From assembly GCA_947454235.1 (NCBI GenBank), contig CANGIY010000002.1, forward strand, positions 186,001 to 250,000: a stretch of 64,000 nucleotides of DNA, read 5' to 3'. Positions 1-64,000 of this stretch are shown piece by piece (positions within the stretch are counted from its first letter, which is position 1; the number at the start of each line of letters is the position of its first letter). The DNA comes from Chitinophagaceae bacterium. GTDB lineage: Bacteria > Bacteroidota > Bacteroidia > Chitinophagales > Chitinophagaceae. The notes under the pieces are model-generated. The model had not been told where the DNA came from. It did no database searches and was given only the letters and a program-made list of their open reading frames with translations. A program made the translations under genes and the position numbers.

Positions 1-1491
1 ACCTCCACTTAAAGTATTTGCGGTTCGGCTGAGTGTCAGATACCCCAATCCTACATCCAGCATCGTTTTAAGACGTTGGTTTATTTCCTGTAGTATTCGT
101 TTTGCGATGACGCTATCATGTTCATTCAATTTCAATTCGTCAAACCACTTTGTAAGAGACTCAACGGGCAAAAACATCAATTGCGAGATATCAGTGTTTT
201 GAATCTTTACATACAATGCCTCCTTCCTGAGTCTTGAACCTTTACAATCGGGGCAGGTAGTTCTTCCTCTGTACCTTGCCTGCAAAACCCTGTATTGTAC
301 TTTATAAAGGTTTTGTTCCACCATCGAAAAAAAATCTCTGATACCCTGCACCGTGCGATTTCCTTCCCATAATAGTTGTAATTCCTGGTCGTCAAGATCG
401 TGAATAGGTTTGTGTATCGGGAAACCAATTTTTCCAGCTTTATAGATAAAATCATCTTTCCATTCACCCATTTTCTCTCCGCGCCAGCAAGCTACAGCAC
501 CATCGTACACGCTCAGGCCTTTATCTGGAATCACCAATTCGTCATCAATACCCAATACCTGCCCATAGCCCTCGCACGTAGAACATGCTCCGTATGGATT
601 ATTGTAGGAAAACATGTTGGGCGACGGTTCATCGAACATGATCCCATCTGCCTCAAAACGATTGCTGAATGATACCAATTCTTTGCCATTGATTTCCAGC
701 ATACAATTCCCGTCACCTTCATAAAACGCAGTCTGTACACTGTCGCCTAACCTGTGCAGTCCGTCTTCATCAATTGGGTGTTGAACGACAATACGATCTA
801 CCAGCAGGTAAATAACATCATGTTCCAAAACAACAGTACCCTCTAAAACATCTTCAATTCTTATGGGGCGTTCACCAACCGCAGGGGCATATACACGGCT
901 GAAACCTTTTTGCATTAAGATGTTCAACTCTTCAATCACTGATCGCTGGTATCGCGTTACCAACGGCACAATTATTTGCACCTTAGTGCTTTGTTCAAGA
1001 CGGGAAATATAATCAACCACATCTGAAACTGAGTCTTTCTTAACTTCTCTACCGCTTATTGGGCTGAAGGTTTTGCCGATTCGGGCGAATAAAAGACGCA
1101 TATAGTCGGTTATCTCCGTCATGCTACCAACAGTACTGCGTGGAGTGCGAGTAGTTACTTTTTGTTCAATCGCAATCGCCGGACAAATGCCCCTTATGTA
1201 ATCTACATCAGGTTTATCCATGCGCATCAGGAACTGGCGGGCATAGCTGCTCAGGCTTTCAGCATACCTGCGTTGGCCTTCAGCAAAAAGCGTATCCATT
1301 GTAAGTGAAGATTTCCCACTACCTGAGACACCGGTTACCACTACCAACTTATTTCTTGGAATAGCAACATCGACATTTTTCAGGTTGTGCATGCGCGCAC
1401 CTTTAATGAAGATGGCATCTTCAAGTAAATTTGCCTCTGCAATATCACTTTGATTTTCAATTGGAACAACAACTTTTTTCTTTCCCGCCAT
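1..1491 (-). CDS. uvrA: UvrA, excinuclease ABC subunit A (N-terminal part, cut by window edge)
   Basis: This is the damage-recognition ATPase of UvrABC nucleotide excision repair, acting on DNA in the cytoplasm. I translated the frame directly: it opens at ATG 1491 ([10 protein letters not shown]) and stays open for 497 codons to base 1. Visible landmarks are the first Walker A ([10 protein letters not shown]), the UvrB-interaction region after [14 protein letters not shown], and the zinc-module start [20 protein letters not shown] with its CxxC pair. At the window edge the ABC signature begins (NTLSGG). Family members are about 940 residues, so roughly half is here and the C-terminal ABC module lies to the left. 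No frameshift was seen. The identification is secure. Confidence 0.97.
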
Positions 1492-1724
1492 ACTGCAAAT
1501 TTACGGTAGATTAGGTATTGAGGTATTGGATATTTCGAATTGTGGTATTTGGGTTTATGGCGTAGTAATTAATTTTTGCCTGAACTGAGTTAGGGAATGA
1601 TTGAATGAATACTATGATTATCTACTTCCACCACAATCAAAGTATATCAAAAATCAGTAAAATCTGGTTCGAAACTTTGGTCAGAATAGATTGATTGAGT
1701 ACAAGGAATTAATAACTTCGTAAA

Positions 1725-2585
1725 ATGCACAGATATTCAAAATGGTTGTCGCTTTTTTCGTTGCTGCTTTGCTTTATTACTTCTACTGCCCAGCAAGTAA
1801 AGGAGCCTCGAATTGATGAAAAATGGATAAAAGAGGTTGAGCCTTTTCGAATAGCAGGCAACTTTTATTTTGTGGGTACTCAAGATTTGGGGTGTTATCT
1901 TATTACTACTCCCAACGGACATGTACTTATAAATACGGGAGTGGCGTCATCGTTTCAAACCATAACAAAAAATATCAGCAAACTCGGTTTTAAGCCAACG
2001 GATGTCAAAATCTTGTTGTGCTCTCAAGCACACTACGACCACTTAGGTGCTATGGCTGCTATCAAGAAAATGAGTGGTGCCAAGTTATATATTGAAGAAC
2101 ATGATGCACAAGTAGTGCGCGATGGTGGCACTTCTGATTACGATATGTCCATGTATGGAAAAATGTTTGAACCAATTGAACCCGATGGGCTGCTACACGA
2201 CGGTAGTGTTGTTTCTATTGGAGGAATGAATATCACAGTATTGCATCACCCGGGGCATACCAAGGGTTCATGCAGTTTTTCATTTACGGTGCATGATAGC
2301 GCTAAATCATATAAAGTACTTATTGCAAATATGCCAACAGTCATAGTTGAATGTAAGCTGCATGAGGTTAAAACATACCCTAATATTACTGATGACTACA
2401 AAAAGACGTTCAAGTCGTTGAAAAAGCAAAAATTTGACTTATGGTTTGCTGCGCATAACAGTCAGTGCCACATTAATGAAAAGCATCTTCTGGGTGGCAC
2501 TTATAATCCTGAAGCATTTCGGGATGATAAAGGATTTAGAAAAGAAGTAGCTGATTTAGAGATAGCATTTATGAAGCAGTTGTAG
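1725..2585 (+). CDS. Subclass B3 metallo-beta-lactamase, GOB-like Gln116 variant
   Basis: A 286-residue exported metallo-hydrolase predicted to open beta-lactam rings in the periplasm. A signal peptide ends near TSTAQQ (residue 22). The zinc motif reads SQAHYDHLGA, where most B3 enzymes have SHAHxDH: the first ligand His116 is replaced by Gln while His118, Asp120 and His121 are kept. HHPGHTKGS supplies His196 and WFAAHNS supplies His263. The segment IANMPT places Met near standard position 221. Gln116 with Met221 is, from memory, the pattern of the GOB enzymes of Elizabethkingia. Length and N-terminal motif FYFVGTQDLGCYLI fit B3. It stands alone, convergent to sucA, with no BlaI/BlaR gene beside it. 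The substrate is inferred; a non-lactamase B3-like hydrolase remains possible. Confidence 0.86.
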   Translation: MHRYSKWLSLFSLLLCFITSTAQQVKEPRIDEKWIKEVEPFRIAGNFYFVGTQDLGCYLITTPNGHVLINTGVASSFQTITKNISKLGFKPTDVKILLCSQAHYDHLGAMAAIKKMSGAKLYIEEHDAQVVRDGGTSDYDMSMYGKMFEPIEPDGLLHDGSVVSIGGMNITVLHHPGHTKGSCSFSFTVHDSAKSYKVLIANMPTVIVECKLHEVKTYPNITDDYKKTFKSLKKQKFDLWFAAHNSQCHINEKHLLGGTYNPEAFRDDKGFRKEVADLEIAFMKQL

Positions 2586-2610
2586 CCAAAACCAACAAAT
2601 GCAATGCAAA

Positions 2611-2640
2611 AACGGTGAAGAACAATCGTCCTTCACCGTT
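2611..2640. terminator. Bidirectional hairpin between convergent genes
   Basis: A perfect 10-bp inverted repeat (AACGGTGAAG / CTTCACCGTT) with a 10-nt loop sits between the lactamase stop at 2585 and the sucA stop at 2662. It lacks a long T-run in either direction but is placed to end both transcripts. Confidence 0.6.
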
Positions 2641-2661
2641 GAATTATAAGCAGTTATATAA

Positions 2662-5415
2662 TTATACTTTAAGTGCTTCAGCAACCAATTCGTTTTGTTC
2701 AGCAACGTGGCGCTTAGCAAAACCGGTTGCAGGGCTTGCACTTGCGGGGCGACTTCTGAATTTAATATCAAAGTCTTCAAGGTTGCAAGCAAGGTAGGGT
2801 AGTGCGCCCATGTTTCTTGGCTCTTCTTGCACCCATTCCCAACGTGCTTTTGGGTATTTAGCCCTAAGTGCATTCAGTTGCTCAACCGGGGTCGGATAAA
2901 TTTGTTCCAACCTTACAACTGCAACATCTTTCCGCTGTTCAGCAATTTGTTTTTCGCTGATATCGAAGTAAATCTTACCGGAGCACAACACTACTTTTTT
3001 TACCTTTTTAGGGTCAGTGATGTAAGGATCGTCAATTACTTCCTTGAAGCCTCCTTCAATGAACTCCTTCATCTCAGAAGCGGCTCTGGCGTGGCGCAAG
3101 TTGGCTTTAGGAGAAAAGTTAACCAGTGGCTTTCTGAAATCCCACGCCATCTGCCTTCTCAATGCATGGAAGAAGTTAGCTGATGTTGTGATATTTGTAA
3201 TGATTAGGTTGAGCTCAGCACACATTTGTAGGAAGCGTTCCATTCTTGCACTTGAGTGTTCAGGTCCGCCACCTTCATAGCCGTGTGGTAGCAACATCAC
3301 TAAGCCATTCATTTTAGCCCATTTTTGTTCACCACTGCTAATGTATTGATCAATAATAGTTTGAGCACCATTAGAGAAATCACCATACTGGGCTTCCCAA
3401 ATTACGAGGTTGTTAGGGTTTGCCATTGCATAACCATATTCAAAACCAAGTACAGCAAACTCACTCAATAGACTGTTATAGATATAATGCAGCCCCTGTT
3501 TATCTGCCAATCGGGATAAACGACTATATGGTGCATTAGTATTTTGGTCGTAAAGAACGGCATGACGATGACTGAAAGTACCTCGTTTTACGTCTTCACC
3601 GCTCAATCTTACCTCATGACCGGCAACCAGCAAACTTGCATAAGCCATCAATTCACCTGTAGCCCAATCTACTTTTTGCTCGTTTTCAAACAGTTTCACC
3701 TTATCTAAAAGCAGCTTTTCTACTTTCTTCAACGGACTGAATCCATCCGGCCATTTCATGAGTGCAAAAAAGCACTGCTCAAAGGTTTCTTTCGAAATAG
3801 CTGTAACAGGTGATTGTATAAAATCGTTAGATGTTGCTTTTCTTAAATTTTGCCACCACTCTTCAGGCTTCTGGTAAACATAAGGCAATGGCTTTTGTTT
3901 CACCTCTTCAAGGCGGCTTTGCAATTCTGCCCAGAATTCGGCTTCCATTTCTTTCGCAAGTTCTTTCGCCTCAGAATCACCATTTGTGAGTAAGAAGTTA
4001 GTGTATACCTCTCGAGGATTGGGGTGCTTTTCAATGAGCGCATACAACGAAGGTTGGGTGAATTTTGGTTCGTCACCTTCATTATGCCCATGTTTACGAT
4101 AGCACACCATATCAATGAAAATATCTTCGTTGAATTCCTGACGGTACGCAACAGCCAGCATTGCACATTTCACAACGGCTTCAGCATCATCACCATTCAC
4201 ATGTAATACAGGGCAATGCAGCATAGATGCAATACTTGTGCAGTAATCGGCTGAGCGCGCGTCATCAAAATCGGTAGTAAATCCAATTTGGTTATTGATT
4301 ACATAGTGAATAGTTCCGCCTGTCTGGTAGCCTTCAAGGCGCGACATTTGTAACAATTCATAGCCAATTCCCTGACCCGCAATAGCAGCATCACCGTGAA
4401 TTAATATCGGAAGTACTTTATCGTATTCGTTGTTGTAAAGAATGTCAGCCTTTGCTCGCGCATACCCTTCAACAACAGGGTTAACAGCTTCAAGGTGACT
4501 TGGGTTTGGTGCAAGTTGAATATTAATTTCTTTCCCAGAGTGCGTTGTAATGTTAGAAGAAAAACCAAGGTGGTATTTCACATCACCACTACCCATGGTC
4601 ATATCTTCAGGCATGTTGCCTTCAAACTCTGAGAAAATTTGTTCGTAAGTTTTCTTAAGTGTGTTCGCAAGTACATTCAACCTACCCCTATGTGCCATAC
4701 CAATTACTACTTCTGCTACACCAGCATCAGCAGCATCATTGATAATTGCATCTAGTGCAGCTATTGTACTTTCTCCGCCTTCAAGTCCAAAACGTTTTTG
4801 ACCAATGAATTTCGTATTGAGGAATTTTTCAAAAATCACGCCTTCATTCAACTTCCTTAAAATCTTTCTGCGTGTTTCCGTAGAGAATGGAGTCTTCATG
4901 AGCTCCTCATAGTTTTTCTGTACCCAATGAACTTTGTTGGTTTCATTGATGTACGTGAATTCTATTCCGATATTTCCTACATACAGAAATTTTAATTTCT
5001 CTAGTATCTCTTTTAATGTTTTGTCTTTTAAACCAATGAATCTACCTGCAAAAAAAGGAACATCCATATCATTTTCTGTAAGATTGAAACGATCCAGTTC
5101 TAGCTGCGGATTACGATTCTTACGGCTTCTGATTGGATTAGTTGTAGCAGCAAGGTGTCCGCGTTTGCGATACGCTCTGATCAATTCAAATACACCCATT
5201 TCCTTAACCAAATGTTCAGGGGTAACTCCACCTGTTGGGAAGTTTTTATCTATTTTAACTCCCGAAGCAGTGGCAGCCATTCCACCTGCGAAATCGAAAC
5301 CTTCAAAGAATTTTTTCCAATCCTGGTCTATTGAAGAAGGGTCTTTTTGATAATCTAAATAAAGCGATTCAATATAAGCTGAAGTAGGTCCTGTTACGTA
5401 CGAATAATCTTTCAT
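2662..5415 (-). CDS. sucA: 2-oxoglutarate dehydrogenase E1 component
   Basis: A 917-residue thiamine-diphosphate enzyme that decarboxylates 2-oxoglutarate and transfers the succinyl group to E2 lipoyl groups in the TCA cycle. The N-terminal tag SYVTGPTSAYIESLY is typical of SucA. AHRGRLNVLAN (about residues 241-251) and HGDAAIAGQG (about 340-349) are the substrate and ThDP/Mg regions. The C-terminal half carries the transketolase-like RGTFSHRHAVLYDQ segment and ends with the family-typical VEQLNALRAKYPKARWEWVQEEPRN-like stretch. The length matches bacterial E1o. The usual partner sucB is not adjacent: the upstream neighbour is an unrelated T9SS protein on the same strand 211 bp away, so E2 must be encoded elsewhere. 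Confidence is very high. Confidence 0.97.
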   Translation of the reverse strand: MKDYSYVTGPTSAYIESLYLDYQKDPSSIDQDWKKFFEGFDFAGGMAATASGVKIDKNFPTGGVTPEHLVKEMGVFELIRAYRKRGHLAATTNPIRSRKNRNPQLELDRFNLTENDMDVPFFAGRFIGLKDKTLKEILEKLKFLYVGNIGIEFTYINETNKVHWVQKNYEELMKTPFSTETRRKILRKLNEGVIFEKFLNTKFIGQKRFGLEGGESTIAALDAIINDAADAGVAEVVIGMAHRGRLNVLANTLKKTYEQIFSEFEGNMPEDMTMGSGDVKYHLGFSSNITTHSGKEINIQLAPNPSHLEAVNPVVEGYARAKADILYNNEYDKVLPILIHGDAAIAGQGIGYELLQMSRLEGYQTGGTIHYVINNQIGFTTDFDDARSADYCTSIASMLHCPVLHVNGDDAEAVVKCAMLAVAYRQEFNEDIFIDMVCYRKHGHNEGDEPKFTQPSLYALIEKHPNPREVYTNFLLTNGDSEAKELAKEMEAEFWAELQSRLEEVKQKPLPYVYQKPEEWWQNLRKATSNDFIQSPVTAISKETFEQCFFALMKWPDGFSPLKKVEKLLLDKVKLFENEQKVDWATGELMAYASLLVAGHEVRLSGEDVKRGTFSHRHAVLYDQNTNAPYSRLSRLADKQGLHYIYNSLLSEFAVLGFEYGYAMANPNNLVIWEAQYGDFSNGAQTIIDQYISSGEQKWAKMNGLVMLLPHGYEGGGPEHSSARMERFLQMCAELNLIITNITTSANFFHALRRQMAWDFRKPLVNFSPKANLRHARAASEMKEFIEGGFKEVIDDPYITDPKKVKKVVLCSGKIYFDISEKQIAEQRKDVAVVRLEQIYPTPVEQLNALRAKYPKARWEWVQEEPRNMGALPYLACNLEDFDIKFRSRPASASPATGFAKRHVAEQNELVAEALKV

Positions 5416-5626
5416 CTCTTACCTGAAAATGTGGGCATTAAATGCACCTGAGTTGAGTTGTTTTTAATGAAGTACAAAGTTATCCATCCAAAAGTTAACG
5501 TTTCCCCAATGGTTATTTCATTTTTTAATGAACGCATTGCAAGCAAAAAAAACTTTTTTCAAGAGTCTCAAAAAATAAAATCAGTGTTGCCCGGATATTG
5601 ACCTACAGGGCGACCATTTAAGTGAC

Positions 5627-6916
5627 TTACAGTTTCTGAATCTTAATAACTGCCGCTTCTTTTGCGCTCGAAATTTTTATAAAATAAACCCCGTTACTGA
5701 GCCCTTCTAAATCAATTGATGGATTATCAACGCTGAGGGGACCTGACAATTTCACTTTACCAGTCATATCTACAATTGTGTAATCGGCATTCAATGGTAC
5801 ATTAGAAAGTTGTAGGATGTTTGAAACAGGATTTGGGGCGAGTGTAATTTTAGAATTAACGTCAACTGTTGGAACAGCAGTTGTATTAGGCATTCGCAGT
5901 GGTTTGGTGGCAGATACACAATCTGATGCCAGACGCATGAGGTCAAAATAATCGCCGTATGTAAAACTTTTAGCGTGCCTTCTTTCAACTAATCCGGTGA
6001 CAAGGGATACGCCAATTAATTCAGCGCCATTACTAAAATAGTACAATCTATTATCCGGGTCAATGGTTGCACCTGAGTTAACACTATAACCACCATTCAT
6101 GATTGAGATAGGAGAGACCAATGTTACTAAACCACTCGATGGATTGATTTTTCCTAAAAACACATTTGTTGAATCAAGTGTTATTATCATATTGGTTGAG
6201 TCGTGCGGATCAGGGTAAAGTGTATCAATAAAGTTCTTTCTAATTAAACCATAAATACCTGTATCAACGCAACTATAAGCTAAATTATCAAATACATCAC
6301 CATCGGGAATATTCATTAAGGTATCAGACATAATGAAACCGGTATACATATCGAGTCCAATGAATTTCCTTCCCGAAGAGAAATAATATATTTTTTGAAA
6401 AGGGTCAATTGCACTGCCACCAAGAGTATAATTTTGTCCAACTGAAGAAGGAGAAATCTGTGTTATTTCACCTGAGGATGTGTTGATTTTGGCGAGGAAC
6501 ATTTCTCCACGTGACATCATTGTGCTAGAATCGTAGAATGTTCTTCTGGCTAATCCATATAAAGACGTGTCGGAATTATTGAACCTGAAGTTTTCGAAAT
6601 AACTATCTGCGATTGGGTTGTATATAGCCACACTTCTAGCCATTGCACCTGTATAAGTGTTTATGCTATTGATGTTGTTTCCGCTAATGAAATGATAGAA
6701 ATTATTGTATGGGTCAAGTGCAGCACCGGTTAGATTTATGGAAGAAGCAAGACTTGATGAACTTAAGTTTGTTACTTCACCTGACGTTGGATTGATGGTT
6801 GAAAGGAAAATTTCATTAGTGGCAACTTTTCTAGCCAATCCATAAAAGTTTGTTTGTGCGAATGAATGTGCTGCAAAGAGTGTGAGCAGCAACGCGAGCT
6901 TTGTTCTTTGTTTCAT
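5627..6916 (-). CDS. T9SS cargo protein with three propeller-like repeats
   Basis: A 429-residue secreted protein of unknown role. A signal peptide (MKQRTKLALLLTLFAAHSFAQ) is followed by three related repeats of 75-90 residues, each beginning YGLxRK and containing INPxSGxVT, xxDPxxxxYYFSxG and a closing YTG/VTG. This pattern suggests beta-propeller blades. The last 75 residues form a type A T9SS sorting domain (ITLAPNPVSNILQL, GLSNGVYFIKI, ending KIQKL), implying export through the outer membrane and surface attachment or release. It has no operon partner. No catalytic motif could be recognised, so binding or structural roles are only guesses. Confidence 0.85.
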   Translation of the reverse strand: MKQRTKLALLLTLFAAHSFAQTNFYGLARKVATNEIFLSTINPTSGEVTNLSSSSLASSINLTGAALDPYNNFYHFISGNNINSINTYTGAMARSVAIYNPIADSYFENFRFNNSDTSLYGLARRTFYDSSTMMSRGEMFLAKINTSSGEITQISPSSVGQNYTLGGSAIDPFQKIYYFSSGRKFIGLDMYTGFIMSDTLMNIPDGDVFDNLAYSCVDTGIYGLIRKNFIDTLYPDPHDSTNMIITLDSTNVFLGKINPSSGLVTLVSPISIMNGGYSVNSGATIDPDNRLYYFSNGAELIGVSLVTGLVERRHAKSFTYGDYFDLMRLASDCVSATKPLRMPNTTAVPTVDVNSKITLAPNPVSNILQLSNVPLNADYTIVDMTGKVKLSGPLSVDNPSIDLEGLSNGVYFIKISSAKEAAVIKIQKL

Positions 6917-7127
6917 TTTTATCGGGTTTTGCTAAACAAATTTAAGGATATAGGGATCAAAGTATTCGAACGTGGTATAGGTATAATTTATCGGAACATT
7001 GGTCGTCTAATTTGGCACAAGTATTTGACAAGCTTTATTAAACACATAAAATGAAATACTAAACCAATGAGCTTTATCGGCATTAATACCGTACGGTAGA
7101 ATCGTGAAAATGATGCCTCATCAAATG

Positions 7128-7159
7128 AGAAAAGCCCTCGAATAATCGAAGGCTTTTCA
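7128..7159 (-). terminator. Rho-independent terminator of the Ig-repeat gene
   Basis: An inverted repeat (GAAAAGCC-CTCGA / TCGAAGGCTTTTC, one mismatch, short loop) lies just past the stop at 7181. In the leftward direction it is followed by a T-rich stretch. Confidence 0.7.
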
Positions 7160-7180
7160 AGAATATCTGGAAAATAAAAT

Positions 7181-10093
7181 CTATTCCTTTATCAACTTTT
7201 CAGTTTTTATTAGGCGATCTTCCGCATCGTAAATGTTGATGAAGTAAACACCAGGTGCAAAGTTGCTGATGTCAATTCTGCCTGATTTGTTTTTAGCTGA
7301 AACTACTTTTCCATCCATGCTTAAAATTGAAGCAGAAATTGCGAATGGAGCATTAATATCAACAAAGTTGTTAGCAGGGTTAGGACTAACAGTGATTCTT
7401 CCTTTCAATTGAGTGTTTTCAACATCAAGCATTGCATCAGTAACAAACAATGAGTCAACGTTGTCGCAACCAAATGTATCAACAACATGAACTACATAGT
7501 TACCTGAGAAAAATGCAGCTACAGTTGAATCAATAGCACCTGGAATCAAAGCACCATTTCTGTACCATTGATAACTTACATACCACGGATGCGTACCCAA
7601 TGTACCTGTACCTACGTTAAACAAAACAGTTGGGCGAGGAAGTGGGTGAATAGTAACTGGCTTAGTTGAATAACAACCTGTACCAAGTGTGTAAGAAACA
7701 TTAATACTACCACCAGTTACACCTCTCAACAAACCAGTTGATGGGTTAACTGTTGCTACCGATGTATTGCTTGAAGAGAATACACCTCCTGTGGTTAAGT
7801 TGGCAAGTGTATCAAAATCAAACTGGCAAAGCGCTGGGCGACCTGTGATATAAGTTGGATTTGGATTTACAACAAATGGAGTGTCAACAAAACAACCGGT
7901 CGTAGGATAAGTGTAAGAAATATAAGCAGTTCCCGCAACTCTACCTCTTACAACACCTGTTGTAGAACCAACTGTTGCAATTGTATTGTCACTACTTGAC
8001 CAAAGACCGCCGTGAGCAGTATCAATCAATGTTTGAGTGCCATTTTCGCAAATAACGAACGTACCACGAATTGGAGTTGGAATTGGATTAACAGTGATAC
8101 CGTAAGTAGTGCGGCATCCGATTGATGTAGTGTACGTAATAGTTACTGAACCAGGAACTATACCGGTTACGGTACCGAACCCTGGTGCAGCGTATGCTAT
8201 TGCAGCATTGCTACTACTCCATAATCCACCCGAAACAGCATTGCTCAAAGTGTCCTGTGCCCTTACACACACTGATGAACTACCGGTGATAGGTGGCATT
8301 GTTTGTGCAACTCGAAGAGTATGATAAGATGTATCTGCACCGCAACTGCCTGTTGACACTGAATACCATATTGAAGTTACCCCGGTATCAACCGCTGTTA
8401 CATTACCAGAACCATCAACAGTTGCAACCCTTGATGTGCTTGTATGCCATACACCTCCTGTTGAACCTAAAGAATCAATAATTCTAAAACGTCCACCTAA
8501 GCAAAGCGTATCGAGACCCACCAGGTAACCAGCCGCAGTAGATGCAGAGTTTGAAACTGTAACAACGTAAGTAGCAACAGCTGTACCACAACTTCCAACA
8601 ACCGTGTATTTTATAGTATCGACACCAGAAGCTGAAGAACCAGTTGTCAAAACACCAGATGAAGACAATGTACCTATCGCAGTGTTGGTGTGACTCCAAG
8701 TACCTGCCAACACTGAATCAGTGTAAGTAGAAGTAGCGCCTGCACAAACAAAGGATGAGCCAGAAATTGATCCTGCAGTAGTATATGGTATTACGTTTAC
8801 TGATCTTGTTGCCGCAACAACACCACATGAAGAAGTCAAAGTGTAGCTAACTGTAGTTAAGCCAGGTGAAAGAGCACTTAGAGAACCAGTACTACTAATA
8901 GTTGCAACAGTTGTATTTGAACTGCTCCAAGTTCCACCAGTCAAAGTCTCAGTGTATGTTGAAGTTGTACCAGGACAAACAGCAGCAGAACCACTGATTG
9001 TGCCTGTTGAAGGTGGCATACTTACTGTTAGCATTACAAAACGCCCTGTACTAGCAGTATGCGAACCACACGGTGCAGTTACAGTGTAATCAATCATTGT
9101 TGTGCCAGCAGTAATTGCATGAACCCTGCCACCAGCTGTAATTGTAGCAACTGATGTATTACTTGAAGCCCAAACTCCACCTGCGGTTGTATCTGTATAT
9201 GTCGTATCTGTTCCTGCACACATTGACGTTGAACCAACAATTGGTCCAGGGGCTGGAGGAGGGGCTTGAACAGTAATTGGAAATGTAGCAGATGTTGTTC
9301 CCACTGTGTAGGAAACAGTGGCAGATCCACCCGAAACGCCGAAAAGTCTACCATTACTTCTAATAGTTGCTACCGAAGTAGGAGTTACACTCCAAGAACC
9401 ACCTGTAGTAGAATCAGTATAAAGTGTAGAATCACCTACGCAAATATTCGAAGCACCATGAATGCCTGCAACTGTTGTTGTTGAAGCAGTTAATTCTACA
9501 ACGGTATCAACGTCAGTATTCCACTTATCCCCTGCATCATCAGTACTATTATTATTTATTGCATTCAAAATTCCATATAGTTTTACTGCTCCAGTACCAG
9601 CAGAAGGTGCCGTCCAAGGCATACGTACAGTATATGTAGTTGCACCACCTCCGCCACCTGATCCGGTAGACGGCGAAAGACGTGTACTTTGCTCAATAAT
9701 ATGGCGTGAGCCTACAGTCAAGTTTCTATAGCCCGACGGCAAAGTTCCCCAAGTTCCGGCGTCAGTAACAGTTGATGAACCTGAACCGGCTAACCTAACG
9801 GCCGCTAATTCAAATCCAAAATTTGGCAGACTTCCGCTGGTGTTATTCACAGCCGAAATGATAATCGTATAAGATCTGCCTGGCACATAGTGTGTTACCC
9901 GAGTACCCGCTGAATCCAGATAAACGGTTGTCGCAATCGCACTTGTTGCTGCAGTACCATGGCAACCTGAGCCACAACCAGATGTTGCACCCGTTGCTCC
10001 AGTTACATCACTTGAATAACCACTACTGCTACTCGTTAATAACGCATAAGCAAAACATAGGATGACAGGAAGGAGTAAAAATGATTTTTTCAT
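7181..10093 (-). CDS. Large T9SS surface protein: choice-of-anchor/Reeler-like domain plus eight Ig-like repeats
   Basis: A 970-residue secreted, probably surface-exposed protein. After the signal peptide (residues 1-24) comes a domain of about 180 residues resembling the Bacteroidota choice-of-anchor V/Reeler-like module. It begins with SGCGSGCHG, a CxxxCH variant of the CxxCH usually seen there. Eight bacterial Ig-like (BIG2-type) repeats of about 75-85 residues follow; each has a conserved Cys followed by GGxWSSSNxxVATI and ends GxxxVSYT. Then come a short SYQWYRNGA Ig/PKD-like segment and a C-terminal sorting domain (SPNPANNFVDI, FAPGVYFINI, ending KLIKE). The architecture suggests adhesion or display. 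It has its own terminator and no partner gene. Confidence 0.88.
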   Translation of the reverse strand: MKKSFLLLPVILCFAYALLTSSSSGYSSDVTGATGATSGCGSGCHGTAATSAIATTVYLDSAGTRVTHYVPGRSYTIIISAVNNTSGSLPNFGFELAAVRLAGSGSSTVTDAGTWGTLPSGYRNLTVGSRHIIEQSTRLSPSTGSGGGGGATTYTVRMPWTAPSAGTGAVKLYGILNAINNNSTDDAGDKWNTDVDTVVELTASTTTVAGIHGASNICVGDSTLYTDSTTGGSWSVTPTSVATIRSNGRLFGVSGGSATVSYTVGTTSATFPITVQAPPPAPGPIVGSTSMCAGTDTTYTDTTAGGVWASSNTSVATITAGGRVHAITAGTTMIDYTVTAPCGSHTASTGRFVMLTVSMPPSTGTISGSAAVCPGTTSTYTETLTGGTWSSSNTTVATISSTGSLSALSPGLTTVSYTLTSSCGVVAATRSVNVIPYTTAGSISGSSFVCAGATSTYTDSVLAGTWSHTNTAIGTLSSSGVLTTGSSASGVDTIKYTVVGSCGTAVATYVVTVSNSASTAAGYLVGLDTLCLGGRFRIIDSLGSTGGVWHTSTSRVATVDGSGNVTAVDTGVTSIWYSVSTGSCGADTSYHTLRVAQTMPPITGSSSVCVRAQDTLSNAVSGGLWSSSNAAIAYAAPGFGTVTGIVPGSVTITYTTSIGCRTTYGITVNPIPTPIRGTFVICENGTQTLIDTAHGGLWSSSDNTIATVGSTTGVVRGRVAGTAYISYTYPTTGCFVDTPFVVNPNPTYITGRPALCQFDFDTLANLTTGGVFSSSNTSVATVNPSTGLLRGVTGGSINVSYTLGTGCYSTKPVTIHPLPRPTVLFNVGTGTLGTHPWYVSYQWYRNGALIPGAIDSTVAAFFSGNYVVHVVDTFGCDNVDSLFVTDAMLDVENTQLKGRITVSPNPANNFVDINAPFAISASILSMDGKVVSAKNKSGRIDISNFAPGVYFINIYDAEDRLIKTEKLIKE

Positions 10094-10481
10094 ATTGTAC
10101 TAATGTCTATAGTCGTAATCTAATTTGGGCTAAAAATATGATTAATTATCTAATTACACAACTCGAAACAAGTTTTTCCACACTATATTCCCATAGAGTT
10201 TTGCAGAAAAACGTGCCTTTGGCAATTGAACTAGATACTAAATCTTTAAGGTAGACGAAACTTTTTCGTGTTTCGTTAGATAAAAGGCAAAAAAAATGCG
10301 GTGATTTCCTCAAAAACACCCAATTCGGTTAATAAACGTTAAACGCTGCCGTAATTTGTTTGTCTACAATGTTTTTGAATCAGTTAGTGCAATAATTTCG
10401 CAACTTGTACTCCGGTTTAAAATCAAACTGTTTCATAAACCGGAACTTTAATTATTTTTGTCCGAAGACTAATAAAATATT
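10094..10481. other. Divergent intergenic region
   Basis: This AT-rich spacer lies between the Ig-repeat gene (leftward) and the DUF2723 gene (rightward). It must hold promoters for both. The only clear element is a TATTTTTG box near the right end; no hairpin, RNA gene or ORF of substance was seen. Confidence 0.5.
10453..10460 (+). promoter_or_regulatory. Bacteroidota -7 promoter box (TAnnTTTG)
   Basis: TATTTTTG matches the Bacteroidota sigma-ABfr -7 consensus, 21 bp upstream of ATG 10482. A weak TTTC lies about 18 nt upstream where TTTG is expected. Confidence 0.5.
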
Positions 10482-13400
10482 ATGAACTATCGTAAAGTCA
10501 ACAACATTTTCGGATGGGTGGCATTCGGCATTGCCTTATTCACCTATGTGAAAACTATGGAACCCACCGTGAGCTTCTGGGATTGTGGCGAGTTTCTCTC
10601 TTGCGCCTATAAACTAGAAGTTGGTCACTCACCAGGTGCACCTTTATTTATGCTTATTCAGCGTTTATTTGCCATTTTCAGTGGCGGTGGCGCAATGACC
10701 GGGCAGGCCTCTGAACATGCAGCATGGGCAATTAACTTCCTTTCTGCATTGAACAGTGCTCTTACCGGATTGTTCCTTTTCTGGACGATTACGCACTTCG
10801 CTAAAAAAATGTTGGTTGGTAAAGAAACGCCTACTGCTTCTCAAATCGCATTGATAATGGGAGCGGGCATGGTTGGTTCATTGGCTAATACATGGAGCGA
10901 TACTTTCTGGTTCAGTGCCGTTGAAGCGGAAGTTTATGCAACTTCTTCATTCTTTACTGCTATAACACTTTGGGCTGCCCTTAAATGGGAAGAAAGAGCT
11001 GACGAAAAATATGCTGACAGGTGGTTGGTTTTAATTGCTTACCTCATTGGTTTGTCAGTTTGCGTCCACTTGCTCAACTTGTTGACCATTCCTACTGTTG
11101 CGATGATATACTACTATCGCAAGTTCCCGGTAACTATTAAAGGTACAATTATAGCATTCATGGGTGGCGTTGTAGCCCTTGCATTTGTGCAGTTTGGAGT
11201 AATACAATACATACCTAAAATCGCATCCTGGTTCGATGTATTCTTCACAAATAGCCTTGGATTACCGTTTGACGTAGGTTCTATTTTCTTCCTGTTGGTG
11301 ATAATCGGACTGTTGGTTTACGGCATTATGTGGGCAAAAAAGAATGGAAAATACCATATTCACCTCGGTTTGTTGTGCATTGTTTTTATCATTATTGGTT
11401 ACTCTAGTTACATGGTGGCAATCATTAGAAGCCGCGCCGATGTACCTATTGACATGACGAACCCTGATAATCCGTTGAGCTTCCTTGACTATGTAAACCG
11501 TGAGCAATTTGGTCAACAGCCTATTTTCTTTGGACAGTATTACAACAGCAAAATGTCTGAAATTGACACAAGTGGTGTTAATTATATGCAGACAAAAGAT
11601 GCTTCAGGTAAAGACAAGTATGTAAAAGTAGGGGTGAAGCATAACCCTAAATATGATGGTGATCAAATCCATTTCTTCCCTCGTATCTGGTCTTCACAAG
11701 ACAACCATGCTAATTTCTATCGCAACATGTGCAATCTGGCGGCAGCCGATGAGCCAACTTTTGGCGATAACATGACCTATTTCTTCGGTTATCAAATGAA
11801 CTGGATGTGGTGGAGATTCTTCATGTGGAACTTCGCAGGAAGGCAAAATGATATGGAAGGTCAATTAGAGCCGCATAAAGGCAACTGGATTACAGGTATT
11901 ACTTTCCTTGATAAAATGCGTGGTTTGGGTGATACCGATGCTATGGGTGAAGGGTATACTAGAAACGGAGCACACAATAAACTTTACTTGTTACCTTTCA
12001 TTTTAGGCGTAATCGGTATCGTTTACCAGTATAAAAAACACAGGAACGACTTCTGGATTGTAATGGTAACATTCTTCTTTACGGGTATTGCAATTGGCAT
12101 ATTCCTTAATATGACCCCAATGCAGCCAAGGGAGCGTGACTATGCGTTTGCGGGTTGTACCTTTACTTTTACTATCTGGATTGGGCTTGCAGTATTAATG
12201 ATTGCTGATTGGTTGAATAAAGCAACTAAATCTTCAGCAGGCGTTTACGGTAGTATCGCTATCGCTATGTTGGCTGGACCTGTATTGATGGTGAAGGAAG
12301 AGTGGGATGACCACGACCGTTCTCACAAAACATTGGCTCGTGATGTTGCCTATAACACTTTGATGAACTGTGCGCCAAATGCGATTTTATTCACCTTCGG
12401 TGATAACCAAACTTATCCTTTGTGGTATGCACAGGAAATTGAAGGTTTCCGTAAAGACGTACGTATCATCAACACAAGCTTGTTGGGTATCGATTGGTAC
12501 ATTGACCAGTTGAAATATAAAACAAATGATGCTGATGCGTTACCAATGTTGTGGAAACGTGATGCATATATGGGCGACAGAGGTCAGTATGTTCAGTATT
12601 ACGACAATCCATCTTTGGGATTGGGTAAGAATACTTATATCAACCTGATTGAAGTGTGTGACTTCATGAACAGCGACAATAACTCACAAAAAGTTCCTTT
12701 GAGCCACGGTGGTTATTCAAACTACATGCCTACTAAAAACTTCTTTGTTCCCGTTCCTTCGAAAGAAGATTTGGTTAAAAATGGTGTCGCTGAAGTTTCT
12801 GATACAGCTCGAATTATTCCTGAAATGAAGTTCACTTACCCTAAAGACATCGCTTATAAAGGTGAGTTGGCAATCTTAAACATTATCGCTGGTGTTGCGA
12901 AAGATGGCTGGAAACGCCCTATTTACTTCGATGCTGGTTTGCGTCAAGGCGACTATGCCGGTACGGGTGACTATTTAAGGCTAGAAGGTACGGTGTATAG
13001 GTTGTTACCTTATAAAATTGCAGATTCTAATGCTGCTAAAAACCGTAATCAAATTCTTGGTACTATCAATACTGAAAAGAGCTATGAAATGTTCATGAAG
13101 TATAAGTACGGAGGTGGCGAATCAAACAACGTTTATTTCGATGAACCTAACCGCCATGAGTTTGTAACGCTTCGTATGGATGCATCATCAGTTGCGAATG
13201 CATTGATAGCTGAAGGTAAAAAAGACAAAGCCATTAAATTGCTTGACAAAGTAATGGAAGGTATTACCGAGCATTCTTATTATTACGATTTCACTTCTTA
13301 CTACATCGCTTCGGCTTATTTCCAGGCTGGCGCAATGGACAAGGGTAAAAAGCTAAGTGATAAGTACTTTAAAAACTGCGAAAACTTCGTAAGCTGGGTT

Positions 13401-13610
13401 GCAACTCTTGACCCTGAAAGGCGGTCATCATGCGCTTATGATGTGAAGCAAGAATTCCAGGTAATGCAAAGTCTTGCCGCTTTTGCTTACATGAATGGCG
13501 ACACAACTTACGCTCAAAATTCCATTAGCAGAATGAAGAAAATGGAAGCCAGCGTTAAAGACATCGTAAACATGAAAGAAAGTCCGGTGCCTGCGGGCGA
13601 CGACCAATAG
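10482..13610 (+). CDS. DUF2723 multi-pass membrane protein, O-mannosyltransferase-like
   Basis: A 1042-residue inner-membrane protein. The N-terminal segment TMEPTVSFWDCGEF is the DUF2723 hallmark; the acidic DCGE resembles the first-loop acidic residue of GT-C enzymes that use polyprenyl-linked sugars. About 12 hydrophobic helices fill residues 10-600, with a long external loop (about 310-480). A soluble part from about residue 620 contains FGDNQTYPLWYAQE, and the last 150 residues look helical and TPR-like (ALIAEGKKDKAIKLLDKV). The related eukaryotic TMEM260 is an O-mannosyltransferase, so glycosylation of exported proteins is a reasonable inference. It is monocistronic, with a promoter box before it and a strong terminator after it. 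Confidence 0.9.
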   Translation: MNYRKVNNIFGWVAFGIALFTYVKTMEPTVSFWDCGEFLSCAYKLEVGHSPGAPLFMLIQRLFAIFSGGGAMTGQASEHAAWAINFLSALNSALTGLFLFWTITHFAKKMLVGKETPTASQIALIMGAGMVGSLANTWSDTFWFSAVEAEVYATSSFFTAITLWAALKWEERADEKYADRWLVLIAYLIGLSVCVHLLNLLTIPTVAMIYYYRKFPVTIKGTIIAFMGGVVALAFVQFGVIQYIPKIASWFDVFFTNSLGLPFDVGSIFFLLVIIGLLVYGIMWAKKNGKYHIHLGLLCIVFIIIGYSSYMVAIIRSRADVPIDMTNPDNPLSFLDYVNREQFGQQPIFFGQYYNSKMSEIDTSGVNYMQTKDASGKDKYVKVGVKHNPKYDGDQIHFFPRIWSSQDNHANFYRNMCNLAAADEPTFGDNMTYFFGYQMNWMWWRFFMWNFAGRQNDMEGQLEPHKGNWITGITFLDKMRGLGDTDAMGEGYTRNGAHNKLYLLPFILGVIGIVYQYKKHRNDFWIVMVTFFFTGIAIGIFLNMTPMQPRERDYAFAGCTFTFTIWIGLAVLMIADWLNKATKSSAGVYGSIAIAMLAGPVLMVKEEWDDHDRSHKTLARDVAYNTLMNCAPNAILFTFGDNQTYPLWYAQEIEGFRKDVRIINTSLLGIDWYIDQLKYKTNDADALPMLWKRDAYMGDRGQYVQYYDNPSLGLGKNTYINLIEVCDFMNSDNNSQKVPLSHGGYSNYMPTKNFFVPVPSKEDLVKNGVAEVSDTARIIPEMKFTYPKDIAYKGELAILNIIAGVAKDGWKRPIYFDAGLRQGDYAGTGDYLRLEGTVYRLLPYKIADSNAAKNRNQILGTINTEKSYEMFMKYKYGGGESNNVYFDEPNRHEFVTLRMDASSVANALIAEGKKDKAIKLLDKVMEGITEHSYYYDFTSYYIASAYFQAGAMDKGKKLSDKYFKNCENFVSWVATLDPERRSSCAYDVKQEFQVMQSLAAFAYMNGDTTYAQNSISRMKKMEASVKDIVNMKESPVPAGDDQ

Positions 13611-13633
13611 TCTTTATAAAAAAGCAAAATATC

Positions 13634-13670
13634 AAGGAGCGACCTCAAACCTGGGGTCGCTCCTTTTTTT
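13634..13670 (+). terminator. Strong rho-independent terminator
   Basis: An 11-bp perfect stem (AAGGAGCGACC / GGTCGCTCCTT) with a 10-nt loop, followed by a T-run, 23 bp after the DUF2723 stop. Confidence 0.92.
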
Positions 13671-13760
13671 GTAATTAAATGTTATATTTATTTCAACAGA
13701 TATTGCCATTGATTTTGAGTTAACTGTATATACACGAATGGCATTAATTTGCCGCCCGTT

Positions 13761-14261
13761 ATGATTACTATTATCTCAGGCACCAACAGAAAAGACAGTA
13801 TGTCGCTGAGGGTTGCTAATATTTATGCACGATTGCTTCGTGATTTGGGAGCGGATGTAAAAGTGTTGTCACTCGAAAATGTGCAGGTTTGGACCCGGGG
13901 CGAAGAGATGATTTTTATTGAAAAGAACTTCCTGCTGGCAGCCGATAAATACATTTTTGTAATGCCAGAATACAATGCCAGCTTCCCCGGAATTTTGAAG
14001 TGCATGATCGATAATTCTGACGTTAGAAATGTATGGTGGAACAAAAAGGCACTTTTAGCAGGTATTTCTGACGGTAGAGCCGGTAACCTGCGCGGGCTTG
14101 AACACATGACAGCCATATTACATTATTTAAAAGTGACTGTTTGGCACAACAAACTTATTCTTTCTAAAATCAAAGAAGAAGTAAGCCTTGGCGGTGAAAT
14201 ATTAAAACCCGAAACTGAATCACTGATTTTACAACAAATCAAAGAGTTCCTTTCTTTCTAA
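13761..14261 (+). CDS. NADPH-dependent FMN reductase family flavoprotein
   Basis: A 166-residue flavodoxin-like oxidoreductase. The N-terminal ISGTNRKDSMSLRVA carries the phosphate-binding GTxRxxS loop of the NADPH-dependent FMN reductase/azoreductase family. VMPEYNASFPGILKCMIDN is the second flavin-contact loop. I start at ATG 13761 rather than the TTG 12 bp upstream, because MITIISGT is where family members begin. The protein would reduce FMN or quinone-like acceptors in the cytoplasm; the substrate cannot be told. It lies 4 bp upstream of the metallophosphoesterase gene, so the two are probably co-transcribed. The family call is firm. Confidence 0.88.
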   Translation: MITIISGTNRKDSMSLRVANIYARLLRDLGADVKVLSLENVQVWTRGEEMIFIEKNFLLAADKYIFVMPEYNASFPGILKCMIDNSDVRNVWWNKKALLAGISDGRAGNLRGLEHMTAILHYLKVTVWHNKLILSKIKEEVSLGGEILKPETESLILQQIKEFLSF

Positions 14262-14265
14262 GTTT

Positions 14266-15516
14266 ATGCAAACTCGTTTTATTATTATTCTGGTATTACT
14301 CGCTCTTGCTGAGTACTACGGCTATGTTTTGGTGCGCTCAATGGTGAAAAATATGAGCAATGTACCCCGCCTTTCAATACTTGGGGTGTATATAACCTTA
14401 ACAGTATTTACATGGTTTAGTTTTATTCTGTTCCGTCAGATCCATTGGGCGAATTTGCCCCACATGATTCGCAATATTTATGTTGCTTTTGGTATGGGAT
14501 GGGTGGTTGCGAAACTAGTGGTAATGTTAGTAATGCTGATTGACGATATCAGGCGGTTACTTACTTGGCTGGTTACAACCATGACGCTTTCAAACTCACC
14601 GAATACTGATGTGATTTCAAACCCCATTGAACGTTCTTTGTTCTTGAAGAGAACAGCAGTCTTATTGGGAGGTCTGACGCTCACTGGCTTTTTTGCGGGT
14701 GTATCAAACAGATACCGCTACAGGGTACGTACCGTAAAAATGAACTTTAAATCTTTGCCTGCGTCGTTCAAAGGTTTGAAAATTGTTCAAATTTCTGATG
14801 TCCATACAGGTAGCTTTGATAACCACCATGCCGTTGCACATGGCATTGACCGAATTCTGGATCAAAAACCGGATATCATATTTTTTACGGGCGACCTCGT
14901 TAATAATGTTGCGACGGAAGTAACCGAAAAATTTCAGGAGATTTTTTCAAGGCTCAAGGCTCCTTTGGGTGTATATTCGGTATTGGGCAACCACGACTAC
15001 GGCGACTATGTACAGTGGGAAAGCAAGGAAGATAAAATAAGAAATTTAGAAGATTTGAAAGGTATTCATCATAAAATGGGCTGGCGACTAATGATGAATG
15101 AACACATTGTGTTTGAGAGAAACAATGAGAAAATTGCAGTTGTTGGTATTGAAAACTGGGGAGCTAAAGCAAACTTTCCTAAGTACGGCGACCTCAATAA
15201 AGCTGTCGATGGTCTAAAAGAGAAGAATGTGCCATTTAGCATTTTACTGTCTCACGACCCATCGCATTGGGATGCGCAAATACGTCCTAAGTTTCCGGAA
15301 ATAAACCTAACACTGAGTGGGCACACCCATGGTATGCAGTTTGGCGTTGACTCAAAATGGCTAAAGTGGAGCCCTGTACAATATATATATAAACAGTGGG
15401 CAGGTCACTATAGCGAAGGCGAACAATCGTTGTACGTCAATCGTGGATTCGGTTTTTTAGGGTATCCTGGTCGTTTGGGCATTCTTCCTGAAATAACTGT
15501 TATAGAACTAGTCTAG
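14266..15516 (+). CDS. Membrane-anchored calcineurin-like metallophosphoesterase
   Basis: A 416-residue protein with about four N-terminal membrane helices (residues 5-110), a further hydrophobic segment near 130, and a C-terminal metallophosphoesterase domain. The dimetal ligand motifs appear in order: QISDVHTG (DxH), FTGDLVNN (GD), LGNHDYGD (GNHD), LSHDPSHW and LSGHTHGMQ (GHTH). The layout matches YkuE/YaeI-type phosphodiesterases such as UDP-diacylglucosamine or lipid-linked pyrophosphate hydrolases, but the substrate is not evident. The active site probably faces the periplasm. It follows the flavoprotein by 4 bp and converges on the next gene with 11 bp between stops. Confidence 0.9.
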   Translation: MQTRFIIILVLLALAEYYGYVLVRSMVKNMSNVPRLSILGVYITLTVFTWFSFILFRQIHWANLPHMIRNIYVAFGMGWVVAKLVVMLVMLIDDIRRLLTWLVTTMTLSNSPNTDVISNPIERSLFLKRTAVLLGGLTLTGFFAGVSNRYRYRVRTVKMNFKSLPASFKGLKIVQISDVHTGSFDNHHAVAHGIDRILDQKPDIIFFTGDLVNNVATEVTEKFQEIFSRLKAPLGVYSVLGNHDYGDYVQWESKEDKIRNLEDLKGIHHKMGWRLMMNEHIVFERNNEKIAVVGIENWGAKANFPKYGDLNKAVDGLKEKNVPFSILLSHDPSHWDAQIRPKFPEINLTLSGHTHGMQFGVDSKWLKWSPVQYIYKQWAGHYSEGEQSLYVNRGFGFLGYPGRLGILPEITVIELV

Positions 15517-15527
15517 TTTTCCGATTG

Positions 15528-17471
15528 TTACTTGTCTACTACAAGTTTAAAACTCTGTTGCCCTTTTGTGGTGACTACTTGTACTATGTACATTCCCGGT
15601 GAAAGCGACTCTACAGAAAATTCAGTGATGGCTATTTTGCCGGGTTGAGATTCGAATACTCTCGATTCAATGACCCTACCCGAAACGTCAGTCAAACGCA
15701 CTGTTGCCTGCCCTTCGTTTTCCCAAAACACCTTAACGGATTCATTAGCAGGGTTGGGGTAAATACCACCGTCGTTAATGTTTACATTAACTGAAGGTGT
15801 CTCCAACGAAAATGAGTACACATTGCAATTGAGGATGGTGCTATCAGAACGGTCAATTAAAAGTACTACAGCCTTCAAGGTGCCATGCATCCACGAAGGA
15901 TCAATAGTGGCAGATAGTGTACGAGTATAATCAGTATTTGCAATCATGAGGCTTGGCAACAAACCGCCAACTCCACCTACAGGACCAGGAGTTATTAAAC
16001 GGGCGATATTATCATAAGTCATTCTAGAGAATGGTACCGGGTCGGGCATTGTGTCAAAACCAGGCATCACACCATTCCTCCCTCCGGAAAAATTGTTGAC
16101 CTGAGAATAGGTAGTGTCGTCGCCATGAATACCGCTTTGGGTAATAACCATAGCCAGGCTATAGTCTCCACTTAAATCGATTGCAGGAGTAACCGTTGCG
16201 TCAATAGTTAATGCGTTCGCCTCCAATGCTCCTACCAGTGATACATTTGCAAAACCAAAATAGTTTGATTGCTTGTAAAACTCAGGTATAAAATGGCTTG
16301 GTTGTACTTTTTGCCTGCGGTCAAACAACATGAATGGTACATAATTGTAATGATAGTTGAACAGAAAATCGAAATAAGGGGTGTCTGTAAGCACATCGAA
16401 ATTATGTACTGAAATTAATCCCGCTGAAAGATCGTGAGCAGGTATATAATTAAAGAAGTTGATGTTTTGCGGACTCCACCCGTTCCAAATTCCGTCGCCA
16501 CATTCAAGTGCCAATCTCTTTAGAGGCATAAATTCAGCACCATTCAGTTCGGTGCGGGCCGAATCATTGAAACTTATTGTGTCGCTATCAAGAGTAGCCC
16601 AAGCGTTTACAATAAAACTACTAACAGATATCATTGTATCAGGTACTGAATGAACCAGCGTATCAAACGAAAACCGGGGAATATTCAATCCTCTCACTGT
16701 ATCACGGGCAATAGGTCCTGAACCTTTTTGATAATTTAAAACCAAAGTATGAATTGTGTCAAGGCCAGCATTGTAAACTGAGAATTTGTGGTTGTAAGAC
16801 CTGCCTCTGGCTACAAAACTTGATAGGTAATTGTCAGGCGTTACGTGATTTAAAACTACATCATGATGAATAGGTATAAACACCTGAACATTATCTATCG
16901 CCCAACCGTATTTTCTGCCCCCGCCATCAGAATATCTAAAACCAATTCTTATGTCAGCCACATTGTCATATGCGCTTAAATCAATGAAATGGGTTTCAAA
17001 TGCATCAAACGAACTATTTTGGTGAGTGGTTTCCAAAATAGTCCATGTTCTTCCTGTGTCTGTTGATATTTCAACCGTAGCTCGCTCCCTAAAACCATCG
17101 GAGGTGTCTTCATAAAAATAGCTATCATATTTTAACCAAGCACCTGTTCTATGTGTTAATGAAACACCCGGTGTGTAGGAAAATACGTTGATGTTATTGT
17201 AGTCAAACATACCGCAGTCGGGTATACACGCTACCAAATTAGTACCTGTTCTTACGCTCATTGGTTCGCCGGGCATGCAACCACCCACATTTGCAGCCAA
17301 TCCATTTTGCCACGGTACGGCACCCGTAAAACTATTTGTCCATCGGGGTATGATATAACTCGAAGAACTATCGAAATTCTGATTGTAAATTACAGTTTGA
17401 GCACCGGAATTAAAACCCAAGCCTAAAAAGACCAAAAATAAAAATGCAAATACGTAAGTTGTTCTTTTCAT
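15528..17471 (-). CDS. T9SS cargo protein with a MAM/jelly-roll-like N-terminal domain
   Basis: A 647-residue secreted protein. The signal peptide ends near GFNSGAQT. Residues 30-195 form a beta-rich domain (YNQNFDSSSSYIIPRW, then KYGWAIDNVQVF) of the kind found in choice-of-anchor J/MAM-like modules. The middle section (about 200-555) resembles the Omp28/choice-of-anchor region of Bacteroidota secreted proteins (AHDLSAGLISVHNFD, VVLLIDRSDSTILNC). The C-terminus is a sorting domain (IYPNPANESVKVFW, LSPGMYIVQV, ending LVVDK). No catalytic residues were recognised. It is divergent from the cysteine desulfurase gene across a 304-bp spacer holding a terminator-like hairpin. Confidence 0.85.
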   Translation of the reverse strand: MKRTTYVFAFLFLVFLGLGFNSGAQTVIYNQNFDSSSSYIIPRWTNSFTGAVPWQNGLAANVGGCMPGEPMSVRTGTNLVACIPDCGMFDYNNINVFSYTPGVSLTHRTGAWLKYDSYFYEDTSDGFRERATVEISTDTGRTWTILETTHQNSSFDAFETHFIDLSAYDNVADIRIGFRYSDGGGRKYGWAIDNVQVFIPIHHDVVLNHVTPDNYLSSFVARGRSYNHKFSVYNAGLDTIHTLVLNYQKGSGPIARDTVRGLNIPRFSFDTLVHSVPDTMISVSSFIVNAWATLDSDTISFNDSARTELNGAEFMPLKRLALECGDGIWNGWSPQNINFFNYIPAHDLSAGLISVHNFDVLTDTPYFDFLFNYHYNYVPFMLFDRRQKVQPSHFIPEFYKQSNYFGFANVSLVGALEANALTIDATVTPAIDLSGDYSLAMVITQSGIHGDDTTYSQVNNFSGGRNGVMPGFDTMPDPVPFSRMTYDNIARLITPGPVGGVGGLLPSLMIANTDYTRTLSATIDPSWMHGTLKAVVLLIDRSDSTILNCNVYSFSLETPSVNVNINDGGIYPNPANESVKVFWENEGQATVRLTDVSGRVIESRVFESQPGKIAITEFSVESLSPGMYIVQVVTTKGQQSFKLVVDK

Positions 17472-17548
17472 GGCAATTCAGTGTTTTAATCTTAATAAGA
17501 ATTTCTAAAATAAAACTGAGCTTAAAAGTAACTCAGGTACTCGATAAT

Positions 17549-17575
17549 AAAAAAACGGCAGGTTAATGCCGTTTT
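17549..17575 (-). terminator. Terminator-like hairpin upstream of a leftward gene
   Basis: A perfect 9-bp stem (AAAACGGCA / TGCCGTTTT) with a 6-nt loop. Read leftward it ends in seven Ts, the form of an intrinsic terminator, yet it lies about 80 bp before the start codon of the leftward T9SS gene. Confidence 0.65.
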
Positions 17576-17745
17576 GGGGTGGGGTATAATTCAAATTCAT
17601 CACAATTAAACAAGAAGGTACTATCAATAAAGACGTAGTATAAAAACAGAACCTTGGGTAGAAATGAAAATTTTTCTAGATTTTTCTGATTTGGTTATTA
17701 CTGAGTATTCAATTGAATTATTGGTGGTCTATTGTGGAAACTTTA

Positions 17746-17753
17746 TATTTTTG
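17746..17753 (+). promoter_or_regulatory. Bacteroidota -7 promoter box for the cysteine desulfurase
   Basis: TATTTTTG fits TAnnTTTG, 22 bp before ATG 17776. A clear TTTG at -33 is not visible. Confidence 0.5.
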
Positions 17754-17775
17754 CAGCCCATTTTAATACTACATA

Positions 17776-18909
17776 ATGAATCGCATATATTTCGACAACG
17801 CTGCTACTACAGCCCTTGACCCAAAGGTGGTAGAAGCTATGATGCCATACCTTACTGAAAAATTTGGTAATCCTTCTTCGGTTTATAGCTATGGACGCGA
17901 AACCAGACTTGGAATTGAGAATGCCCGCAAGTCGGTAGCAAAGATTTTAGGTTGTAGCCCCGGTGAAATATTTTTTACATCAGGTGGTACAGAAAGTACA
18001 AATACTGCTGTTACAACTTCAGTTCGTGACCTCGGTTGCAAGCACATGGTTACGTCTCCATTAGAACACCATGCAACGCTGCATACAGTTGAAGCGTTAG
18101 CTCACCAAGGCTTGGCAACACTCGATTACGTTAAAATAACTTCTGACGGTCACATCGATTTGGCTGATTTGGAACGTATTTTGACTAAAAACGAAGGGCG
18201 CACTGTTGTTACCTTGATGCATGCCAACAATGAAATTGGCAACCTCACTAAAATCAAGGAAATAGGGGAGTTATGTCTTAAATATGATGCTATTTTCCAT
18301 TCTGACACAGTTCAAACTGTTGGACATTATCCTTTTGATATCAAAAGCCTGAATGTTCATTTTATGAACGGTGCAGGTCATAAATTTCATGGTCCCAAGG
18401 GTATAGGTATCATGTATGTGAATGAAAGTATTCATATCAAGCCGTTTTTAAATGGAGGCAGTCAGGAACGTAACATGAGGGCAGGTACTGAAAATGTATA
18501 TGGCATTATCGGTTTCGCGAAAGCACTTGAACTCGCTACGGAAAATTACCTAAAAGATTCGGAGCACATTCAAAGTGTTAAGTCATACATGGCTGAACAA
18601 TTGAAGGCAAACTTTGAAGGCATTGCTTTCAACGGCGATACTTTCGGAAGTAGCCTATATACTGTGCTCAATGTATCATTCCCTCGCACTGAAAAATCGG
18701 AAATGTTATTATTCGCGCTCGACATGGCGGGTATTTGTGTGAGTGGCGGAAGTGCTTGTACGAGTGGCGCCAATTCAGTAAGCCATGTTATTACAGCATT
18801 GTATAATGGCAATCCGCCAGACATGGTGCCAATCCGTTTTTCATTTTGTAAACACAATACAACTACAGAAGTGGATACTGTTGTGGCCAAGTTGAAAGAA
18901 CTCGTGTAG
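17776..18909 (+). CDS. Cysteine desulfurase (NifS/IscS family)
   Basis: A 377-residue PLP enzyme that removes sulfur from cysteine as an enzyme persulfide for Fe-S cluster assembly or other thiolation. The PLP lysine is Lys203 in GAGHKFHGPKG, and MHANNEIG (about 148-155) stacks on the cofactor. The catalytic Cys328 lies in SGGSACTSGA, the mobile-loop motif of group I enzymes. The length fits the family. No iscU, iscR or suf gene is next to it, so the acceptor is unknown. Its -7 box overlaps the expected position for a short leader. The identification is firm; choosing between iscS and nifS would be arbitrary. Confidence 0.95.
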   Translation: MNRIYFDNAATTALDPKVVEAMMPYLTEKFGNPSSVYSYGRETRLGIENARKSVAKILGCSPGEIFFTSGGTESTNTAVTTSVRDLGCKHMVTSPLEHHATLHTVEALAHQGLATLDYVKITSDGHIDLADLERILTKNEGRTVVTLMHANNEIGNLTKIKEIGELCLKYDAIFHSDTVQTVGHYPFDIKSLNVHFMNGAGHKFHGPKGIGIMYVNESIHIKPFLNGGSQERNMRAGTENVYGIIGFAKALELATENYLKDSEHIQSVKSYMAEQLKANFEGIAFNGDTFGSSLYTVLNVSFPRTEKSEMLLFALDMAGICVSGGSACTSGANSVSHVITALYNGNPPDMVPIRFSFCKHNTTTEVDTVVAKLKELV

Positions 18910-18978
18910 TGCTGTTCATACTTACTAATTATTAGTGCAAATAAAAAGCAATATCTAAGGAATTTCCCTGAATTAAAG

Positions 18979-18986
18979 TACTTTTG
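18979..18986 (+). promoter_or_regulatory. Bacteroidota -7 promoter box for the FKBP gene
   Basis: TACTTTTG fits TAnnTTTG, 37 bp upstream of ATG 19024. Confidence 0.45.
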
Positions 18987-19023
18987 TTCAGGGTTCGCCC
19001 TTTCTACATTTTAAATAAAATTT

Positions 19024-19452
19024 ATGCAACAAGTAAAAAATGGTGACACGGTAAGTGTTCACTACACAGGCAAGCTGACAAATGGTAACGTATTTGATAG
19101 TTCAGCAGGTCGCGAACCCCTTCAATTTACTGCAGGTAGCGGTCAGGTTATCAAAGGTTTTGATAACGCAGTAGTTGATATGATTGTGGGAGACAAGAAA
19201 ACAGTAAACATCCCTGTTCATGAAGCATACGGTGCAAGAAATGAAGATATGATTATCACTTATCCTTTGGAGCAGTTTCCGCAAGACATGAACCCACAAG
19301 TGGGCATGGAATTGCACATGAGCGATAATATGGGTAATCATTTTCCTGTTGTGATCGTTGAAATTGAGAACGACATGGCAATCCTCGATGCAAACCATCC
19401 TTTGGCTGGCGAAGATCTTATTTTCGACATCGAATTGGTTCAGATCGGTTAA
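19024..19452 (+). CDS. SlyD-like FKBP-type peptidyl-prolyl isomerase
   Basis: A 142-residue cytoplasmic prolyl isomerase and chaperone. VSVHYTGKLTNGNVFDSS and QVIKGFDNAVVDM are the FKBP active-site strands. The region around residues 70-125 (EAYGARNEDMI, then AILDANHPLAGEDLIFDIEL) is the insert-in-flap chaperone domain and closing strand of SlyD. The His-rich metal-binding tail of E. coli SlyD is absent: the protein ends IELVQIG. It has its own promoter box and terminator, so it is probably monocistronic. The family call is secure; the slyD symbol is withheld because of the missing tail. Confidence 0.92.
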   Translation: MQQVKNGDTVSVHYTGKLTNGNVFDSSAGREPLQFTAGSGQVIKGFDNAVVDMIVGDKKTVNIPVHEAYGARNEDMIITYPLEQFPQDMNPQVGMELHMSDNMGNHFPVVIVEIENDMAILDANHPLAGEDLIFDIELVQIG

Positions 19453-19475
19453 TTTTTATCTACATAATGATTTTC

Positions 19476-19507
19476 AAAATGCGCTCGCGAAAACGGGCGC
19501 ATTTTTA
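19476..19507 (+). terminator. Rho-independent terminator
   Basis: A 12-bp stem (AAAATGCGCTCG / CGGGCGCATTTT, one G-U pair) followed by Ts, 24 bp after the FKBP stop. Confidence 0.88.
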
Positions 19508-19564
19508 TTTATGCGTTTTCCAATACTTCATTTTAGATTTGTGCGTTCTTTCAGGTGAGTGAAT

Positions 19565-19927
19565 ATGAAATACTTTGTGCCATTAATTAGTTGTCTGTGC
19601 CTTTTTGCCACTGCATGCAATAAAACGCCTACAGTTAATCCTGTTTCTGGCACTATCAATGGAACGCCTACAATAACTGTCTACGGTTCAAGCAATAAAC
19701 CATCTGACTACGTACTTATTAGTACTGATTCTTCTAAAAACATAATGGCTTATGGCAGCCAGGTATTGCCATTTCAAATATCTAATCCCGACACTATTAT
19801 TTTTATCACGTTACCGAGCACTAAAATTGCCCGTGCCACTTTAATTAGAACCAAGACTTCCGCAATACTCAAAATTGCCACTTCAGCCCCAGCATACTTC
19901 ATAAGCGACACTTACAAATCACAGTGA
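19565..19927 (+). CDS. Small lipoprotein of unknown function
   Basis: A 120-residue predicted lipoprotein. I choose ATG 19565 over an in-frame GTG 6 bp upstream, because it gives a clean signal peptide (MKYFVPLISCLCLFATAC) with lipobox FATAC. The mature part is Ser/Thr-rich and beta-like (INGTPTITVYGSSNKPSD), with no recognisable domain. It lies alone after the FKBP terminator and before htrA, with about 200 bp on the right. No function can be assigned; envelope location is inferred from the lipobox. Confidence 0.65.
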   Translation: MKYFVPLISCLCLFATACNKTPTVNPVSGTINGTPTITVYGSSNKPSDYVLISTDSSKNIMAYGSQVLPFQISNPDTIIFITLPSTKIARATLIRTKTSAILKIATSAPAYFISDTYKSQ

Positions 19928-20129
19928 CATTTTTTCAGTGGCAGATTGTAAAAATGTCAGAAGTTATAATGTATTGTTAAGGAGGTCTTAAGGAAGTATT
20001 TAAATTTTCTTTAGAAATTGTTATTGTCCTTGTGAAGCGTATCTTTCGGAAACTCTTTTAACAAAATCATTAAACGAAGAGGTAATAAATTTGAGTTAGA
20101 GAAATCGAACAAAACAAATCTGACAAATT

Positions 20130-21599
20130 ATGAAGTCGAAACTATTGCCCGTTGTTTTAACTGCAGCAGTGACATCGTTCACTACTTTTTTAATCGCGAA
20201 CCATTTCAATAGGTCTGTCCCTTATTTCGCAGAAAAACCATCTAATTCATCCAATAGCAGGTTAGTAAGCTATTCGGGAGATGTTGCGAATGGAACTGCA
20301 GCATTGCCCAACCTTGAAAATGCTGCTGAGGTTTCAGTGAAAGCTGTTGTTCATATTAAAACGGTGACTAAGGCAAAAATGGTGACCGACAACAATATGA
20401 ACGACGTTTGGTCACAAATGTTTGGTCAGCATCAATACCTGATTCAACCTACTATAGAAAGCGGCTCAGGTGTTGTTATTTCTGCCGATGGTTACATTGT
20501 TACCAATAACCACGTAGTTGCAAACGGCGATGAAGTGACAGTTACCTACAACGACCGTATGAGTGCAAAGGCTAAAGTGGTGGCAAAAGATCCTAACACC
20601 GACCTGGCAGTGTTGAAAGTTGACGACGTGAAAGATCTTCCTTATCTCGATATGGGTAACTCCGACGATGTAAAGGTAGGGCAGTGGGTACTGGCGATTG
20701 GTTACCCGTTGTCGCTTGATGCTACAGTTACCGCAGGTATTGTGAGTGCAAAAAGCCGCTCAATTGGTATCAACAAGCAACACTCGGCCAATGCCATTGA
20801 ATCTTTCATACAGACTGATGCTGCTGTAAACCCCGGCAACAGTGGTGGTGCGTTGGTGAATAGTGCCGGACAGCTTATTGGCATTAACTCAGCCATTGCT
20901 TCCCCAACCGGTTCTTACGCTGGCTATTCTTACGCTATACCTGTGAATATTGTGCGTAAAGTGGTGAACGACCTCATGAAATTTGGTACAGTACAAAGGG
21001 CGTACCTTGGTGTTTCATTCGTTGATTACAAATCGGCAACAACAGACCAGATTAAAAAATTCGGTCTCGATAAAAATGAAGGTATTTATGTGATGGATGT
21101 ACTTTCTGATGGTGCTGCTGCAAAAGCAGGCATTGCAAAAGGAGATATTATCACACACATTAATAAAATTGCTGTAAAAGATCAACCTGGAGTTGAGGAA
21201 CAAATGGCGCGTTACCGCCCTGGTGATGAAATCAGCATTACATATCTAAGGAATGAAAAGTCAACTACCGCGTCGGTTAAACTGGACAACAAGAAAATAT
21301 CTTACAGCCTCATGGGGGCTTCATTCAGGGCATTGACCGACAAAGAAAAGTCAGACTATGGTCTTGAATATGGTTTAGTGATTACCGACCCCGGCACCGG
21401 ACTATTAGCGCGCAGAACGAATGTAAGGAAGGGATTCATTTTATTGACTGTGAATGACAAACCAGTACATACCATCAATGAATTAAATGATATGTTTGGT
21501 GCACATGGCAATGTACAGATATCAGGTATATTCCCCGGCTTACAAGGCAGATACTATTTTAACTTCGACACCGATGGGGGTGACCGAAGCGGCAATTAA
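20130..21599 (+). CDS. HtrA/Deg family periplasmic serine protease with two PDZ domains
   Basis: A 489-residue S1C protease that degrades or refolds damaged envelope proteins. An N-terminal hydrophobic segment (residues 5-24) acts as signal or anchor. The catalytic triad is visible: His128 in NNHVVAN, Asp158 in NTDLAVLK and Ser238 in GNSGGAL. The first PDZ domain covers about residues 285-385 (AYLGVSFVD, DGAAAKAGIAKGDII) and the second, more divergent, about 395-480 (RKGFILLTVNDKPVHTINEL). Length and order match DegP/DegQ-type proteins. It has its own terminator. An envelope-stress role is inferred from the family. I withhold a gene symbol because degP, degQ and htrA cannot be told apart. Confidence 0.94.
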   Translation: MKSKLLPVVLTAAVTSFTTFLIANHFNRSVPYFAEKPSNSSNSRLVSYSGDVANGTAALPNLENAAEVSVKAVVHIKTVTKAKMVTDNNMNDVWSQMFGQHQYLIQPTIESGSGVVISADGYIVTNNHVVANGDEVTVTYNDRMSAKAKVVAKDPNTDLAVLKVDDVKDLPYLDMGNSDDVKVGQWVLAIGYPLSLDATVTAGIVSAKSRSIGINKQHSANAIESFIQTDAAVNPGNSGGALVNSAGQLIGINSAIASPTGSYAGYSYAIPVNIVRKVVNDLMKFGTVQRAYLGVSFVDYKSATTDQIKKFGLDKNEGIYVMDVLSDGAAAKAGIAKGDIITHINKIAVKDQPGVEEQMARYRPGDEISITYLRNEKSTTASVKLDNKKISYSLMGASFRALTDKEKSDYGLEYGLVITDPGTGLLARRTNVRKGFILLTVNDKPVHTINELNDMFGAHGNVQISGIFPGLQGRYYFNFDTDGGDRSGN

Positions 21600-21622
21600 T
21601 ACAGGCATAATTAACACGAAGG

Positions 21623-21651
21623 AAAGCCACATCGATTGATGTGGCTTTTTT
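21623..21651 (+). terminator. Rho-independent terminator after the Deg protease
   Basis: A perfect 11-bp stem (AAAGCCACATC / GATGTGGCTTT) with a 4-nt loop and T-run, 23 bp after the stop. Confidence 0.93.
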
Positions 21652-21688
21652 CGTTTATGTTTGTGACACATTCTATCATTGATTTGCA

Positions 21689-22393
21689 ATGACCACAAAA
21701 AAATACAAACACCTCTTCTTTGACCTTGACCATACACTTTGGGATTTTGATGGAAATTCCGAAGCGACGATGCAACAATTGTATCGGGAGTTTGAACTGG
21801 AGGCTCAGGGTGTTGATAATTTCAATGAGATGTTTTCGCGTTTCAATGAGCACAACGATCGCTTGTGGGAAAAATACCGCACAGGTATTATAAAACGCGA
21901 TGAGCTTCGCTGGAAGCGGATGCACTACATGCTGCTCGATTACAAAATAGGCGACACGGCACTTGCACATGAAATGAGCAGTGCTTTCTTAGAGATTCTA
22001 CCAACACGAACTTTATTGATGCCTTTTGCGAAAGAAATACTTGAATACTGTCGGGCGCAGGGGTACGAAATGCACTTAATCACCAACGGTTTTGAAACCA
22101 CCCAAAGAATGAAGTTGCAATATTCAGGAATAGCGCGTTATTTCGACCAACTGGTAACTTCTGAACGGTGCAATGCGATGAAGCCGCATAAAGACATATT
22201 TGATTTTGCCCTGGGTACCACACGCGCCAAAAAGCACGAGAGCATTATGATTGGTGATGCTATTGATGTCGATATTTTTGGAGCTATTAATGCTGGATGG
22301 GATACTGTATTCTACAATCCTAAAAATGTAACGCACAATAGAATCCCGACTTACGAAGTGGAGTCATTGGAGGAGTTACTGACTATTTTCTAG
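21689..22393 (+). CDS. YjjG-type HAD nucleotidase (noncanonical pyrimidine 5'-nucleotidase)
   Basis: A 234-residue HAD-superfamily phosphatase. The nucleophile motif is FFDLDHTLWDFD near residue 10; LITNGFE gives motif II, KPHKDIFDFAL the motif III lysine, and IMIGDAIDVDIFGAINAGW motif IV. The C1-type helical cap (residues 20-95) and the DHTLWDF wording match the YjjG family, which removes phosphate from damaged or noncanonical pyrimidine nucleotides. That substrate is family-based inference. It begins 38 bp beyond the HtrA terminator and converges on the RidA gene with 3 bp between stops. Confidence 0.88.
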   Translation: MTTKKYKHLFFDLDHTLWDFDGNSEATMQQLYREFELEAQGVDNFNEMFSRFNEHNDRLWEKYRTGIIKRDELRWKRMHYMLLDYKIGDTALAHEMSSAFLEILPTRTLLMPFAKEILEYCRAQGYEMHLITNGFETTQRMKLQYSGIARYFDQLVTSERCNAMKPHKDIFDFALGTTRAKKHESIMIGDAIDVDIFGAINAGWDTVFYNPKNVTHNRIPTYEVESLEELLTIF

Positions 22394-22396
22394 CGT

Positions 22397-22846
22397 TCAC
22401 TTAGTTTTCGCCGCGATACATTCTATTTCTATCAGCGAATTTTTAGGCAATGCTGCTACTTGCACAGTTGCGCGTGCCGGCTTTAAATCGGGGAAGTAGT
22501 CTTTGTAGATGTCGTTGACTTTCGAGAAATCGCCCATATTGGTGATGTAAATATTTACCTTCAGAACATGTTTCATGTCAGATCCAGAAGTTTCAACCAC
22601 TGCCTTTAGATTGTCTAATGCTTGTTTTGTTTGTACTTCAATTGACTCACCTACCAACGTCCCCGTAGCCGGATTCAAACCTATTTGTCCCGAACAATAA
22701 ACTGTGTTACCATGAACAACTGCCTGCGAATAAGGACCTATAGCCTTAGGTGCTTTATCTGAGGTTACGGCGTAGGGATGCATCGACAACTTGCAAGATG
22801 CCAATAGAACAATGGGTGCACACAACAGTAGTTTCATTCCATTCAT
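22397..22846 (-). CDS. RidA-family protein with a lipoprotein signal
   Basis: A 149-residue YjgF/YER057c/UK114-family protein. Family members deaminate reactive enamine/imine intermediates, normally in the cytoplasm. Core motifs are present: KAIGPYSQAVVHGNTVYCSGQIG, then ALDNLKAVVE, and PARATVQVAALP with the catalytic-site Arg. Starting at ATG 22846 gives MNGMKLLLCAPIVLLASC, a lipoprotein signal with lipobox LASC, so the mature domain would sit in the periplasm or at a membrane. The frame extends 16 codons further upstream, but that adds a hydrophilic, unlikely N-terminus. Sequence shows the lipobox; export of a RidA is unusual and discussed in the findings. Confidence 0.87.
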   Translation of the reverse strand: MNGMKLLLCAPIVLLASCKLSMHPYAVTSDKAPKAIGPYSQAVVHGNTVYCSGQIGLNPATGTLVGESIEVQTKQALDNLKAVVETSGSDMKHVLKVNIYITNMGDFSKVNDIYKDYFPDLKPARATVQVAALPKNSLIEIECIAAKTK

Positions 22847-23022
22847 GCTATAAATATAATCAAGATCATTTTTAGTTGTTGGTGGTGGCTGCATTTCACC
22901 CTTTTAGTATTTCCATTTACCGACAAATTCAGGCACTTTATCGACATTAAAACATGCTTGGTCGAAAACGGGTTTCAGGTTGGCACTTTTTTATCTACTT
23001 TCATGCTGTAATTGAAACAAAG

Positions 23023-23673
23023 ATGGTAATTAATCTCAGTGAAAAAAACTCGTTAGTGTCGCTCTGGGTGCGTGAACTCAGAGATATGGATGTTCAAAAA
23101 GATAGTATGCGTTTCCGCAGAAATCTGGAAAGAATAGGAGAAGTAGTCGCTTACGAAATTTCAAAAACACTGGAGTACAAACCTGTAGAAACTCAAACAG
23201 TTTTAGGTACTGCTGATTGTGTGGAGCTTGAAAGTCAGCCAGTATTGGCGACAATAATGAGGGCAGGTTTACCATTGTACCAAGGATTACTCAATTTTTA
23301 TGACAAAGCGGATAGTGCTTTTATTGGTGCTTACCGGAAACACAGCAGGGACGAATCGTTTGAAATTGACCAAACATACATGACCAGTCCTGAACTGGAA
23401 GGAAGGACTCTTATTGTAGCTGACCCTATGCTGGCGACAGGTTCTTCATTGGTATTGGCGGTGAAATCATTGATTGATTACGACAAGCCTAAAACAATTC
23501 ACATTGTTTCGGTAATAGCAAGTGCAATTGGTATTGAACTCCTGAGGCGCCAGTTTCCTGAGGCTTATGTTTGGGTAGCCGCGGTTGATGAAGAACTGAC
23601 AGCAAAAAGCTACATTGTGCCGGGGTTGGGTGACGCCGGAGACCTTTGCTTTGGGCCTAAAAGGCAGTCATAA
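23023..23673 (+). CDS. upp: Uracil phosphoribosyltransferase
   Basis: A 216-residue salvage enzyme that makes UMP from uracil and PRPP. The PRPP loop is VADPMLATGSSL (family DPMLATG), the dimer/hood region is ATIMRAGLPLYQGL, and the uracil-binding end is VPGLGDAGDLCFG, matching GLGDAGDxxFG. ATG 23023 gives MVINLSEKNSLVSLW, the normal N-terminus; the 23-codon upstream extension (MLGRKRVSGW) is not family-like and I reject it. A small membrane-protein gene follows 16 bp downstream and may be co-transcribed. Confidence 0.94.
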   Translation: MVINLSEKNSLVSLWVRELRDMDVQKDSMRFRRNLERIGEVVAYEISKTLEYKPVETQTVLGTADCVELESQPVLATIMRAGLPLYQGLLNFYDKADSAFIGAYRKHSRDESFEIDQTYMTSPELEGRTLIVADPMLATGSSLVLAVKSLIDYDKPKTIHIVSVIASAIGIELLRRQFPEAYVWVAAVDEELTAKSYIVPGLGDAGDLCFGPKRQS

Positions 23674-23689
23674 TTAAAAACCGCACTTT

Positions 23690-23944
23690 ATGAAAATAGC
23701 TATTGACGATCGTCGTTTGCAAGCAACATACCGGGCAGCATTTATTTCAGGGTTCGGAATTGGTATACCGCGAGCGATTGAGCACAAAGCCTATTTAATG
23801 GCTGCTGCATTTGTTGTGATTGGTTTATTGAATAATCCTTTTACCGAACGAAATATCAAGTGGCGGTATCGCCCAAACTGGGAAAAAGGCGTCTTGCTGA
23901 CTATGGCGGTGCTAGTGATTGTCTCAATTATTTTCGGATTGTAA
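23690..23944 (+). CDS. Small two-helix membrane protein, unknown
   Basis: An 84-residue protein with two hydrophobic segments: about residues 34-47 (AYLMAAAFVVIGLL) and 65-84 (KGVLLTMAVLVIVSIIFGL). A basic linker between them contains FTERNIKWRYRPNWEKG. It begins 16 bp after upp, so is probably in the same transcript. No family was recognised. Confidence 0.6.
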   Translation: MKIAIDDRRLQATYRAAFISGFGIGIPRAIEHKAYLMAAAFVVIGLLNNPFTERNIKWRYRPNWEKGVLLTMAVLVIVSIIFGL

Positions 23945-24063
23945 ACAGGATATTATCTACCCCAAAAATTCACCCACGAAAAATGTAACTTTTTATGCAC
24001 TTTTACGATTGTAAAATGGCATGTTATTTGAAACAAGCTTTTTATTCAAAAATTCAATAAAAA

Positions 24064-24777
24064 ATGAGAACAATTAAAATCGCAATCATGGCCGCAGCAG
24101 TGGCATGCGTGTCATCATTCAGCACTTTCGCTCAAACTGCTGAAGAGGTTATCAAAAAACACATCGATGCTATTGGTGGTGAAGCTGCCTGGAAAAAAGT
24201 AAACTCGATTAAAATGGAGGGCTCTATCAACTATAGCGGCACAGAAGTTCCGGTTACAGTTTATATGAAGCATAAAAAAGCCATGAAAGCTGAATTTTCG
24301 TATGCTGGTATGACGGGGTACACCATTCTTACTGATAAAGCAGGTTGGGTTTATTTGCCTTTTGGTGGTCAAACCAAGCCTGAACCAATGACTGAAGACG
24401 ACGTTAAAAAAAGTCAGGAAGACCTTGATGTTCAAGGAAAATTGATTGACTACAAAGCTAAAGGCTTCACAGTGACTTTCTTAGGTAAAGACGACGTAGA
24501 AGGAACTGAGTGTTTCAAAATTAAAGTCGTTTCTCCTGCTAAAAAAGAAGAAACAATGTACTTTGACGCTACGAACTTCTACCATATTCGATCTACTTCA
24601 AAAGTTGATATGAACGGTAAAGAAGTTGAGATGACTCAAACTTATTCAAACTTCAAAAAATTACCGGAAGGTATTGTTTGGGCTATGAACCAAGATTCAG
24701 GTAATGGTCCTATGACAGTAAAAAGCGTAGAGATCAACAAAACAATCGAAGACGCAGTTTTTGCTCCTAAGAACTAA
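24064..24777 (+). CDS. LolA-like periplasmic outer-membrane lipoprotein-sorting family protein
   Basis: A 237-residue exported protein. The signal peptide runs to TFAQT (about residue 25). Then comes AEEVIKKHIDAIGGEAAWKKVNSIKMEG, the opening helix and first strand typical of Bacteroidota LolA-like proteins with a half-barrel fold. The strands continue with MKAEFSYAGMTGYTIL and FLGKDDVEGTECFKIKV. It is distinct from the LolA at 46890-47519. The usual inferred role is binding a hydrophobic cargo in the periplasm, which cannot be confirmed here. It ends with a strong terminator before the BNR-repeat gene. Confidence 0.78.
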   Translation: MRTIKIAIMAAAVACVSSFSTFAQTAEEVIKKHIDAIGGEAAWKKVNSIKMEGSINYSGTEVPVTVYMKHKKAMKAEFSYAGMTGYTILTDKAGWVYLPFGGQTKPEPMTEDDVKKSQEDLDVQGKLIDYKAKGFTVTFLGKDDVEGTECFKIKVVSPAKKEETMYFDATNFYHIRSTSKVDMNGKEVEMTQTYSNFKKLPEGIVWAMNQDSGNGPMTVKSVEINKTIEDAVFAPKN

Positions 24778-24794
24778 TTAATTATCTTTAAAAT

Positions 24795-24821
24795 AAAAGC
24801 CCGGTGTAAGCCGGGCTTTTT
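24795..24821 (+). terminator. Rho-independent terminator
   Basis: A perfect 10-bp stem (AAAAGCCCGG / CCGGGCTTTT) with a 6-nt loop, ending in Ts, 17 bp past the preceding stop. Confidence 0.93.
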
Positions 24822-24844
24822 AATAGAAACTCAACCGTAATTTT

Positions 24845-27800
24845 ATGAAAAAAGTCGTACTTCTTTCATTATCAGCAATATGCGCTATTGCAGTTCAAGC
24901 GCAGACAAAAATCAACTCTTACACCTTTGGTGCAAAAGAGGCGCGTTGGTTAGGGCCAGGCACTATGAGCGGTCGTATTACCGCCATTGAAGGTGTAGCC
25001 AACGATGGTAAAACACTGTACATAGGTACTGCCGGTGGTGGTATTTGGAAAAGCACCAATGCCGGAGCATCGTTCAAACCAATTTTTGACAAGTACTGCA
25101 TGAGTATTGGCTGCATAGCTGTAGATCAGTCGAACCCGGCAACGGTATTTGCTGGAACTGGAGAGAGCAACATGCGTAACTCTGTTTCAATTGGTGATGG
25201 ACTGTACATGTCGAGCGATGCCGGAGACAACTGGACGAAGGTGGGACTGGATAGCACTGAACATATTGCCAAAATTGCGATTGACCCTCAAAACAGCCAG
25301 AACATTTTTGTAGCGGTCCCGGGACCACTATGGAGCGATTCCAAACACCGTGGTTTGTACAAGAGCACCGACGGCGGCAAAACATGGAATAAGATTCTTT
25401 ACGTAAACGAGAAAACAGGTTGCGCCGATGTATTGGTTGACCCTAGCGACCCACAAACAATTTTTGCAAGTATGTGGGAGTTCAGGCGTTTCCCTTACGC
25501 ATTCAGCTCAGGCGGTAAAAGCTCGGGTATGTACAAAAGTACCGACGGCGGCAGAACATGGAAAGAGATTAAAGAAGGTTTGCCTGCTAAACCATTCGGC
25601 AGAATAGCGATGGCACTGGCTCCTTCTGCTCCTAAAAATATGCTGGCAATCGTTGAATCGAAAGAAACAGGTCTTTATATTTCATCAGACGGCGGTGAAA
25701 CATGGAAATCACAGAGTGCAACTATGAACGTTGTTTCTCGTCCTTTCTATTTTTCATGTTTGGTTGTTGACCCTAAAGACCCTAAACGTGTGTATCGCCC
25801 GGGGTACGGTTTTTCTTACAGCGACGATGGCGGACATTCATTCTCTGATGCATCATACGAAGGTGGTTGGGTACATAGCGACCACCATGCGCTTTGGATC
25901 AACCCAAAATACACCAACCAAATGTACCTGGGTACAGATGGAGGTGTGTATCATAGTTTAGATAGGGGTGCAACATGGATGTTTGCATACAACCTGCCGG
26001 TTGGGCAGTTTTATCACGTGGCTTGCGACAATAAAACGCCTTACAACATGTATGGTGGCTTGCAGGACAATGGTAGCTGGATGGCACCTTCAGAAGCACC
26101 GGGAGGCGTGAACAACTCAAACTGGACTTCATTGTATGGTGGCGATGGCTTCTGGACTGTACCTGATGGGGCAGATAACAATGTCGCTTATGCCGAATCA
26201 CAAGGGGGTAACATTGGCAGAATTGATTTGAAAAACTTTAAATCGGTAGATGTTGCGCCACAGAAAGTAGCAGGCGATGAAAAACTGCGCTGGAACTGGA
26301 ACACACCTATAGTAGTAGGACAAAGCAATAAACACAACCTTTATACCGGTGCGCAATACTTGTATAAAACAACCAACCAAGGCCGCACCTGGAACAAGAT
26401 TTCAGGCGACCTGACCACCAATGACAAGAAAAAACAACAACAGGAAGAGTCGGGGGGATTGAGTGAAGACAATACAAGTGCAGAAAACCACTGTACTATA
26501 TTTACTATTTGCGAATCACCACTTGATGAAAACATTGTTTGGGTGGGTACTGATGACGGCAATCTGCAAGTAACCTTTGATGGTGGTAAAACATGGACCA
26601 ACTGTGCTAAAAACTGCGCTGCGGCAGGTATTGCCAATCAGGCTTGGGTGAGCAGCATTGAGGCTTCATTGTACGACAAAAACACCGCCTACGCTACTTT
26701 TGATAACCACATGTACGGCGACATGGCTACCTACCTCGCTGTAACACACGATGGTGGTAAAACATGGCAACGCATTAATAGCACTGAATTTACCGGGTTT
26801 GCGCACAAAATCAAGGAAGATGTCAAGAACAGGAATTTGTTGTTTCTCGGTACTGAACGCGGTTTGTTTTGCACGATAGATGGTGGCGAAAGCTGGTTCA
26901 GGATGAAAAACCACGTACCAGATTACTCAATTGTGCGTGACATTCAAATTCAACCTCAAACCAACGACTTAGTATTCGCTACGCACGGCAGGGGAATTAT
27001 GGTCATCAATGACATTTCTTCAATTAGGGCAATCACAAAAGACATTGCTGACAAGGAAGTATATGTATTTGAACACCCACCAATGCCAATTACTACGGGT
27101 AAGTATGGCGGTGGCGGCTCTCCGGTGAGCGGTGGCTGGTGGGGTGGTAACCCTGACGATATTGCACCTATTGAGTACTATTTAAAAGACCGTGCCAATG
27201 AAGATGTTAAAGTGGAAATCTACGATGCCAATAAAAACCTCGTTCAATCGTTCCCGGGTTCAAAACGCAAGGGCTTAAACAGAGTATATTGGAACATGCG
27301 CATGAAACCACCTAAAACTGCAACAGGTGGCACTAAGGCCGACTATGGCTCTTTCATTGCACCTATGGTGTTGCCGGGCAACTATGTAGTGAAGGTGAAA
27401 GTCGGCGAAAAAGAATACACAACGCCATTGAAAATGGTGCATGATGAATCAAACAAACTGTTCAATGAAGACGACAGAAAAACACAGTTTGATGCAGGTA
27501 TGAAAATTTACCACATGCACGAAGAGCTTGCTGCACTGGTTGATAAAATCAATACCGACCAGAAAATGATAAAAACTGCGCTCGATTCTACAGTAGGTGC
27601 GAAGTCAAAAAAATGGCTCAATGACTATTACAACAAATTGGAAGAATTGAGAAATACACTGCTTGCATCGAAACATAAGTCAATTTTTGCTGATGAAAAG
27701 AAACTACGTGAAGAAATCACAGAACTTTATTCTGCGGTAGTGAATGTTGAAAGCCGCCCATCTAACTTACAACTTCAAAAACTGGACGTACTAACCGACG

Positions 27801-27919
27801 ACCTTAAAAAAGGCAAGGACTCGTACGAAAAAATCGACGGCGAGTACAAAGCTGCCGCGCCTAAGGTAATTAGCGATGGCAAAGGCAACAAGGGCACCCA
27901 GCGCGTAGGTGGGCAATAA
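24845..27919 (+). CDS. BNR/VPS10-like beta-propeller exported protein
   Basis: A 1024-residue exported protein. After the signal peptide (MKKVVLLSLSAICAIAVQAQ) come many Asp-box/BNR repeats with STDGGKTWNK-like turns (for example KSTNAGASF, SSDAGDNW, KSTDGGRTW, SSDGGETW, TFDGGKTW, TIDGGESW), spread over residues 60-700. They indicate two sialidase/sortilin-type propellers. The remaining 300 residues contain a Gly-rich linker (GKYGGGGSPVSGGWWGG), a fibronectin-like segment and a helical, possibly coiled-coil tail. Databases often call such proteins glycosyl hydrolases, but I saw no clear sialidase catalytic residues. There is no T9SS domain; the location is periplasm or surface. A terminator follows. 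Confidence 0.86.
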   Translation: MKKVVLLSLSAICAIAVQAQTKINSYTFGAKEARWLGPGTMSGRITAIEGVANDGKTLYIGTAGGGIWKSTNAGASFKPIFDKYCMSIGCIAVDQSNPATVFAGTGESNMRNSVSIGDGLYMSSDAGDNWTKVGLDSTEHIAKIAIDPQNSQNIFVAVPGPLWSDSKHRGLYKSTDGGKTWNKILYVNEKTGCADVLVDPSDPQTIFASMWEFRRFPYAFSSGGKSSGMYKSTDGGRTWKEIKEGLPAKPFGRIAMALAPSAPKNMLAIVESKETGLYISSDGGETWKSQSATMNVVSRPFYFSCLVVDPKDPKRVYRPGYGFSYSDDGGHSFSDASYEGGWVHSDHHALWINPKYTNQMYLGTDGGVYHSLDRGATWMFAYNLPVGQFYHVACDNKTPYNMYGGLQDNGSWMAPSEAPGGVNNSNWTSLYGGDGFWTVPDGADNNVAYAESQGGNIGRIDLKNFKSVDVAPQKVAGDEKLRWNWNTPIVVGQSNKHNLYTGAQYLYKTTNQGRTWNKISGDLTTNDKKKQQQEESGGLSEDNTSAENHCTIFTICESPLDENIVWVGTDDGNLQVTFDGGKTWTNCAKNCAAAGIANQAWVSSIEASLYDKNTAYATFDNHMYGDMATYLAVTHDGGKTWQRINSTEFTGFAHKIKEDVKNRNLLFLGTERGLFCTIDGGESWFRMKNHVPDYSIVRDIQIQPQTNDLVFATHGRGIMVINDISSIRAITKDIADKEVYVFEHPPMPITTGKYGGGGSPVSGGWWGGNPDDIAPIEYYLKDRANEDVKVEIYDANKNLVQSFPGSKRKGLNRVYWNMRMKPPKTATGGTKADYGSFIAPMVLPGNYVVKVKVGEKEYTTPLKMVHDESNKLFNEDDRKTQFDAGMKIYHMHEELAALVDKINTDQKMIKTALDSTVGAKSKKWLNDYYNKLEELRNTLLASKHKSIFADEKKLREEITELYSAVVNVESRPSNLQLQKLDVLTDDLKKGKDSYEKIDGEYKAAAPKVISDGKGNKGTQRVGGQ

Positions 27920-27946
27920 TCAAATTGCAATAAAATTACTTTTTGA

Positions 27947-27977
27947 AGGGCTGTCCGCTTGGGCAGCTCTTTTTTTA
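27947..27977 (+). terminator. Rho-independent terminator of the BNR gene
   Basis: An RNA stem AGGGCUGUCC / GGGCAGCUCU (with G-U pairs), short loop, then seven Ts, 27 bp past the stop. Confidence 0.82.
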
Positions 27978-28083
27978 TTCCCCTGTTCGAGGCAGCTTGA
28001 CCCCAACTTGTTGGTGGTTCTCGCCTCGTCCTAATAATAGGAAAGCATCCGCTTGCAAGCCACATCTGTTTGTCTAAAGTTAA

Positions 28084-28219
28084 GGCGCAGGAGTTAGCGT
28101 ATCGCTACTATGTCTATGAATCCCAAGTTTACCTCGGAAGAGCGGGACTCCTATCCCGGACTCGACCACATAAGTATAAAAACAAAGTCTACTTTAGAAT
28201 CTTCTACGGTTATAGGTGG
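28084..28219 (+). repeat. Dispersed structured repeat, copy 1
   Basis: The sequence from GGCGCAGGAGTTA to the TTCTACGGTTATAG end aligns along its length with 62118-62250. Shared blocks include TGTCTATGAATCCC, GTTTACCTCGG, AGCGGGACTCCT and AGAATCTTCTACGGT. Hairpin arms that are perfect in the 62-kb copy carry mismatches here. Flanking patches (about 28394-28420 and 28462-28475) also match the other locus. Confidence 0.85.
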
Positions 28220-28260
28220 TTCCACATATGCTTTGAAGTGCGTTATCTGAACATCTTTTC

Positions 28261-28300
28261 GCGCTTTTTTCTTGACAAAAAAGCGCGGCAAAAAGTCAAG
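28261..28300. repeat. Two interlocking hairpins
   Basis: GCGCTTTTTT pairs perfectly with AAAAAAGCGC across the 6-nt loop CTTGAC. That loop is itself complementary to GTCAAG at 28295-28300. The two stems share bases and exclude each other or form a pseudoknot. Confidence 0.7.
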
Positions 28301-28538
28301 CCGTACATAATGGGCTCCGCCCCGCAAGTCCGGCAGGGCCCACGCACTTATGGTCGAGTTTTGGGAAGGTAGCTGTCAATGAATTGAAGGGAAGCTGCAA
28401 ATCATAGTATTCAATTAATCATGATGAATCAAAGTTCAAGACGCGTCCCAAACTTCGGTCTATAGTTCAGACAACTTTGAACGACAAACAACCAACCCAC
28501 GTTTTTCATATTTTTGATGCCAGTCAAAGTTGTTGTTG

Positions 28539-29936
28539 ATGGCGCGAAAGGCATTAATACTTTATATTTCGGTTATTATGTGCTGCATGGTATTGGTCGC
28601 AACAATATTGCACCAAGGCAGCGCATTGACTGTAAAAAATCTGGCGCAAATTAGTGGTGCCATCAATCCGCAATTAACCGGCGCAACTAAGAATGTATTT
28701 CTATCAAACCTGCAACACCCTTTAAGCCTGTTTTTACTGGAGGTAACAATAATAGTTGTTCTGTCACAGTGCCTCGGTTTTCTGTCAAAGAAGATTTACC
28801 AACCTGTAATAGTAGGGGAGATAATGGCAGGTATATTACTTGGTCCTACCTTCCTTGGTAAGTATTTCCCCGAAGCGTTTGAGTTCCTGTTCAATAAAAA
28901 CTCATTGGGCGGGTTGCAGATTTTCAGTCAGTTTGGCCTAATGCTGTTCATGTTTATAGTAGGCATGGAGGTTGATATGAAAAGCCTGAGAGCCGTATCG
29001 GGCAAGGCAACCATCATCAGCCATGTGAGCATTTTATTGCCTTTCGTTATGGGTATGTTCCTGGCTTATTTCATTTACGATGGCTATGCACCGCATGGCG
29101 TTCACTTTTCATCGTTCGCGCTTTTTTGCGGAATGTCATTAAGTGTTACTGCCTTTCCTGTTTTAGCACGCATTATCAAAGAAAACAAATTGTCGGGTAC
29201 GCCCGCCGGAGATGTGTCAATCACGGGAGCAGCAATCGGCGATATTACTGTTTGGTGCATTCTTCCTCTGGTGATAGCAATCGGTAAATCCGCTGATTTC
29301 AACACAGCTTTTATCACAATTGGGCTGGCAATTGTATATGTGTTGTTCATGCTGTTTGTCATGAAACCCGTATTCAACAAGTTATTTAAGCAAGTAAACC
29401 GCGAGGGCGCCATCAAGAAAAGATACATTTCACTTGTGTTTATCGCCCTGTTTATATCTTCATACTTATCGGACCTTATGGGTATTCATCTGCTGTTTGG
29501 GGCTTTTTTGGCGGGCGTTATTATTCCCGATAACGTAAAGTTTCGCAAGCTGCTTACTGGAAAAATTGAAGACCTGAGCTTGGTTATTTTGTTGCCCGTA
29601 TTTTTCGCACTCACCGGACTGAAAACAGAAATTGGCTTCCTGAACAATGGCGGCATGTTTCAGTTATTCCTAATCATTTCGGCACTGGCGATTATAGGAA
29701 AGTTTGTAGGGGCGGGTGTAGCAGCCAAGGTGACTGGTTTTACCAACAAGCAATCGGTGATTGTAGGCATATTAATGAATACCCGCGGACTAATGGAAGT
29801 GGTGATACTGAACATAGGTCTAGAACTCAACATCATTACCCGCGAATTGTTCACGGTAATGGTATTGATGGCCATCATAACTACTATTATGGCAGGTCCA
29901 TTACTTACATTGGTACAAAAGAAAATGAAGGATTAA
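28539..29936 (+). CDS. CPA2-family cation:proton antiporter
   Basis: A 465-residue inner-membrane transporter of the monovalent cation:proton antiporter-2 (KefB/NapA-like) family. It has about 13 hydrophobic helices. [20 protein letters not shown] is the classic early helix, [14 protein letters not shown] follows, and [16 protein letters not shown] carries the conserved Asp of the ion site. No C-terminal TrkA-N domain is present; the protein stops after the last helix. I use ATG 28539 rather than the TTG codons just before it. A TATTTTTG box lies 23 bp upstream. The gene overlaps lipA tail-to-tail by 4 bp. Ion specificity (Na+ or K+) cannot be read. Confidence 0.9.
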
Positions 29937-30871
29937 GCCATTCCCTTGGCTTCCATCCATTTTTGACGACCTTCACCTTTAAATACGTGGCGTTCGCTGT
30001 GGTATGATGAACGCACCAATGGACCGCTTTCAACGAAGTCTAAGCCCATTTCGTAACCCGCATCTCTGAATTCAGCAAACTCATCGGGGTGAACAAAACG
30101 TGCAACAGGCAGGTGTTTAGGCGTTGGTTGCAGGTACTGACCAATAGTTACAACATCAACATTGTTATCAGCGAAATCCTGCAATGTTTGCAGCACTTCT
30201 TCCTTGGTTTCTCCTAAGCCCAACATAATTCCGCTCTTGGTGCGCATTCCGCCATCCTTCAAACGACGCAATACTTCCATACTTCGGTGGTACTTAGCCT
30301 GAATCCTTACCTTTTTAGTGAGTCGCTCAACCGTTTCAATGTTATGAGAAACGACTTCAGGAGCGACATCAATAATACGTTGCAGATTGTGCCATTCGCC
30401 CTTAAAATCAGGAATTAGCGTTTCGAGTGTTGTTTCAGGATTCAATGCCCTAACCGCTTTAATGGTATTTGCCCAAATGGTTGAACCGCCGTCTTCCATT
30501 TCGTCCCGGTCAACCGATGTAATTACCGCGTGCTTCACCTTCATGAGGTAAATTGCCTCAGCAACACGTTGTGGTTCATTCCAGTCAGCAGGCTCAGGGC
30601 GACCTGTTGCTACTGCGCAGAAACCGCAGGAGCGGGTGCAAATATTGCCCAGAATCATAAATGTAGCTGTACCTTCTCCCCAGCATTCACCCATGTTAGG
30701 GCAATTGCCGCTTTCACAAATTGTATGAAGCTTGTGTTCTGTCACCAAGCCCCTTACATGCCTGTAATTTTCGCCAATAGGTAACTTAACTTTCAACCAC
30801 GATGGCTTCTTCACGCGCTCTTCTTGTTGCGGGCGATTGGCATTGCTGTTTATGATTGGTAATTCCTGCAT
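29933..30871 (-). CDS. lipA: Lipoyl synthase
   Basis: A 312-residue radical-SAM enzyme that inserts two sulfurs into octanoyl groups on E2 and GcvH proteins; the product would serve the 2-oxoglutarate dehydrogenase complex whose E1 is also in this window. The auxiliary-cluster motif [12 protein letters not shown] (CX4CX5C) and the radical-SAM motif CTRSCGFC (CX3CX2C) are both intact. The C-terminal RSSYHSE motif ([12 protein letters not shown]) supplies the Ser ligand of the auxiliary cluster. The length fits the family. It is monocistronic, overlaps the antiporter stop by 4 bp, and is divergent from the BlaI gene. Confidence is very high. Confidence 0.97.
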
Positions 30872-30965
30872 AACGACCGCAAATTATATCAAATCTACTA
30901 ATTCAGACTATTGATTTTATTCAGAGGTGGTGAGAAATCAGACCTTTTTCAAAAATAATTTGTCA

Positions 30966-31006
30966 AACTAAAAAGTTAGTTTTAACTTTGAACTAAGTTT
31001 TTAGTT
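30966..31006. promoter_or_regulatory. Twin palindromic operators for the BlaI-like repressor
   Basis: Two 16-bp palindromes of identical form, AACTAA-N4-TTAGTT, lie at 30966-30981 and 30991-31006, 25 bp apart centre to centre. The second ends 3 bp before the repressor start codon. BlaI/MecI/CopY operators are short ACTA/TAGT-type palindromes, so negative autoregulation of the operon is a strong inference. Confidence 0.82.
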
Positions 31007-31009
31007 TTA

Positions 31010-31366
31010 ATGAAACAGTTAACTCGCGCAGAAGAATCGGTCATGCAAGTTTTGTGGAAACTTGAACAGGCACTATTGATGGAAATCGTTGATAACATGC
31101 CTGAACCAAAACCCCACAAAAACACAGTTGCCACCATTTTAAAAATACTCACCGATAAAGAATTCGTGAGGGTAGAAGTACTTGGTCGAATTCACGAATA
31201 CCATCCACTTGTTACAAAAGAAGATTATTCGGCTGCCAGCCTAAAAGGGATGGCACAAGGATATTTTGAAGGCTCGTACAAAAACATCGTTTCTTTCATG
31301 GTTGAAGACAACAAACTTTCTGTGGAAGACCTGGAATTATTGCTCAACCAACTAAAAGGGAAATAA
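31010..31366 (+). CDS. BlaI/MecI/CopY-family transcriptional repressor
   Basis: A 118-residue winged-helix repressor. LTRAEESVMQVLWKLEQALLMEIVDNMPEPKPHKNTVATILKILTDKEFV is split over the usual N-terminal DNA-binding fold: T-V-A-T-I-L is the recognition helix. The second half (KGMAQGYFEGSYKNIVSFM) is the dimerisation and proteolysis region typical of BlaI. The gene abuts two AACTAA-N4-TTAGTT palindromes and is followed after 1 bp by an M56 protease gene. This is the standard repressor/sensor-protease pairing, in which the protease triggers repressor cleavage. There is no beta-lactamase in this operon; the B3 lactamase is 29 kb away. Confidence 0.93.
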   Translation: MKQLTRAEESVMQVLWKLEQALLMEIVDNMPEPKPHKNTVATILKILTDKEFVRVEVLGRIHEYHPLVTKEDYSAASLKGMAQGYFEGSYKNIVSFMVEDNKLSVEDLELLLNQLKGK

Positions 31367-31367
31367 T

Positions 31368-32831
31368 ATGACACCATTCATTCTATTCGCCATCAAATCA
31401 CTAGTTGTAAGTGGTGCAATGCTATTGTATTATGGAATTGTCCTTAAAAACAAGAAGATGTATTCGTTCAACCGATACTTTCTGTTGTTCACCGCATTAT
31501 TGAGCGTTGTATTGCCTTTTGTGTCATTTTCAATTGCTTCGATGCCTGCGGGTTTTAATATCCCCCTTCCGGGTCCTTCAAATGTAATAATTGACAACAC
31601 AGAATTTGAGCCCACTTCAATTGCCCCATCAGGTGGAATTGGTACAATTAACTATTGGCTTGTTGGGTATCTGGTGATAGTCGCTGGCATGCTCACTCGA
31701 TTGATAATGTCGGTATGGAAAATTTCAAAGCTCAATAGATCCACTATTCTTAAAGTTGTTGATGGCATAGAAGTTGTTGAAACCAGTGCAGAAGGTGCGC
31801 CGTTTACATTTTTCAAAACAGTTTACTGGCACAGTGCAGTTGATATCAATTCCCAGCATGGAACAACCATTTTGGAACACGAGCTTGTTCATGCTGAACA
31901 ATTACATAGTATAGACCTGCTATTTCTGGAATCAATGAAATCGATTCTTTGGTTCAACCCATTTTATTACCTCCTATCTAAAGAGCTTAAAATGGTACAC
32001 GAGTTTATTGCCGATGATGCAATAGTTCAACTCAAGGGTGTACCCACATTAGCCGCAACACTCATATTTCAAAAGACAGGATTTACTACTCCTCAATTAA
32101 CGAACTCATTTTTTCACTCACCTATAAAACGAAGAATTAAAATGGCGAATGCAGTAACTACAGTTAAACAAATGATATTCAGCAAATTAATGGTTGTTCC
32201 ATTATTAGCTATCGTATTCCTGATTACTTCTTTTACGGTAGGTAAATCTGCATCGCGAAATGGAGATGGCACACTGACAATTGTCGTTGATGCCGGGCAT
32301 GGAGGCAATGATGCCGGTGCAGTATCAAAAAGTGGTTTGAAAGAAAAAGATATTACCCTGCGAATCGCACAGATGTTTGAAAAAATTGCACCAGAAATGA
32401 ATGTGAAAGTAAAACTCATTCGCACCGATGATGTAAGCATTGCATTGAACGACAGACTTAAGATTGCAAATGATGTCAACGGAGATGTATTCGTATCAGT
32501 ACATATAGCAAAAAGAGCCACAACGAGCACTGAAGCAGTTCCCATTCAAATCATACAATCGTCGCGCCCAAAGCAGCATAAAGCAGAAAACGCGAGCATG
32601 GCAAACGCAATAGACATGAAAATGAAGTCTGATGGTTACAAGCCCGTACAACTTGCAAAACCACTATTAATGCTCAACGACAACAACAAACCTTCTGTAA
32701 TTATTGAATGTGGCGACATTGACGAAGCAAACGACTTACAACGTATGACCAACAACGCGGAAACTGAGCGTTTTTGCAAATCAATTGTAAAAGGTATCGT
32801 TAATTATCAGCACCAACAAACTAAGAAGTAA
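31368..32831 (+). CDS. BlaR1-like M56 protease fused to N-acetylmuramoyl-L-alanine amidase
   Basis: A 487-residue membrane protein combining two zinc enzymes. Residues 1-290 are a BlaR1/M56 module: helices near 5-20, 36-58 and 96-115, the gluzincin motif HELVH (171-175), the downstream acidic ligand motif HEFIADD (211-217), and a last helix at about 273-291. Residues 302-482 are an Amidase_3 domain: VVDAGHGG (His311), Glu326 in LKEKDI, VSVHI (His379) and IIECGD (Glu447), so all three zinc ligands and the catalytic Glu are there. The amidase would face the periplasm, where BlaR1 carries its penicillin-binding sensor. Co-transcribed with the BlaI gene. Sensing of wall fragments is inferred, not shown. 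Confidence 0.9.
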   Translation: MTPFILFAIKSLVVSGAMLLYYGIVLKNKKMYSFNRYFLLFTALLSVVLPFVSFSIASMPAGFNIPLPGPSNVIIDNTEFEPTSIAPSGGIGTINYWLVGYLVIVAGMLTRLIMSVWKISKLNRSTILKVVDGIEVVETSAEGAPFTFFKTVYWHSAVDINSQHGTTILEHELVHAEQLHSIDLLFLESMKSILWFNPFYYLLSKELKMVHEFIADDAIVQLKGVPTLAATLIFQKTGFTTPQLTNSFFHSPIKRRIKMANAVTTVKQMIFSKLMVVPLLAIVFLITSFTVGKSASRNGDGTLTIVVDAGHGGNDAGAVSKSGLKEKDITLRIAQMFEKIAPEMNVKVKLIRTDDVSIALNDRLKIANDVNGDVFVSVHIAKRATTSTEAVPIQIIQSSRPKQHKAENASMANAIDMKMKSDGYKPVQLAKPLLMLNDNNKPSVIIECGDIDEANDLQRMTNNAETERFCKSIVKGIVNYQHQQTKK

Positions 32832-32891
32832 GCAATTTAAGTTTTGATGAATGGTAAGTCATTGATTGTTAAATCGCTATTTTTGTTACTT

Positions 32892-33566
32892 ATGATCCGT
32901 TCCTTACTCACATTTGTTGCAGCACTTGCTGTCTCAGTATTCTTTACTGCTTGTAACAACCAGTCAGCACCAAAGGGGCAGGAGGGTGGAAATTATAGCA
33001 GCCAACAACATGCACTCATCTCAAACCCATCGCCATCAAAACTGGTTTTTAAAAACTCAGAAGGAGAAACAGGGCAAGCGACGGGCAGTGTTGAGGTTGG
33101 CGAAATAGTAGCTTTTGTAACCGGGAAATTCAATTCTAAAGACAAAGTAGATACTGCCTACATCATTAAAACCAAGGCAGGTTACGGTAATCCGGTTGAA
33201 GATGGCGTACCAGATGAATATGCTTTGCGCTTCACAGGAAATGCAACGGCAGTTAAAATTGGTTTTTGTGATGCGCGCATACTCAATGAGGGCGATTTAA
33301 ACGGAGACGGGTTTGAAGAGCTTTCTATTTTTCAATACCCTGAAAATGGTACTGTTTGCAAATTCGAGACCTTCTTCAACAAAGAAGGACTGTGGACACC
33401 CATTTTTGACTCCCGCCTTATTCCCACCGGCGGCGATCCGGTTCCCGATGCTGATCTGCAAGACAAAGTAATGCGCGGTGATGGAAATGTCTACTACTAC
33501 GAAACCAAGGATACCACCTGGAATGGTGTTGATACTTTTATGGAGGTGAAAGTGAAGGTGAATTAA
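32892..33566 (+). CDS. Lipoprotein of unknown function
   Basis: A 224-residue predicted lipoprotein. ATG 32892 gives MIRSLLTFVAALAVSVFFTAC with lipobox FTAC; the frame opens earlier (ATG 32847) but the extension adds a second hydrophobic stretch that would spoil the signal. The mature part starts with a Ser/Gln-rich linker, then a VGEIVAFVTGKFNSKDKVDTAYI strand region and DGFEELSIFQYPENG, resembling FG-GAP/VCBS-like DLNGDGFEEL integrin-type loops. It follows the protease-amidase gene by 60 bp and could be in the same transcript. No function can be assigned. Confidence 0.68.
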   Translation: MIRSLLTFVAALAVSVFFTACNNQSAPKGQEGGNYSSQQHALISNPSPSKLVFKNSEGETGQATGSVEVGEIVAFVTGKFNSKDKVDTAYIIKTKAGYGNPVEDGVPDEYALRFTGNATAVKIGFCDARILNEGDLNGDGFEELSIFQYPENGTVCKFETFFNKEGLWTPIFDSRLIPTGGDPVPDADLQDKVMRGDGNVYYYETKDTTWNGVDTFMEVKVKVN

Positions 33567-33635
33567 CATTTAAAATCCCCAGCAACATTTCCCAATTTTC
33601 CAACTTTTTCATAACTTCGGAAAAAATTCCAACTC

Positions 33636-33908
33636 ATGAAAAAATTTGTTGTTTTTGTTTCTGTTTTGTCATTGGGCTGCTTGCTAAGCTTCGGACAAGA
33701 TAAGCAAGAAACAGTAGGTGGCCTAAGCGTAAAGCAAGATAAACACCTTGCTAAACAATTGAGAAAGCAAGAAAAAATGAACCTGCGTCAGACAAGAAAA
33801 AGCATGGCTGGTACTCATTTGAATCGTAAAATTAATAAGACAACTGCTAAGTCTTATTCTACTTCAACTGAGAACAACGTTTCTACCGACGCTCGTAAGT
33901 TCAATTAA
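33636..33908 (+). CDS. Small exported basic protein, unknown
   Basis: A 90-residue protein with a signal peptide (MKKFVVFVSVLSLGCLLSFGQ). The mature part is short, Lys/Arg/Gln-rich (LAKQLRKQEKMNLRQTRKS) and ends in a Thr/Ser-rich tail. It is followed by a strong terminator, which supports it being a real gene. No family was recognised; a periplasmic location is inferred. Confidence 0.62.
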   Translation: MKKFVVFVSVLSLGCLLSFGQDKQETVGGLSVKQDKHLAKQLRKQEKMNLRQTRKSMAGTHLNRKINKTTAKSYSTSTENNVSTDARKFN

Positions 33909-33931
33909 TTATTTTGTCATCTTCACTTACA

Positions 33932-33966
33932 TCAATGCTGCGCTTACGTGCGGCATTGATTTTTAT
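33932..33966 (+). terminator. Rho-independent terminator
   Basis: An 11-bp stem (ATCAATGCTGC / GCGGCATTGAT, one G-U) followed by Ts, about 24 bp past the preceding stop. Confidence 0.9.
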
Positions 33967-34037
33967 TTTTATAACAATCCCAAGGTGCTAAGTTGTTGGT
34001 GTTTATTAACTTGCGCTATATTTCATTTAAGTCAATT

Positions 34038-35933
34038 ATGTTCAATAAGGTAAGCTCTGTGTTGTTACCGTGCCTTGCAGGTTCGGTGCTTTTTATCGCT
34101 TGTAATTCTGTAAACCCTGGTACGTTAAACGGTACACCAAGCAATGAAAAAGCTGTCTCAAAAGACATTCACACTCAAAGCAATGCCGATTCAGTGCTCG
34201 TAAAACACCTAGGGCTGAACATCAAAGTCAACTTTGATACACGTCGCATCAGTGGGGTAGCAACATGGGATATTGACAATACCATGCACCAAAGCGAATT
34301 GGTACTTGACACCTACGACCTTACCATTGATAGCATCAAAAACGATAACACAGCTACAACATTTAAGTTAGGCGAGAAAGTGCAACATTTGGGAAAAGCG
34401 CTGCATATTGCAATTGCTGCCAATACAAAACAAGTTCAAGTTTATTACCACACCTGCGATAGCTCCAGGGCGTTACGCTGGCTGACTCCTCAACAAACAC
34501 ACGATAAAAAATATCCGTTCCTCTTTACGCAGTCTGAATCTATCTATGCGCGATCATGGGTGCCTTGTCCTGATGGGCCTGGTATCAGGTTTAGTTACGA
34601 TGCTCGCGTCGAAGTGCCAAAAGATTTATTGGCTTTGATGAGTGCTACCAATCCTCAACAAACCAATGATTCGGGAATCTACCATTTCCAGATGGAGATA
34701 CCGGTTCCTGCTTACTTACTGGCACTGGCTGTGGGAAAGATAGAGTTTAAACCGCTGGGCGAAAAAACAGGCGTTTATGCCGAACCGGGTATGCTGGCCA
34801 AATCAGCCTATGAACTGGCACCGGTAAATGACATGGTCGCCAATGCAGGTAAATTGTATGGCGAATACAAGTGGGGTAGGTACGACGTTATAGTACTGCC
34901 ACCAGCTTTTCCTATTGGTGGTATGGAAAACCCACGTCTTACCTTTGCCACCCCAACTATTATTGCCGGCGACCGTTCATTGGTGAGCTTGATTGCACAC
35001 GAGCTGGCTCATAGCTGGAGCGGCAATCTGGTAACTAATGCTACATGGAACGATTTCTGGCTAAATGAAGGATTTACTAACTACTTCGAGCGCCGTATTA
35101 TGGAAAGCATCTATGGCAGCGACTATTCTGATATGTTGTGGGAATTGGGTTACCAAACATTGAAAGACAATGTGCGTGACCTAGGCGAAAAAAGCCCTGA
35201 TACGCACCTCTTTTTAAACCTTAAAGACCGTGACCCCGATGATGGACTCACTGATATTCCGTACGAAAAAGGTTCGTTGTTCCTTCAGTTGATTGAGAAA
35301 ACAGTAGGTCGTGAAAAATTCGACGTATTCCTGAAACAGTATTTTGAAGAGCATTCATTCAAAACAATCACTACAACGGCATTCCTTGACTACCTCGATA
35401 AGAACCTATTGCACGGCGATACTTCGCTTACCAACAAAATAAGAATCAACGATTGGGTTTATGGTCCAGGAATACCAACTAACTGCCCAAGAGCAGGTGG
35501 AAAACTGTTTGCAGCAGTTGACACTGCACGAAATCACTTTCTGGCAGGCGCGGCTCCAACTACTTTGGCAACCCAAAAATGGAGCACACATGAATGGTTG
35601 TATTTTTTACACAACATGCCGGCAAAACTCACTGTTGATCAAATGTATTCACTCGACAAACAATTCAGTTTTACCAATAGCGGTAACTGCGAAATTGCCG
35701 ACTTATGGTACGTTGTTGCAATTAGGAATGGTTATAAAGTTGCAAACACCAAAATCGATGAGTTTTTGAGTACTGTAGGTAGACGCAAGTTTTTAGAACC
35801 AATTTACTCTGAACTCATGAAAAGCACTGACGGTGCTGCATTTGCTAAATCTCTCTATAATAAATACAGAGATAACTACCACCCATTGGCTCAGGAGAGC
35901 TTAGATAGGATAGTTATGGGAAAAGCAAAATAA
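34038..35933 (+). CDS. M1-family metallopeptidase (aminopeptidase), lipoprotein
   Basis: A 631-residue zinc aminopeptidase of the leukotriene-A4-hydrolase branch. ATG 34038 yields MFNKVSSVLLPCLAGSVLFIAC with lipobox FIAC (Cys22), so the enzyme is predicted to be membrane-anchored in the periplasm or at the surface. Active-site motifs are complete: PIGGMENPR (about 293-301, substrate N-terminus recognition), HELAH (321-325) and NEGF with the third zinc ligand Glu344. The C-terminal helical domain ends LAQESLDRIVMGKAK, as in LTA4H-like proteins. A role in peptide scavenging is inferred. It converges on the polysaccharide operon with 13 bp between stops. Confidence 0.94.
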   Translation: MFNKVSSVLLPCLAGSVLFIACNSVNPGTLNGTPSNEKAVSKDIHTQSNADSVLVKHLGLNIKVNFDTRRISGVATWDIDNTMHQSELVLDTYDLTIDSIKNDNTATTFKLGEKVQHLGKALHIAIAANTKQVQVYYHTCDSSRALRWLTPQQTHDKKYPFLFTQSESIYARSWVPCPDGPGIRFSYDARVEVPKDLLALMSATNPQQTNDSGIYHFQMEIPVPAYLLALAVGKIEFKPLGEKTGVYAEPGMLAKSAYELAPVNDMVANAGKLYGEYKWGRYDVIVLPPAFPIGGMENPRLTFATPTIIAGDRSLVSLIAHELAHSWSGNLVTNATWNDFWLNEGFTNYFERRIMESIYGSDYSDMLWELGYQTLKDNVRDLGEKSPDTHLFLNLKDRDPDDGLTDIPYEKGSLFLQLIEKTVGREKFDVFLKQYFEEHSFKTITTTAFLDYLDKNLLHGDTSLTNKIRINDWVYGPGIPTNCPRAGGKLFAAVDTARNHFLAGAAPTTLATQKWSTHEWLYFLHNMPAKLTVDQMYSLDKQFSFTNSGNCEIADLWYVVAIRNGYKVANTKIDEFLSTVGRRKFLEPIYSELMKSTDGAAFAKSLYNKYRDNYHPLAQESLDRIVMGKAK

Positions 35934-35946
35934 AAGAAAAGAGTTA

Positions 35947-37230
35947 CTAAGCGTTTAGATTCACAAATTCAGTATCGAACCACATTTTACCCCTATCAGA
36001 CAGGAACGGAACACCTGTTCCTGTAACATCAGCAACTAACATAGTAAACGTAATACAATCGTTTATTGTGTCATACACTTGCGAACCGTAGTTGTACAAT
36101 ACTGATAAAGAAATTTTGTAGTCTCCTGGTAACAGATTAGGCTTCTTAACTGTAATGCGTGTTGAATTGTAACCTTTCTTTAGTTTCAAATCAGTACCAA
36201 AATCAAGGCTGAATAAAGAAGTAATCAGTTGTTCGTTAGAGTCATGCAGCATGATTCGTAACATCACCCCTTGAATATCATCTGTCAGTGTAACTCCGAT
36301 ATTCAATACAATATCATCACCCATTTGGATGTTATTATCAAACTGCGAATGCAATGAGATATCACTAAAGTATGCAAGTTTTCCTGCCACTTCAGCTTCA
36401 CTACGTCCATTCCATTTTACTGCATCACCACCTTTATTTTTCTTGAGATAGTCTGCAATTACATCGGCGGTGTCACCCTCCATTCGCTTTTGCCCAAACT
36501 CCAAAGAAATTGCCCTGTTACAAAGCGCCTGAACTGAAGGTAAATTATGGCTCACAAACAGCACAGTACGTCCGTCGTTGTGAGAGATATCATTCATTTT
36601 AGAAAGGCACTTCTTCTGAAACTCCATATCGCCCACCGCAAGTACCTCATCAACAATTAAAATTTCACTTTCCAAATGTGCAGCAACTGCAAAAGCCAAT
36701 CGCACATACATACCACTGCTGTATCTTTTTACCGGCGTCTCAGTGTATTTGGCAATTCCGGCAAATTCTACAATATCATCAAACTTGCGTTTGATTTCAT
36801 GCCTTGACATGCCTAAAATAGCACCGTTCATATATATATTTTCGCGCCCTGTCATTTCAGGGTGAAATCCTGTACCAACTTCCAGCAAAGATGCAATACG
36901 CCCTTTAACTTTAACTCTACCTTCAGTCGGGCTAGTTACACGACTCAATAATTTCAGTAACGTAGATTTTCCGGCACCGTTGCTTCCAACAATACCCAAA
37001 ACATCACCTTGATTTACCTGAAAAGAAATATCTTTTAATGCCCAGGTATATTGACTATCTCCTTTTTCTGAACGTTTATTTACCTGACCGATTTTCAAAT
37101 AGGGATCTTCCTTTCCGCGAGTAAGGGCCCACCATCTTTTCAGGTCATGACTGAGTGTTCCTGTGCCTACCTGGCCCAAACGGTACATTTTACTCAGATT
37201 TTCAACTTTAATTGCAATCGATGAACTCAT
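35947..37230 (-). CDS. ABC transporter ATP-binding protein for polysaccharide export (Wzt-like)
   Basis: A 427-residue ATPase. Motifs: Walker A GSNGAGKSTLLKLLS, signature YSSGMYVRLAF, Walker B ILIVDEVLAVGD, and the Wzt/TagH-type TGRENIYMNGAILGMSRHEI. From about residue 275 a beta-sandwich extension follows (Wzt_C type), which in O-antigen systems binds the terminally modified glycan. The gene lies 10 bp after the permease gene and ends the six-gene leftward operon. The presence of the C-terminal domain suggests export of a polymer with a defined non-reducing-end cap. The family call is secure; the polymer is unknown. Confidence 0.93.
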   Translation of the reverse strand: MSSSIAIKVENLSKMYRLGQVGTGTLSHDLKRWWALTRGKEDPYLKIGQVNKRSEKGDSQYTWALKDISFQVNQGDVLGIVGSNGAGKSTLLKLLSRVTSPTEGRVKVKGRIASLLEVGTGFHPEMTGRENIYMNGAILGMSRHEIKRKFDDIVEFAGIAKYTETPVKRYSSGMYVRLAFAVAAHLESEILIVDEVLAVGDMEFQKKCLSKMNDISHNDGRTVLFVSHNLPSVQALCNRAISLEFGQKRMEGDTADVIADYLKKNKGGDAVKWNGRSEAEVAGKLAYFSDISLHSQFDNNIQMGDDIVLNIGVTLTDDIQGVMLRIMLHDSNEQLITSLFSLDFGTDLKLKKGYNSTRITVKKPNLLPGDYKISLSVLYNYGSQVYDTINDCITFTMLVADVTGTGVPFLSDRGKMWFDTEFVNLNA

Positions 37231-37240
37231 TTCGTAAAAA

Positions 37241-38101
37241 TTATACCGTATCTATAAATTTCTTTTCAATCTTATTAAATACTGCCATTCCGTAAACAGT
37301 AACCACTAACGTAAATAGAGCAGTATAGCCCAACCACATAATGTTGAACTCACCCTTACCAAGGAAACCGTATTTGAAAGTTTCAAATATTGAAGTAAGC
37401 GGATTTAAGTTTAAAATGTACCTGTAATTAGCAAACTTTGAAGCAGGATAAATAACTGGTGTCAAATACATAAACAGACTAATACCAAAAGTGATTAAGA
37501 ACGTCAGATCCCTGTATTTGGTTGTCATTGAAGTTATAATCAATCCGATTCCAAAGCTCATAAATGCCATCAACAACAAAAGAACTGGCAATAACAGCAC
37601 TGCAGCATTGGGATGGACATTGCCTTTTACTATAAAATTGTACGCTAAAACAATAAGGAAAAGCGCAAACTGAATAAGATATTTAATTAAGCCCGAGATA
37701 ATTTTAGACAAAGGGATGATTACCCTTGGGAAGTATACCTTGCCAAAAATAGAAGCATTCTCTATAAACGTTTTCGATGTTACATTAAGAGTCTCAGAAA
37801 AATAGTTCCACATTGTTACACCAGCAAGATAAAACAAAATAGGGCTTATCTCATCAGTTCCAATCTTTGCCATCCTTGTAAAGATGATCATGTAGGTTAA
37901 AGATGTAAAAATTGGCTGGATGACGAACCAAATTGGTCCGAGTATTGTTTGTTTGTAAACCGTAACAATATCACGTTTAACGAACATCACCAAAAGATCT
38001 CTGAATCGCCAGATATCACGAAGGTTTAGGCTGAAGAACTTCCCTTGTTCGCCAATTATCAGGTCCCACTTTTGTTCTTCAGCAGCGCTGCGTTCAGTCA
38101 T
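37241..38101 (-). CDS. ABC-2 type polysaccharide export permease (Wzm-like)
   Basis: A 286-residue inner-membrane protein with six hydrophobic helices between residues 60 and 280 and the ABC2-membrane signature region LGPIWFVIQPIFTSLTYMIIF and LNPLTSIFETFKYG. It pairs with the ATPase encoded 10 bp downstream to move a lipid-linked polysaccharide across the inner membrane. The start codon lies 2 bp after the Wzc-like stop, implying translational coupling. Confidence 0.93.
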   Translation of the reverse strand: MTERSAAEEQKWDLIIGEQGKFFSLNLRDIWRFRDLLVMFVKRDIVTVYKQTILGPIWFVIQPIFTSLTYMIIFTRMAKIGTDEISPILFYLAGVTMWNYFSETLNVTSKTFIENASIFGKVYFPRVIIPLSKIISGLIKYLIQFALFLIVLAYNFIVKGNVHPNAAVLLLPVLLLLMAFMSFGIGLIITSMTTKYRDLTFLITFGISLFMYLTPVIYPASKFANYRYILNLNPLTSIFETFKYGFLGKGEFNIMWLGYTALFTLVVTVYGMAVFNKIEKKFIDTV

Positions 38102-38103
38102 AC

Positions 38104-40569
38104 TTAATCTTCTTTATCTGATTTTTTGCGTTTCTTACTTTTCAACCAAGTCTTGGCGTTCTTCTTGTTATCGTCTATGTAGTAGCCATTTCCGTAGGCT
38201 CCATAACCGTAACCATATCCATACCCGTAACCATATCCATAACCATATCCACTTCCATAACCGTAACCATAGTTCTCTTCGTAACCATAGCCATATGCAA
38301 AGCCCCTGTTCGCCAAAACGTCATTTACAATCAAAGCAATTTTCGGCATTCTTCCTGAAACATAAAGCTCATTTGGAATATTCAGTTGCTGTTTATGTGT
38401 ATGCCCCTGCCTTACTATATATAGAGTTTGGTCGCTGTATTGTTGCAATAACTGGGCATCTGTTACCAGACCAATAGGCGAGGTGTCAATCATAATATAA
38501 TCGAAATCTCTTCTCAGCCTTTCAAACAATTCTCCAGTTTGCGGCAACATCAATAATTCCGCTGGATTTGGAGGAATAGGACCAGATGGTAATATGAATA
38601 GATTTTCCTCAAAACCTGATGGCACAATCATGTCGTGATAGCCGATTTTACCAATGATATAATTTGAGAAACCATTCGAATTATCTAAGCCCAACATTCT
38701 AGAAACCCTTGGTTTTCTAAGGTCAAACTCAAGAAGTACCACTTTCTTACCTGAAAGTGCTAGAGTAATAGCAAGGTTTACAGTAATAAACGACTTACCC
38801 TCATTACTCATACTTGAAGTTACCATAAGTACTTTCTGATTAGGATCGGTTAATAAGAACTGTAGATTGGTTCTCAATGCCCTAAACTGTTCTGAAATTA
38901 GTGTCCTACTGTTTTTCTCAACTGCAATTGCCTCACCTGATACATTATTACCAATTTCACCAATAATTGGCACCTTAGTAACTTTCATGATATCGCTCTT
39001 AGAGATAATCTTAATGTTCAATCCACGACGAATCAAAATCACGGCGAACGGAATAATAAGACCCACTAGTATAGCCATAGTAAGAATCCTACTATGGTTA
39101 GGTTTGAATGGATATGCCTCTGATATTGCAGAATCAATAACTACGGCGTCTGCCACTGTTGATTCTTTTTCTATCGCTGTTTCTTCGCGTTTTTTCAAAA
39201 GGAAGACGAACAAATCCTGCTTAATTTGTTGTTTCCTTGAATACTCAAGCGACATGCGCTCTAACGATGGAACTTCATTGACTTTCCTATCAATAATTCC
39301 CAATTCTTCTTTAATCTTTTTAACCTGAGACTCAAATTCACGCTTTGTTGTTTTGAGTGTATTTAAGATGTCACTTTTCAATGCATCTCGCTGGTTTATG
39401 AGTGCTTTGGTTGTAGGGTTGTCTTTTGTATTTACAATTAAATTATTTTCAATGCTATTTTGAAGGGTATTATAATTTACCATCAATTCACTAAGTCCCT
39501 GGTTATCAAGTAAAGAAGCAGGTAATATGATCGATTTGCCATCGTTATAGCTCTTTATTACATCATAAACATCATTGATTGTTTGAAGACGAATTTCCAT
39601 ATCGCTTAACTTCTCAATTGTTGAAGATTTAGCACCGATGAGAGCAGAAGACTCCTCGGCCATGTTTGCGATATTGTACTCTTTTTTAAACCCTTCGATA
39701 TCTAGCTCTACACCTGTGAGTTCTTTTCCGACCCTATCCAAACGTTGGTCAATAAACTCCATCGTTCTTTCAGCAATCGTGGTTCTTGAATTGATATTGT
39801 TTTGTTTATACTTCTTCATCAAAGTATTCAAAACATCAACAGCACGTTCCGGAATGTCATCTTGCAAAGCCAAGTACAAACAACTTGCACCTTTACTTGA
39901 AGGGCTAATTTCCATAGCCATCATAAACCTTGAAACAGTAGAAAGAATCGGACTAACTTTTACAGAGAATTGTTTATAATCTCCCCCAAAATTTGCTGTT
40001 TTATACAACACAACCCGTCCGTGTTGCGTCATTATCGTATCGCCCCAATTTCCTCTAATTACTTTCTGATTCATTTCAATCAGAGCAAAGCCTTTTGCAT
40101 CTATAATTCTAACAGTATTGAAAAAAGGAACACTAACTGTATCACACATGTAAAATTCGAAAGGCTTATTCGTATAAACATTTACACGTTTAAATCTTCC
40201 AACAATTTCATAAGTGACACATAAATTCAAATCGCGTACAACTGACGACATCAAATTTCTACTCTTCAAAATTTCAATCTCATTCTCAACATTAATTCTG
40301 TTCGTATTAATCTTGAGTGCCTGCATGATATCGTCGGTATTAGTGGCACCACCTTTTTTAGAATCATTAATTAACAACTCTGCTGAAGTACGATAAATAG
40401 GAGTTGTGAAACGTAAATAAACGTTACCTATTACCAAAGAAACAATAACACTTGAAAGCAGCCATGGCCAAATTGCAAGTACAGTGGTCAAAAACCACTT
40501 TAGATTGAATGAACTTTCCTCAATCTTATTTTTATCCTGTAACGCAGAGTCCAGTTTTTTCTCTTCCAT
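38104..40569 (-). CDS. Wzc-like polysaccharide co-polymerase and bacterial tyrosine kinase with a Tyr-Gly tail
   Basis: An 821-residue inner-membrane protein controlling polysaccharide length and export. Two helices (about 30-50 and 505-525) bracket a periplasmic Wzz domain with long coiled coils. The cytoplasmic BY-kinase domain has Walker A SMSNEGKSF, Walker A' LLEFDLRKPRV and Walker B DYIMIDTSP. The last 75 residues hold an extreme autophosphorylation tail: an uninterrupted run of Tyr-Gly dipeptides within about 20 tyrosines, then a Lys-rich end. The kinase should be reset by the CpsB-type phosphatase of the same operon. Start ATG 40569, 24 bp after the Wza-like stop. Confidence 0.95.
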   Translation of the reverse strand: MEEKKLDSALQDKNKIEESSFNLKWFLTTVLAIWPWLLSSVIVSLVIGNVYLRFTTPIYRTSAELLINDSKKGGATNTDDIMQALKINTNRINVENEIEILKSRNLMSSVVRDLNLCVTYEIVGRFKRVNVYTNKPFEFYMCDTVSVPFFNTVRIIDAKGFALIEMNQKVIRGNWGDTIMTQHGRVVLYKTANFGGDYKQFSVKVSPILSTVSRFMMAMEISPSSKGASCLYLALQDDIPERAVDVLNTLMKKYKQNNINSRTTIAERTMEFIDQRLDRVGKELTGVELDIEGFKKEYNIANMAEESSALIGAKSSTIEKLSDMEIRLQTINDVYDVIKSYNDGKSIILPASLLDNQGLSELMVNYNTLQNSIENNLIVNTKDNPTTKALINQRDALKSDILNTLKTTKREFESQVKKIKEELGIIDRKVNEVPSLERMSLEYSRKQQIKQDLFVFLLKKREETAIEKESTVADAVVIDSAISEAYPFKPNHSRILTMAILVGLIIPFAVILIRRGLNIKIISKSDIMKVTKVPIIGEIGNNVSGEAIAVEKNSRTLISEQFRALRTNLQFLLTDPNQKVLMVTSSMSNEGKSFITVNLAITLALSGKKVVLLEFDLRKPRVSRMLGLDNSNGFSNYIIGKIGYHDMIVPSGFEENLFILPSGPIPPNPAELLMLPQTGELFERLRRDFDYIMIDTSPIGLVTDAQLLQQYSDQTLYIVRQGHTHKQQLNIPNELYVSGRMPKIALIVNDVLANRGFAYGYGYEENYGYGYGSGYGYGYGYGYGYGYGYGAYGNGYYIDDNKKNAKTWLKSKKRKKSDKED
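38192..38298 (-). repeat. In-frame minisatellite encoding the Tyr-Gly tail
   Basis: Tandem 6-bp units (TATGGA / TATGGT / TACGGT on the coding strand, ATCCATA-type on the plus strand) encode the YGYG run of the Wzc-like kinase. All units keep the frame, so length can vary in steps of two residues without breaking the protein. Confidence 0.85.
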
Positions 40570-40593
40570 CGAGTATTAAAAGTCTGAGGTAGT

Positions 40594-41400
40594 TTAAAAT
40601 TTGTAGTTGCGGTATGCTAATGTCAACGTTGCCAAAGACAATATGCTACTTATTATACTAATATTTCTCAGTAAAGTTTGGTCAGCCTGTCTTATTTTAA
40701 AATCAAATGGCTCAACGTAAACCAAGTCACGTTGCCGCATGTATAAGTATGGCGACCTAAAGGTCTCGCTTGAAGACAAGTTAAACCTTATAAATTTTTT
40801 ATTTTGACCTTCAGTTCTTACTAATAAGATGTTGTCCCTTCTGCCGGTAATTGCAATATCGTGACCTGCTGCAATTGCTTCAAAAATATTTACTTTTTCA
40901 CTCGGGAAACTATATGTTCCCGGAGCACTGATATCGCCTAGTATTGTTACATCGAAATTTGCAATTCTAACAGAAACAATCGGGTCTTTATAAAATTCTT
41001 TTGCTTTTTGTTTAATCAATTCTCGTGCTTCAAGTGTAGTTAATCCACCCAATTTTACATAACCAATTAATGCAATTTCAACATTTCCGTTTTTATCAAC
41101 CAGTGTACCACTTAATGGATTGAAAGTAGCCACAGTTGGTGTGTTAATCGGTGTATTTGATTCACCCTGAGCTGAAGTTTGAAGTGTAATCAACAATACA
41201 TCATTAGGTAGAATTCTAGGATCTTCGTATGGAGTGGCTTGCAATACCACTGGTTGTTCAGCTTTAATAGTATCGGGTAAATCTGTAAAATATTTAATCT
41301 TTTGTGGCGAAATACAAGAAGGAAAAAATACACTGATGGCAACCATTGTTATCAAACAATGAACAAGATACTTCCCTGATATTTTAATTGCACCTGACAT
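40594..41400 (-). CDS. Polysaccharide export outer-membrane lipoprotein (Wza-like)
   Basis: A 268-residue predicted lipoprotein (lipobox FFPSC, Cys29) with the Poly_export domain (DPRILPNDVLLITLQTS, LIGYVKLGGLTTLEARELI) and a following SLBB-like segment (DVTILGDISAPGTYSFPSEKVNIFEAIAAG). A C-terminal hydrophobic helix (ISSILSLATLTLAY) would span the outer membrane, as in Wza octamers. It precedes the Wzc-like gene by 24 bp; together they form the envelope-spanning conduit. Confidence 0.93.
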   Translation of the reverse strand: MSGAIKISGKYLVHCLITMVAISVFFPSCISPQKIKYFTDLPDTIKAEQPVVLQATPYEDPRILPNDVLLITLQTSAQGESNTPINTPTVATFNPLSGTLVDKNGNVEIALIGYVKLGGLTTLEARELIKQKAKEFYKDPIVSVRIANFDVTILGDISAPGTYSFPSEKVNIFEAIAAGHDIAITGRRDNILLVRTEGQNKKFIRFNLSSSETFRSPYLYMRQRDLVYVEPFDFKIRQADQTLLRNISIISSILSLATLTLAYRNYKF

Positions 41401-41465
41401 AAATTCAGATTGATTGAATTTTAATAAATAATCTGTTAAACGTACTTTACTAATTTTGATTGATA

Positions 41466-42764
41466 TTATAAGCGCGCATCAACAACTTCTTTACCTAGAA
41501 TGCTTTTAACATCATAAATAACACCGTTTGATTTTACATAATCGCGCCAATTAATATTAACGAACTCACGATGTGCAACCGCTAAGACTACAGCATCATA
41601 GTCAGTTTTTGCAGGTAAAACTGTTACCGTTTTAACACCATACTCATGCCATACTTCTTCAGGTGCCGCCCAAGGATCGTAAACAGTAATGTTGATTCCA
41701 TAAGACGCGAGTTCATTGTAGATATCAATTACTTTTGTATTTCTTACATCGGTACAGTTCTCTTTGAAAGTAATGCCCAATATCATAACATTGGCATTTT
41801 TAATGGTGATGTCTTTTTTTATCATCAATTTCACCGTCTCATTTGCTACGTATGCACCCATACCATCATTCATTCTTCTACCTGCGAGTATAATTTCAGG
41901 GTGGTAACCTGCAGAAGAAGCTTTTAACGCCAGATAATACGGATCAACGCCAATACAGTGACCACCCACCAATCCGGGACGGAAAGGAAGGAAGTTCCAC
42001 TTAGTACCAGCTGCTTCCAACACTTCGGTTGTATCAATTCCAAGCTTATTAAAAATCTTAGCTAGTTCGTTTACAAACGCAATGTTTATATCCCTCTGAG
42101 AATTTTCAATCACTTTTGCAGCCTCAGCTACTTTAATAGAAGAAGCTTTGAAAGTACCTGCAACAATAATTTTTGCATAAAGGTCATTCACGACAGTCGC
42201 AGCTTCAGGTGTTGAACCGGCAGTAATTTTTCTGATGTTCGCTACAGTATGCTGTTTGTCACCCGGGTTAATACGTTCAGGTGAATATCCACAGAAGAAA
42301 TCAACGTTAAACTTCAGACCCGAGTGCCTCTCCAAAACAGGTACACATTCATCTTCTGTTACACCAGGATATACGGTAGATTCGTACACTACGTAATCGC
42401 CTTTTTTGAGCACTTTACCTACAGTTTCACTCGCTTTATATAATGGAGTGAGGTCAGGGTGGTTATTTAAATCTACTGGAGTAGGAACGGTCACAATGTA
42501 TACGTTGCATTCTGCAATATCAGGCATAACACAACCACAAAAGAGACCTTTTGCCCTCGACATGTCATTACTTTTAACAATCACACTTTTCAAAGCATCT
42601 GATGCAACTTCGAGTGTAACATCATTACCTTCCTGCAAATCTGCTACCCGTTTTTGATTGATATCAAAACCAACCACTGGAAAGTATTTACTAAATTCTA
42701 CGGCAAGTGGTAAACCAACATAACCTAATCCAATCACGGCAATTCTAAACGAGGAATTTCCCAT
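41466..42764 (-). CDS. UDP-sugar 6-dehydrogenase (UDP-GlcNAc/GalNAc dehydrogenase type)
   Basis: A 432-residue NAD-dependent enzyme making a UDP-uronic acid for polysaccharide synthesis. The Rossmann motif is [17 protein letters not shown], the catalytic Cys is in [12 protein letters not shown], and the UDP-binding domain contains [18 protein letters not shown]. The wording [21 protein letters not shown] resembles the WbpO/TviB branch, which acts on UDP-GalNAc or UDP-GlcNAc rather than UDP-Glc. ATG 42764 is preferred to a TTG 9 bp upstream. The exported polymer is therefore likely to contain an amino-uronic acid. It lies 65 bp before the Wza-like gene. Confidence 0.9.
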
Positions 42765-42864
42765 CAACTTCAATGTTTTTAACTAATAGTTTCAGTTCCG
42801 ACTGTACATAGTCGGACTAATTTCCACAAAAATATACTTTTCGGGTGGTTTAAGCAAAATAGGC

Positions 42865-43638
42865 TTAAAAAGTTAATGTATTGTTTCTAAAAGGATACCC
42901 TGATAGTGTTAGAAATGCACTTGTTTTAAGCATAGATTGAATTGTATCCGCATGTCTTTCGTGGTGCATGTCTGTGCCACAATAGTCATACATACCGCGT
43001 CGCAAAAGTTTGTGCGCAACCTCTGCCACGTTTCGCCCATAGTACCCATGCAACGAAAGAAGATTCAGTTGGAACAAACAACCCTTGTCTTTCAATTGTT
43101 GGTAACGCTCAAAATTTTGATGTAACGAATTATACCTCTCTGGGTGGGCTAAAATTGGCTTATAACCCAATGTTTGCATGTTAAAAATGGTTGTATCAAG
43201 CATCGGGGGTTCGTAAAGCATAGAGAACTCAACCAAAACTTCATTTTTGGTAACAGTCAGAAGTGGCTCCTTTCCAATGAGTGAGAAAAAATATTCGTCT
43301 ATATAGTATTCAGCTGCCGCTTTAATAGGAATATTGATTCCTTCCTTTTGTAATGCATCTTTTAAAATCTCCAGACCATTATTGATTGTTTCAGGGGTAT
43401 TCCTGTACATATCAATCATCACATGCGGAGTTGTTACAATTTGCCTATATCCCATCGACACCAATTTTTTGATCATTGCAACACTATCCTCTACTGTTTT
43501 TGCGCCATCGTCAATACCTGGCACCAAATGAGAGTGAATATCGGTTCCTATGAACGAAAAACTTGCATTTTCGGGTATGGGCAACTCGTAAATATCTTCA
43601 TCGCGTTTCTTATTTCTCCTGAAAAAATTCAAAAACAT
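42865..43638 (-). CDS. CpsB/YwqE-type tyrosine-protein phosphatase (PHP family)
   Basis: A 257-residue metal-dependent phosphatase. GTDIHSHLVPGIDDGAKT is the PHP N-terminal metal motif (DxHxH), VTTPH supplies another ligand, ILAHPERY is the CpsB-specific His motif, and CGTDMHHERH closes the active site. These enzymes dephosphorylate Wzc/CpsD-type tyrosine kinases. It heads the leftward polysaccharide operon, 100 bp before the dehydrogenase gene, and shares the kinase's transcript, so it very likely acts on the Tyr-Gly tail of that kinase. Confidence 0.92.
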   Translation of the reverse strand: MFLNFFRRNKKRDEDIYELPIPENASFSFIGTDIHSHLVPGIDDGAKTVEDSVAMIKKLVSMGYRQIVTTPHVMIDMYRNTPETINNGLEILKDALQKEGINIPIKAAAEYYIDEYFFSLIGKEPLLTVTKNEVLVEFSMLYEPPMLDTTIFNMQTLGYKPILAHPERYNSLHQNFERYQQLKDKGCLFQLNLLSLHGYYGRNVAEVAHKLLRRGMYDYCGTDMHHERHADTIQSMLKTSAFLTLSGYPFRNNTLTF

Positions 43639-43824
43639 AGGGGCAAGTTAAAATATTTTCTGTAACTTGTCGAAAATGGAGACACTGTTAAAAAAATATG
43701 TCTCCATTACGCCTAACAATAAAGTTCCATGACATAGTTTTACACTCTGTTGAGAATTTCTACCCAATTCCAATGTATGTTATTCAACATTTTTTGGTAA
43801 TTCTATCATTCTGAACCTTGATTC

Positions 43825-45366
43825 ATGATTAGAAAGTTTTTGGTAATCAATTTCTTACTCGTTTCATTCCTGTCATTGGGGCAGGAGCGAAGACTTGGTA
43901 TCATTGATTCGTTAAATGTAGAGCTTTCAAAAAGAGGTGTTGCCGATACTTCAAAGGCACTTTTATACTCTGAAATATCTCACGAGCTAAGCCATATCAA
44001 TCCTGATTCAGGTATTCATTTTGCTAATTTAGGACTGGAATTATCACAACAAATAAATCTAAAAGTGGGTATAGCTAAGGCTTATAACTCACTGGGAACC
44101 AACTATGAAACTAAATCTGATTTTGTAAAGTCAGTTAACTATTACCTTGATGCCAATAAGCTATATAAAGAGTTGGGAAATCGGCTTAGAGAAGCAATAA
44201 CTCTAGGGAATGTTGGCAATGTTTACCTTAAACAAAAAGACTGGTTAAAAGCCATCGAATATGATTCAGCAAGTATTGGCATTATTAGTTCTTTAAAGGA
44301 TGAGCGTAAACTTGCTGCTGCAATTGGCAACCTTGGTTGTGTTTATAACGATTATGCCGACCACTTCCTTGAAAAACAAGATTCGATTTCGGCGATCAGA
44401 TATTTCGACTTAGCATTAAAAATGTACTCCCAGGCACTTAGTATGGCACGTAAATCGGGCTATGATAGGGAAGTAGCCAATAACCTTGGACGTATCGCAG
44501 GTTTATATTGCGAATATACGTTACTCGAAAACCACCTCGAAAAAGCTTTCAAATATCAGGATAGTGCCATTAAAATGTTGCAAAGTATTCCGGGGGAAGA
44601 AAACAGCCTTGCAATAAATCAGGTTAACCTTGCTGAAATTTTACTTGATATTGCCAGTGACTCATCCCATCAATATTCAGCACGAAGCAGAATAGGCGAC
44701 CGTAGCAAATTGTTGAGTATGGCAATTTCAAGTCTGCAAAACAGTATCAATTATTTTAAAAAAATCAACGACTATTCTTCGCTGTATCAAAGCTATCAGG
44801 CACTTGCATCAGCCTATGAATTAAACTATGATTTCAAAAACGCGTTTATTGCTTACAAACTTTACGATGCCGCCAAACAAGTTGTATTCAATGAAAGCAG
44901 AGAAAAAGAAATTGCAAAGCTCGACCATAAGCACAGGCTCGAACTGAAAGAAAAGGAAAAAGAACTGGAGATTATCAAACAACGGACGGAAAAATTCGCT
45001 TATATTGGTGGTATTGTCTTGCTATTGGCTGTTATTATAGTTGTCATTAGAAAATTTAAACAGTCGATTCAAAGAAACAGGCAACTTGCAATTGAGAAAA
45101 AGAAACACCTCGAGCGTATCAAAGCACAAAGCACAGTTTTAGAGGAAGTTTCTTTTACTAACTCGCATGAATTAAGGGGACCGCTTTCAACAATTATGGG
45201 ACTTCTTGAATTATATAATCATGACGACCCTGCTGACCCAAACAACAAGGAACTGATTGATGGTATCGATGAAACTGCAAAACGCTTAGATAAAAAAATT
45301 ACAGAACTCGTACAAAAAGAAAACCTGATACTTAGGGAAACAGAAGACGAAGGCACTAATTCTTAG
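43825..45366 (+). CDS. TPR sensor protein with a histidine-kinase DHp box but no ATPase domain
   Basis: A 513-residue protein: signal peptide (MIRKFLVINFLLVSFLSLGQ), about six to seven TPR-like helical repeats (residues 40-360: AKAYNSLGTNYETKSDF, REAITLGNVGNVYLKQKDW), a coiled-coil run up to the membrane helix (about 393-410), then a cytoplasmic coiled coil and a HisKA-like segment (SHELRGPLSTIMGLLEL, His448). The protein ends 65 residues later (EDEGTNS) with no N, G1 or G2 box, so it cannot bind ATP as written. It is divergent from the polysaccharide operon and overlaps the next gene tail-to-tail by 11 bp. It may be phosphorylated in trans, or act only as a dimerising scaffold. Confidence 0.85.
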   Translation: MIRKFLVINFLLVSFLSLGQERRLGIIDSLNVELSKRGVADTSKALLYSEISHELSHINPDSGIHFANLGLELSQQINLKVGIAKAYNSLGTNYETKSDFVKSVNYYLDANKLYKELGNRLREAITLGNVGNVYLKQKDWLKAIEYDSASIGIISSLKDERKLAAAIGNLGCVYNDYADHFLEKQDSISAIRYFDLALKMYSQALSMARKSGYDREVANNLGRIAGLYCEYTLLENHLEKAFKYQDSAIKMLQSIPGEENSLAINQVNLAEILLDIASDSSHQYSARSRIGDRSKLLSMAISSLQNSINYFKKINDYSSLYQSYQALASAYELNYDFKNAFIAYKLYDAAKQVVFNESREKEIAKLDHKHRLELKEKEKELEIIKQRTEKFAYIGGIVLLLAVIIVVIRKFKQSIQRNRQLAIEKKKHLERIKAQSTVLEEVSFTNSHELRGPLSTIMGLLELYNHDDPADPNNKELIDGIDETAKRLDKKITELVQKENLILRETEDEGTNS

Positions 45367-46528
45367 TGCTTGAGGTTTGCGTTCTGAACTGATTGAACAA
45401 AATAAGCGCAGCAAAAAATCCCAATATCCCCACTAACACTGCTAGTACACATGCACCGGTCGCATATTGCAAAAAGTTTTTGTGAATATACTCGAGGTTC
45501 AAACCATGGGTATCGCGTAGTGTGACACCATTTTTTACGAACAAACCACCTACCTCATAACTCGTAAAAATGATAATAGGTATCATTGGTGGAATGGATA
45601 TGTGGGACGAACCTATAAAAATGACTTTATTGAGCCTGAAGAGAATTGCCAGCGGTATACCAACCATAAGTTGAAAGCCCCATATTGGAACTATTCCCAT
45701 AAACAATCCAAACCCAACAGAGGCAGATTTCCTTAAATTCGTTTCATCTCTTTTTTGCGCTTCTTCACGTATGATGTTCCAAAGACCTTTTTTTTTAATG
45801 TTCCTAAACACCCTCACGTGCATGTAGTACAGGAATGTGAGCGTTACCAAGTAGGTATTTAGAACAGAAATTCTTGAAAAATCACGAAACGGCCTAAAGT
45901 GCGAAACGCGTGTAGCCTTATCGTACAACACCTTAACCGGAACCGACTGAACCGCCACCCCGCGCCATGCTAATTTGACTATCACTTCAATTTCAAGCTC
46001 AAATTTATTGGTGTAGAGTTTTATGCTTTTGAGTGGCTGAAGAGGGTAGATCCTATAACCCGTTTGTGTGTCGGGCAGTTTTATGCCTGTCTCAACCCAA
46101 AACCAAAAATTGGAAAACTTATTGCCAAATGAACTTTTTCCCGGTACACCTTCTTGTTCCATGTTTCTGGCTCCCATTAATAAAGCACCTGGTTTAGCCT
46201 TAGCTGCCATTACAAACTGAGGAATATCGTCGGGGTAGTGTTGCCCATCAGAATCAATAGTCAAGGCATATTCAAAACCATTTTCAATAGCATACGCAAA
46301 CCCTTTCCGAAGTGAGTAACCTTTACCTTTATTTGATTCGTTTTTAAGGATCGAAATTTGATTCCCAAACCTTGCTAAAATTTCATTTGTTGTATCTGTA
46401 GCACCATCGTTGATAACTATTACATGGTCAGCAAAATTCAACACGCCTTCAATTACCTGCCCCAAAGTTTTTTCATTGTTGTAGGTAGGTATCAGTACGC
46501 ACGCGTTTATTTCTGAAAGTAGTTTCAA
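45356..46528 (-). CDS. Family 2 glycosyltransferase fused to DUF2062
   Basis: A 390-residue inner-membrane protein. Residues 1-235 are a GT2 domain: VLIPTYNNEKTLG, VINDGATDTT, and the nucleotide/metal motif TIDSDGQHYPDD, with NKGKGYSLRKGF. A membrane-associated linker leads to a DUF2062 domain (residues 260-385) with three helices and SSHISIPPMIPIIIF. This fusion is typical of flexirubin and aryl-polyene clusters, where it is thought to glycosylate or help anchor the pigment lipid. It starts at TTG 46528, overlapping the preceding stop within TTGA, so translation is coupled. The donor sugar is unknown. Confidence 0.88.
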   Translation of the reverse strand: MKLLSEINACVLIPTYNNEKTLGQVIEGVLNFADHVIVINDGATDTTNEILARFGNQISILKNESNKGKGYSLRKGFAYAIENGFEYALTIDSDGQHYPDDIPQFVMAAKAKPGALLMGARNMEQEGVPGKSSFGNKFSNFWFWVETGIKLPDTQTGYRIYPLQPLKSIKLYTNKFELEIEVIVKLAWRGVAVQSVPVKVLYDKATRVSHFRPFRDFSRISVLNTYLVTLTFLYYMHVRVFRNIKKKGLWNIIREEAQKRDETNLRKSASVGFGLFMGIVPIWGFQLMVGIPLAILFRLNKVIFIGSSHISIPPMIPIIIFTSYEVGGLFVKNGVTLRDTHGLNLEYIHKNFLQYATGACVLAVLVGILGFFAALILFNQFRTQTSSTKN

Positions 46529-46887
46529 CGGTATTTTGAGCTGAGTTTTAAAAATATTGTTTCACCCGCACTAATGGTAGCATTGACCTTTATAATCCCT
46601 TCTATTTCTTGAATTTGCAACTTAATAAAAATTTCCTGAAACGTCCTCGGATCAAGTATATTTAGGTACTTACAACGATGAATAGACACTAACGAAACCT
46701 GACTGCCCAACACAATGCCGGTAAGTTCTTTTACCATTTCTAGCTGCACCACACCAGGTGTTATAGGCTGCCCCGGAAAGTGCGCTTTGAATATTTCATG
46801 GTCCTCATTCAGCCTTATTCTAAAACTATGTTCCTGCCCTAACAAGTCAGGTCCCGAAGTAATTTGATAAAAATCGCCCTGAAACAT
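46525..46887 (-). CDS. FabZ-like hotdog 3-hydroxyacyl-ACP dehydratase
   Basis: A 120-residue single hotdog protein. FKAHFPGQPITPGVVQLEM carries the FabZ/FabA-type active-site His (HFPGxPxxPGVxxxE), and the Glu or Asp partner on the hotdog helix is present (the E of LEMVKEL). Such small dehydratases occur beside GT2-DUF2062 and LolA in aryl-polyene and flexirubin loci, where they act on polyketide-like acyl-ACP chains. No ketosynthase or ACP gene is near, so it must work with partners encoded elsewhere. It sits 2 bp after lolA and overlaps the GT2 start. Confidence 0.85.
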   Translation of the reverse strand: MFQGDFYQITSGPDLLGQEHSFRIRLNEDHEIFKAHFPGQPITPGVVQLEMVKELTGIVLGSQVSLVSIHRCKYLNILDPRTFQEIFIKLQIQEIEGIIKVNATISAGETIFLKLSSKYR

Positions 46888-46889
46888 GC

Positions 46890-47519
46890 CTAGAAATTTT
46901 CAAAAAGTTTGTCTTCAAGAGCCACGTTTACAACATCGTTGTAAAATTTCATTTCCGATTTGTCTCCGTTTTTTTCAAAAAAGTCCATTTCCTTCAAGCG
47001 CATCGTTTCACCCGAAAATGTGAGGAAAACATAGTCGAATACTTTAGCCATGCGCTTGTTTTTCGGGAACAATTTTATTTGATAGTTCTTACCGTTCTTG
47101 TAGCATTCAGTCCTGAACATTTTGTTGTCCTGAAACTCACCATTCACAAGAATGAGCATCAAATCTTTGATTTTACCCACCGACTCATTGAAGGAAGAGA
47201 TGTTTTTCTCTTTACCGTCTTCTTTAATCCTTGCTTTGTCTCCGCTTACTAAAAAGATGAACTGCACAGGTTTAATTTTCTCCCAACGCAACTTTTTGTC
47301 CTTTTTGTAGTAGAACATTCCGGTAGATTTGATGGGCTCCTTTACGTCACTTGAAAATTTCTCTTCGGTAAATGATGCTTTGATTGTCTGGGTGTTCTTT
47401 GACGTTTCTTTGAGCTTACCAAAAAGTTCTTTCGGGTCGTTCAGTTTTTGAGATTGGGAAAAAGCCTGACTAACGCTAAGGCATAAAAACAAACAAAATG
47501 ATACTAAAATGCGGTGCAT
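46890..47519 (-). CDS. LolA-type outer-membrane lipoprotein carrier protein
   Basis: A 209-residue periplasmic protein. ATG 47519 gives MHRILVSFCLFLCLSVSQAFSQ as signal peptide; the TTG 12 bp earlier is less likely. The mature part has LolA features: TQTIKASFTEEKFSSDVKEPIKSTGMFYYKKDKKLRWE is the characteristic opening of the half barrel, in pieces, and FKTECYK-like strands follow. In pigment clusters LolA homologues are thought to carry the polyene lipid to the outer membrane. It is first in the three-gene leftward unit lolA-dehydratase-GT2 and divergent from the ammonia-lyase gene. Confidence 0.88.
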   Translation of the reverse strand: MHRILVSFCLFLCLSVSQAFSQSQKLNDPKELFGKLKETSKNTQTIKASFTEEKFSSDVKEPIKSTGMFYYKKDKKLRWEKIKPVQFIFLVSGDKARIKEDGKEKNISSFNESVGKIKDLMLILVNGEFQDNKMFRTECYKNGKNYQIKLFPKNKRMAKVFDYVFLTFSGETMRLKEMDFFEKNGDKSEMKFYNDVVNVALEDKLFENF

Positions 47520-47643
47520 GCTATAAAACAAGTGAACTTTATTGGCAAAGAAACATATTTTAGCCTAATTTGCCGACGCTTCAATCATCTAAAATGTTTA
47601 TTTAACATGATATTGATTGAGTTAAATCAGATTACCCGGTTCA

Positions 47644-49209
47644 ATGAATAAATCAAATACAATTGTTCTGGATGGTTCAGGGGAATTGACCATCAACGAC
47701 GCTTATAAAATTGTAACACTTCACAACAAGGTTGCGTTGAGTGAAAAAGCAATGGCACAGTCGTATGCATCGTTTTATTTTTTGAAAGAATTCATTAAAG
47801 ACAAACTGATTTACGGTATTAACACCGGCTTTGGACCGATGGCTCAGTACAAAGTGAGCAATGAAGACCAAATACAATTACAATTCAACCTGATACGCAG
47901 CCATTGTAGTGGTTCAGGGCAACCTATAGCACCAGAAAATGTAAGAGGTTTGGTTTTGGCACGTCTCAACACTTTATCGCAAGGTTTTTCTGGTATACAT
48001 CCTGATGCATTGGTTTTGCTCACTGAGCTTTTGAATCGTGACATCACACCGGTTATTTATGAGCATGGCGGACTTGGTGCCAGTGGAGATTTAGTACAAT
48101 TGGCGCACTTGGCGTTGACTTTAATTGGAGAGGGAGATGTTTGGTACAAGGGGACGATTACAACTACAGAAGCAGCCTTTCAGCAAGAAAAACTGTCGCC
48201 AATTGGTGTACATATAAGGGAAGGTCTTTCTGTTATGAATGGTACTTCTGCCATGTGTGGAATAGGTATAGTAAACCTGCTACATGCTGAAAACCTTTTG
48301 AATCTGGCTACTGTTGCAACATCGATGATTGTTGAAATGGTTGAATCATACGACGACCATTTTTCCGAACAATTGAATGCCGTTAAACATCATGCTGGGC
48401 AACAAGCCATTGCAGCATCAATGCGTTCCTTTTTACAAGACAGTGGGCTTATTAAAAACCGAGAACAACACCTTTACGATAAAAAAGTAAAAGAGAACAT
48501 ACTCAAAGACAAGGTTCAGGAGTATTACTCGATAAGGTGTGTACCGCAGATTTTGGGGCCTGTATTAGATACTTTGGAGAACGCCAAAACAGTTATTGGT
48601 CATGAAATTAACTCGGTGAGTGATAACCCTGTGATTGACTACAACAACAAAAATGTGTACCACGGCGGCAATTTCCATGGCGATTATGCTGCTCTTGAAA
48701 TGGATAAAATAAAGATGTCAATCACAAGATTATCAATGCTTTGCGAGCGACAACTTAATTTTTTATTCAACGACAGGTTAAATGGCAAGCTCACTCCTTT
48801 TATCAATAAAGGTACATTAGGGCTTAACCTTGGTATGCAAGGTATGCAGTTCCCTGCTACCTCGACTACTGCTGAAAATCAAACCCTCAGCTTCCCGATG
48901 TATGTGCACAGCATTCCCAGCAACAACGACAATCAGGATATAGTAAGTATGGGTGCAAATGCCGCTATAATTGCCCAAAAAGTGATTATGAATACCTACG
49001 AAGTACTGGCAATTGAGTTTATGGCCATCGTACAGGCTGTCGAATTTCTTGGTATTTTCGAAAAACTCTCTTCAGCGGGTAAAAAATGGATTTCAGAATT
49101 ACAACCTATTGTTGGTGATTTTACAACCGACAAAGTACGCTACAAAGATCAGGCTAGGGTAGTAACGTTTTTGAAACGGAAAGCCTCAGAAATGGCATCA
49201 AAAGGCTAA
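47644..49209 (+). CDS. Aromatic amino acid ammonia-lyase, probably tyrosine ammonia-lyase (FjTAL-like)
   Basis: A 521-residue MIO enzyme. The cofactor triad Ala146-Ser147-Gly148 lies in GGLGASGDL. YGINTGFGP at about 57-65 holds the catalytic Tyr, and NLIRSHCSGSG includes the selectivity pair Ser86-His87. Many segments (GPMAQYK, CVPQILGPVL, YHGGNFHGDY, MYVHSIPSNNDNQD) resemble, from memory, the Flavobacterium johnsoniae tyrosine ammonia-lyase, which makes p-coumarate for flexirubin. No hutU, hutI or hutG gene is near, which argues against histidine breakdown. It overlaps ruvX tail-to-tail by 4 bp. The lyase call is secure; tyrosine over histidine is a well-supported inference. Confidence 0.93.
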   Translation: MNKSNTIVLDGSGELTINDAYKIVTLHNKVALSEKAMAQSYASFYFLKEFIKDKLIYGINTGFGPMAQYKVSNEDQIQLQFNLIRSHCSGSGQPIAPENVRGLVLARLNTLSQGFSGIHPDALVLLTELLNRDITPVIYEHGGLGASGDLVQLAHLALTLIGEGDVWYKGTITTTEAAFQQEKLSPIGVHIREGLSVMNGTSAMCGIGIVNLLHAENLLNLATVATSMIVEMVESYDDHFSEQLNAVKHHAGQQAIAASMRSFLQDSGLIKNREQHLYDKKVKENILKDKVQEYYSIRCVPQILGPVLDTLENAKTVIGHEINSVSDNPVIDYNNKNVYHGGNFHGDYAALEMDKIKMSITRLSMLCERQLNFLFNDRLNGKLTPFINKGTLGLNLGMQGMQFPATSTTAENQTLSFPMYVHSIPSNNDNQDIVSMGANAAIIAQKVIMNTYEVLAIEFMAIVQAVEFLGIFEKLSSAGKKWISELQPIVGDFTTDKVRYKDQARVVTFLKRKASEMASKG

Positions 49210-49616
49210 TAAATTCCCATGTATTCCTGGAGGATGATGACGGCAGCAACGGCATCGATTAACTCCTTTTTTTCGCGGTCTTTCTTTGAAAGCCCCATTT
49301 GGGCAATGGCCTTACTCGCCATTCTGGACGTCATTCGTTCGTCCACTTTTTCAACCGGTAGATTTGGAAACACATTGCCAAATTTCACAATAAACTTCTC
49401 TACCAAGGGCGTCGCATCGGTAGGGGAGTCATCCATGTTAAGAGGGTAGCCAATGATGATTTTTTCGACTTGTTCAGTTGCCATGTACTTTTTCAAAAAA
49501 CCAATCAATTCGCCCGTTTCAACTGTTGTCAATGCCGTTGCAATAATTTTCAAAGGGTCGGTAACGGCGACTCCTGTACGTTTTTTACCGTAATCAAGTG
49601 CTAAGATGCGAGCCAA
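49206..49616 (-). CDS. ruvX: RuvX/YqgF Holliday-junction resolvase-like protein
   Basis: A 136-residue RNase-H-fold nuclease. ILALDYGKKRTGVAVTDP gives the first catalytic Asp, IIGYPLNMD the family signature, and KVDERMTSRMA with LIDAVAAVIIL the remaining acidic residues. Family members act on 16S pre-rRNA 5' ends or branched DNA. It lies 2 bp downstream of dnaG and is co-transcribed with it. Confidence 0.94.
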   Translation of the reverse strand: MARILALDYGKKRTGVAVTDPLKIIATALTTVETGELIGFLKKYMATEQVEKIIIGYPLNMDDSPTDATPLVEKFIVKFGNVFPNLPVEKVDERMTSRMASKAIAQMGLSKKDREKKELIDAVAAVIILQEYMGIY

Positions 49617-49618
49617 TA

Positions 49619-51577
49619 TTATTTGAATTTGAGTGATTTAAAAACCACAGGTTCATGCTTTTGTAAAATTTCGCGCTCCAGTTTCTTCAATTCCAGAAAT
49701 TTCATCTGTAAACGCAGCATTTCCCTCGGGTCAGTTTCAGTTTCAAGCTTTTTAATTGTGTCGTTGATGAAAATCATGACCTTCTGGTTTTCATAATACG
49801 AAAGTGAACTTTCAACATCAGCCATATATGGAAGACGGTCGTTGATGCTCTTAATGCCATATTTAAGACTCCAGTTTTCGCTAATGTGCGGTTCAGCGTG
49901 CAGCAATGCTGAAAGTTTATTTCGAACCACAGGGTCGGGGTAGTTGGTGAAAATGTGTATTTCGGGCGTATTCCCAAACTTCTCGTAGTGGCTGGCGTAT
50001 TCGTTAAACAATTTTCCCACGGTTACATCTTCAAGTAGCGCCGGATCAACACGTTGAAATATCAGTTGTGCCACTGTTTGTTCTTCAGTATACGCCAAAT
50101 GCCCAAACTCAATCAAAATGCGCAAAATCTGCCATTCATGTTCGAGGTTAGTGGCTGTTGTACTGGGTGCAGCTTCAAACTCATCAGGATGATCAAAATC
50201 GGGTGGGAGTTGTTCCACCTCTTCACGTGCAGCCTGCCTGTCGCGGTCTCTCGACTCTGTTTCAACCCTGTCGCGAATGTACTTATTAACCAGATTGACT
50301 AAACCTGACTCATCAACTTTCAGCTTTTGCGACGCCTCCCGAATATAGTGGTCTTGCAAAGAAAAGTCTTCAGCCTTGTTGATTTTTGAAATGCTTTCGG
50401 CAATTTCATTCACCAATTTCGACTTTTTCATTGGGTCGTCGCCGACCTCACCCATACCAATTTGCAGCCTGAAACTGATTACACCTTGTTTATGTTGTTT
50501 AACATAATCTAAAAATCCTTGTGCACCGGTTTTCTGGATAAAACTATCCGGGTCATCGCCATCGGGCAGCAGAACAAGCTGAACGTTAAAGCTTTGCGAC
50601 AAAGCCATATCGAGCCCACGCAATGCAGCCTTAATGCCGGCAGAGTCGCCATCATACAAAATGGTTAGATTGCGGGTAAGTTGCCCAATAACCCTTAATT
50701 GGTCTTCGGTAAGGGAAGTACCACTTGATGCCACTACGTTTTCAACACCTCCCTGATGCATAGAGATAACATCGGTATAACCTTCTACCAGAAAGCACTC
50801 GTCATGCTTACCAATAGACTGGCGCGCCTGGTACATGCCATAGAGAATTTTGCTTTTGATATAAAGCTCATTCTCGGGGGTATTGATGTACTTGGGTGCC
50901 TTATCAGATGTTTTGAGGATACGCGCGCCAAAACCAACGACACGGCCCGTCATGCCATGAATAGGGAAAATAACCCTACCACGGTACACATCGTGGTAAA
51001 TGCCGTTGCGATTCTTAACTAATCCGGCTTTTTCGAGCAAATCGTGCTGATAACCCTTGGCAAGCGCAGCCCCCAAAAAAACATCATGGTATTCGGCATT
51101 ATATCCCAGCTTGAATTTCTCGATCGTCTCTTTCCTGAACCCGCGTTGCTTGAAATAGGAAAGACCTACAATTTCGCCTTCCTCAGTCTTGAACAGGGTA
51201 TCATGGAAATAGTTGGCAGCGAATTCATTAATGATACGCAACGATTCACCCGTTTGCTGTTGCTGTTGTACTTCCGGACTTTTCTCTGTTTCTTCAAATG
51301 GAATTTTGTAGAAGTCAGCGAGCCAGCGCATCGCTTCAGGATACGAGAGTTTCTCGTGTTCCTGAATGAATGAAACCGAGTTTCCTGCCTTACCACAGCC
51401 AAAGCACTTATAAATGCCCTTAGATGGTGAAACGTTGAAAGATGGTGTTTTTTCGTTATGGAAAGGGCAGTTAGCGATATAATTAATACCTCGTTTGCGC
51501 AATTTCAAAAATTGCCCAACGACATCTACGATGTCTGCGCGATGCATTATTTCATTAACCGTTTCCTGCTTTATCAT
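49619..51577 (-). CDS. dnaG: DNA primase
   Basis: A 652-residue replication primase. The N-terminal CHC2 zinc finger (CPFHNEKTPSF, then CFGCGKAGN) binds template. The TOPRIM domain carries VEGYTDVISMHQ and LYDGDSAGIKAA (DxD metal site). The C-terminal part, about residue 450 onward, is the DnaB-helicase-binding region, rich in charged coiled-coil segments. The length is normal. It is the first gene of a two-gene unit with ruvX. Confidence 0.97.
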   Translation of the reverse strand: MIKQETVNEIMHRADIVDVVGQFLKLRKRGINYIANCPFHNEKTPSFNVSPSKGIYKCFGCGKAGNSVSFIQEHEKLSYPEAMRWLADFYKIPFEETEKSPEVQQQQQTGESLRIINEFAANYFHDTLFKTEEGEIVGLSYFKQRGFRKETIEKFKLGYNAEYHDVFLGAALAKGYQHDLLEKAGLVKNRNGIYHDVYRGRVIFPIHGMTGRVVGFGARILKTSDKAPKYINTPENELYIKSKILYGMYQARQSIGKHDECFLVEGYTDVISMHQGGVENVVASSGTSLTEDQLRVIGQLTRNLTILYDGDSAGIKAALRGLDMALSQSFNVQLVLLPDGDDPDSFIQKTGAQGFLDYVKQHKQGVISFRLQIGMGEVGDDPMKKSKLVNEIAESISKINKAEDFSLQDHYIREASQKLKVDESGLVNLVNKYIRDRVETESRDRDRQAAREEVEQLPPDFDHPDEFEAAPSTTATNLEHEWQILRILIEFGHLAYTEEQTVAQLIFQRVDPALLEDVTVGKLFNEYASHYEKFGNTPEIHIFTNYPDPVVRNKLSALLHAEPHISENWSLKYGIKSINDRLPYMADVESSLSYYENQKVMIFINDTIKKLETETDPREMLRLQMKFLELKKLEREILQKHEPVVFKSLKFK

Positions 51578-51702
51578 TTGGTGTCACAAAGGTAATGAAA
51601 AGCAGGGGCGTAGTTTCTGTTTTTGTCTTTGTGGATATATAGAGTGTTTTAATCAGGTTGTTTAGGCTATTCGGTAGGGGTGTTATTTTTCGCTTTTCTA
51701 CT

Positions 51703-51729
51703 TAACATAATGTAAATTATAGAACAAAA
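51703..51729 (+). repeat. Left flanking repeat of the hicBA region
   Basis: A 27-bp stretch TAACATAATG-TAAATTAT-AGAACAAAA that recurs in the same orientation at 52771-52798 with one mismatch and one inserted base. A second shared block GCCCACGCTTC occurs at 51744-51754 and 52656-52666, also in direct orientation. Confidence 0.8.
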
Positions 51730-51804
51730 TCTCTTTTTATTTAGCCCACGCTTCTCACTGCATGGTTACTTAATTATAGGGAGAGATAAAGATTTCACTG
51801 ATAA

Positions 51805-52077
51805 TTAAGCTTCCCCTACAATAGTGCTAACGGGAATACTCTTTGTTGTATTTGGATTTAACCAGTTTTCAAATTCTTGTCTATTACTACCAATTGTACG
51901 TAAATTGCTTTTAATAATAAATTCAGGAATTGGATTCTCATGCGTTTGTATTACAACAGGTCTAGTTAAATCTTTCCTAGCCCAAGTTTCGTGCCCTCCT
52001 TTAGTCCTTATTTTCTTTAGCCCTTTATAACTCAGAAAATGTCTGAAAACTTTTAACGGAATGTTTTTTAACGACAT
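51805..52077 (-). CDS. hicA: HicA-family mRNA interferase toxin
   Basis: A 90-residue protein of the HicA toxin family, which cleaves mRNA through a double-stranded-RNA-binding-like fold. The catalytic His lies in KKIRTKGGHETWARKD, followed by RPVVIQTHENPIPEFIIKSNLRTIG, the C-terminal strand and helix of HicA in pieces. It overlaps the antitoxin stop by one base (TAATG), so the antitoxin is made first. The tail after residue 70 (FENWLNPNTTKSIPV) is longer than in the shortest HicA proteins. Confidence 0.85.
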   Translation of the reverse strand: MSLKNIPLKVFRHFLSYKGLKKIRTKGGHETWARKDLTRPVVIQTHENPIPEFIIKSNLRTIGSNRQEFENWLNPNTTKSIPVSTIVGEA

Positions 52078-52481
52078 TATGCAAATACAGGTATTTGAAC
52101 TGCTCTATTTACTTTTTTAATAGAGGGATTCGATAAAAGGATATTATTGAAATTTTCGTTTGTTTCTCTTACTTGCTCATCAGAAGGGGCTTTCATTTTC
52201 TTGTGTAGTGATTTCTTTAATTGCCACCCCATTTTCTTTAAATCTTCTCTGATTGTATTTTTATGCATAGTATAGGTGAAATATTCAGAAAGAACAACTT
52301 TAAAATCCTCGTCAGCTTCGCTCTCTGTTGCTCCATACCCCGATAAATCTAATGCAGGGCAATAAGCAATTACATAATCATCTTCGTTAAAAAAATATAA
52401 CGAAAGTTGCATTTCGATTGTCTCATTTTCCGAGTATTTAAAAGAACCCTTGACAAGATATGACTTCGTAGGTTTATCCAT
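52077..52481 (-). CDS. hicB: HicB-family antitoxin
   Basis: A 134-residue antitoxin partner. YFFNEDDYVIAYCPALDLSGYGATESEADEDF is, in pieces, the partial RNase-H-fold of HicB (xxxCPxLxxxGxGxTxxEA). The C-terminal portion has no obvious Arc-type or HTH DNA-binding motif, only a Lys-rich segment (KKSLHKKMKAPSDE). The frame stays open for 60 further codons upstream, but ATG 52481 starts the recognisable domain and the extension is compositionally odd, so I reject it. Order hicB-hicA with one-base overlap. Confidence 0.82.
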   Translation of the reverse strand: MDKPTKSYLVKGSFKYSENETIEMQLSLYFFNEDDYVIAYCPALDLSGYGATESEADEDFKVVLSEYFTYTMHKNTIREDLKKMGWQLKKSLHKKMKAPSDEQVRETNENFNNILLSNPSIKKVNRAVQIPVFA

Positions 52482-52704
52482 CGATTTTTTATTAAAAGTT
52501 ACAAGCGTAGTTGAATGGGTTAAGTACCCAACATATTGGAATACAAAAGTAGTCCAAATGAAACAAAAATGAAACTTTTTAGAAACTTTTATGTTAATTC
52601 CATTTTTTGCAAAGGTAGCGCGCATTAATAAACAAAATGAAAAACATTTGATAATGCCCACGCTTCCAACCCTGCGGGGCTAAGGTAGTTTGTTCCATAA
52701 TTGA

Positions 52705-52780
52705 CGTTATCGTTAAATAGTCCGTGCCGTTCGTGAAAAACTTACGGCACTCCCTATTCGAAGCCTTCGGTAACATAACG
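52705..52780. repeat. Large bulged hairpin next to the right flanking repeat
   Basis: Nested arms pair as follows: CGTTATCGTTA (52705-52715) with TAACATAACG (52771-52780, one bulged base), AATAG (52716-52720) with CTATT (52754-52758), and GTGCCGT (52724-52730) with ACGGCAC (52744-52750). Unpaired bases in one arm recall folded integron attC sites, but no canonical attC core was identified. Confidence 0.7.
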
Positions 52781-52798
52781 CTAAATTATAGAACAAAA
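52771..52798 (+). repeat. Right flanking repeat of the hicBA region
   Basis: TAACATAACGC-TAAATTATA-GAACAAAA, the near-identical direct copy of 51703-51729. The two copies delimit a unit of 1068 bp that holds hicA and hicB. Confidence 0.8.
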
Positions 52799-52893
52799 AG
52801 ATAATAAACAACAGCGATAAAAATAAATATATTGAAAGATCTATCTTGAATCCTAATAAGAGATTACAATTTGAGCTACAAGCGTCGTGATAA

Positions 52894-53277
52894 TCAACCC
52901 TTTTTTGACTTCAAATACTGAGAAGTAAACGCAATTAATCTCTCAACTAAAAAAGCATAAAAAACCCAAATTGCACAAACCAAAACGACGTTAAAATTTT
53001 CAAATATCAGTATACGCCTGAAAGGTGAAAAGAATACCTTAAAATAGAGATCGATTGGATAAACATAGTGTGGGTCTGCGGAACACCCGAGAGACATAAA
53101 TGCAGTAACGATACAAATAACTAATTGAATTAAAGTGATTACAAGAATTGTCTTTTTCTCAACCGGAGGTGCATTTTTAAAAAGGTGAAACCCTTTTTGG
53201 AAATTTGATACACCAAAAATAGCGAATAAATAAATTCCTTTAACTTCGTTATATCCACAATGAAAAAACTCCTTCAA
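52894..53277 (-). CDS. Putative small membrane protein, unknown
   Basis: A 127-residue frame with two or three hydrophobic helices (about 45-65, TILVITLIQLVICIVTAFM; and 90-110, FNVVLVCAIWVFYAFLVE). No family was recognised. The only ATG (53277) makes its first six codons overlap, head to head, the start of the rightward gene at 53260, whose signal peptide is convincing. No alternative start was found inside the frame before the first helix, so either the two genes really overlap at their 5' ends or this one is not expressed as drawn. Confidence 0.45.
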   Translation of the reverse strand: MKEFFHCGYNEVKGIYLFAIFGVSNFQKGFHLFKNAPPVEKKTILVITLIQLVICIVTAFMSLGCSADPHYVYPIDLYFKVFFSPFRRILIFENFNVVLVCAIWVFYAFLVERLIAFTSQYLKSKKG

Positions 53278-54357
53278 ATATTCCTTTTGTTCATTGCTGT
53301 ACCTGTGTATGGGCAGGATTCGTTAACACTTGAAAAAATTACACCGGTAGTTGTAAGACTCGCTGATTCAGTCAGAGTTTATGAATCGATATTTGAAATG
53401 ATGGACAGTACAGATACCAGTACAATAATTCATTTGATACCTTCCAAAGTTGGATTAAAATTTCAACTTCAATTAGACAGCATTTTCATAACCATAAATC
53501 AAGTTTACAACAACGAACTATCAGAGCTTGAAAATCATTTGAACAATTGCGTAAATGATACTTCCGCGAATTTTGAAAAACATGCCCAAGCCGCGTTTGA
53601 TATTCTAACAAATTCATCGTTTTTTCAAGTACCGAAATTCAAAACAGAAAAATGGAATAGGATTCCGGTCACGCATTTGGTAACTCTAAACCTAGATACT
53701 GCTTCAATTTCAACGATTTGTGACCTAATGTACACCCATCATTTCAACCATGGGGAGCGAAATTTCAACCTACAAGTTTCACGTTTTTTGTGGGTATATT
53801 TGAACTACGGTACAACTAAAAATAACAATACTTCCAGATCTGACCTTGGTGAGTTTTTTTATAGCCTTGCAGAACATTACTACTACCGTCACGACTTTTC
53901 CAATTGTTTGAAAATCAATTCGTTTGCTTTAGGTTTTATTTACCGTACCGATTGCGCAAACGGCATTTATAGTAGTTTGGCACGCAAAAAATTACTCAAT
54001 GCAAAATGCTACGTTGCCAATGGAGATACTACCCGGGCGCTCGATGAACTTTTGCCATTTTTAATGAACAACGACTTTTGGCAAGTATTCAAACGTGACG
54101 CTCAAATACTAGGAATGCTCCACAAAAAATATGGTCCTACAAACCAAATGAAAGTTGAATACGAAAAAGCAGCGCAGAGGTTTTTAAATGGCAATATCTT
54201 CAAACATTTAAATGCTATTCGGTGCTTCAATCACCTAATTTTTATTGACATTCGTGCTCAGGTTATTGAAAATCTATCAAAAAAAGAGTTAACAGAGAAA
54301 TATAAAAACGTCTTATACAACAACAGTTTTTACAACTATCTTCAAGGTCGAAAATAA
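53260..54357 (+). CDS. Exported protein of unknown function
   Basis: A 365-residue protein with a good signal peptide (MKKLLQIFLLFIAVPVYGQ). The mature part looks largely helical, with Asn/Lys-rich composition and repeated short helices (FYSLAEHYYYRHDFSNCLKINSFALG, in pieces), perhaps degenerate TPR-like. No motif could be tied to a function. It is AT-rich like its surroundings and stands alone between the hicBA region and the O-acyltransferase genes. Confidence 0.65.
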   Translation: MKKLLQIFLLFIAVPVYGQDSLTLEKITPVVVRLADSVRVYESIFEMMDSTDTSTIIHLIPSKVGLKFQLQLDSIFITINQVYNNELSELENHLNNCVNDTSANFEKHAQAAFDILTNSSFFQVPKFKTEKWNRIPVTHLVTLNLDTASISTICDLMYTHHFNHGERNFNLQVSRFLWVYLNYGTTKNNNTSRSDLGEFFYSLAEHYYYRHDFSNCLKINSFALGFIYRTDCANGIYSSLARKKLLNAKCYVANGDTTRALDELLPFLMNNDFWQVFKRDAQILGMLHKKYGPTNQMKVEYEKAAQRFLNGNIFKHLNAIRCFNHLIFIDIRAQVIENLSKKELTEKYKNVLYNNSFYNYLQGRK

Positions 54358-54393
54358 ACGTTCTCCCCCACTCCACACAAATAATCACACCCC

Positions 54394-55338
54394 TCACTTT
54401 AATTGTTCTTGAATAAGGCGCTCAACTGAATCAGCAAATGGTTTTGCTGCGTAATAGTTGATATGAACCAAATCAGTGAAGCAAGTGTCGGGAAACGGCA
54501 TGTTTCTGCAATCAATAAATGGAACTGTTGAAAAGTCATTGTGTAGCAAATCCATGAATATTTTTTCATTCTTAGCTTCCCATGTTGGGTGTTCAGGTGT
54601 TCTAAGGAATATAATCTTGACATTCCTTTCCTTACAAAAATCGACAATTTTGCGCAAGTATTCTATTTGCCAATCTGACACAGGCATCGGGTCGGCTGCA
54701 TACATGTCGGCTATATCTTGCCTATTTTTTTTAGCAGCCGGTGTTTCTTCTGTTTGAGTTCTCCTATTTTTCAGTGCAACGATATTTGCCTTCTCCACTT
54801 CATAGCCTCCAAGTTGCAAGTCTTGTATTGTAACATTTTTATGCTTCAAAATGTCCACACAAAGGCCTGATTTCGCTTTTGGTATGCTTACAAAGTCTTT
54901 AATAACTTGTTCCGGGTTATGAACAAAAGAAAAACCTAGTTGTTTAAGGTCCACTAAATGAAAATAGCTAAGGCTTTTAATATTCACGAAATTCTCATTG
55001 CGAAGCCACAAATCCGCAAGGCGTTTTGTTATTAATTGCTCACTTACTGATAGTACTACTGTTTTTATTTGTGGGTTCAGTGGTAGCACTTTCCTCAGTT
55101 TGAAATAAGTATAAACAAATGCATCGCCCGGACTGGAGAGATTATAAATATTGTGCACGAAACTATCATTTACACCATAGGCAGTTTGTGATGCGCCTAT
55201 TAATAAAATAGGTCTATCGGGTGGTGTTTTGTAGATTGAATCATTACTGAGAATAGAACCAATACCTGATAGTAAAATTGTAAAACAGACAATGACAACA
55301 ACTGCATATATAGTAAGTAACCTAAACGCTTTCCTCAT
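54394..55338 (-). CDS. SGNH/DltD-AlgJ-like O-acyltransferase partner
   Basis: A 314-residue membrane-anchored protein. ATG 55338, two bases after the MBOAT stop, gives MRKAFRLLTIYAVVVIVCF as a membrane anchor; the longer frame reads back into the MBOAT gene. LLIGASQTAYG holds the nucleophilic Ser and DLVHINYYAAK the DxxH pair of the SGNH fold. In alginate, cellulose and teichoic acid systems such proteins (AlgJ/AlgX, DltD) finish acyl transfer to the polymer in the periplasm. Paired with the MBOAT gene, so the two probably O-acetylate an extracellular polysaccharide or glycoconjugate. Confidence 0.82.
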   Translation of the reverse strand: MRKAFRLLTIYAVVVIVCFTILLSGIGSILSNDSIYKTPPDRPILLIGASQTAYGVNDSFVHNIYNLSSPGDAFVYTYFKLRKVLPLNPQIKTVVLSVSEQLITKRLADLWLRNENFVNIKSLSYFHLVDLKQLGFSFVHNPEQVIKDFVSIPKAKSGLCVDILKHKNVTIQDLQLGGYEVEKANIVALKNRRTQTEETPAAKKNRQDIADMYAADPMPVSDWQIEYLRKIVDFCKERNVKIIFLRTPEHPTWEAKNEKIFMDLLHNDFSTVPFIDCRNMPFPDTCFTDLVHINYYAAKPFADSVERLIQEQLK

Positions 55339-55340
55339 AT

Positions 55341-56744
55341 TTAGAATTGAAAATAAATGAATGATGATGGATTGCTCACCGAATAAATTAAAACACTCAT
55401 ACCCATTATTACGTACAAAGCCCAACGAACTGGTGCACTTCCAAACGACAATACACGCCTTTCTGACTCTCGCTGAAACCAGTCAAGCAAGAATAATATC
55501 GCAACATAAATCAGACCCAATCTACTGCCTGTACTTTGTGTAACTCCATTGCCCATGCCTCGAATATAGTCTAGGGCAACATGGATATTGGGCGCTCGAA
55601 AGAATATATATGCAAAGCATACAAATGTAAATGTCAAAACAGTTCCAATTATGCTGCCCATTATCTTAGGCATTCTTTCAAATAATTGCCCCCTCCATTG
55701 TTTTGTGATAATTTCATAAGTGAGACCTACAGCATGCAGCACCCCCCACATAATAAATGTCCAGTTTGCTCCGTGCCAGAAGCCACTTATTAAGAAAATA
55801 ATAAACGTATTTCTGATTACCTTTATTCTACTTACGCGTGCCCCGCCCAGTGGTATGTAAATGTAATCGCGGAACCATGAAGAAAGAGAAATATGCCAAC
55901 GACGCCAGAAATCAGATAAGTTGGAAGCGAAATACGGATAACGGAAATTAGACAAGAGTTCAAATCCAAATAGCTTTGCAACGCCAATTGCGATACTCGT
56001 ATAACCACAAAAATCACCGTAAATCTGTACAGAGAAATAAAGGGCTCCTAGTATTAAAGTTGATCCCGGATAGCTCTTATAGTTACCAAAAATCTCATTT
56101 ACCGTAACTGCAAGCGTATCAGCAATTACTACTTTTAAGAAAAAGCCCCATAAGATTAACCGGAAACCGTCTAAAGCCTGTTCATAATTAAATGTTCTTT
56201 TGACCTTAATTTGAGGTAATAGGTTAGATCCTCTTTCAATTGGACCAGCTACTAAAAGGGGAAAGAAACAAACAAAATCGGCATAGGCTACAAAATCCCT
56301 TGTTGGTTCAATACGTTTCTTGTAAATATCAAACACATAAGACATGCCGTGGAAGGTATAAAATGAAATTCCGACTGGAGCAACGATGCTTAATAACCAC
56401 GGTGAAAAATGTATCCCTATTGCGTCAAAAGCCTCCTGAATATTGACAGCGAAAAAATTATAATACTTAAAAAAGCCAAGCACAGCCAAATTATTGACAA
56501 TACTCAACCAATAAAACAATTTCCGGTATTTAACTGAATTATGGACAAGTAATCCGAATACGTAATCTATAAGTGTAGAAAGCACCAGTAAAAACAAAAA
56601 TTTCCAGTTCCAGCAAGCATAAAAGAAATAACTAGAAAATAGCAAAAGTGCATTCTGGACTTTCAAATTCTTATTGAATACGTGCCAGTATAATAGAAAC
56701 ACTACTAGCAGAAAAACCACGAATTCGAAGGAATTGAAAAGCAT
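55341..56744 (-). CDS. MBOAT-family membrane O-acyltransferase (AlgI/DltB-like)
   Basis: A 467-residue inner-membrane protein with about ten to twelve helices. Typical motifs are FLLYWHVFNKNLKVQN at the start, PVGISFYTFHGMSYVFDIYK, SNFRYPYFASNLSDFWRRWHISLSSWFRDYIYIPLGG in pieces, and SGFWHGANWTFIMWGVLHA with the catalytic His residues. It moves an acyl group across the membrane to a periplasmic acceptor. The SGNH partner gene begins 2 bp downstream. It is divergent from the cobalamin-riboswitch operon. The substrate could be the polymer of the 36-43 kb operon, but they are 11 kb apart. Confidence 0.93.
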   Translation of the reverse strand: MLFNSFEFVVFLLVVFLLYWHVFNKNLKVQNALLLFSSYFFYACWNWKFLFLLVLSTLIDYVFGLLVHNSVKYRKLFYWLSIVNNLAVLGFFKYYNFFAVNIQEAFDAIGIHFSPWLLSIVAPVGISFYTFHGMSYVFDIYKKRIEPTRDFVAYADFVCFFPLLVAGPIERGSNLLPQIKVKRTFNYEQALDGFRLILWGFFLKVVIADTLAVTVNEIFGNYKSYPGSTLILGALYFSVQIYGDFCGYTSIAIGVAKLFGFELLSNFRYPYFASNLSDFWRRWHISLSSWFRDYIYIPLGGARVSRIKVIRNTFIIFLISGFWHGANWTFIMWGVLHAVGLTYEIITKQWRGQLFERMPKIMGSIIGTVLTFTFVCFAYIFFRAPNIHVALDYIRGMGNGVTQSTGSRLGLIYVAILFLLDWFQRESERRVLSFGSAPVRWALYVIMGMSVLIYSVSNPSSFIYFQF

Positions 56745-57226
56745 TTTTTACGGTAAAAATAAAAAACATTACGAATCTCTTTAGTCAAAATCCACTAAAC
56801 TAGCTTCCCTACAATTAGGTATTTTTTTTTGCAATATTTAAAATTTGACTTACCGGGTTTTACTCCACCGATTTCTGACCAAAAACGATTTTTTTGGGAA
56901 GCTTCACAAAAACTCCTACTTTTGCTACGCATTGGTTTCCGCCGTTGGCGGGATTAAAAGGGAACCGTGGTGAAAATCCCGGGCATTACCCGATGCTGTA
57001 AGCTTCATTTACAATACTGTTTTAACTCCTACGCCACTGTTCGGCAAACAACGAATGGGAAGGCTTTGAAACAGCGAAGCGAGCCAGAAGACCTGCCGTT
57101 GCATATTACTTATCGCTGCTTTCGGGAAAAAAAGCACAGGTAGGAGAAAGGTCTCTGACAAGTCTCTTTTCTTTTATTCTGACTCAATCCGTAGCTGCAT
57201 GTATGTGAGATTTTAAACTTGCTGAT
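56745..57226. other. Intergenic region: promoter area, cobalamin riboswitch and leader
   Basis: This divergent spacer between the MBOAT gene and the DUF4465 operon. The first 185 bp are AT-rich with no clear motif; the riboswitch fills 56931-57105; the last 120 bp contain a pyrimidine-rich stretch (57160-57180) that could belong to the expression platform, though no textbook terminator was seen. Confidence 0.7.
56931..57105 (+). promoter_or_regulatory. Cobalamin (B12) riboswitch aptamer
   Basis: Consensus blocks occur in the right order and spacing: TTAAAAGGGAA (56954-56964), GGTGAAAATCCC (56969-56980), GCCACTG (57033-57039), GGGAAGGC (57057-57064) and the B12 box GAGCCAGAAGACCTGCC (57081-57097). 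The start codon of the DUF4465 gene is about 130 nt beyond the box. Adenosyl- or other cobalamins would turn expression of the downstream genes off. Confidence 0.95.
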
Positions 57227-58240
57227 ATGCGCAGAATTTTATTTTTATTTGCCGGCCTGCTCGCCGGTGCCACAGTTGCCAAAGCGCAAACTGTAGCCAC
57301 ATTCGATACCCTTACACTACCGGGTACCGATACATGTTATGTTAACTACAGCCACCCCGGTACTGATGTTGGTTTTGCTGATGGGCATGCCTGGTTCCCA
57401 TGTGTGTACGACACTGGTTTTGGCTCTTCTTATTGGAGCTCAGGGTTTGTGTATTCTAACAAAATCGATACTACCACCAGTGGTTTTACCAATCAGTATT
57501 CAGTGAAAAATGGGCACGACTACAGCGGTACCGGAAAATATGTGGTTGAGTACGGACAACAAACGAAGTTGATGCTCACAGGTGCTGCTCTTGGACACCC
57601 CGTTTCGGGCTTTTACATCACTAATTCAACGTACACTTATAACAGTATGCGCGATGGTGATGGGTTTGCTAAGAAATTTGGCGATACTACCCACTCTGGT
57701 ATTACAACCGGGCAAGGCACTGCGCCCGATTGGTTTAAAGTAACCATAAAAGGTATGTACCATGGTAGTTTTGCCACCGACTCGGTTGATTATTATCTTG
57801 CCGACTACCGCCCAGCAGGTACTGCTAACGATTCAATTGTGCGTGGCTGGAACTGGGTGAACTTACTTCCTTTGGGCAATGTAGATTCTATCTTTTTCTA
57901 TCTTTCTTCGTCAGACAATGGTAGTTTTGGTATGAACACCCCTGCTTACTTTTGCATGGATCAGTTTACTACGCTCGACCATAATTTGAGTGTATCTACA
58001 ACCAACCAATCTAAAATTGCGGTGTACCCTAACCCTGCTACTAACGAAATACACTTTGCAGGTATTAACAGTGATACTTACAATGTAACTATCAAAGACA
58101 TTACAGGTAAAACATTGAATATCTTTGAATTAAATGCAGGCAATACTACTATTGATGTAAGTAACTTAAAATCGGGTATGTATTTAATAGAGTTCGAAAA
58201 TCAAGAAACCCGCTTCACTGAAAAACTCATCAAAAATTAA
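57227..58240 (+). CDS. DUF4465-type B12-regulated surface protein with T9SS domain
   Basis: A 337-residue secreted protein. Signal peptide MRRILFLFAGLLAGATVAKAQ; residues 22-255 are a beta-sandwich of the DUF4465 type (TFDTLTLPGTDTCYVNYS, GFVYSNKIDTTTSGFTNQYS, DWFKVTIKGMYHGS, YYLADYRP, then YFCMDQFTTL). The last 75 residues are a T9SS sorting domain (AVYPNPATNEIHF, LKSGMYLIEF, ending KLIKN). DUF4465 proteins occur in Bacteroidota B12-uptake loci, and I recall that BtuH-type cobalamin binders belong near this family. It lies directly behind a cobalamin riboswitch. In gut Bacteroides such proteins are lipoproteins; here display is through T9SS instead. Confidence 0.85.
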   Translation: MRRILFLFAGLLAGATVAKAQTVATFDTLTLPGTDTCYVNYSHPGTDVGFADGHAWFPCVYDTGFGSSYWSSGFVYSNKIDTTTSGFTNQYSVKNGHDYSGTGKYVVEYGQQTKLMLTGAALGHPVSGFYITNSTYTYNSMRDGDGFAKKFGDTTHSGITTGQGTAPDWFKVTIKGMYHGSFATDSVDYYLADYRPAGTANDSIVRGWNWVNLLPLGNVDSIFFYLSSSDNGSFGMNTPAYFCMDQFTTLDHNLSVSTTNQSKIAVYPNPATNEIHFAGINSDTYNVTIKDITGKTLNIFELNAGNTTIDVSNLKSGMYLIEFENQETRFTEKLIKN

Positions 58241-58242
58241 TT

Positions 58243-59244
58243 TTGAGATACCTGTATTCCATATTACTTGTATTAACAACAAGCAGTGTGTTCGCCCAAT
58301 ATGCACCACAGGTGGGTATGTCGGGCTGCGACGCCATCCCCGATAGCTCCCATTTGTTTGTGGGTTGGGCGAACACTTGCATAGTACACCGAGGATACCT
58401 GAACATTGACTTCCCTGCCCTAGGCACCACAACATCCGGCGATTCATCGTTGAGCTTGGGTGTACCTGATAGAATGGTGGTTAGTTTGGGTGATTCAGGG
58501 TATGCGACTCTTACTTTTGACGGGTATCTATACAACGGGCCGGGTGCTGACTTCGCAGTTTTTGAAAACGGCTTCGCTAACCCCACCAACGATTCTCAGG
58601 CATTCCTTGAGCTGGCGTTCGTGGAAGTGAGTTCTGACGGTGAGAACTTCTTTAGATTTCCGGCACAATCACTCACAAATACACAAACTCAAATTCCAGG
58701 TTCAGGAGTGTACATGTATGCCAACCTGATTCATAACCTGGCCGGTAAATACATTGCAAATTGGGGTACTCCGTTTGATTTAGAGGACTTGGCAGGTATT
58801 TCGGGGCTCGATATCAATCGCATAACACATGTTAGATTGGTAGATGTTGTTGGTGATGTCAATGCCCGTCATGCATGTTTCGATAGCGCAGGCAGAACCA
58901 TCAACGACCCCTTCCCTACCCAATTCCCAACCGGGGGCTTCGACCTCGATGCTGTTGGCGCTATTCATGTACATGGTAGTACAGGAATTACTTCAGTGCA
59001 ACAATCATCAAGTACTTTCATTTACCCCCAGCCTGCCGGCGATGTTGTATCACTAATCCAACAAGACTGCACCAACGGGTTTCAGTACTTAGTTGTATCA
59101 CTCGATGGTCGTTTGATGCTGGAAGGTACAGCAACAACTACAACAACTCAGGTGAATATAAGTAACTTGCAGAGCTGTGTATATAGCATCATCGTCAAAG
59201 ATTCAAAGGGCAAAAAATGGGTGGAAAAACTAGTGCATTACTAG
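58243..59244 (+). CDS. B12-regulated T9SS cell-surface protein
   Basis: A 333-residue secreted protein, second in the riboswitch operon, 2 bp after the first stop, with a TTG start; no ATG precedes the signal peptide (MRYLYSILLVLTTSSVFAQ). The body is beta-rich: GDSGYATLTFDGYLYNGPGADFAVFENGF, in pieces, and FLELAFVEVSSDGENFFRFP resemble the cell-surface protein that neighbours DUF4465 in other B12 loci. DLAGISGLDINRITHVRLVDVVGD follows, and HACFDSAGRTINDPFP precedes the tail. The C-terminus (IYPQPAGDVVSLI, ending KLVHY) is a T9SS domain. A cobalamin or cobinamide ligand is inferred from context only. Confidence 0.8.
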   Translation: MRYLYSILLVLTTSSVFAQYAPQVGMSGCDAIPDSSHLFVGWANTCIVHRGYLNIDFPALGTTTSGDSSLSLGVPDRMVVSLGDSGYATLTFDGYLYNGPGADFAVFENGFANPTNDSQAFLELAFVEVSSDGENFFRFPAQSLTNTQTQIPGSGVYMYANLIHNLAGKYIANWGTPFDLEDLAGISGLDINRITHVRLVDVVGDVNARHACFDSAGRTINDPFPTQFPTGGFDLDAVGAIHVHGSTGITSVQQSSSTFIYPQPAGDVVSLIQQDCTNGFQYLVVSLDGRLMLEGTATTTTTQVNISNLQSCVYSIIVKDSKGKKWVEKLVHY

Positions 59245-60296
59245 CATTTTTATGGCTGCTGGCGGGTTGTGTAAAAGACACACCTAATCCGGCTACATCA
59301 ACCATTCCTCTATCTGAACAAGGCATTTATACCATTTGCGAAGGGCTGAACAATACTACAACAGGCGGTTTATATTTTATTGCCGCCAATAACGACAGCA
59401 CTTACGGCGATTTGTTTCAGTCCGCCAACAGCACCAATGCAGGAGAACTGTTTCAAAGCATGGCTTCGATAAACAACCATCTGTATATGGTGATGAATGA
59501 ATCGAATAAAATCGTAGTCATTGACCGTAAGACATACCTCAAAACCCTGGAGATATCTGTTCCTGCACCGCGGTATATTTGTCAGGTGTCTGATTCTGTT
59601 GCGTATATTTCTTCCTATTTACTGAAACGCACACAGGTCTATGTGTACAGGCTCAACATAACAACCAACACCATTACTGACTCTATTCAATTTCCATTTA
59701 ATAATACTGACGGCATGTGTGTAGCACAGGGCAGGCTTTTGGTGGCCTGTTGGGACACAATGTGCAACCATGTGTATGTAATTGACCCTAACTCAAATCA
59801 AATCACCGATTCTATGTCGGTTGCGGGGCGTGCTCCCAATTCCATTTTTACCGATGCTAATCAAAATATTTGGGTGTTATCTGGTAATCCGGTCAATAGA
59901 TACCAGGCCTACTTCACACAAATTGACCCTATTACACACGCTCAATTAAAAGTACTGCCTTTTTCAACCGAGGCCATCCCCTTCCGCCCCACCCTCAATA
60001 AAACGAAGGATACCATTTACTACATCAATGCCGACTATTTTTTCAATGGTGCACCAAATGGTGTTTTCCGATTTGGCATCAATGAAACTGAGCTACCGAC
60101 TACGCCGTTAATCCCTGCCGATAAATACCATTACTTCTATGCACTGGGAATACACCCAATTTCAGGGCACATTTATATAGGCGACCCAATGGGCTGGCAA
60201 CAATCAGGGGTTGTTCAGGAATACAATACTTTAGGGCAAAAACTAAAAACCTACAAAGTGGGTATTGGTCCAAACTCTTTTATCTTCAATTTCTGA
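59217..60296 (+). CDS. BtuG-like beta-propeller lipoprotein (DUF5074/YncE type)
   Basis: A 359-residue predicted surface lipoprotein with lipobox LLAGC (Cys17) directly after MGGKTSALLAFLW. The mature part is a seven-bladed propeller: QGIYTICEGLNN, MVMNESNKIVVIDRKT, DGMCVAQGRLLVACW, HVYVIDPNSNQITDSM, RAPNSIFTDANQNIWVL, and the closing IYIGDPMGWQQSGVVQEY with VGIGPNSFIFNF. These match the pattern of BtuG, which binds B12 and hands it to BtuB. The gene overlaps the preceding gene by 28 bp, so it belongs to the riboswitch operon. No btuB or btuFCD gene follows; recR comes next after 68 bp. Confidence 0.83.
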   Translation: MGGKTSALLAFLWLLAGCVKDTPNPATSTIPLSEQGIYTICEGLNNTTTGGLYFIAANNDSTYGDLFQSANSTNAGELFQSMASINNHLYMVMNESNKIVVIDRKTYLKTLEISVPAPRYICQVSDSVAYISSYLLKRTQVYVYRLNITTNTITDSIQFPFNNTDGMCVAQGRLLVACWDTMCNHVYVIDPNSNQITDSMSVAGRAPNSIFTDANQNIWVLSGNPVNRYQAYFTQIDPITHAQLKVLPFSTEAIPFRPTLNKTKDTIYYINADYFFNGAPNGVFRFGINETELPTTPLIPADKYHYFYALGIHPISGHIYIGDPMGWQQSGVVQEYNTLGQKLKTYKVGIGPNSFIFNF

Positions 60297-60364
60297 TGCA
60301 ATTGTCATCAATTTTTGTGACCTTTGTCTGAAGCACTTAAACCACAACCATTAATTATTTCTGA

Positions 60365-60985
60365 ATGATATTCTCTTCAAAACTCATTGAAGATGCTGTG
60401 GCAGAATTTTCAAAACTGCCGGGAATTGGAAAGAAAACCGCGTTACGCATGGTTTTACATTTGCTCAATGCCAATGTGAATGAAGTAGATGTTTTTTCCA
60501 GTACCATAGCCAGAATGCGCCATGAAATAAAGTTTTGTAAATCGTGCCACAATGTTTCTGACACCGATGAATGTACGGTATGCAGCAATCCCGGTCGCAA
60601 TCGAAGTCAGGTATGTGTAGTTGAAAACTTCAGAGATATTATTGCTATTGAAAGTACCCAGCAGTACAGCGGTTTATACCATGTTTTGGGTGGGCTTATC
60701 GCTCCGCTTGATGGCATTGGACCCGAACAACTGAAAATAGATACACTGGTAGAACGTGTAAAAAAAGACGAGATCAAAGAACTGATTATGGCAATTTCAC
60801 CAAATGTTGAAGGAGATACTACCATATACTATATTGCAAAAAAGCTCAAAGAGATGCCTGTTTCAATAACAACTATTGCACGCGGTATATCTTTTGGCGG
60901 CGAACTTGAATATGCTGATGAAATGACACTTGCTAAGTCCATTTCAAAGAGGCTACCGGTTGAAAACTACGTTAATGTGAGATAA
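60365..60985 (+). CDS. recR: Recombination protein RecR
   Basis: A 206-residue DNA-repair protein of the RecFOR pathway. Features in order: helix-hairpin-helix (SKLPGIGKKTALRMVLHLL), zinc finger (CKSCHNVSDTDECTVC), TOPRIM domain (VCVVENFRDIIAIE to YHVLGGLIAPLDGIGP), and the C-terminal ARGISFGGELEYADEMTL motif. The length and all motifs are normal. It may be expressed with the small membrane-protein gene 12 bp downstream. Confidence 0.97.
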   Translation: MIFSSKLIEDAVAEFSKLPGIGKKTALRMVLHLLNANVNEVDVFSSTIARMRHEIKFCKSCHNVSDTDECTVCSNPGRNRSQVCVVENFRDIIAIESTQQYSGLYHVLGGLIAPLDGIGPEQLKIDTLVERVKKDEIKELIMAISPNVEGDTTIYYIAKKLKEMPVSITTIARGISFGGELEYADEMTLAKSISKRLPVENYVNVR

Positions 60986-60997
60986 ACGAAACAAACA

Positions 60998-61285
60998 ATG
61001 AACAGTTGGGTAGCCCGAATATTTATCACCATTTTCTTTCTCTCTTGTGTATTGATGACCACGAAAATTGTCTCAATACCCAAGGTGAATTTCTATTCGG
61101 GTCCGGCAATATTTTTGGTGTTGTACATGCCGTTGCTGATTGTTCACCTGTTTTTGTTTGTCGTTTCGTGGGTTATTGAAAAACAAGCCCGCGCACCGTA
61201 CCGCCGTCTGTTCATTTCCAGCCTGCTTATAATGTTGTTCTTTGTGGTGGTGCTGATTTACTATTCTGGTATTAACCACAAGTAG
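60998..61285 (+). CDS. Small three-helix membrane protein, unknown
   Basis: A 95-residue protein with three hydrophobic segments: about 6-27 (RIFITIFFLSCVLMTTKIV), 37-61 (AIFLVLYMPLLIVHLFLFVVSWVI in pieces) and 72-90 (LFISSLLIMLFFVVVLIYY), with a basic loop EKQARAPYRR between the last two. It follows recR by 12 bp. No family was recognised. Confidence 0.65.
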   Translation: MNSWVARIFITIFFLSCVLMTTKIVSIPKVNFYSGPAIFLVLYMPLLIVHLFLFVVSWVIEKQARAPYRRLFISSLLIMLFFVVVLIYYSGINHK

Positions 61286-61327
61286 AATTGAAAGTTATCT
61301 AGAATTAATAAAGGCAATACCCAACCA

Positions 61328-62026
61328 CTAAAAATGAAAATTCAGGCTGTAACATAGGTCGTATTCATACGAATCTAACCCAAAGAACTTCCTGTTCCGC
61401 CATTCAAAGCCCGCTGTAATATATTGCTGCCAAATATTGTATTCTACCTTAACGAATGCAGAAACACCATAATAGTGTTGGTTTGTTTCAAGGTGTTCGT
61501 AGTACTTTGGGTATTCAAGGTATGCTTGAACAATAGAGTCCAGCATTAAATTGTCTCCCCAAGCTCTGGAGACTCCAGCCCCTAAGTTAAATGTCCACTT
61601 ATTAACTGATATCCTATCAGAAAGTGTCAAATCTGCATAATGATACTTCCTGCGATATTCTATATTTCCCGGAGTGTTCCATTTGGGGCCTCGCACCTCT
61701 AGTATATCATTCAAGTAACTATCTGGAAAAGCCCTTTTTTCTTCCCACCTTAAATATGACCCACCTAACCAAAAATTCCTATAAATACGCTTGGAATACC
61801 CCACTCCAAAACCATCGCCCGGATTCCATGGATTGTAATACGAATAAAACAAAACCGGAAAATTCTTGTAATTTTCTTTATTATAAGGAAAGAAGAAAAA
61901 GTAATTGAAGACAGTCACTTCATTATTAATACGAGTTACTTTTTTCGCTGTATCAGCTTTTTCAGCAGCATTGCACGTCGCAAAAAACAACATGAGCGCA
62001 CAGCAAATGGGAATAAATTTTGGCAT
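61328..62026 (-). CDS. Probable outer-membrane beta-barrel protein, unknown
   Basis: A 232-residue exported protein. The signal peptide MPKFIPICCALMLFFATCNA has a possible lipobox (FATC) but no convincing Ser/Gly at +2. The mature chain is rich in aromatic, alternating strands (GDGFGVGYSKRIYRNFWLGGSY, in pieces; YADLTLSDRISVNKWTFNLGAGV; AFVKVEYNIWQQYITAGFEW) and ends SLNFHF with a terminal Phe, the outer-membrane assembly signal. It would form about eight to ten strands. No transport or enzymatic role can be named. Confidence 0.7.
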   Translation of the reverse strand: MPKFIPICCALMLFFATCNAAEKADTAKKVTRINNEVTVFNYFFFFPYNKENYKNFPVLFYSYYNPWNPGDGFGVGYSKRIYRNFWLGGSYLRWEEKRAFPDSYLNDILEVRGPKWNTPGNIEYRRKYHYADLTLSDRISVNKWTFNLGAGVSRAWGDNLMLDSIVQAYLEYPKYYEHLETNQHYYGVSAFVKVEYNIWQQYITAGFEWRNRKFFGLDSYEYDLCYSLNFHF

Positions 62027-62117
62027 AAAGGAGTTTTAGATTGTTAAATATACATAACTCTTAAATAGACAGGTTGCATATTTGAAAAGGTTGGAAAACT
62101 ATTACAATCTACACACT

Positions 62118-62250
62118 GGCGCAGGAGTTATCGTAGCGCTCCTGTGTCTATGAATCCCGAGTTTACCTCGGGAGAGCGGGACTCCTGTCCCGAACTCGAC
62201 CATATTAAATATTAAATAAAGTTTACCGTAGAATCTTCTACGGTAGAAAG
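62118..62250 (+). repeat. Dispersed structured repeat, copy 2
   Basis: This is the partner of 28084-28219. Four consecutive hairpins are visible: GCAGGAG...CTCCTGT, CCCGAG-TTTAC-CTCGGG, CGGGAC-TCCT-GTCCCG and ACCGTAGAA-TC-TTCTACGGT. Further matches to the 28-kb locus lie at 62344-62382 (direct) and about 62425-62475 (inverted). Confidence 0.85.
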
Positions 62251-62561
62251 GTAGCAAGAATCAGTCTTGCCGCCTTGCAATGGCAGGTCGGTAACCTGCG
62301 TCCACCCAAACTTAGGAGATTTTAACCTTAACTTTAAGGCAATATGCAAATCATAGTTTTCAGTTAATCATTTTCAATCATGCGTACCCCAATCACAGGT
62401 CAGGAGTTCAATACAAGTCGAAGTGGTTTGCATGCGGATGCTTCCCCAGTGTGAAGACGAGACGAGAAGCGACTTCCAGAAATGTTATCATAGTTTTCAT
62501 TCAATCAATAATAATCATAGTTCAGACAACGACCTATCATAGTTCAAACACCCCCCCCCAC

Positions 62562-62591
62562 AAAAAAACAACCCGGTGAAAACACCGGGCT
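62562..62591 (-). terminator. Rho-independent terminator of the right-edge T9SS gene
   Basis: Read leftward: stem GCCCGGTG / CACCGGGT with TTTT loop, then TGTTTTTTTG, 24 bp past the stop at 62615. Confidence 0.92.
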
Positions 62592-62614
62592 GTTAGTATA
62601 AACTCTATGAGGTT

Positions 62615-64000
62615 TTACTCTTTGATAAGCCTTTGAACGACTTTTTCTTTACCGGCAGTCACTTCAACCATGTACACGCCTGATGCATACTTATCAAGTG
62701 GAATAGCCAAAGCACCGTTCGCAGTTGCACCAAGATCTTTTTCAAATACGCATACTCCAGTAACGTCCATCACTTTCACAGTTACATGCTCTTGTTGTGT
62801 GCAAGCAAAGCTTATTTTCACATCTTCTGTAGCAGGGTTAGGAATAACTGAAACATGTACTCCCTTGCTGCTTGTGCCAGAGTTTTTACCTGTTACAAGT
62901 TCGAAGCGGGCTTCTCCTTGTGTTTTCTCATCAGCAGTAATAGAGAAACGATATTCAGCACCCGGAGCTACTAATGTGTATTTTTCAAGCAATTTATCGT
63001 GCAAGAACAATGAAGCATCAGGAGCCATTTCTTGACCCACAACTTTGATAATAAAGTCCTGTGTATAAGCTGAAGTAATACCTAATGGAATCACTTTACC
63101 GGCTTTGTAGTCACGAACATCAATAGCCAGTTTTTGGTTGTCAGAAGACAAACTGTAGAATTTGAAATCAGTTCCTGATGGTTTTGTCGCATCTACGTCT
63201 TCTTCCTTATCGCTCGCAGCATCATCAAACTTAATGTTGAAGATATCCCAAGGGTGATAATTTGCATCATACACAACCATTGAAATATAATCAGGGTTTG
63301 CTTTAAACAAGTTCGTCGTAGCTGATGATGATTTATTAGATTCGGTAAAGTTCAATGAATCACCATTATGCGCCGCCCTCACCTGGAATGCATTATATGC
63401 TTGCAGGTAATAAGGAGTATTAGCAATGGTAATAGCCTGGAATTGTCCTGCCGCACCCATTGATGTATTCCAAACATAGAATGCAGAACCTACCAGATTA
63501 CCATTCATTTTAGCATTATAAATGACAGTACCAATGTCAACCGGAGAAGCATAAGGGTTACCCACCATGTTATATTCCTGACCTGAAACTGCTGCACCTT
63601 TTCGCAATGTAACTGTATGCGGACCAACATTCAATTGTCCCCACATAGAAATATTCACAGAATCAGGAGTGTAAGATGCATAGCCAAGTCCCTGACCTTT
63701 TGAGCCACGAATGAATAACCTGATACCCTGATCTTTTTGAAGTCTGTTACTGTCAGCAGTACCATAACAATCAGTGAATGGCATCCAACCCGGGTCTGAA
63801 GCTCTTGCGCTATTTGCGCGAGTTGGGTCATACCTGAATGCAGAAGGAGCATTTGAACCTGTAGTTACAAATCCATGAACTGAACCGCTATCACCAGTAA
63901 CATCAATGTAGTTTTGAATTTGCATTAACGGAATTGAGTTACTGAATGCGTGACTCCAGAACCTATATCTTCTGTAACCACCCTCTACATATTGCATAGT
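62615..64000 (-). CDS. T9SS cargo protein, C-terminal part (cut by window edge)
   Basis: At least 461 residues of a larger secreted protein; the frame remains open past the ATG at 63997 (a Thr codon precedes it) and there is no signal peptide, so the N-terminus lies beyond the window. The visible part is a beta-rich repeat-type region seen in very large Bacteroidota surface proteins (SGQEYNMVGNPYASPVDIG, AFYVWNTSMG, YNAFQVRA), followed by SLSSDNQKLAIDVRDYKAGKVIPLGI and a sorting domain (VSVIPNPATEDVKISF, YASGVYMVEV, ending RLIKE). No catalytic motif was recognised. Expression ends at a strong terminator. Confidence 0.88.
   Translation of the reverse strand, partial: TMQYVEGGYRRYRFWSHAFSNSIPLMQIQNYIDVTGDSGSVHGFVTTGSNAPSAFRYDPTRANSARASDPGWMPFTDCYGTADSNRLQKDQGIRLFIRGSKGQGLGYASYTPDSVNISMWGQLNVGPHTVTLRKGAAVSGQEYNMVGNPYASPVDIGTVIYNAKMNGNLVGSAFYVWNTSMGAAGQFQAITIANTPYYLQAYNAFQVRAAHNGDSLNFTESNKSSSATTNLFKANPDYISMVVYDANYHPWDIFNIKFDDAASDKEEDVDATKPSGTDFKFYSLSSDNQKLAIDVRDYKAGKVIPLGITSAYTQDFIIKVVGQEMAPDASLFLHDKLLEKYTLVAPGAEYRFSITADEKTQGEARFELVTGKNSGTSSKGVHVSVIPNPATEDVKISFACTQQEHVTVKVMDVTGVCVFEKDLGATANGALAIPLDKYASGVYMVEVTAGKEKVVQRLIKE

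Follow-up and report, generated by a model that had tools for sequence, protein, structure and literature searches.

What does an operon of surface proteins behind a cobalamin riboswitch do when no TonB receptor gene stands beside it? The window, a stretch of 64,000 nucleotides from a Chitinophagaceae bacterium, raises this question with three packed genes 3′ of such a riboswitch, encoding a DUF4465 protein, a second surface protein (hereafter P2) and a BtuG-type propeller lipoprotein. The observation of a riboswitch, two proteins with T9SS tails and a BtuG-type lipoprotein is confirmed, and the interpretation offered in a preliminary description of this DNA is, as a whole, partly supported. 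The reading we favour, with a probability of roughly 0.8, is that the locus encodes the surface part of B12 (corrinoid) salvage: an operon with a displaced btuB, in which T9SS-exported binders (a BtuJ and the BtuH-like P2) would serve BtuG, and BtuG a distant BtuB.

The riboswitch and the operon

Cobalamin riboswitches let downstream genes be expressed when cobalamin is scarce. The features of the locus are as follows.

56894..56924, + strand: TTG-N20-TACTTTTG, a promoter-like pair right where the aptamer begins
56916-57114, + strand: cobalamin riboswitch aptamer, RF00174 (full model 1-189, 103.4 bits, E 8.9e-25)
57115..57226, + strand: leader, from the aptamer to the first gene
57227-58240, + strand: gene 1, BtuJ-type protein (signal peptide-like start, DUF4465 jelly-roll, C-terminal T9SS type A sorting domain)
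58243-59244, + strand: gene 2, P2, probable BtuH-like surface protein (core of about 220 residues, C-terminal T9SS type A sorting domain)
59217-60296, + strand: gene 3, BtuG-type propeller lipoprotein (DUF5074, E 3.7e-17; lipobox Cys18)
60365-60985, + strand: recR (RecR domains), downstream neighbour outside the system

The aptamer starts 15 bases upstream of position 56931, given in the preliminary description, and the cobalamin assignment made there was upheld by the covariance-model search, in which the full-length match far exceeds the RF00174 gathering score of 31.5. The aptamer scores 175.1 bits against model R1, among whose members it is itself counted, and a search for further B12 riboswitches, as had been proposed, left it as the only RF00174 match in the 4.17 Mb genome assembly. 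The promoter-like pair is presumably a motif of the Bacteroidota −33/−7 type. Of 70 riboswitches (the window and 69 loci), 58 have TAnnTTTG between −30 and +20 relative to the start of the aptamer; among random 50-mers drawn from these loci its frequency is 2.5%. A TTG stands 18–22 bases upstream in 21 of the 70. The predicted fold of the leader is no better than that of shuffled sequences (z −1.22), and no terminator-like site was found in it on the + strand.

Gene coordinates agree with the tight packing described earlier, with a 2-bp gap between genes 1 and 2, a 28-bp overlap between genes 2 and 3, and then recR. All three frames are open, and P2 begins with a TTG codon whose position is backed by aligned orthologues. 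The order DUF4465 gene–P2–BtuG (J-P2-G) is kept in seven genus relatives, with the riboswitch seen in six; in the seventh, the contig ends just short of it. In genus relative L019, recR is also directly downstream, and in L022 two genes intervene.

The BtuJ-type first protein

The first protein matches DUF4465 (PF14717) at E 2.3e-49 (168.6 bits, cut-off 25) and ends in a T9SS sorting domain (Por_Secre_tail, E 1.9e-14; TIGR04183, 52.7 bits, cut-off 23), a tail that presumably corresponds to IPR026444 (C-terminal sorting domain). It matches solved DUF4465 proteins, BtuJ1 (9fct, E 3.1e-17) among them, and in the HI-loop with the B12-contacting Tyr its MNTPAYF aligns to MNTPSYF of BtuJ1. An identity as BtuH was ruled out for this protein, the DUF4465 match and the solved BtuJ relatives placing it in the BtuJ family. 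Of 52 related J proteins, 29 carry xTP[AST]YF, five another P-x-Y form and 18 no motif by this pattern. Corrinoid binding has been published for eight members of the BtuJ/DUF4465 family, and by analogy the gene 1 protein would bind corrinoids as well. Set against the family as presented in the accessible part of PMC13398666, it shares the DUF4465 domain and the NTPAYF loop with its B12-contacting Tyr, and differs by its T9SS tail. DUF4465 proteins with IPR026444 have already been counted in print (229 of 824; accessible part of PMC12751083).

The second protein and its likely relation to BtuH

In P2, the sole Pfam match over cut-off is Por_Secre_tail (5.9e-8), joined by TIGR04183 (25.8 bits, cut-off 23) and a sub-cut-off match to DUF4330; the sorting domains noted beforehand at the ends of the first two proteins are thus found in both. 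Membership of a known Pfam family was rejected after a scan of 69 P2 proteins, in which 68 matched the T9SS tail and a single DUF3244 match was the only other result. An NCBIfam scan of the same 69 gave T9SS models and, below threshold, LIC_13355 (NF033170), the sole named family to touch the P2 core (50 of 69 at E ≤ 0.001; window P2, 25 bits against a family cut-off of 120). Seven of 18 distant P2 relatives were scanned: none had a Pfam match in the core, and all seven had the sub-threshold LIC_13355 match. LIC_13355, to which the likeness of the P2 core is this sub-cut-off sequence match, is described in PMC11891782 as a Leptospira lipoprotein that binds laminin and plasminogen, and the word cobalamin is absent from the text of that paper.

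With a wide profile, hhalign joined P2 to the C-terminal domain of BtuH over 50 columns, with a score of 41.3 and a probability of 72%; the best of 200 shuffles reached 20.8, and the J and G families, used for comparison, 15.3 and 14.2. The signal came only with this profile: the first, 12-row P2 alignment gave no significant match to single BtuH-like proteins (probability 0.5 and 2.4%), and a profile search of the PDB, started from 12 P2 proteins, returned T9SS tails and one chance match, with no BtuH chain. The first AF2 model has a mean pLDDT of 93.8, and a second, built from the diverse alignment A4, is worse (pLDDT 62). When the core of this second model was searched with Foldseek, 8blw_B (a BtuGH fusion) ranked 11th (E 0.04), behind F5/8-type domains, with the highest TMq among the 50 matches listed (0.45) at an rmsd of 12.2, the aligned part of the chain not being given. 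No BtuH chain was among the best 50 matches listed for the full-length model, which were mostly glycosidase-like two-domain proteins (TMq 0.15–0.23) and T9SS C-terminal domains and are therefore uninformative for the core, as was a viral structure library. We consider P2 a likely homologue of BtuH, as a jelly-roll protein with weak structural support, so that the middle ‘cell-surface protein’ of the preliminary description would, by profile comparison, be the BtuH-like one. Given that likely homology, P2 probably binds corrinoid too.

P2 might instead bind no corrinoid and act as an accessory surface protein, a scaffold for BtuG and BtuB or a BtuL-like vesicle factor, which we hold to be possible, if on balance doubtful. 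BtuL, whose gene in B. theta falls, by locus number, between those of BtuH2 and BtuG2, showed no cobalamin binding and promotes the release of vesicles; BtuK2 failed to bind although the similar BtuK1 binds; and, with Asn399 of BtuH2 as an anchor, two of seven other contact residues are of the same type in a BtuH-like protein. However, the profile link between P2 and BtuH spans a motif with a conserved Asn-x-Phe, and several of the most conserved P2 residues fall there (N90 in 68 and F92 in 66 of the 69), a pattern in keeping with a site for ligand or calcium.

The company that P2 keeps in other genomes speaks for the salvage reading. Among the best 80 P2 loci, BtuG is present at 72, BtuB at 56 and the riboswitch at 70, and P2 relatives distant by sequence have BtuB or BtuG at 14 of 18 loci (15 of 18 counting the riboswitch too). 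A phylum scan with alignment A2 reported 262 of 395 genomes, which is no count of P2, and may pass over genuine members, because the listed matches were mostly to the T9SS tail only and at most about five candidates per genome were scored; near full-length matches occur, among the matches listed, in at least nine genomes, this one included. The P2 family is widespread, has no Pfam model and looks related to BtuH. The literature consulted, largely without subscription papers, contained no account of T9SS-exported BtuH-like proteins or of this operon. P2 often occurs in btu operons controlled by riboswitches, yet the family libraries used name only its secretion tail; placing it with BtuH would suggest a likely function for many surface proteins that lack a name, and its confident model makes it suited to a direct test of B12 binding.

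BtuG and a BtuB encoded elsewhere

The BtuG-like propeller lipoprotein announced earlier stands: by sequence comparison, the gene 3 product aligns with BtuG chains of B. theta at E ~2e-25 over residues 30–356, and Cys18 is kept in all 82 aligned proteins, the window's included. Of the BtuG2 pocket residues, this protein retains Trp194 and Tyr316, has Trp in place of Tyr335 and Ile in place of Trp272, and lacks Tyr239; Trp occupies position 272 in none of the 82 proteins and is therefore not a mark of the wider family.

A genome search yielded one candidate partner.

G000:C2:133806-135656: BtuB-type TonB receptor, about 107 kb from the operon (best PDB match BtuB3, E 1.2e-42)

The absence of any TonB receptor, as first described, is therefore true of the locus, which encodes none beside the operon, and not of the genome. 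The suggestion that a distant BtuB might be shared proved right, and receptor-free scavenging is ruled out by its presence; B12 binders encoded without a neighbouring receptor gene need not form a receptor-free system. The commonest order among the best 80 P2 loci is J-P2-G-BtuB (14), and in the BtuB tree the unlinked BtuBs nest inside the clade of these operonic ones (inner 30-row branch, 100/99), which points to a split operon; the locus looks like a btu operon with a displaced btuB. No riboswitch was detected at the distant gene, so the binders and the porter do not share this kind of control.

It is improbable that another receptor, or none, serves BtuG, a reading that draws on the lost linkage and on 24 plug-domain matches in the genome. 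Only the distant protein gives a strong match to an operonic BtuB (E 1.5e-96, the runner-up reaching 1.7e-5). It scores 81.9 bits against the TIGR01779 equivalog cut-off of 599.7. Its only four PDB matches at E ≤ 0.001 are BtuB chains, in 8p97 and 8p98 (BtuB3G3), 8blw (BtuB1G1) and 8bmx, whose receptor chain we took as BtuB2, the paper giving 8BMX as BtuG2. Among 20 relatives chosen by the analyst out of 38 listed, a strong BtuB (E below 1e-40) is found in eight of nine with DUF4465 against two of 11 without. Like the BtuBG complex in the accessible part of PMC10404256, the pair of BtuG and distant BtuB has its nearest PDB chains in B. theta; here the genes are unlinked and two of five named pocket residues are kept.

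B12 demand and the inner-membrane step

The genome encodes MetH, IcmF and a methylmalonyl-CoA mutase-type protein, and no CobS match was found in it. A FecCD/BtuC permease was found neither there, which leaves the import route incomplete as known, nor in eight of nine genus relatives searched. This lack could be taken for a sign of decay or repurposing of the operon, in which BtuG and BtuB would have diverged from each other and the binders would have ceased to supply import. So could the departure of the window's BtuG from consensus: of 47 positions at which at least 80% of the 82 proteins agree, it differs at ten (E180D and N108E in BtuG2 numbering among them). Such decay is very unlikely in our view, given the open frames, the gene order and riboswitch kept in relatives, the retained B12 enzymes and the many B12-requiring Gram-negatives with BtuB that lack BtuCDF, according to the accessible part of PMC6072759. 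The missing FecCD and the kept B12 enzymes point to an inner-membrane B12 carrier other than BtuCD; conserved-neighbour clusters inspected for a candidate offered none that was convincing.

Proposed system and its relatives

In the salvage system that we favour, scarcity of cobalamin would let the riboswitch permit operon expression, and the BtuJ-type protein and P2 would concentrate corrinoids near BtuG, presumably lipid-anchored at the cell surface. By analogy with B. theta BtuBG, BtuG would be the lid on a BtuB whose gene lies 107 kb off, and that receptor would import corrinoid with TonB energy for the three B12-dependent proteins. Counting against this reading are the consensus departures of the window's BtuG and its loss of Trp272 and Tyr239, the lack of a detected riboswitch at btuB, the missing FecCD, the low-ranking Foldseek match of the P2 core to 8blw_B and the non-significant first profile comparisons with BtuH-like proteins. 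PorP/SprF proteins are encoded in the genome. T9SS cargo can be either released or anchored, which counts towards another reading, namely that the T9SS-tailed proteins are released and act like protein siderophores or on vesicles rather than as anchored helpers of BtuG. B. theta BtuJ1 and BtuJ2 deliver cobalamin on vesicles. We think this unlikely; the sequence is silent on anchoring versus release, but the lipid anchor of BtuG speaks for at least some of the system remaining at the surface.

A wider proposal, to which we give slightly less than even odds, is that P2 and BtuH belong to an extracellular corrinoid-binding jelly-roll superfamily across Bacteroidota and relatives, without a Pfam model and perhaps reaching the Leptospira LIC_13355 lipoproteins, and that in this genus such binders, exported by the T9SS, work with a BtuB encoded elsewhere and with an inner-membrane B12 carrier other than BtuCD.

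The closest parallel is cobamide operon 2 of B. thetaiotaomicron which, by locus number in the accessible parts of PMC12751083 and PMC8941943, runs btuJ2, btuH2, btuL, btuG2, btuB2, btuF, btuC and btuD. In both operons BtuJ leads behind a riboswitch, followed by a BtuH-type protein and then BtuG, and many sister lineages also have BtuB next. Here, in contrast, BtuB lies far off, the genome search gave no FecCD, genes 1 and 2 carry T9SS tails in place of lipoboxes, and P2 is a shorter, distant relative of BtuH without PKD domains. In Flavobacterium psychrophilum, a cobalamin riboswitch lies upstream of a TonB receptor (accessible part of PMC9723704).

Layout of the operon and its riboswitch

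The three genes downstream of the cobalamin riboswitch constitute a real, conserved operon, probably for B12 capture, and a variant form of the btu operon known from Bacteroidota, organized as follows.

56916-57114, + strand: full-length cobalamin riboswitch (103.4 bits, E 8.9e-25)
57227-58240, + strand: gene 1, open reading frame downstream of the riboswitch, encoding DUF4465 and a T9SS type A tail
58243-59244, + strand: gene 2, open reading frame with a TTG start, encoding P2, which also ends in a T9SS tail
59217-60296, + strand: gene 3, open reading frame for a BtuG-type propeller matching Bacteroides thetaiotaomicron BtuG
60365-60985, + strand: recR, following the three-gene set

The preliminary description had recognized a cobalamin aptamer and tightly packed genes, and both observations are confirmed, down to the gap of 2 bp and the overlap of 28 bp; the TTG start of gene 2 agrees with the starts of aligned orthologues. 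This riboswitch is the single one found in a search of the 4.17 Mb assembly for further copies. A TAnnTTTG box, the form of the Bacteroidota -7 element, lies at the first bases of the aptamer. Of the 70 riboswitches tested, 58 have such a box between -30 and +20 relative to where the aptamer begins, as against 2.5% of 50-mers drawn at random from those loci. Cobalamin would repress the operon through the riboswitch; no expression platform could be assigned downstream of the aptamer.

Divergent from the operon, on the - strand (54394-56744), are an MBOAT acyltransferase and then a protein whose DUF1574 match stays below threshold, a pair reminiscent of those that acylate surface glycans. Just outside the window, a 4694-aa open frame on the - strand runs past the start of the fetched stretch (L034:1-14082; contig C2 of the same genome, 250001-264082).

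The BtuG- and BtuJ-type proteins

By sequence, gene 3 encodes a BtuG-type propeller (E about 2e-25 against B. thetaiotaomicron BtuG chains) with a lipoprotein signal, its lipobox Cys18 being kept in all 82 aligned proteins, the window copy included. The BtuG ligand face is only partly supported, because the pocket residues are partly retained and the protein departs from consensus at 10 of the 47 positions where at least 80% of the aligned proteins agree. Among the five BtuG2 pocket residues named in PMC10404256, Trp194 and Tyr316 are retained, Tyr335 is replaced by Trp and Trp272 by Ile, and Tyr239 is not retained. Trp272 is no mark of the family, since it is absent from all 82 aligned proteins. 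The departures include Asp at Glu180 (Glu in 81/82) and Glu at Asn108 (Asn in 74/82).

Gene 1 combines DUF4465 (E 2.3e-49) with the T9SS type A tail; IPR026444 is presumably the C-terminal T9SS sorting domain. Such a domain on DUF4465 proteins is already known and not new, IPR026444 being reported in 229 of 824 of them (PMC12751083). The same source describes tight B12 binding by BtuJ1/J2 of B. thetaiotaomicron and their function on vesicles, and PMC13398666 equates the BtuJ family with DUF4465 and reports B12 binding by eight divergent members. The MNTPAYF of gene 1 aligns with MNTPSYF of BtuJ1, the loop bearing a B12-contacting Tyr. The motif xTP[AST]YF is not general in this set, as 29 of 52 related DUF4465 proteins have it.

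P2, a conserved partner of btu genes

P2 is the part of the operon most worth following up, the missing inner-membrane carrier coming second. On its core of roughly 220 residues Pfam gave no match (in 69 members it found a T9SS tail in 68, DUF3244 in one and nothing else), and outside the T9SS models NCBIfam offers a single relative, LIC_13355, which 50 of the 69 match below its cut-off. PMC11891782 describes LIC_13355 as a Leptospira lipoprotein family binding laminin and plasminogen; the context of P2 raises the question of corrinoids for that family (NF033170), whose similarity to P2 is sub-threshold.

The association of P2 with btu genes is conserved. At least 559 P2 relatives occur among 591 candidate stretches in named genomes; in the best 80, several of which end at contig ends, BtuG is present in 72, BtuB in 56 and DUF4465 in 51 (BLAST E <=1e-8), with J-P2-G-BtuB (14) and P2-BtuB-G (10) as the top gene orders (J, the DUF4465 protein; G, the BtuG type). 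A cobalamin riboswitch was detected at 70 of these 80 loci, one cut by a contig end, with a model (R1) into whose construction riboswitches from four of the 80 contigs also went. Since these loci could reflect close kinship, distant relatives were taken by sequence alone from a phylum-wide profile search: 18 of the 22 core-type matches listed, the other four being from genera already represented. Fourteen have BtuB or BtuG on the stretch (BLAST E <=1e-9), ten a riboswitch and 15 at least one of the three, none of which is on the fetched stretches L216, L221 and L224; the 18 are not all independent, as some share a genus. An alignment of 23 P2 proteins keeps D84, F88-E89-N90, F92, E104, FDL 159-161 and FDLD 214-217.

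One distant P2 frame (L227:3587-4651) opens with a Cys-rich stretch, and the N-termini of the L229 and L230 proteins are similar; in L227, the one of the three scanned with Pfam, the stretch matches DUF5522. This start may be a fusion or read-in from an upstream gene.

Profile comparisons suggest that P2 is likely a BtuH-like protein. A first 12-row alignment gave no significance against BtuH-like proteins in hhalign and no BtuH chain in a PDB profile search. A profile of 87 P2 proteins matched BtuH-like proteins of a relative (G012) with 53% probability (E 1.3e-4) at the F88-E89-N90/F92 motif, and with a stretch of B. thetaiotaomicron BtuGH added the match rose to 72% (E 3.4e-5, score 41.3, 50 columns), versus at most 20.8 in 200 column shuffles, 15.3 for the J family and 14.2 for the G family. 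With the Asn of GNAF in the G012 protein set to BtuH2 Asn399, the contacts Phe401 and Trp577 from PMC8941943 fall on Phe and Trp, and the other five do not coincide.

The structural comparison of P2 with BtuH, of the kind proposed in the preliminary description, gives weak support. For the full AF2 model (mean pLDDT 93.8) Foldseek returned mostly two-domain matches and T9SS tails. The tail-less core, a weaker model (pLDDT 62), had no match reaching E 0.001 and F5/8-type and CBM32-like domains in its top rows; BtuGH 8blw_B topped the 50 rows shown in TMq (0.45), but ranked 11th, with E 0.04 and an rmsd of 12.2.

A displaced BtuB

The operon had been described as lacking any TonB receptor. None lies beside it, but a genome-wide search located one about 107 kb away.

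G000:C2:133806-135656: BtuB-type receptor, matching the operonic BtuB of a family member (E 1.5e-96)

Among 24 plug-domain matches in the genome, the next best reached only E 1.7e-5 against the operonic BtuB. The receptor falls below the NCBIfam BtuB cut-off, and at E <=0.001 it matches just four PDB chains, all receptors: those of 8p97 and 8p98 (BtuB3; E 1.2e-42 and 1.9e-42), 8bmx (taken as BtuB2) and 8blw (BtuB1). No riboswitch was found in the 19 kb surrounding its gene, nor on the BtuB-match stretches of ten relatives (2-4.9 kb each; one, L159, a partial match).

Among 20 relatives chosen from 38 listed, a strong BtuB (E <1e-40) is present in 8/9 with DUF4465 versus 2/11 without; the exception among the nine has a genome of 84% completeness. 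A tree of 65 BtuBs puts all ten unlinked copies inside a supported clade shared with operonic copies, where the present receptor also falls, placed to clade level only. Displacement of btuB possibly occurred more than once, as the tree needs four linkage changes, two of them forced by starred branches. BtuB neighbours vary among genus members, and L156 alone has those of this genome.

The T9SS would export the tailed proteins, all three operon proteins may bind corrinoid, and the ligand would be handed over to BtuG and then to the distant BtuB.

Cobalamin use and the inner membrane

No CobS was found at E <=0.001 in a search positive in 10 of 14 control genomes, and no FecCD permease (FecCD/BtuC) at the same threshold in one positive in 13 of 14. 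FecCD is absent from eight of nine genus relatives searched, of which seven keep J-P2-G, and among 15 relatives it occurs only in G009, G011, G029 and G030. The sole BtuF-like protein (L175:7895-8686, C2; 263 aa, ‘helical backbone metal receptor’) scores under the BtuF cut-off and begins without an evident signal peptide. The lack of FecCD is a case of an already known question, as PMC6072759 reports many B12-auxotrophic Gram-negatives with BtuB and no BtuCDF.

Among the genome's products are IcmF, a methylmalonyl-CoA mutase C-terminal-type protein, the portion of MetH that depends on B12, and PorP/SprF T9SS proteins. Two PorP/SprF-family genes adjoin metH and are divergent from it (L177:8061-10265, contig C4).
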